This document shows positions 1-21,814 of a stretch of 21,814 bases of DNA, piece by piece. This DNA is from a virus, in the IMG/VR virus record IMGVR_UViG_3300017917_002283, positions 1-21,814 of that record. One strand, given 5' to 3'. The position numbers and the translations under genes were made by a program. The notes beneath the pieces are model-generated. The model had not been told where the DNA came from and did not search any database. It worked only from the letters and a program-made list of their open reading frames with translations. The number at the start of each line of letters is the position of its first letter. Positions within the stretch are counted from its first letter, which is position 1.

Positions 1-1
1 C

Positions 2-481
2 ATCACCACGATCGTCCGCTCGACTCCGTCGTACGGCACTGAGAACGTGGCCCCTGGCTACGTGGCTCTGATCCACCCCGACCTGGAAGCCAGCGTCCGT
101 TCTCTGACCGGCTTCGTGCCCGCTGAGAAGTACGGCACGATGACTCCCTGGGAGAACGAGCTGGGCAAGTGCGAAGACGTGCGCTACGTGTCGTCCACCA
201 TCTTCTCCGCTTGGGCTGATGCCGGCGGCGACAAGGGCGACATGCTGTCCACCAGCGGCACCAAGGCCGACGTGTACCCGGTCCTGTACCTGGGCCGTGA
301 CGCCTACGGCATCGTGGCTCTGAAGGGCGCCTTCGCTCTGACCCCCATGGTCGTGAACCCGAAGCCCTCCGACAGCGACCCCCTGGCACAGCGTGGCCAC
401 GTCGCATGGAAAGCCATGCAGACCGCCACCATCCTGAACGACGCCTGGATGGTCCGCGCCGAGGTTGCCGCCAAGGCCTGA
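2..481 (+). CDS. Major capsid protein, N4-gp56 family (C-terminal part, 5' truncated)
   Basis: This is the C-terminal 159 codons of a phage major capsid protein, the shell-forming subunit of the head. The start lies upstream of the window; the first whole codon in frame is at 2. The visible part has an HPDLEASVRSLTGFVPAEKY stretch followed by WENELGKCEDVRYVSSTIF, which matches my recollection of the C-terminal end of N4-gp56-type capsid proteins: a conserved histidine-proline-aspartate, then GK-x-E-D/G-V-R-x-V/I. It ends in tandem in-frame TGA TGA stops at 479-484. Hairpins follow directly, as is common after highly expressed capsid genes. The family call rests on motif recognition only. Confidence 0.75.
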   Translation: MTTIVRSTPSYGTENVAPGYVALIHPDLEASVRSLTGFVPAEKYGTMTPWENELGKCEDVRYVSSTIFSAWADAGGDKGDMLSTSGTKADVYPVLYLGRDAYGIVALKGAFALTPMVVNPKPSDSDPLAQRGHVAWKAMQTATILNDAWMVRAEVAAKA

Positions 482-486
482 TGAAT

Positions 487-536
487 AGCGGGGCGACCCG
501 CTTTCATGACAAGCCCCTTCGGGGGCTTTTTGTTTT
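487..536 (+). terminator. Tandem hairpins with intrinsic terminator after the capsid gene
   Basis: Two perfect hairpins follow the capsid stop. The first (487-502) has a 6-bp stem AGCGGG/CCCGCT with a GCGA loop of the GNRA class. The second (511-527) has stem AAGCCCC/GGGGCTT closed by a TTCG loop and runs into TTTTTGTTTT, the classical rho-independent layout. It probably ends or thins out capsid transcripts while some polymerase reads on into the connector genes. I see no clear promoter between here and 613. Confidence 0.85.
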
Positions 537-612
537 GGTGCGCAGCAGTTAATCGCGACCAACCCGACGCCGGGGCGGGAAATCCCCGGCAACTTTTCCT
601 GTGAGGTTCCCA

Positions 613-978
613 ATGTCCGATTCCAAAGTCACCACCCTGGACGACGCAGCCGCTCTGGCTGACGACGCCGTCACCACCACCCGTGCCCCCGCCTCGAAGG
701 CCAGCGCCAAAGCTGTCAAGGGCGCCAACCATGACGCAGCCCTCAGCGGCAAGAAGCGCGTGGTCACGATTCACCCCACCAACGACGAAGGCGGCTCTGA
801 CGCTGTGTTTCTGTCGCTCAATGGCTACGCCTACCAGATCCCCCGCGGCACGCCCGTCGAGGTGCCTGAGGAGGTCGTGTCGATCCTGAAGAACGCCAAG
901 ATGGAAATCATGTCGTTCGGCAAGGACGGCGAGGTCATTGTGCGTGAGACCCAGCGCTTCCCGTTCTCCGCCGAGTAA
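613..978 (+). CDS. Small conserved phage protein downstream of the capsid gene
   Basis: This is a 121-residue protein of unknown function. The start at 613 is chosen because GTGAGG (601-606) is a good ribosome binding site at the right distance; the GTG at 601 would consume that site. Residues 1-60 are rich in Ala, Ser, Thr and Lys and look disordered. The C-terminal half contains FLSLNGYAYQIPRGTPVEVP followed by EEVVSILKNAK, a pattern (N-G-x-x-Y-x-I-P-R-G, V-P-E-E-V-x-x-x-L-K-N-A) that I recall from small proteins next to capsid genes in many phages. A minor head or head-completion role is possible but not shown. Confidence 0.8.
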   Translation: MSDSKVTTLDDAAALADDAVTTTRAPASKASAKAVKGANHDAALSGKKRVVTIHPTNDEGGSDAVFLSLNGYAYQIPRGTPVEVPEEVVSILKNAKMEIMSFGKDGEVIVRETQRFPFSAE

Positions 979-997
979 TTAAGAAAGAGAGCCAACC

Positions 998-1783
998 ATG
1001 GCATCGTCCATCCTTGTCAAAGACGTCCTGTACCGCGTCTCCGCTCAGCTGCACGACATCAGCCCGCAGTTCACGCGCTGGACCCAGCGCGAGCTGGTTT
1101 CCTGGCTGAATGACGGCCAGAAGGCGATCGCGAAGTACCTTCCTTCGTCTTGCTCGAGGGTGGACGCTGTCAAGCTGGTTCCCGGCACCAAGCAGTCGAT
1201 CGAGTCGATTGCTTCGAACAGCATCATTCCGGGCGACGGCTCTGCGCCAAGCCTGGTGATGGGTCACTACCTGCAGTCCGTGATCCGCAACATGGGCTCG
1301 GCCGGCAATACGCCTGGCCGCGCCATCCGCATCGCCGACCGCGAGATCCTGGACGTCAACTCGCCAGACTGGCACTCCGAGACCTCGACGACCATCTCGC
1401 AGTTCATCTTCGACCCGCGCACGCCCAAGGTTTTCTACGTGTCGCCCGGCGTCCCGGCAACCCCCGCCGTGTGGGTCGAAATTTCTTTCCTGGCCAACCC
1501 CGTCGAGATCAGCACCACTGGCTCGTACGGCATGGATGGCAACGACACGACCAAGATCAGCGTCGACGACAAGTACGTTGACGACCTCGTCAACTACATC
1601 CTGGCCCGCGCCTACATGAAGGATGCCGAGTTCGCCACCAACGGCGCCCAGGCGGCCGCTCACTCGCAGCTGTTCGTCAGCAGCATCAACGCCCAGGTTG
1701 CCGCGCTCACCGGCGTCAACCCGAACCTGCGCTCGCTGCCGATGAACCCCAACGTGCCCGCGCCACAAGCTCCGACGGCTTAA
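998..1783 (+). CDS. Head-tail adaptor-like protein (DUF6682-like)
   Basis: The 261-residue product probably joins the portal to the tail. The N-terminus (VKDVLYRVSAQLHDI, then RWTQRELVSWLNDGQKAIAK at about residues 28-47) matches the phage adaptor pattern in which a short helix is followed by W-x-x-x-E-L-x-x-W-L-N-D-G-Q. The C-terminal part (about 190-225) has DDLVNYILARAYMKDAEFAT, the helical segment typical of the same family. The start has a purine-rich site (AAGAAAGAGAG) upstream. The next gene begins 3 nt after the stop, so the two are probably translated together. The position after the capsid genes supports a connector role. The exact subclass is recalled, not computed. Confidence 0.7.
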   Translation: MASSILVKDVLYRVSAQLHDISPQFTRWTQRELVSWLNDGQKAIAKYLPSSCSRVDAVKLVPGTKQSIESIASNSIIPGDGSAPSLVMGHYLQSVIRNMGSAGNTPGRAIRIADREILDVNSPDWHSETSTTISQFIFDPRTPKVFYVSPGVPATPAVWVEISFLANPVEISTTGSYGMDGNDTTKISVDDKYVDDLVNYILARAYMKDAEFATNGAQAAAHSQLFVSSINAQVAALTGVNPNLRSLPMNPNVPAPQAPTA

Positions 1784-1786
1784 AGC

Positions 1787-2425
1787 ATGAACATCGCCGA
1801 CTTCCTGCCCCACTTGCTGCCCGATCTGCCGGGTTGCCCGGACAACATCGTCAAGCAGCAGTTCCTGTTCGGCGCCATTCAGTTCTGCACGGAAACGCAC
1901 GCCTGGAACGAGATCCAGGACCCGATCACGGTGATCGACAAGATCAACGAGTACGACGTCGAGGTCCCGACCGGCGCGCGCATCGTGGCTGTCAAGGATG
2001 TCTGGGCCAGCAATCGCAAGCTGCGCCCGGTCACCATGGATCAGCTCTTCGAGCGCATTCCCAACTGGCAGACCGCCGAAGGGTCCGAGCCCACCTACTA
2101 CAACGCCGCCACCGACTACACGACGATCCGCATCTACCCGAAGCCGCTCGACGCGCAAAAGGCCAAGCTCACACTGCGCGTGGCCTACGCGCCGACGCTG
2201 ACGGCAACCAGCATTCCGGACGAGATCGCGATCAAGTACTGGGACGGCCTGATCTCCGGCTGCAAGTCGCGCCTGATGGTCATCCCGGGCAAGTCGTGGA
2301 CCAACGCAGCCCTGGGTCAGTACCACAGGGCCATCTTCGATGACGCAGTGCTCAAGGCCAAGATCTCTCAGATCCACGACCGCGTGCAGGGCAGTGTCTC
2401 TGTGCGTCCGCACCCGTTCGCATAA
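1787..2425 (+). CDS. Second connector or tail-completion-like protein
   Basis: This 212-residue protein begins IADFLPHLLPDLPGCPDNIV and continues with a helical segment (about 22-40, QQFLFGAIQFCTETHAW). That resembles a conserved phage family lying next to adaptor genes: D-F-L-P-x-x-L-P-x-x-P-G-C-P followed by an amphipathic helix and a tryptophan. A beta-rich middle and a C-terminal helical region (about 145-190, WDGLISGCKSRLMVIPGKSW) are visible. No strong ribosome binding site precedes it, and the 3-nt gap from the upstream stop suggests coupled translation. A role in closing the portal or starting the tail is inferred from position and resemblance only. Confidence 0.6.
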   Translation: MNIADFLPHLLPDLPGCPDNIVKQQFLFGAIQFCTETHAWNEIQDPITVIDKINEYDVEVPTGARIVAVKDVWASNRKLRPVTMDQLFERIPNWQTAEGSEPTYYNAATDYTTIRIYPKPLDAQKAKLTLRVAYAPTLTATSIPDEIAIKYWDGLISGCKSRLMVIPGKSWTNAALGQYHRAIFDDAVLKAKISQIHDRVQGSVSVRPHPFA

Positions 2426-2434
2426 GAGGTTCCT

Positions 2435-2767
2435 ATGGCCGAGAAAATCAAACTGGTCCAGGGCGACACACGCCCAGCAATCGTGTGCACCATCACCGAC
2501 GAAAACAGTGGCGATCCGATTGCACTGACCGGCGCAACGCCAAGGCTCAAGTTCCGCGCCGCTGGCGAGACGACCATCATTGCCACGGTCACCGGCTCTG
2601 TTGTCGACGCCGCGGGTGGCAAATGCGTGTTCCACCCAGTCACCGCGCCGCAGATGCTGCAGGTCGACCCAGGCGACTACGAAGGCGAGATTGAAATCAC
2701 CTTCTCTGATGGCCAGGTTCAGACCGTTTACGACCTCCTCAAGTTCAAGGTCCGGGAGGACTTCTGA
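2435..2767 (+). CDS. BppU N-terminal-like baseplate/fibre anchor protein
   Basis: The product has 110 residues and looks like a single beta-sandwich domain. It opens with KLVQGDTRPAIVCTITDENS, then LTGATPRLKFR, and ends with a DYEGEIEITFSDGQVQTVYD strand set. This order (a Q-G-D start, Leu-x-Gly-A, then Y-x-x-E-I-x-x-x-F-x-D-G) resembles the N-terminal domain of phage baseplate upper proteins (BppU, DUF2479), which anchors receptor-binding fibres in gram-positive phages and also occurs as free-standing proteins elsewhere. AAGAGG upstream is a good ribosome binding site. The stop overlaps the next start (TGATG), so its product and the repeat protein that follows are probably made in step. Confidence 0.6.
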   Translation: MAEKIKLVQGDTRPAIVCTITDENSGDPIALTGATPRLKFRAAGETTIIATVTGSVVDAAGGKCVFHPVTAPQMLQVDPGDYEGEIEITFSDGQVQTVYDLLKFKVREDF

Positions 2768-3945
2768 TGCGTGTCGAGGTCAGTGGCACATCAGCCAGGG
2801 CCTCGGTAGAAGCCTCAAGGGCAAGGGCCAGCATCTCGGTCGTTTCGCCGATCTTCGGGACGCAATACGAGATCGCCGCGGCCGATGTCAGCTACATCGC
2901 CCTCAGGTCCGCGGTTCAGTATGCGCTGGCGTCAGCATCGATTGACTACCAGCTGGCCAAGGCTGTCGCGTTCGCTGACGGCTACGGCTTCAACAGGTTC
3001 ACCGAAGAGTACGTCGTCACCACCGACGGAGTGCAGCTTCTGCTGGGCAAGGAGTTCTCTGATTCGTTTTCAACGAGCGACGAGATTGTCCTTGAGTCCG
3101 AAAAGGGCCTGTCCGAGCAGCTTTTCATCGGTGACGTGTTCGCCGCCTACATCGTCTTCATCCGCAATCTGCAGGACAGCGTCCTGACTCAGGAGCTGAT
3201 CAGCAGCAGCATCTCGAAGCCGCTTGCCGACGTTGTCAGCAACATCACTGACGTGCTGCGGCCTCAGGCCACAAAAGGATTGCGCGATGCGATCCTGATG
3301 AACGACGCTCTTTCGAGAGCAATCACCAAAGCCCTCACAGACGCCGCTGTGCCGACTGACAAGCTGGCCCTGTCGCTGGCAAAGCTGGCCAAAGACCAGG
3401 CATCGATCACAGACTTCTCGACCAGGCTGGCCGGCAAAGCGCTTTTCGACCAGGCCGTGATGGCCGATGCCACGGCAAGGCAATTCATCAAGGCACTTGC
3501 TGATCAGCAGGCAGTCAGCGACAAAGCCGCCATCTCGGTGGAGAGGCTGCTGACAGACGCCGCGGCCGCCGCCGACTTCATTTCGTCAGCGGTCTCGCGC
3601 CTGTCGCAGGACTCCGTATCGACTGCGGATTCTTCGACCAGGTCCGCCCAAAAACTACTGAATGACGCGGCGCTCGCTCAGGACACGTTGGCATTCGCCA
3701 TCAGTCGACTGATCAGTGACGGCGTTGCCATGAGTGACAGCGCCGACCTCACCGACGGGCTGCTGACTCAGATCACAAAGTCATTCAACAACGTCGCCCT
3801 CGTTGGCGATACGCGCACGAGCAGTGTCAACAAGTTCGCGTCCGACTCTGCGTCAGCTGCCGACTCTGGCTCGCTGCGCAGTCAAGGCTACGTCGACATG
3901 TCCTACATCCTGGAGGACTACGTCGGGGATTCACGCGTTTTTTAA
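2767..3945 (+). CDS. Structural protein with fifteen approximately 18-residue repeats
   Basis: The function of this 392-residue protein is not recognised. From residue 95 to 373 it consists of about fifteen repeats, twelve of exactly 18 residues. The consensus is [K/R]-x-x-x-[D/N/E]-x5-[D/E]-x7, with Leu or Ala often at position 3; examples start KALTD, KALFD, KALAD, RLLTD and KLLND. Three copies are longer (20, 19 and 24 residues). The N-terminus (1-94) is unrelated, and the last 19 residues contain the tyrosine-rich segment SYILEDYVGDSRVF. The regular period suits a solenoid or an extended trimeric stalk in a virion appendage. Translation is coupled to the upstream gene by TGATG. No membrane segment or catalytic motif is visible. 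Confidence 0.75.
   Translation: MRVEVSGTSARASVEASRARASISVVSPIFGTQYEIAAADVSYIALRSAVQYALASASIDYQLAKAVAFADGYGFNRFTEEYVVTTDGVQLLLGKEFSDSFSTSDEIVLESEKGLSEQLFIGDVFAAYIVFIRNLQDSVLTQELISSSISKPLADVVSNITDVLRPQATKGLRDAILMNDALSRAITKALTDAAVPTDKLALSLAKLAKDQASITDFSTRLAGKALFDQAVMADATARQFIKALADQQAVSDKAAISVERLLTDAAAAADFISSAVSRLSQDSVSTADSSTRSAQKLLNDAALAQDTLAFAISRLISDGVAMSDSADLTDGLLTQITKSFNNVALVGDTRTSSVNKFASDSASAADSGSLRSQGYVDMSYILEDYVGDSRVF
3049..3885 (+). repeat. Protein-level tandem repeat, about 54 bp per unit
   Basis: The DNA encodes about fifteen diverged copies of an 18-residue unit. The copies are clear in the protein, with basic residue at 1, acidic at 5 and acidic at 11, but are too diverged in DNA to be a recent expansion. 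In order the units begin KEFSD, KGLSE, RNLQD, KPLAD, KGLRD, KALTD, KLAKD, KALFD, KALAD, RLLTD, RLSQD, KLLND, RLISD, KSFNN and KFASD. Confidence 0.85.
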
Positions 3946-3957
3946 CTGGAGATCACC

Positions 3958-4395
3958 ATGATCAACGAAAACATCAAAGTCACTGGCCAGGTTATGGTCG
4001 AGATCACCGGCCCCGACGGCCAGGTCAAAGAGCGCCGCGAGATCAAGAACCTCGTGGTTACCTCCGGCAAGACCTTCATTGCTGGCCGCATGGTGGGCAC
4101 GCCGACCGCAATGAGCCACATGGCCATCGGCTCGTCCAGCACGGCTGCAGCCAACGGCGACACCGCGCTGGGCGCCGAGCTTGGCCGCGTTGCTTTGGCC
4201 ACCAGCGGCTCGAGCGCCAACGTCGTGACCTACACGGCCAGCTTCCCCGCAGGCACCGGCACCGGCGCCGTTGTCGAGGCTGGCATCTTCAACGCATCCA
4301 CCGCTGGCACCATGCTGTGCCGCACCGTCTTCCCGGTGATCAACAAGGGCGTCGACGACGCCATGAGCATCACCTGGCAGATCACCGTCTCCTAA
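3958..4395 (+). CDS. Small beta-rich virion/tail protein
   Basis: This is a 145-residue protein with a good ribosome binding site (CTGGAG) 7 nt before the ATG. It begins with beta strands (IKVTGQVMVEITGPDGQVKE) and an N-L-V-V-T-x-G-K motif. It ends with a pattern (FPAGTGTGAVVEAGIFNAS, then RTVFPVINKGVDDAMSITWQ) that I recall from small structural proteins coded beside tail fibres in many phages. The order F-P-A-G-T-x-T-G, E-A-G-I-F, then K-x-x-D-x-x-x-I-T-W is the recognisable signature. It is probably a tail-fibre-associated or base structural protein. The specific function is unknown. Confidence 0.7.
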   Translation: MINENIKVTGQVMVEITGPDGQVKERREIKNLVVTSGKTFIAGRMVGTPTAMSHMAIGSSSTAAANGDTALGAELGRVALATSGSSANVVTYTASFPAGTGTGAVVEAGIFNASTAGTMLCRTVFPVINKGVDDAMSITWQITVS

Positions 4396-4409
4396 GCCGC
4401 CTCCGCCGT

Positions 4410-4428
4410 GGCCCGCGCAATGCGGGCC
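4410..4428 (+). other. GC-rich hairpin between genes
   Basis: GGCCCGC and GCGGGCC form a perfect 7-bp stem around a 5-nt GCAAT loop. No T-tract follows, so it is a poor intrinsic terminator. It may slow transcription or protect an mRNA end between the small beta protein and the long fibre gene. Confidence 0.5.
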
Positions 4429-4476
4429 GGCGCGTAATGCGCCCGCAAGCTCCACACCTCCAGGCACAGGCAATTC

Positions 4477-7059
4477 ATGGCTTCTCTCACCCTCCGTCTC
4501 GTCAAAGGCTCGCCGCTCACCAATGCTGAGCTGGATGCCAACTTCTCGAACCTGAACACTGATGTCGGCTCGCGCCTGCTCGCCTCGAGCAACCTGTCCG
4601 ACCTCGCAAACGCCACGACTGCGCGTTCAAACCTCGGGCTTGGGAACGTCGAGAACAAGTCGAGCGCCACGATCCGATCGGAGCTGACCAGCACCAACGT
4701 CACGACGGCGCTTGGCTACACGCCTCTGGCGCCGTCTGCTATTGGCAGCACCGTCCAGGCTTACGACGCCGATCTGGCCACGATTGCCGGGCTGACGCCT
4801 ACCGCGGACAACTTCATCGTCGGCAACGGCACCGCATGGGTGCTTGAGACTCCCGCACAGGCTCGCACGTCCCTGGGCCTGGGTTCACTGGCCACACTGA
4901 GCTCGATCAACAACAGCAACTGGTCTGGCACAGCCTTGGCCGTAGCCAATGGCGGCACGGGTGCAACCGACGCCGCAACAGCGCGCACAAACCTCGGCCT
5001 TGCCATCGGCACAAACGTGCAGGCCTGGGATGCTGACCTTGATGCGATTGCGGGTCTTGCTGGCACCAGTGGCTTCCTGAAGAAAACGGCCGCCAATACC
5101 TGGTCGCTCGACACAAACACCTACCTGACAGGTAACCAGAGCATTTCGCTCTCCGGAGATGCCACGGGTAGCGGCACGACCTCGATTGCCGTCACGCTCG
5201 CCAACAGCGGCGTCACGGCCGGCACATACACCAAGGTCACGGTTGACGCCAAGGGTCGCGTCACAACCGGCGCATCCCTGGCCTCTGCCGACTTGCCAAC
5301 CTACACCGGAACTCTCACGTCCAGCCAGGTGACCACTGCGCTGGGCTACACGCCGCTTTCCACCGGCGGCGGCACGGTCACCGGCAATCTGTCCGTCAAC
5401 GGCAACACAACCCTCGGAGACGCCTCCACCGACGCGATCACGCTGACTGGCACGGTCCAGCCGGGAGTGGTGATTTCTGGCTCTTCCACCTCCGACGCCT
5501 TGCGCATCACTCAAGCGGGCAGCGGCAATGCTTTGCTGGTAGAGGACAGCGCGAACCCCGATGCGACACCATTTGTGGTGACGGCAGACGGCAACGTGGG
5601 CATTGGCAACGCAGCGCCTACTGTTTTGCTGAATATGTATTCAGCGACCGGTGCAGTGGCGCAGTTAACCGGAGACTCAAATACCACCTTCACCATTCGC
5701 CGCGCATCGGATGACACCACTTCCGGAATCTTTGGTTTCAATAAACGCAGGGGGACGATTGCTTCTTCAACCATAGTTCAGGCCGGTGATGTTCTGGGAA
5801 CCCTTTCCTTTACTGGTTACGATGGTGTTTCTCAAAACATTCCGGGCGCCCAGATCACTGCTGCTGTAGACGGCACTCCCGGTACAAGCGACATGCCGGG
5901 CCGGTTGATGTTCAGCACCACGGCCGATGGCGCCGCTTCGTCAAAGGAGCGCATGCGCATTACCAGTGCAGGCAACGTGCTTGTTGGAACTACGACCAAC
6001 AGCAACAACTCGCTGCTTGTCGTCAACGGCACCATCAGCGAGACCGTTGGTTCGACTCAGTATTTGGTGGTCAGCCAGGCCGACATTGGCACAGAACCAA
6101 ACGACATTCCGCTGAACCAGTACCTCGGCTCGATGGCGTATCAGGACAACGCCGCGGTTAACATTGCCGGCGGCATTGCGTCACTGACCGCGCTGACTGT
6201 TGGCGGGCCGACGACGCTCAACGTCAACAGCTCTTCTGATGCTTTGCGCATCACTCAGGTTGGCAGTGGCAACGCTCTGTACATCGAGGACGTTGCGTCC
6301 GACTCCACGCCGTTTGTGGTCAGCTCCACGGGCGTTGTCGGCATCGGCACGACGACACCGGATAACGTCACCAGCGCAGGCATCGCCCTGGTGTCCAACA
6401 ACGGCTACTACCCGCAGCTCATCCAGCGCAACACGACTGCCGACGCAAACGCCTCGTACATCGGTCTCGAGAAGAGCCGCAACGGTGGCATCGTACAAAG
6501 CGGAGACATCATCGGCAACATTGTGTTCCGCGGCTTTGACGGCACTCAGTTCCTGCAGGCTGCTGCGATCTGGTCGCGTGTCGCCGCAACGCCCGGCACG
6601 AATGACATGCCTGGCGACCTGGTGTTTGGCACAACGCCAGATGGGGCGCCCGGCATCAGTGAGCGCTTTCGGATTGACCGCAACGGCGCAGCCCTAGCCG
6701 TAAGCAACACCGGCGGCCTGGGGTATGGCCCTGGCGCTGGCGGAGCTCAGACGCAAGGTTCCGGAAGTGGCAAAGCGACCGGCGTGACACTTAACGCGCC
6801 ATGCGGTCAGATCACAATGAATAACGCCTCCCTGGGTGGCGCCACGGCGGTTTCGTTCACGCTCGCCAACAGCATCATTGCCGCGACCGATGTGGTTAGC
6901 GTCACCATCAGCGGCGGCGCAACTGCTGGCGCTTACGTAGCTGCGGTCGATCAGGTGTCAGCCGGATCGTGCCGCATCAGTCTGCGAAACCTTACTGGCA
7001 GCGCACTCAGCGAGGCGGTTGTCATTAACTTTGCCGTTGTCAAGGCAGTAAGCGCCTAA
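4477..7059 (+). CDS. Long tail fibre protein
   Basis: This 860-residue fibre should bind the host surface. The N-terminus (LRLVKGSPLTNAELDANFSN, residues 6-25) is the common phage-fibre attachment signature L-T-N-A-E-x-D-x-N-F. Low-complexity fibre segments follow: NLSDLANATTARSNLGLG (39-56), two ALGYTPL copies (78-84 and 288-294), and a GDATGSGTTS...VTVDAKGRVTTG segment (about 227-265). Residues 337-505 and 586-745 are diverged copies of one unit. The end, from GYGPGAGG (749) to INFAVVKA, matches a C-terminal domain I recall from many fibres. No intramolecular chaperone domain is evident. The ribosome binding site is weak (AGGCACAGG). The neighbours are other surface proteins. Confidence 0.85.
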   Translation: MASLTLRLVKGSPLTNAELDANFSNLNTDVGSRLLASSNLSDLANATTARSNLGLGNVENKSSATIRSELTSTNVTTALGYTPLAPSAIGSTVQAYDADLATIAGLTPTADNFIVGNGTAWVLETPAQARTSLGLGSLATLSSINNSNWSGTALAVANGGTGATDAATARTNLGLAIGTNVQAWDADLDAIAGLAGTSGFLKKTAANTWSLDTNTYLTGNQSISLSGDATGSGTTSIAVTLANSGVTAGTYTKVTVDAKGRVTTGASLASADLPTYTGTLTSSQVTTALGYTPLSTGGGTVTGNLSVNGNTTLGDASTDAITLTGTVQPGVVISGSSTSDALRITQAGSGNALLVEDSANPDATPFVVTADGNVGIGNAAPTVLLNMYSATGAVAQLTGDSNTTFTIRRASDDTTSGIFGFNKRRGTIASSTIVQAGDVLGTLSFTGYDGVSQNIPGAQITAAVDGTPGTSDMPGRLMFSTTADGAASSKERMRITSAGNVLVGTTTNSNNSLLVVNGTISETVGSTQYLVVSQADIGTEPNDIPLNQYLGSMAYQDNAAVNIAGGIASLTALTVGGPTTLNVNSSSDALRITQVGSGNALYIEDVASDSTPFVVSSTGVVGIGTTTPDNVTSAGIALVSNNGYYPQLIQRNTTADANASYIGLEKSRNGGIVQSGDIIGNIVFRGFDGTQFLQAAAIWSRVAATPGTNDMPGDLVFGTTPDGAPGISERFRIDRNGAALAVSNTGGLGYGPGAGGAQTQGSGSGKATGVTLNAPCGQITMNNASLGGATAVSFTLANSIIAATDVVSVTISGGATAGAYVAAVDQVSAGSCRISLRNLTGSALSEAVVINFAVVKAVSA

Positions 7060-7074
7060 TCTGGAAACACGAAT

Positions 7075-8892
7075 ATGTCAATCGCTTCCAACTTCCCCAG
7101 CATCCGCCCTTCGCTGCTGCTGGACTTTGCGAACACCAAAGCACTTGACCCTCGCATCACTTTCACCCGAGCCAGCACTGCCACGTACTACGACGGCAAG
7201 ACGGTGGCGAAGGCTGAGCAGAATTTGCTGGTGCAGTCGCAGGACTTCACTACGAGTTGGGTTAATACAAATTCTTCAGATACAGCCAACACCAGCGCTG
7301 CGCCGGACGGAACAACAACCGCTGACACCATAACAGCCGCCGCAGGCACTGGTATTACACCGTTAATTTCACAATTTGCTTTAGCTTCAACTTCTGGATT
7401 GGATTACGCATTTAGCGTGTTTGCAAAAGCGGGGACTTATAGCGTTCTGCAATTAACAAATATCAATTTTCAAGCATCCTCTGCTCATGCAAACTTTGAT
7501 TTGAGTGCTGGCACAGTTGGAACGTCAGCTAACTGCACCGCAGCTATTCAAGATGTTGGTTCTGGTTGGTATCGTTGCAGCATCGTGTTCAGTGCTACTA
7601 CAACCGCTACCAATGGCGCTGTATATGCTGTTTTATCAGCAAGTACATCAGCCAACAGATTTGCCACATGGAATCCAGTCGGAACAGAAACCATTCTTCT
7701 CTGGGGCGCTCAACTCGAACAACGCTCCAGCGTCACAGCCTACACAGCCACCACCACACAGCCCATCACCAACTACGTGCCGCAGCTTCTGACTGCTGCG
7801 TCTGGTGTGGCTCGGTTCGATCACAACCCGACAACGGATGAATCGCTGGGGCTGCTGATCGAGGAGCAGCGGACGAATTTGTTTACATATTCGGAGCAGT
7901 TTAATAATGCGGCGTGGCCCAAAGCACAAGCAAGCATTACCGCTAACACTGTTGTTGCCCCTGATGGAACGCTGACTGGCGACAAATTAGTGGAGGACAG
8001 CACAAACACCAATCACTGGGTAATTCAAAACGCCCCAGTCACAAGCGGTGCAACGTACACCATGTCTTTTTATGCAAAGGCCGCAGAAAGAATTCAGGTT
8101 GCTGGGTTTGGTGGTGCTGGAGGTTACGGAACTCTTGTTAGCGTATTGTTTGATCTTGTTGCGCTAACAACTCAAGTTTTATCTGGTTCTGCTACCGCAA
8201 CCATCACTGATGTTGGTAATGGATGGAGGCGGTGTACATGGACAGCGACAGCAACAGCAACAGCTACTCCAAGTCATTTTATCGGTCTTGCTTCTGGGGG
8301 TGCGGTCGCCTACACCGGCAACGGCTACTCAGGCGCTTACATCTGGGGCGCTCAACTCGAAGCCGGCGCATTCTCGACCAGCTACATCCCGACCACCAAC
8401 GCGCAGGTCACGCGCAGTGCTGATGCTGCAAGCATGACTGGGACGAATTTCTCAAGCTGGTATCGGGCTGATGAAGGAACTGTGTACGCAGAGGGAAGAA
8501 CCAGCTCTACAGTCGCAACAGCAAACTATTCCATTTTCTCAATTACTGATGGAACAGCGGCAAACAGGATTCAGTGCAGACTTTCAAACGCCGCCACTAA
8601 TACAAACTTTATTGTTCGCACGTCCGATGTCAACGTATTTAACAGTGTTGCGGCAGATTACAGCCCTAACAACAGAAGGATGGCTTTGGCATACAAGGCA
8701 AGCGATTTTGCTGGGGTACGCGATGGTGGGGTCGTGGCAACTGGCGCTTCCGGCGCTGTGCCAGCCGTCAATTTTTTGAACATCGGTTCAACATCTCCGG
8801 CTAATACAGAGACTCTTAACGGCACAATTAGAAAGATCGCCTTCTACCCCGCAAGGCTCACCAACGCGCAGCTGCAAGCGCTGACCTCGTAA
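7075..8892 (+). CDS. Tail/head spike protein with two carbohydrate-binding-like modules and a lectin-like end
   Basis: The 605 residues begin with FPSIRPSLLLDFANTKALDP and FTRASTATYYD, a start typical of phage spike-fibre proteins. Two beta-sandwich modules of the carbohydrate-binding type follow. Module 1 (about 49-219) runs from NLLVQSQDF through GWYRC to LLWGAQLE. Module 2 (about 268-437) runs from NLFTYSEQF through GWRRC to YIWGAQLE. Residues 455-605 resemble a concanavalin A/LamG-type domain, ending in a KIAFYPARLTNAQLQALTS tail. It probably binds a surface polysaccharide; no hydrolase residues are recognisable. Parts of the gene are much richer in A+T than the rest of the window, which suggests module exchange. 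Its ribosome binding site is weak. Confidence 0.8.
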   Translation: MSIASNFPSIRPSLLLDFANTKALDPRITFTRASTATYYDGKTVAKAEQNLLVQSQDFTTSWVNTNSSDTANTSAAPDGTTTADTITAAAGTGITPLISQFALASTSGLDYAFSVFAKAGTYSVLQLTNINFQASSAHANFDLSAGTVGTSANCTAAIQDVGSGWYRCSIVFSATTTATNGAVYAVLSASTSANRFATWNPVGTETILLWGAQLEQRSSVTAYTATTTQPITNYVPQLLTAASGVARFDHNPTTDESLGLLIEEQRTNLFTYSEQFNNAAWPKAQASITANTVVAPDGTLTGDKLVEDSTNTNHWVIQNAPVTSGATYTMSFYAKAAERIQVAGFGGAGGYGTLVSVLFDLVALTTQVLSGSATATITDVGNGWRRCTWTATATATATPSHFIGLASGGAVAYTGNGYSGAYIWGAQLEAGAFSTSYIPTTNAQVTRSADAASMTGTNFSSWYRADEGTVYAEGRTSSTVATANYSIFSITDGTAANRIQCRLSNAATNTNFIVRTSDVNVFNSVAADYSPNNRRMALAYKASDFAGVRDGGVVATGASGAVPAVNFLNIGSTSPANTETLNGTIRKIAFYPARLTNAQLQALTS

Positions 8893-8901
8893 GGAGAAAA
8901 C

Positions 8902-9216
8902 ATGCAAGACTTTTACCTTTCATTCCCTGATGAGGCCTCAGCCAAGGCAGTGCTGTACCGCATCGAGGGCGCACAAGAGGCCAACGAAGAGCTGGGCATT
9001 GAAGCGAGCGAAGGCTACGAGGTGCCCAACTACGCCAACATCGATACCATTGGCGTGATCTACAAGCCCACTGGCGAGACTGACGCAGAAGGCAATACCG
9101 TGATGGCTTCGATCCCGGGCTGGCATGTCAATGTTCGCTTGGCGCCTGGCGAGGGCGCTGCCGCGCTCGAGCCGTTCGCCGTGACGCCTGCAACGCCAAT
9201 GCGTGTGTGGGGCTAG
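8902..9216 (+). CDS. Small conserved phage protein following tail fibre genes
   Basis: The product has 104 residues and a strong ribosome binding site (AAGGAG, 8891-8896) just after the upstream stop. It begins MQDFYLSFPDEASAKAVLYR and contains NYANIDTIGVIYKPTGE, then PGWHVNVRLAPGE, and ends P-M-R-V-W-G. This order (F-P-D-E-A-x-A-x-A-V-L-Y, N-Y-A-N-I-D-x-I-G-V-I-Y, G-W-H-V-N-V-R, R-V-W-G) is one I recall from small proteins directly behind tail fibre genes in many lambdoid and other phages. Its role is unknown; fibre assembly or baseplate association is plausible from position. Confidence 0.8.
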   Translation: MQDFYLSFPDEASAKAVLYRIEGAQEANEELGIEASEGYEVPNYANIDTIGVIYKPTGETDAEGNTVMASIPGWHVNVRLAPGEGAAALEPFAVTPATPMRVWG

Positions 9217-9242
9217 GCGGCGCTTCTTTGCGCTCAAAAAAG

Positions 9243-9274
9243 CAACAAACGGTTGATGGGGCAACAAACAGTAG
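9243..9274 (+). promoter_or_regulatory. Two copies of the CAACAAANNGTWG element at P1
   Basis: CAACAAACGGTTG (9243-9255) and CAACAAACAGTAG (9262-9274) start 19 bp apart. The first is identical, with one extra matching 5' base, to the copy at 10787. The first overlaps the -35 region and the second ends 1 bp before the -10. The position fits a site for an activator or repressor. Confidence 0.5.
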
Positions 9275-9281
9275 GTATAAT
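9253..9281 (+). promoter_or_regulatory. Sigma70-like promoter P1
   Basis: A perfect TATAAT (9276-9281) lies 17 bp after TTGATG (9253-9258), a 4-of-6 match to the -35 consensus. Transcription would start near 9288 and give a leader of about 40 nt before the ATG at 9328. It is the best promoter in the window and sits in a 111-bp gap between genes. Two copies of the CAACAAANNGTWG element overlap it. Confidence 0.75.
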
Positions 9282-9327
9282 CCGCGCGCCAATTTTGGTA
9301 CGCGTATCCAACTCTGTGAGGTAACCC

Positions 9328-9534
9328 ATGTCCCTGAGCATCACCCTGGAAGTCCAAGAAGTGCAGGCCATCCTGTCTTCGATTGCAAAGCAGCCGTTTG
9401 AGCAAGTGGCCGACCTCTGGTTCAAGATCAAAGGCCAAGCCGAGCAACAACTGGCCGCTCAACAGCAGGTCGCTCAACAGCCGACAGCCGAAGAGGCTAA
9501 GCCTGAAGCCGCTGAAGGCGAGATACAGGCCTGA
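9328..9534 (+). CDS. Small conserved phage protein (68 residues)
   Basis: The N-terminal half (SITLEVQEVQAILSSIAKQP, then FEQVADLWFKIKGQAEQQL) predicts a strand and two helices. This is a pattern I recall from small proteins of unknown function in many tail regions: V-Q-E-V-x-A-I-L-x-x-I, P-F, then K-I-K-x-Q-A-E-x-Q-L. The tail is rich in Gln, Ala and Glu and looks disordered. A clear ribosome binding site (GTGAGG, 9316-9321) precedes the ATG. The gene lies alone between promoter P1 and a strong terminator at 9547, so it could be expressed separately and at a high level from the tail genes around it. Confidence 0.8.
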   Translation: MSLSITLEVQEVQAILSSIAKQPFEQVADLWFKIKGQAEQQLAAQQQVAQQPTAEEAKPEAAEGEIQA

Positions 9535-9546
9535 TGGCCGCCCGAC

Positions 9547-9574
9547 AAAGCCCGCCCCGAGCGGGCTTTTTTCT
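9547..9574 (+). terminator. Strong intrinsic terminator
   Basis: AAAGCCCGC (9547-9555) pairs with GCGGGCTTT (9561-9569) around a CCCGA loop, giving a 9-bp perfect stem that runs directly into TTTTTTCTT. This is a classical rho-independent terminator. It lies 12 nt after the stop of the 68-residue gene and closes the short unit begun at P1. Confidence 0.9.
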
Positions 9575-9621
9575 TATGTCACCAGGTCGGGTTGGGCGCC
9601 CGACGAACAGAAAGTAGCAGC

Positions 9622-10812
9622 ATGATTGTTGATGAAGGCCTCAAGCAATTCGCCACCGAGCGGCAAGCACAGTTCGTCGATGCGATGAACAAGCACGGCG
9701 GACTGCGCCCGGCAGCACGGGCCCTGGGCCTGAACGACAAAACCATTTCCAAGGCCATCAAGGCCCTCAAGCGCAAGGCCGAGATGCGCGGCTATGCGCC
9801 TGGCAGCGACTTCACCCGGCCCGTGCCTGAGATGTTCGTGGCCAAGGGCGTGTCGACCTACTACAACAAGGACGGCAAGCCGACCGGCCAGTGGGTCAAG
9901 GCCAGCCTGGACGAGCAAAAGCGCGTGCAGGCGATGTACGACGCGATTGCAGCGCTGTGCGACGAGGTGCCGCGTGTGGCGCCAGTTGTCGGCCCGAAGA
10001 TCGCCACGCCAGACCTGGCCACCGTCTACACCCTGACCGACTCGCACGTCGGCATGCTTTCCTGGCACCGAGAAACCGGCGAGGACTGGGATCTTGAGAT
10101 TGCCGAGCATGTTCTGACCGGCTGCTTCCAGGCCATGATCAACGCGTCTCCTGCGGCAGCTGTTGGCATCGTCAACCAGCTGGGCGACTTCCTGCACAGC
10201 GACGGACTGACGCCCGTCACACCGACCTCTGGCCACATCCTCGACCAGGATGGCCGCTTCAGCAAGGTCGTCGAGGTTGCGGTGCGCGTGCTGCGCTCGG
10301 TCATCGCAATGGCCCTGGCCAAACACGAGAAGGTCATTGTGCTCATGGCCGAGGGCAACCACGACATGGCCTCGAGCGTTTGGCTGCGCGTGCTGTTCCA
10401 GGCGCTGTTCGAAAACGAGCCGCGGGTCGAGGTCCTGGATTCGCCGCTGCCGTACTACTGCCTGCAGCACGGCAAGACCATGCTGGCCTTCCACCACGGC
10501 CACCTGAAAAAGAATGACCAGCTGCCGCTGTTGTTCGCCGCCCAGTTCCCGAAAATCTGGGGCGAAACCACGAAGCGCTACGTGCATACCGGCCACCGGC
10601 ATCACGTCGAAGAGAAAGAACACTCCGGTATTACTGTGATCCAGCACCCAACGCTCGCCGCTCGCGATGCGTACGCGGCACGTGGCGGCTGGGTGGCCGA
10701 GCGCCAGGTCACCAGCATCACCTACCACTCCGAGTTCGGCCAGGTCGCGCGTCACACCGTGACGCCGGAAATGATCAACACAGGTGCAACAAACGGTTGC
10801 ATCCGCGGATAA
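9622..10812 (+). CDS. Metallophosphoesterase with N-terminal helix-turn-helix
   Basis: The protein has 396 residues from the ATG at 9622; a TTG at 9592 would add ten residues but lies closer to the terminator. Residues about 10-52 form a helix-turn-helix region (AARALGLNDKTISKAIKALK) resembling terminase small subunits. The calcineurin-like metal-binding motifs follow in order: D140-S-H142, G188-D189-x-x-H192, G245-N-H247-D, H294, and G324-H325-x-H327. All key residues are present, so it should bind two metal ions and cleave a phosphoester, perhaps in DNA as SbcD-type nucleases do. The stop codon TAA is part of the -10 of the next promoter. The ribosome binding site is weak. It is an enzyme inside a structural block. 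Confidence 0.85.
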   Translation: MIVDEGLKQFATERQAQFVDAMNKHGGLRPAARALGLNDKTISKAIKALKRKAEMRGYAPGSDFTRPVPEMFVAKGVSTYYNKDGKPTGQWVKASLDEQKRVQAMYDAIAALCDEVPRVAPVVGPKIATPDLATVYTLTDSHVGMLSWHRETGEDWDLEIAEHVLTGCFQAMINASPAAAVGIVNQLGDFLHSDGLTPVTPTSGHILDQDGRFSKVVEVAVRVLRSVIAMALAKHEKVIVLMAEGNHDMASSVWLRVLFQALFENEPRVEVLDSPLPYYCLQHGKTMLAFHHGHLKKNDQLPLLFAAQFPKIWGETTKRYVHTGHRHHVEEKEHSGITVIQHPTLAARDAYAARGGWVAERQVTSITYHSEFGQVARHTVTPEMINTGATNGCIRG

Positions 10813-10815
10813 AAT
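10787..10815 (+). promoter_or_regulatory. Candidate promoter P2 with one CAACAAANNGTWG element
   Basis: CAACAAACGGTTG (10787-10799) lies 10 bp before TAAAAT (10810-10815). The -35 region is poor: GCAACA at 10786 matches 3 of 6 with an 18-bp spacer. A factor bound at the 13-bp element may therefore be needed. Initiation 7 nt after the -10 would fall near 10822, only 3 nt before the next ATG. Confidence 0.4.
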
Positions 10816-10824
10816 ACAGCAACC

Positions 10825-12450
10825 ATGGCAGCACTCGACATCAAGGCATTCGACGGCATTCGGCCCGTGTCCAGCCCGCTCCTGCTGGGTCACGCCGAAG
10901 CGCAAGTCGCCGAAAACGCAAACATGATTGCGGGCTCGCTGTCGCCGATCAGTGGCACGACGGTGCTCAAGGCGCTGACCAAGCCCACCGTGAACACCAT
11001 CTGGCGCTTTGGTAAGTCGAGCCTGGAGACGGAGTACTGGCTTGAGTTTGCCGGCCAGGTCGACGTCGTGGCCTCACCGCTGCCGACGGACATCTGGGAC
11101 CGCGTGTACTGGACCGATGGCGTCAAGCCGAAATACGGACCGAGCGCGATCGTGCTGTCCGGCTCGAGCTACCCGGGCGCCAGCTACGACCTTGGCATCC
11201 CGGCGCCCACCGAAATACCAACCGTCAGCGGCGCCGCCCCGACCGCGGCCACAACAACGGAATCCAGGACGATCGTCGTCACGTACGTGTCCGCCTACGG
11301 CGAGGAGGGCCCGCCTTCACCGCCGTCTGGCGTCGTCTCTCTCGACTCGGCCCAGGCTGCCACCTACAGCAACCTCGGAACTGCCCCGTCCGGCAGCTAC
11401 AACATCACGTCGAAAAGGATTTACCGATCGTCGACAGTGGGCTCGAGCGCAGAGTTTCAGTTCGTCGACGAGATCCCGGTTGCGCAGAGCAGCTACATCG
11501 ACACAAAAAGCCAGTCGGCCCTGGGCGAGGTGTTGCCAAGCGACCTCTGGGTTGCGCCGCCAGCCGGCTTGACGGGACTTCGCTTGACCGCTGCTGGTGC
11601 TGCAGTCGGATTTGTCGGCAATACGGTCTACATGTCGGAGCCAAACCTGCCGCATGCATGGCCGCATAAGTACCCAATCGACTTCCAAATCGTTGCCGTT
11701 GGAGTTACTCGCCAGTCGGTGATTGTGCTGACCAACAGCTACCCGTTTGCACTGAACGGCGTTGACCCGGCCGCGATGTCGCCGGAGCGTCTTGAGCTGC
11801 CGCAGTCCTGCGTCTCAAAGTCCTCGATGGTGGAGACCGGCGACGGCGTCATCTACGCCTCGCCAGACGGCTTGGTGGCCATTGGCTCGAGCGGCATCGA
11901 CATCGTGTCCAGGCGGCACTTTGGCCGCAAGCAGTGGCAAGAGCTCAACCCGAGCTCGATGCGCTCATTCCAGCATGACGGCCGCTACATCGCGCTGTAC
12001 CAGAAGATCGACGGCACGCGCGGCATGTTGATCTTTGATCCGACAGGGCAGGGCCCGGTCTTCACGACCAGCACGCTCAACGCCAGCCAGGCCATCACAG
12101 CCGGCTACTCGGACAACAGGACCGACACGCTGTACTTCGCCCAGGGCGGCAACATCGTCCGCTACAACGCGGGCAGCCCGCTCACGGCCACCTGGCGCAG
12201 CAAGCGCTACAGGCTGTCGGCGCCGACATCGTTCTCGGTGGCGGCAGTGGACGCCGAGGCATATCCAGTCACCCTGAAGGTCTACGCAGACGGAGCTCTC
12301 AAGGTGAACACAGTCGTCCAGAACGCGTCTCCATTCCGGATTGCCGGCGGATACCGGGCGGACGAATGGGAAGTGCAGGTTGAGACCTCAAACGAAGTCA
12401 CGAGGATTCGACTTGCATCCACCTACGGCGAGCTCAAGGCGCTGCCATAA
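10825..12450 (+). CDS. Propeller-like tail structural protein
   Basis: This 541-residue protein resembles a family I recall from phage tail regions. Residues about 126-200 contain a fibronectin-like segment with AYGEEGPPSPPSG. Further on come FVGNTVYMSEPNLPHAWPHK, then VIVLTNSYPFALNG, and DGVIYASPDGLVAIGSSG, which look like successive blades of a beta propeller (repeated x-G-x-x-Y-x-S/A-x-P). Such proteins form hub or nozzle structures at the tail in short-tailed phages, but the assignment here is inference. No ribosome binding site of good quality is visible; the ATG is 12 nt after the phosphoesterase stop. The genes for tail-tip proteins follow directly. Confidence 0.65.
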   Translation: MAALDIKAFDGIRPVSSPLLLGHAEAQVAENANMIAGSLSPISGTTVLKALTKPTVNTIWRFGKSSLETEYWLEFAGQVDVVASPLPTDIWDRVYWTDGVKPKYGPSAIVLSGSSYPGASYDLGIPAPTEIPTVSGAAPTAATTTESRTIVVTYVSAYGEEGPPSPPSGVVSLDSAQAATYSNLGTAPSGSYNITSKRIYRSSTVGSSAEFQFVDEIPVAQSSYIDTKSQSALGEVLPSDLWVAPPAGLTGLRLTAAGAAVGFVGNTVYMSEPNLPHAWPHKYPIDFQIVAVGVTRQSVIVLTNSYPFALNGVDPAAMSPERLELPQSCVSKSSMVETGDGVIYASPDGLVAIGSSGIDIVSRRHFGRKQWQELNPSSMRSFQHDGRYIALYQKIDGTRGMLIFDPTGQGPVFTTSTLNASQAITAGYSDNRTDTLYFAQGGNIVRYNAGSPLTATWRSKRYRLSAPTSFSVAAVDAEAYPVTLKVYADGALKVNTVVQNASPFRIAGGYRADEWEVQVETSNEVTRIRLASTYGELKALP

Positions 12451-12478
12451 CCACAGGACAAACAGAAAGGATCTGATC

Positions 12479-13303
12479 ATGCCCAAAAGTATTCGACGCG
12501 TCTCGTTCACCAGAACCGTGACGTTCACCACCACCGTTGATCTGCCTGGCCACCCCGAGGAAACGGATGCCAACGCACTCGTGCTTGCCGGCGGCGCTGC
12601 GGGCAACTCCGGCGCTCTCTCCATTGGAGAGCTGCTGTCCGGCTCGGTTTCGAACAACGGCACCGTCACCCGCGCCAACTGGTCCGTGACCGGCACCAGC
12701 GCGAACGTCGAGTCGTACATCTCGCGTCCGCAGAACCTGGCGCTGTCAGTTGGCCAGCGAGTGGCATCGATCAGCCCGGCCGCCGCCGTCGCAGCCGCCA
12801 TCGGCAAGATCTTTGTCGTCACCACGGCCGGCACCACGGCGAACAGCTCCTCGGAGCCGACCTGGAACCTCACTGACGGCGGCACAACGACCGACGGCAC
12901 AGTGGTGTATCGGACGATTCCAAAGTTCCCGACCCTGGTCACGTTTGCGATCAACACCGCCTACACGCTGGGCCAGATCATCCGTCCGTCCGCCACGTCG
13001 ATGAAGGAGTACTTGGTGACCACCGCCGGCACCAGCGCCGGCACCGCGCCAACCTGGACCTCGAACGACGCAGTCGGATCGAGCATCACCTCCGGCACTG
13101 CCGTACTGCTGGCCATCACAGACACCAAAACCTACTCGACTCTGACGGTCTACGGCATCGGCGACATCGTCAAGCCGTCTGCTGCCTCGTCGGAAGAGTA
13201 CATCGTGACCGTTGCCGGCACGACCGATGTGAACGCCACCCTGACCGCATCTGTTGGCGCCACCGTTACGCGCGGCACCGTGACCTTCAAGCGCATCGTG
13301 TAA
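12479..13303 (+). CDS. Tail-tip associated protein with three beta repeats
   Basis: The 274-residue protein starts at 12479, where AGAAAGGATC forms a ribosome binding site; the frame is open further upstream but overlaps the previous gene. After an 85-residue N-terminal region, three diverged copies of a beta-repeat follow at about 86-147, 157-214 and 219-274. The best copies read AYTLGQIIRPSATSMKEYLV and VYGIGDIVKPSAASSEEYIV, each followed by T-x-A-G-T and then T-x-G-T. The pattern (Y-x-x-G-x-I-x-x-P, E-Y-x-V-T-x-A-G-T, P-T-W, x-G-T-V) is like small carbohydrate-binding repeats in phage tail proteins. A surface-binding role is inferred. Confidence 0.65.
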   Translation: MPKSIRRVSFTRTVTFTTTVDLPGHPEETDANALVLAGGAAGNSGALSIGELLSGSVSNNGTVTRANWSVTGTSANVESYISRPQNLALSVGQRVASISPAAAVAAAIGKIFVVTTAGTTANSSSEPTWNLTDGGTTTDGTVVYRTIPKFPTLVTFAINTAYTLGQIIRPSATSMKEYLVTTAGTSAGTAPTWTSNDAVGSSITSGTAVLLAITDTKTYSTLTVYGIGDIVKPSAASSEEYIVTVAGTTDVNATLTASVGATVTRGTVTFKRIV

Positions 13304-13309
13304 CGCCCA

Positions 13310-16300
13310 ATGGCAGCAACGAAGACGCCTCAGATCCGCGGCATCACGAGGGACAACCTCGTTGATGTTGCGCGAGACATCAAGGGAATCCTCGATGTCA
13401 GGGAGGGGTATGTTGGCGATCCGCTCGACGCAAACGTCACTTACCGCGACCTGGTCGACGTTGGGGCTCTTGCTCTTCGCCCTGGCTCCAAGTCGGGCGG
13501 AGGCGGCCGTCCTGTGATTCCGGCATGGGTCCTGCCAGATGGCTATGACCCGGCAAAGGACTTGACTCCGCCGCCCAAGCCCGAGGGATTCACTGCGACC
13601 GGCCTCTTCGCGATGGTGCAGCTGCAGTGGGATCGGCCCACCTACCGAAACCACGCGTACACAGAGATCTGGCGTTCTGAGACGAACTCGCTCGGCAATG
13701 CCGTTTTGATCGGTACGTCGGACACGTCCTTCTACGCTGACTCGCTTGGCGCGTCGGCGACCAGGTACTACTGGGTCCGCTTTGTCAGCCAGGCGGACGT
13801 CAAGGGCCCGTACAACGCAACCGAAGGCACTCAGGCCTCGACGGCCCAGGACCCGGGCCTGCTGCTCGAGAGCCTGTCTGGCCAGATCAACGAGAGTCAC
13901 CTGTACTCCAGCCTGGCCTCCAGGATCGACCTGATCGATGGTCCGGAAACGCTGCAAGACAGCGTCGCAGCCCGCATCGCCGCCGAGGCGCAGGCAAGGT
14001 CCCTGGCAATCACCGCAGAGGCCCTTGCGAGAACGCAAGCGATCAGCGACGAGGCTGCCGCCCGGTCGAATGGCCTAATTGCCGAAGCATTGGCCAGGAC
14101 ATCGGAGATCACCCAGGCGTCGAGCTCTCTGCAGTCTCAGATCGACCTGCTGTCTGCCTCAAGCTCTGGCGACATTGGCCAGCTGATCTCGGTTGTGAAG
14201 TCGGAGGAGCAGTCACGCGTTTCTGGTGACAGCGTCCTGTCAGGCGTCACCAGCACGCTGATTTCCATCTCGGGCTCAAACGCCGCCGGCATTCAGACTC
14301 AAAGCCAGGCAATTGCAAACTCCCAAGCATCTCAGGCGTCGCAGATTTCCGTGCTGCTGGCTGCGAGCCAAGACAGCAAAGCAACGATTGCCAGCGAGCA
14401 GAACGCACGAGCATCAGCCGACGCCGCGACAGCCTCGCAGCTGAACGGCCTGCTGGTGCAGTCTGGCGGGAGTGTTGCCGGCCTGGTCACGGAGAGGAAC
14501 ACAAGCGCCACCTCTGACGCGGCACTGTCATCCCAAATCGGGACCCTGGTTGCCAGCACAGGCTCGACGGCGGCCGCCATCACAACAACCCAGATTGCGC
14601 AAGCTCAGACGGACAGCGCAATCGCGTCTCAGATCTCGAACCTCAACGCATCGGTTGGAACGGCCGCTGCTGCCATCGAGCTTGAGCAGGAGGCGCGAGC
14701 AACAGCAGACGCGTCGTTCGCATCGCAAGCGTCATCTCTTGCGGCCAGCCTCGGCTCGAACAACTCCGCCATTGTGGTGGAGCAGTCCGCCAGGGCAACC
14801 AGCGACTCGTCGATCTCGAGCCAGGTGGTCACATCGCTGTCGAGGTCCGATCAAAACACGGCTGCGCTGATTGTGGAGCAGCTCACGCGATCCAACGAGA
14901 CGTCGGCGCTCTCATCCCAGACGTCTTCTCTGTCGGCCCTGTCTGCAACGAATGCGGCCTCCATTGAGCTCGAGCAAGAGGCCAGAACGAGCGCCGATGC
15001 CTCGATCTCCTCGAATGTCCTGACGCTGGCTGCCACGGCTGGGAACACCTCGGCCGGACTACAGGCCGAGCAAAGCGTGCGATCGACGGAGACCGGCTCC
15101 CTTGCGACGCAGTCGTTATCCCTGTCGGCCCTGGCCGGCGCAAACCTGGCCGGCCTGCAGACTGAGCAGAACGCAAGAGCATCGGCCGATGAGGCGAGCG
15201 CGCGCATTTCCTCAACTCTGGCGGCAAACGCTGGCGCGACGGCCGCCAGCATCAGCTCGCTGAGCAATGTGAGCGCAACCCAAGATGCCGCGCTTGCATC
15301 TCAGGTGACGTCAACTGCGTCTGCAACAGGCTCGAGCGTTGCGGCAATCAAGTCCGAGGAGACGGCCAGAACGACACAGTTTGGCGCGATCAGCACGATC
15401 GTCACGACCTTGCAATCTGGCCTCGGCAGCAACACGGCGTCCATTCAGCAGGAGACCCAGGTCCGCGCCAACGAGACCGGCAGCTTGTTCGCTCAGTACA
15501 CCGTCAAGACGGACCTCGCCGGACGCGTGGCCGGCTTCGGCTTGGCCAGCGAGACAACGGTCGCTGGCGCCAATACATCTCAGTTTGGCATTGTGGCTGA
15601 CCGCTTCTTTGTCGCCGCACCCAACGACTACGTCCAGGAGACGACGCCAACCGTTGGCGTGACGGCCGGCAAGGTCTGGTACAGGCCATCGACGAAGACG
15701 ACCCTTCGGTACGACGGCACGCAGTGGGTTGCTTTCAACCCCATCGTTCCGTTTGTCGTGCAGGCCACGCCAACAACCGTTGGCAGTGTCACCGTGCCGG
15801 CCGGCGTCTATATGGATGCTGCGTTTATCAAGAACGCCACCATCACTGGCGCAAAGATTCAAGACGCAGCAATCGACAACGCCAAGATTGCCAACATCGA
15901 CGCGACCAAAATCACGACGGGCTTTCTGAGCGCAGATCGAATTTCCGCTGGATCTATTGACGCCACAAAGATCGACACACGCGGCCTCGACATTCGAGAC
16001 GCCAACAACAACATCGTGTTCTCTTCTGGCTCTGGGGTGATCGCAAGGAGCAATGCCTCAACGATGATCCAGTACCCAGGAGGAGGGTCAATCAGCTCCG
16101 ATCAACCCTCCCAAGCTGGCGCGCTGTGGATCATCCTGCCTCAGGCATGGACGAACACCATGTTGCGGTTTGATGTTGAGATTTACGAGTACTCAACGGG
16201 AGCCGTGCAGACCTATACCGTTGGCGGGTACACATACTTCGACACCAATTGGTACAACCAGTTTGCGACTTACACGGGCGATCCATCCAGGTCGCGAAGA

Positions 16301-16864
16301 GTCACCTTCGGTGTCGATGGGCCGACTGGGCGGCCTGTGATTGCTATCGGCACGTTTGCTGGCTCGTGGGCCTACCCAAAAATCACCATCAGAAACTTGA
16401 TGGTCGGGTACAGCAATTACAGTAGCAGCCAATGGAATTCTGGCTGGAGTCTTTCATTCCAGACCAGTCGAGGCTACACCGAAAGATCGGTGATCTTGTC
16501 GCCAAGGGCTGGCGGCGCATTTAGCGCGCTTGACCAGATCACGCCGGAGAACGTCAGCACATTCATTGCGTCTGCCGCAATTGGAACCGCACAGATTGAG
16601 GACGCCTCGATCACCAACGCAAAAATTGTCAGTCTTGAAGCGTCAAAGATAAGCGCCACGAGCCTGTCAGCCATTTCCGCAAACCTTGGCGCCGTTACGG
16701 CTGGCTCTATCAGTATCAACAGCCGCTTCATCGTCGACACATCCGGAAACACCACCATTCGCAGCTCAACATCCGGCGCGCGCATGGAGATCCAGAACAA
16801 CGTGATCAAGGTGTTTGACAGCTCTGGAGTTCTCAGGGTGCAGATTGGAGACCTCTCAGCATGA
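13310..16864 (+). CDS. Lambda J-like central tail fibre / host-specificity protein
   Basis: The 1184 residues carry J-type features. A fibronectin type III domain lies at about 88-175, with TEIWRSETN and the end YYWVRFVSQADVKGPYN. Residues 215-295 form an Ala/Glu-rich helical lead-in. Thirteen consecutive repeats of exactly 32 residues fill 296-711. A DUF1983-like region starts near 729 (TDLAGRVAGFGLAS, then FGIVADRFFVAAP). ITGAKIQDAAIDNAKIANID (from about 844) and a similar IGTAQIEDASITNAKI unit (from about 1093) resemble J C-terminal repeats. The large N-terminal part of lambda J is missing, so only the distal half of that family is represented. It should sit at the tail tip and contact the host. 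There is no clear ribosome binding site; ATGA couples it to the next gene. Confidence 0.85.
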   Translation: MAATKTPQIRGITRDNLVDVARDIKGILDVREGYVGDPLDANVTYRDLVDVGALALRPGSKSGGGGRPVIPAWVLPDGYDPAKDLTPPPKPEGFTATGLFAMVQLQWDRPTYRNHAYTEIWRSETNSLGNAVLIGTSDTSFYADSLGASATRYYWVRFVSQADVKGPYNATEGTQASTAQDPGLLLESLSGQINESHLYSSLASRIDLIDGPETLQDSVAARIAAEAQARSLAITAEALARTQAISDEAAARSNGLIAEALARTSEITQASSSLQSQIDLLSASSSGDIGQLISVVKSEEQSRVSGDSVLSGVTSTLISISGSNAAGIQTQSQAIANSQASQASQISVLLAASQDSKATIASEQNARASADAATASQLNGLLVQSGGSVAGLVTERNTSATSDAALSSQIGTLVASTGSTAAAITTTQIAQAQTDSAIASQISNLNASVGTAAAAIELEQEARATADASFASQASSLAASLGSNNSAIVVEQSARATSDSSISSQVVTSLSRSDQNTAALIVEQLTRSNETSALSSQTSSLSALSATNAASIELEQEARTSADASISSNVLTLAATAGNTSAGLQAEQSVRSTETGSLATQSLSLSALAGANLAGLQTEQNARASADEASARISSTLAANAGATAASISSLSNVSATQDAALASQVTSTASATGSSVAAIKSEETARTTQFGAISTIVTTLQSGLGSNTASIQQETQVRANETGSLFAQYTVKTDLAGRVAGFGLASETTVAGANTSQFGIVADRFFVAAPNDYVQETTPTVGVTAGKVWYRPSTKTTLRYDGTQWVAFNPIVPFVVQATPTTVGSVTVPAGVYMDAAFIKNATITGAKIQDAAIDNAKIANIDATKITTGFLSADRISAGSIDATKIDTRGLDIRDANNNIVFSSGSGVIARSNASTMIQYPGGGSISSDQPSQAGALWIILPQAWTNTMLRFDVEIYEYSTGAVQTYTVGGYTYFDTNWYNQFATYTGDPSRSRRVTFGVDGPTGRPVIAIGTFAGSWAYPKITIRNLMVGYSNYSSSQWNSGWSLSFQTSRGYTERSVILSPRAGGAFSALDQITPENVSTFIASAAIGTAQIEDASITNAKIVSLEASKISATSLSAISANLGAVTAGSISINSRFIVDTSGNTTIRSSTSGARMEIQNNVIKVFDSSGVLRVQIGDLSA
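14195..15442 (+). repeat. Thirteen 32-residue (96-bp) protein repeats
   Basis: Each unit is exactly 32 residues with no insertion or deletion across 416 residues. The core is I/L-x-x-E-Q-x-A-R-A-x-A-D-x-S-x-x-S-Q, followed by a Ser/Ala/Leu/Gly-rich half ending G-S-x-x-A-A. Units begin VKSEE, IQTQS, IASEQ, LVTER, ITTTQ, IELEQ, IVVEQ, LIVEQ, IELEQ, LQAEQ, LQTEQ, ISSLS and IKSEE; a fourteenth, IQQET, leads into the DUF1983-like region. Copies have diverged in DNA sequence. Confidence 0.9.
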
Positions 16865-17160
16865 CATACGGTCTTCGCATAGTGGACGTTGATGGTCGTC
16901 AATTTGACTTTGGCGCGTTCTCAACGAACACCTACGACACATTCAACATCTCATCCGGAACCACTGGTAGCAAGGCATACCCAGAGCTTGTTGGCCGCTC
17001 GGTGTACGCCATGACTCAGAGGCTTGCTGGCACCGTCCAGTCATGGACGAACTACGTGTCTGTAACGTATCCGGACGGGGTCCCGACCGTTAACTGGGCG
17101 CCGCTGCGCTACGGGCCTGGAAGCTCAATCACGCAGCGCGTCTATGTCTGCGTATCGTAA
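16861..17160 (+). CDS. Small tail-tip companion protein
   Basis: The 99-residue protein starts within the stop of the J-like gene (ATGA) and ends overlapping the next start (TAATG), so all three are translationally coupled. It begins TYGLRIVDVDGRQFDFGAF, a Y-G-L-R-I/V-x-x-x-D-G start also seen in the following gene (FGFRVSNNYGEIVVSDSS). Both resemble small proteins of unknown function found directly after J in many phages (DUF6453-like). The rest is beta-rich with aromatic residues near W94-type positions and a short hydrophobic end. It probably decorates or completes the tail tip. No catalytic motif is visible. Confidence 0.7.
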   Translation: MTYGLRIVDVDGRQFDFGAFSTNTYDTFNISSGTTGSKAYPELVGRSVYAMTQRLAGTVQSWTNYVSVTYPDGVPTVNWAPLRYGPGSSITQRVYVCVS

Positions 17161-17960
17161 TGTTTGGCTTCAGAGTTTCAAACAACTACGGAGAGATCGT
17201 TGTCTCCGACTCCTCGTACACGCTCGAGTACGCCGGGAAGGCGACGTACAGCCAAATGTTCAGGCCGACGACCTTTCGGTACAAAGCAATCGGCGGTGGT
17301 GCCGATCTTCTCAACGGTCCTATCTTTACCGGCGCCGAGTTCTTTGTTGACCTCCCGCACGACGAGTTTCTCGCGTTCTCGTACTCGCAATGGCCAAACT
17401 TCACTTCGGTGATGTATCAGATTCCTGTCACCAGCACACGCACCAGGCTTCTTGTTGCGACGCAGGTTAGCTTTGTCCCGACCATCTATTGCTTCAGAAA
17501 GATTCAGCCAAAGTCCGGTGGCCACGGAATCGCTGTTCGAGACTCATCAGGCAATCTCACATTCACAACCCAATCCAAGATTCTTGTGCCACTTGCTGCG
17601 GCAAACTTCACCGTGCCATCAGCGGGGAACATTTACACCAGGTTTATTGGGTCGGAGATCATCGTTCTCGAAGGCCCGAGCAACGGTCCAGAGGTCGTGA
17701 CAGACCTTGGGTCACTTAGGCCTTTGCCGGCAATGCAAAAGCCAGCAATTGCCTACTCATCTACCAGCACCTTGATAGTTAACGTGGATGGTGGATTTCA
17801 TGAGTTCTGGGAATCTGGCCTGCGCCTAAATCTGTCTGCCGGGCGTTTTGAGCACCAGTACGGGTATATCGACCAAGCGACGATTGTCCAGCGGACGAAC
17901 ATAAAGCCTGGGGCGCATCCGGGGTTCGCTCTCGCAATCGACGGCGCGATGTATGACTGA
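17160..17960 (+). CDS. Tail-tip companion protein, related start to the preceding gene
   Basis: This is a 266-residue beta-rich protein whose ATG shares one base with the previous stop (TAATG). It opens GFRVSNNYGEIVVSDSSYTL, the same layout as the 99-residue protein before it, which suggests that the two share an N-terminal domain. The middle contains strands rich in Phe, Tyr and Val, and the C-terminal part has FHEFWESGLRLNLSAGRF. I recall similar proteins behind J genes but no known function. Codon use is somewhat less GC-biased than in the ejection genes. It is followed by a hairpin and a promoter-like region, so it probably ends the tail-tip transcription unit. Confidence 0.7.
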   Translation: MFGFRVSNNYGEIVVSDSSYTLEYAGKATYSQMFRPTTFRYKAIGGGADLLNGPIFTGAEFFVDLPHDEFLAFSYSQWPNFTSVMYQIPVTSTRTRLLVATQVSFVPTIYCFRKIQPKSGGHGIAVRDSSGNLTFTTQSKILVPLAAANFTVPSAGNIYTRFIGSEIIVLEGPSNGPEVVTDLGSLRPLPAMQKPAIAYSSTSTLIVNVDGGFHEFWESGLRLNLSAGRFEHQYGYIDQATIVQRTNIKPGAHPGFALAIDGAMYD

Positions 17961-17963
17961 GAC

Positions 17964-17989
17964 GTTTCCTTTGGCGGCACAAGGGAAAC
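17964..17989 (+). other. Hairpin after the tail-tip genes
   Basis: GTTTCCTTTG (17964-17973) pairs with CAAGGGAAAC (17980-17989) around a GCGGCA loop: 10 bp including one G-U pair. No T-tract follows, so it is not a standard intrinsic terminator. It may stabilise the 3' end of the upstream message. Lying 4 nt after the stop, it suits an mRNA end or a weak attenuator. Confidence 0.5.
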
Positions 17990-18020
17990 TCGAAGATCAT
18001 GGCTCCGGCACCTATCACAC

Positions 18021-18047
18021 CAACAAAAAGTAGTCAACAAAGTGTTG
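18021..18047 (+). promoter_or_regulatory. Two copies of the CAACAAANNGTWG element at P3
   Basis: CAACAAAAAGTAG (18021-18033) and CAACAAAGTGTTG (18035-18047) start 14 bp apart. The second contains an inverted repeat, CAACA/TGTTG with a 3-bp centre, and ends 9 bp before the -10 at 18057. The arrangement matches P1, where one GTTG-type and one GTAG-type copy also occur together. Confidence 0.5.
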
Positions 18048-18062
18048 GTATTGTTGTAAAAT
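18034..18062 (+). promoter_or_regulatory. Candidate promoter P3
   Basis: TAAAAT (18057-18062) lies 17 bp after TCAACA (18034-18039), each hexamer a fair match to the sigma70 consensus. The local DNA is A+T-rich compared with its surroundings. Transcription would start near 18069, about 19 nt before the cupin ATG at 18088, and leave a GGAG ribosome binding site at 18079-18082 on the message. Confidence 0.5.
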
Positions 18063-18087
18063 CGGGCCATCTACGCGTGGAGTGCGG

Positions 18088-18678
18088 ATGGCCAATGAGA
18101 TCGTCGACGTTGAATCCGGACAGCTGGTGACCCAGCAGGATCAGCCGCTCGCCGATTTCCTCTCCCTGTCCGTCTTCCCAGCTGCACGCGCAGTTGCAGA
18201 GGCCTTCGCCGCCACGGCACCGATGGACCCGGCTGTTGTCCGGGATCGCGTCGAGGAGCTGCTGGCTGAGATGAGGGCCCACGGCCTGAAGGCCGAGCTG
18301 CCTCTGACTCATTTCCACACTGACGGCCTGTATGCGCGCGAGCTGGTGCTGCCCAAGGGCACGTTCGCGATCGGAGAGATCCAGAAATTCCCACACGTGA
18401 GCGTGATCTCCAAAGGCGAGATCTCCATGCTCAACGAAGACGGCGGTGTCACCCGCGTCAAGGCTCCTTGCACCATCGTGTCAAAGCCTGGCGTGCGCAA
18501 GGTGGGATTCGCGCACGAGGACACCGTCTGGACCACCGTCCACAGCATGTCGGACTGCGGCATCGATGACCCGGCCAGCGCACCTGAAAAGGTGCTCGAG
18601 CGATTCTTGACTGTCCAGACGCAAGAGGACTACGCGTTATTCCTCGAGGGCCAGAAAATGATTGAGGTATCGAAATGA
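18088..18678 (+). CDS. Cupin-domain phage protein
   Basis: The 196-residue protein is read from the ATG at 18088, 5 nt after GGAG; a GTG at 18082 is possible but would overlap that site. Residues 1-70 are helical. Residues about 74-155 form a cupin-like barrel with THFHTDGLYARELVLPKG (H75, H77), HVSVISKGEISML (H103) and FAHEDTVWTTVH (H143, H152). Several of these histidines could bind a metal. I recall closely similar cupin proteins (K-G-x-I-S-x-L, A-P-C-T-I-V-S-x-P-G, H-E-D-T-V-W-T-T) in many phages, of unknown role. The stop overlaps the next start (ATGA), which links it to virion assembly or the ejection proteins. Confidence 0.8.
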   Translation: MANEIVDVESGQLVTQQDQPLADFLSLSVFPAARAVAEAFAATAPMDPAVVRDRVEELLAEMRAHGLKAELPLTHFHTDGLYARELVLPKGTFAIGEIQKFPHVSVISKGEISMLNEDGGVTRVKAPCTIVSKPGVRKVGFAHEDTVWTTVHSMSDCGIDDPASAPEKVLERFLTVQTQEDYALFLEGQKMIEVSK

Positions 18679-19628
18679 GTGTACTAGCAGCAGCAGTTGT
18701 CACCAGCGCTGTCGGAGGGATCTACTCCGCCAACAAGGCCGCCAAGGCGCAGAACCGCGCAACAGACGCCGCATCTGCGGCCGCCGAAGAGCAAAACGCT
18801 CTCAGCCGCGAGCAGTTCGAGTGGAACAAGAGCATCTACGAGCGCGACACCGCGCCCATGCAGAAGCAGCAGATGGAAATGCAGACTCGGATTGCCGAGG
18901 ATGCGCTGTCTCGCGCAAAAAAGCAGGATTTGCTGGCCGACGAGCAAAACCAGTACTACAAGGACGTGTTCCAGCCGGTCGAGATGCAGTCTGCGACCGA
19001 CGCCATGGAGTACGACTCCGACGCGAACATCAACCGCCGCACCGGCATTGCTGCAGCCAACGTCAACCAGCAGTTCAGCAACGCACGTGGCCAGAGCGCC
19101 CGCCTCGCTGGGCGCTACGGCCTGGGCTCCACAGCCTTCTCTGGCCCCGCTGGCGCCGCTGAGCGTGCGCAAGCCCTGGGCACCGCCGGCGCGGCCACTG
19201 GCGCTGCGTTCGACACCATGGACAAAGGCATTCAGCTGCGCGCTGGCGTGTCGAACTTTGGACGCAACATGCCCAACACCGCACTGAATGGATGGGGTGC
19301 GGCCACCAACTCTGGCAGCGCTGCCGGCAACGCAGCCAACTCCGCACTGAACGGCACCATCGGCGCAACAGCCGGCATGAACAGCGCCTACAACACCCGC
19401 TTCAACGGTATTGGCGCCTCGACGGGCATGCTGACCAACGCCTTGAACAACTCGGCAAACATGTGGAGCAGTGCTGCCTCGGGCTTTGGTTCGCTGGCCG
19501 GCGGACTGTTCCAAAAGGCCGGCGGCTTTAAGGGCTTCGGCTTTGGCGGCGGATCGACTGGACCCTTCGTGGACCAGGGCGGCCTTGGCGCAGCAAGCAA
19601 CGATGTCTTGGCCCAGTACAACATCTGA
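18675..19628 (+). CDS. Internal virion (ejection) protein, T7 gp14-like
   Basis: The 317-residue protein has a short hydrophobic N-terminal stretch (about 3-17, LAAAVVTSAVGGIYSA) followed by an Ala/Glu/Gln-rich helical segment (18-100) with AAEEQNALSREQFEWNKSIY. Residues 130-300 are rich in Gly, Ala, Asn and Ser. This layout (G-G-I-x-S-A-x-K-A-A-K-A-Q, then a long helix, then a small-residue-rich region) is what I expect of gp14-type proteins, which leave the head first and form a channel in the outer membrane. The next two genes fit gp15 and gp16 positions. Start and upstream stop overlap as ATGA. Confidence 0.65.
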   Translation: MSVLAAAVVTSAVGGIYSANKAAKAQNRATDAASAAAEEQNALSREQFEWNKSIYERDTAPMQKQQMEMQTRIAEDALSRAKKQDLLADEQNQYYKDVFQPVEMQSATDAMEYDSDANINRRTGIAAANVNQQFSNARGQSARLAGRYGLGSTAFSGPAGAAERAQALGTAGAATGAAFDTMDKGIQLRAGVSNFGRNMPNTALNGWGAATNSGSAAGNAANSALNGTIGATAGMNSAYNTRFNGIGASTGMLTNALNNSANMWSSAASGFGSLAGGLFQKAGGFKGFGFGGGSTGPFVDQGGLGAASNDVLAQYNI

Positions 19629-19641
19629 GAAGGAAATCAAG

Positions 19642-21396
19642 ATGTCAGCAGCATTTATGGGTGGCCTCGGCAACTTCGCCACCAGCTTCATGAAGGGCTA
19701 CGAACAGTCCGAAGACCGAGAGGCCGCACTCAAGGAGCGCCAGTTCCTGGAAGGCCAGCGCCAGCGCAAGCTCGACGAGCAAAAGCGCGCCGACGAGCTG
19801 CGCGAGGCCGACAAGAATGTCGCCACCACCGAGACCGTCAGCCTGCCGGCCCAGGGCACGATGGACGGCAAGTCTGTGTTCGCCACGCGCGACGACGAGG
19901 GCAACCTGATGCCCGGCGTCACGGAGACCGCTCCCGCTCAGAACGTGTCGCGCCAGCGCTCGTGGGATGCCATCTACCGCGACTATGCCGCCAACCGCCA
20001 GAAGGCGGGCGACCTGCCTGGCGCGATGGAGTTCCACGACAAGGCCAACAAGGTTGCCGCTCAGCGCGCCAGCAATGCCTTCCTGCAAGTCCAGGCCGAG
20101 GCCGGCAACAAGAGCCCATTCGAGCTGGCGCAAGAGATCGGCAAGATCTTCGACTCCGATCCCATGAACGGCGGCACTAAGTCCATTGAGCCGCTGCCCG
20201 ATGGCGGCGTACGCATGACGCTGTTCAACAAGGACACTGGCCAGACGTCGACACGCGAGTTCAAGGGCCCCAAGGCCCGCGAGGATCTGCTGTCCGCGTT
20301 CCAGCCGTACTTCCGCCCCGAGTCCTACTCCAAGTTGCTGGATCGCCAGGCCGAAATCCAGACCGAGATCCTCAAGAACCCGTACCAGCAAGTTCCCGGC
20401 GGCTACGTCGACAAGCGCACCGGCAAGTTCACCGCCACCATGGTTGGCCAAGACGTCATTGGCTACAACGCCGACGGCTCTCCGATCTACGGCAGCAAAG
20501 GGCAGGGCACGGGCGCTGGTGCTGGCTCTGGTTCCGGCAGCAAAAAGGGCGTCAAGGGCCCGGCCGATGAGGCGGGCGAGATCCTCAAGGACGCCATGGG
20601 CGGCAAGGGCGACGGCAGCCCCGAGGGCGCAGCTCGCTACACCCGCGCACAGAGCTACCTGGACGGCATTTACGCCACCAACCCGAACGTGCCAGCCAAG
20701 ACGGCCGCAGCCATTGCCGCTGACGCTGCCGCAGACCCGACGAAGATCACGCTGCAGCTGGACAACAAGACCGGCCAGATCAGCAAGGTCTACAAGAACC
20801 CCGATTTTGAGGGCGGCCGCCAGTTCAACCTTGGCCCCAACTCCGGCAGCATCGCCGAGATGGAGAAGTCGGTTGGCAAGTCCGGCATGCAGACAGCCGT
20901 CAACGGCATGGTGGCAGACCTGGCAAGCAACGTCCCGGCCGAGCAGCAGGAGGCTTTCCGCACTCAGCTGATCCAAGCCGCCAACGACCCGAAGCTGCGC
21001 TCCCAGGTGCTTGCTGCGGCCAAAGAAAACGGCCAAGACGTGCAGGCTGTTGGTCGCCAGCTCGACCTGATCAAGGCTTACGGCACGCCTGCGCAAAACC
21101 CGAGTCGGACCAACAAGCCGGAAGTCGGCGGCATCAAGATGCCCACGACCGATCCGAACTCTCCGGCCGGCCGCGCTCAGGCCCGCCAGGCGCAGCTGCG
21201 TGCTGATGCCCAGGCCGCAGAGGCCAAGCGACTCGAAGACCAGCAGAAGCTGTCCGCCCAGTTCCGCGCTGACGCCAAAACCATGAGCGGCGTCGAGCTC
21301 GAGCGCAAGTACGACCGCATGCGTGGCCAGCTGCCGCGCGAAGACCAGATCGAACTGCGCCGCCTGGCCGCTCAGGCATACCGCAACGCTCAGTAA
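19642..21396 (+). CDS. Internal virion (ejection) protein, T7 gp15-like position
   Basis: The 584-residue protein starts at 19642 after AGAAGGAAATC; the frame is open further upstream but only as overlap with the previous gene. The N-terminus (MSAAFMGGLGNFATSFMKGY) is followed by a charged coiled-coil-like helix (about 20-60, KERQFLEGQRQRKLDEQKRA). A flexible linker, TGAGAGSGSGSKKG, lies at about 290-303 and splits the chain into two halves. The C-terminus is charged and helical (QLRADAQAAEAKRLEDQQK). There is no enzyme motif and no transmembrane segment. Family membership is inferred from size, helical character and position between gp14-like and muramidase-bearing genes. Confidence 0.6.
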   Translation: MSAAFMGGLGNFATSFMKGYEQSEDREAALKERQFLEGQRQRKLDEQKRADELREADKNVATTETVSLPAQGTMDGKSVFATRDDEGNLMPGVTETAPAQNVSRQRSWDAIYRDYAANRQKAGDLPGAMEFHDKANKVAAQRASNAFLQVQAEAGNKSPFELAQEIGKIFDSDPMNGGTKSIEPLPDGGVRMTLFNKDTGQTSTREFKGPKAREDLLSAFQPYFRPESYSKLLDRQAEIQTEILKNPYQQVPGGYVDKRTGKFTATMVGQDVIGYNADGSPIYGSKGQGTGAGAGSGSGSKKGVKGPADEAGEILKDAMGGKGDGSPEGAARYTRAQSYLDGIYATNPNVPAKTAAAIAADAAADPTKITLQLDNKTGQISKVYKNPDFEGGRQFNLGPNSGSIAEMEKSVGKSGMQTAVNGMVADLASNVPAEQQEAFRTQLIQAANDPKLRSQVLAAAKENGQDVQAVGRQLDLIKAYGTPAQNPSRTNKPEVGGIKMPTTDPNSPAGRAQARQAQLRADAQAAEAKRLEDQQKLSAQFRADAKTMSGVELERKYDRMRGQLPREDQIELRRLAAQAYRNAQ

Positions 21397-21413
21397 TACC
21401 AGCAAGAAAAGAC

Positions 21414-21814
21414 ATGGCAGATCAAGACTTCTCCCTCCTCCTGAGCGCATTCCCCAAGGCCGCGGCGGCAGAGTCGCAAGGCTCAGGCGGGACTGCTTTT
21501 GATCGAGCTGTCGGTTTCACGCTGAAGGAGGAGGGCGGATACGTCGCCAATGACGCCGGTGCGGGTGAGACCAACTTTGGTATCAACAAGCGAGCCAACC
21601 CGGACGTCGACGTCAAGAACCTGACTGAGGGCGGTGCCAAGGATCTGTACAAGGCGCGCTACTGGAACGCCATCAACGGTGACGACCTGGCAAAGCGCAA
21701 CCCAGCTCTGGCCACTGTTGCATTTGACACGGCAGTCAACATGGGCGCCAGCGTCGCAAACGACTTCATCAAAAAGTCCGGCGGCGACCCAGCGAAGCTG
21801 ATTCAGCTGCGCGC
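21414..21814 (+). CDS. GH108-type muramidase domain, start of a probable large ejection protein (3' truncated)
   Basis: The frame is open from the ATG at 21414 to the window edge (133 codons) with no stop. After a 27-residue lead comes TAFDRAVGFTLKEEGGYVAN, then DAGAGETNFGINKRANPDVD, and LYKARYWNAINGDDL. This is the glycoside hydrolase 108 pattern: catalytic Glu in E-G-G-Y, a G-G/A-G-E-T-x-F-G-I motif, and a Y-W-x-x-I/Y segment. It should cleave the glycan strands of peptidoglycan. Because it follows gp14- and gp15-like genes, it is more likely the N-terminal domain of a gp16-like ejection protein that opens the cell wall during infection than a free endolysin; the missing 3' part would decide this. 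Confidence 0.75.
   Translation, partial: MADQDFSLLLSAFPKAAAAESQGSGGTAFDRAVGFTLKEEGGYVANDAGAGETNFGINKRANPDVDVKNLTEGGAKDLYKARYWNAINGDDLAKRNPALATVAFDTAVNMGASVANDFIKKSGGDPAKLIQLR

Follow-up and report, generated by a model that had tools for sequence, protein, structure and literature searches.

The 392-residue repeat protein encoded at 2767..3945 on the plus strand of the window (the whole 21,814-nucleotide stretch of viral DNA that was analysed) is probably the rope of a bead-and-rope fiber, resembling fiber I of phage GP4, on a GP4-like podophage. The protein carries an array of 18-residue repeats and a C-terminal tag. Its gene lies in a conserved cassette on a GP4-like backbone, and the next gene encodes a small protein whose predicted fold is comparable to that of GP4 gp80. 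The near-constant pairing of the repeat protein with this small bead protein makes it the probable string in a fiber built like beads on a string. In such a fiber, the rope chain would be extended and strand-like, leading away from the virion. The protein encoded at 3958-4395 would attach as dimers along the 18-residue units, with the tag at the C-terminus serving to anchor or cap the row of beads. The distal part would probably be the adhesin fiber (4477-7059), and the BppU_N-like protein (2435-2767) would probably join the rope to the neck or tail collar. Here we infer the contact between rope and bead, the extended state and polarity of the chain, and what the first and fourth genes of the cassette do.

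This reading provides a testable role for a widespread family that has no Pfam entry. It also ties that repeat family to a small bead family, since the pairing is without exception in tag loci with room for a second gene (among the matches listed), and it offers an explanation for repetitive stretches that fail structure prediction, a puzzle stated in the excerpts of PMC13243795 drawn on here. The cassette of attachment protein, tagged repeat rope, bead and fiber is portable, a finding that the initial annotation of this DNA understated; its most informative parts, namely the C-terminal tag and the strict gp80-like bead neighbourhood, were missed there.

The repeat array and its C-terminal tag

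The array occupies 2995..3885 on the plus strand (residues 77-373) and consists of 16 units of ~18 residues, 14 of which fit the pattern K/R1-D/E5-D/E11. These 14 occurrences in residues 77-373 compare with 0.44 on average, and never more than 4, across 5000 shuffles. When the 16 units are laid out by hand, position 1 is basic in 16/16, position 5 acidic in 15/16 and position 11 acidic in 15/16, while the spacing between units is exactly 18 in 12/15 cases (the other three are 20, 19 and 24). Autocorrelation over residues 91-375 peaks for Asp at lag 18 (z 12.5) and lag 36 (z 10.3), with sub-periods of 6, 12, 24 and 30, and for K/R at lag 18 (z 7.4). Residue identity peaks at 18, 36 and 54 with z ~7 (7.4 at lag 18). 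In addition, a unit profile trained on relatives only, with the window excluded, places 14 window units above the 99.9% shuffle level; this profile was seeded on K/R1, D/E5 and D/E11, so conservation at these three positions is by construction.

The initial annotation had described a regular 18-residue array of about fifteen units at 3049-3885, with a basic residue at 1 and acidic residues at 5 and 11, and both the regularity and the charge pattern hold up. Its end at 3885 stands, its start moves one unit earlier to 2995, and the estimate of about fifteen becomes 16 units by hand, 14 of them with the full pattern. The N-terminal region ahead of the array (residues 1-76, 2767..2994, plus strand) has no family match and is presumed to be the virion-proximal end.

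At the DNA level, Tandem Repeats Finder detected no 54-nt array. A repeat that is present in the protein without a tandem array in the DNA is probably old and kept at the protein level. Searches of Pfam and NCBIfam with the repeat protein returned no family (the nearest Pfam entry was only TMP_N, E 0.57), in agreement with its earlier description as an unassigned protein of the structural cluster. A match to a characterised repeat family, on which the initial annotation let its own reading depend, was likewise absent from Pfam and NCBIfam for the window protein and, for solenoid families, from Pfam for 49 relatives. The closest family is phrog_12240 (E 2e-5), to which no function is assigned; over its final 60 residues the protein also has a weak match to phrog_384 'virion structural protein' (E 0.079). 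Searches of solved structures (PDB) with the window protein and a 49-row profile gave chance-level matches only and no rope chain of any relative. In the open-access full texts searched, tag and repeat strings occurred only in two unrelated papers, and the combination of '18-residue repeat', phage and tail fiber returned none.

The array ends in a C-terminal tag (residues 363-392, 3853..3942, plus strand), which closes with Tyr-x-x-Glu-Asp-Tyr-Val-Gly plus five residues and is kept in relatives. Its form is ...YxxEDYVGxxRxF, mostly 5-6 residues from the stop in relatives. A tblastn search of 50,697 phage records with the window protein and one relative (L034) gave no match, so relatives had to be sought via this tag; a related-locus search seeded with the window repeat protein alone also found none. 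Using a DNA pattern for Tyr-Phe-x-Glu-Asp-Tyr-Val-Gly, we found at least 115 tag-bearing ORFs of >60 aa in IMG/VR viral contigs. A recount without the length limit, for tags near the stop, also gave at least 115, of which 84 are non-redundant, 5'-complete proteins; a stricter tag pattern returned one locus. The residues of the search pattern (YF.EDYVG) are invariant by construction in all aligned rows except the window, but neither the tag's nearness to the stop nor the 18-residue period is forced by it. Among the matches listed, the tag lies at most 20 residues from the C-terminus in 111/115 ORFs, and the strongest Asp period is 18 in 83/111 tagged ORFs and 36 in 11 more.

Known families cover these relatives sparsely: phrog_12240 matches 13/49, phrog_384 matches 7/49, and Pfam (E 0.01) yields five families with one member each, none of them a solenoid. 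The number of scoring units ranges from 0 to 29 (median 9; 84 proteins among the matches listed), and its parity carries no signal across the 84 relatives (47 even, 37 odd). Some proteins, at loci L064 and L085 (also L009, L099 and L088), have an internal tag or tag-like end in addition to the C-terminal one, as if the tag unit had been duplicated.

The bead protein and the cassette

The gene directly downstream (3958..4395, plus strand) encodes a 145-residue gp80-like bead protein. The only Pfam family matching the window bead is PF23140, 'Podophage GP4 fiber I protein gp80' (E 7.2e-4), at 20.3 bits and thus below the curated cut-off of 27. Across its relatives, 36/68 match PF23140 at E <=0.01 (best E 4.1e-5) and 10/68 match PF12571, a tail-collar fibre domain. 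Profile comparison with hhalign between the window bead family and GP4-type gp80 (a three-sequence profile) gave a probability of 2.5%, which is not significant.

Structure prediction was confident for the bead, whose AlphaFold2 model has pLDDT 87.7 and pTM 0.84. VIA-align superposes it on GP4 fiber I (8jou_a) with Z 7.7 and rmsd 2.8 over 106 residues, a score above unrelated rows and under Z 8, in the range that VIA-align calls common. Better scores were obtained for a tail protein of Haloferax tailed virus 1 (9h4p_BD, 'Baseplate hub', Z 10.9), Listeria phage A511 gp105 (6hhk_B, Z 9.9) and a staphylococcal phi812 arm segment (9fko_A, Z 9.6); T4 gp8 scored Z 6.3. Foldseek at E <=0.001 returned the Haloferax chain only, and 8jou_a is absent from its best 50 PDB rows. 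On our own reading of these models, the bead would belong to a wider gp8/arm-segment/gp80 class, and its tie to GP4 gp80 specifically rests more on context than on score. That the predicted fold recurs in a tail protein of a haloarchaeal virus, and in proteins of Listeria phage A511 and staphylococcal phage phi812, hints that a common bead may be used on many extended scaffolds.

A neighbour profile was built from window positions 3958-4395 together with eight relatives, of which seven come from phage records. It places the bead gene immediately downstream of the tag protein in 106/106 loci with >600 nt downstream, and in 77/77 non-redundant tag loci (both among the matches listed). In these 106 listed loci the bead starts -4 to +66 nt from the stop of the tag protein (median 9), with the distance taken from the first position of the bead profile. 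Upstream, the window encodes a 110-residue BppU_N-like protein (2435..2767, plus strand), a candidate Ig-like attachment piece that matches PF10651 (E 3.9e-4; 20.6 bits, below the cut-off of 23.1) and phrog_1084 (E 1.4e-10). A BppU_N-like gene lies immediately upstream of the tag protein in 79/102 loci among the matches listed. After the bead, the window encodes a tail fiber (4477..7059, plus strand; phrog_18345 tail fiber, E 2e-40) with an N-terminal LTN-x-E-x-D-x-NF-x-NL motif, and the gene after the bead carries this motif (searched as D.NF.N) in 86/101 of the listed cases. We use three features to define a rope family here (a unit of 18 residues, the C-terminal tag and a gp80-like gene directly after it), and the window protein shows all three, as do its relatives among the matches listed.

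Seeding the search in reverse, from the bead gene, kept 80 loci of at least 589. Among the matches listed, 56/78 upstream ORFs end in YF..DYVG and 51/78 have an 18-residue Asp score >=3; the 22/78 neighbours without the strict DYVG tag mostly close with other peptides, although several have 18-residue units or a near tag. Some bead neighbours (L185, L187, L196-L214) have other end peptides, for example of the LNETPMGAG, FNTSVLN and INGNQLN types. In bacterial genomes, a clear 18-residue rope neighbour was present at only 2 of 8 bead-like loci, one in Janthinobacterium (L215, with the tag) and one with another tag (L217). The other 6 are without, and distant relatives of the bead therefore do not always have the rope as a partner.

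The order BppU_N-like protein, repeat protein, bead recurs in Achromobacter phage CF418P1 (with a short rope) and in Aeromonas phage phiA008, where a Gly-rich peptide takes the place of the tag at the end of the repeat protein; by our own reading, EBPR siphovirus 1 has the same order. In phages Simon, Achromobacter phage ART and BcepGomr, the protein after the tape measure ends in a few units plus a tag-like end, with the bead directly next. The Simon and BcepGomr proteins match phrog_384 (E 2.1e-66 and 1.6e-121, respectively), and full-length members of this family combine another N-terminal domain with few repeats and the tag. Tagged ORFs of >700 aa have the bead next in 9/9 cases among the matches listed, and the two that were scanned (L023 and L017) match baseplate-wedge families. 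Taken together, the long ORFs, the phrog_384 proteins and the BppU_N cases indicate that the first domain varies with virion type while tag and bead stay paired. None of 202 bead domain hits lies in an ORF that also encodes a rope, an arrangement that would have supported contact between the two.

Conformation of the repeats

AlphaFold2, run on the repeat protein with 49 aligned relatives, gave a mean pLDDT of 39.8. The repeats themselves score ~30-36 and show no secondary structure, and two short strands at the tag (pLDDT 63-68) are the sole secondary structure in the model. This monomer prediction, one of the checks proposed by the initial annotation, is thus of low confidence; it is not proof of disorder, since a single chain was modelled, the repeat alignment is hard to register and the fold may depend on a partner. 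A statistical signal is available from the relatives only. In a pool of 69 of the 84 non-redundant relatives (201-699 aa), each trimmed by 80 residues at the N-terminus and 30 at the C-terminus, the small residues S, T, A, G and N are favoured at even lags from 2 to 20 (O/E 1.21-1.33) and avoided at odd lags (O/E 0.69-0.80). Judged from sequence, this even/odd alternation suggests that the repeat unit is an extended strand along its entire length.

A helix or coiled coil, in which 18 residues would make five helical turns, is not favoured because the relatives alternate even/odd and lack helical 3-4-7 peaks. Set against its dismissal, the window protein by itself is rich in Ala and shows no such alternation of hydrophobic residues: these are depleted at lag 2 (z -2.7) and enriched at lag 4 (z 2.3), which could fit a helix.

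The initial annotation had instead read each repeat as one solenoid turn, possibly stacked through metal or salt bridges, which would make the protein a self-standing beta-solenoid shaft. The coils of left-handed beta-helices also have 18 residues, and the period of 18 comes with a hexad sub-period (Asp lags 6, 12 and 18); as both 18 and 6 are even, the strand alternation of the relatives also fits a beta-coil. We still consider such a shaft quite improbable. Neither the solenoid turns nor the proposed stacking is supported: the repeats are strandless in the low-confidence AlphaFold2 model, and Pfam (E 0.01) contains no solenoid or hexapeptide family matching the window protein or the 49 relatives. 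In addition, each unit keeps a Lys/Arg at a fixed position (in part owing to the seed), a residue not easily buried.

At the other extreme, the repeats may be a disordered entropic spacer that sets the reach between virion and fiber and binds nothing. The very low pLDDT throughout and the wide variation in unit number among the listed relatives are what such a spacer would show. Yet a fixed 18-residue register with conserved charges across distant phages is more constraint than a spacer needs, and the same bead family adjoins the repeat protein at every one of the listed tag loci with room, which leaves the spacer an unlikely explanation.

The strand-like alternation in relatives would also suit a homotrimeric fiber shaft made of three repeat proteins, similar to a triple beta-spiral, with the tag as the trimerisation or attachment end. 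Triple beta-spirals use repeats of 15-18 residues. We regard this shaft as very unlikely: no fiber-shaft family was matched in Pfam, and the fold of the conserved partner is dimeric in GP4 according to the excerpts of PMC13243795 (10 identical chains in 8jou). An extended rope carrying beads remains our preferred reading of the array.

Relation to GP4 fiber I and other bead-bearing fibers

On sequence matches, the podophage backbone of the window is GP4-like. The window encodes a 212-residue homologue of GP4 gp81 (1787..2425, plus strand; 8jov_G, E 3.5e-20) and a 541-residue homologue (10825..12450, plus strand; E 2.1e-72) of the GP4 protein in 8jov_A, which we take to be the nozzle. A 2023 study by Zheng reportedly describes GP4 fiber I as an elongated rope protein that links five gp80 dimers; the entry 8JOU ('Fiber I and fiber-tail-adaptor of phage GP4') contains 10 identical gp80 chains. 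The window resembles the GP4 fiber I system in having a GP4-like nozzle, gp81 and a small gp80-like neighbour gene whose predicted fold may be comparable, but differs in that its rope has a C-terminal tag and its bead matches PF23140 weakly.

GP4-type phages likewise have a long repetitive gene beside gp80. Burkholderia phage JC1 encodes a homologue of GP4 gp80 (E 1e-57 against 8jou_a), and after it comes JC1_54, a repetitive protein of 291 aa (phrog_19041, 'virion structural protein'). The autocorrelation of residue identity in JC1_54 is strongest at lags 22 and 20. We propose that JC1_54 is the GP4-type rope. Its unit of ~20-22 residues contrasts with the 18-residue, Asp- and Lys-containing unit of the window, and the window's rope gene precedes the bead gene whereas JC1_54 follows gp80. 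As the repeats differ and no homology was seen, the two ropes may be analogous only. The N-terminus of JC1_54 (L134 6058-6933) has an LNETPIN motif similar to the alternative end peptides of some bead neighbours.

A more ambitious version of the bead-and-rope reading, which we put forward as doubtful, is that the array is a molecular ruler: one 18-residue unit would dock one bead protomer by strand addition, gene length would set bead number, and tag, rope and bead together would form a portable organelle, a string of beads that can be fitted to the collars of podophages, the tail tips of siphophages and the baseplate wedges of myophages. If so, the 16 window units would correspond to ~8 bead dimers. 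A hint on the ratio of units to beads comes from JC1_54, with ~11 units by our own reading versus the 10 gp80 chains in 8JOU. The distribution of the cassette suggests that the same bead string has moved between three tail types, and fiber reach could then evolve via repeat number.

Comparable modules occur in other phages. The siphophage LSH1 module gp34-gp35-gp36 is a co-inherited virion module in which an 8JOU_g-like dimer is combined with a protein of Ig fold and a payload (PMC13243795, in the excerpts drawn on here). It shares with the window the dimer, the Ig-fold protein and an unexplained stretch badly modelled by AlphaFold, located in the payload and suspected by its authors to be a repetitive motif; it differs in that the payload has a lyase-like domain (PMC13243795). 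In Slicko01, a relative that those authors name, we picked out the protein WGH49683 by its size and repeats rather than from their text. It has 1843 aa (L132 4570-10101), with a long stretch of 20-residue repeats in its C-terminal part, and may represent a further class of rope that lacks a recognised bead. Slicko01 was rejected as a second case of the cassette: the 20-residue repeat is present, but bead and BppU profiles gave no gp80-like or BppU-like match.

A chain of beads at a collar is also known from Anabaena phage A-1(L), whose neck fiber gp82-gp81-gp80 sits at a pentadecameric collar (PMC10966104); the GP4 collar is described as 15:12 (PMC10925440). The A-1(L) beads differ in being trimers arranged head to tail, and a rope protein is not described in the excerpts of PMC10966104 used here.

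Two further observations concern other genes. The tail gene cluster of the window contains a predicted DNA repair exonuclease gene (9592-10812; phrog_704, E 4e-123), for which PADLOC gave no defence match. In Aeromonas phage phiARM81mr, a virion structural gene (L137 10030-13461) is followed shortly after by a retron-type reverse transcriptase, a pattern resembling that of a diversity-generating retroelement with its target.
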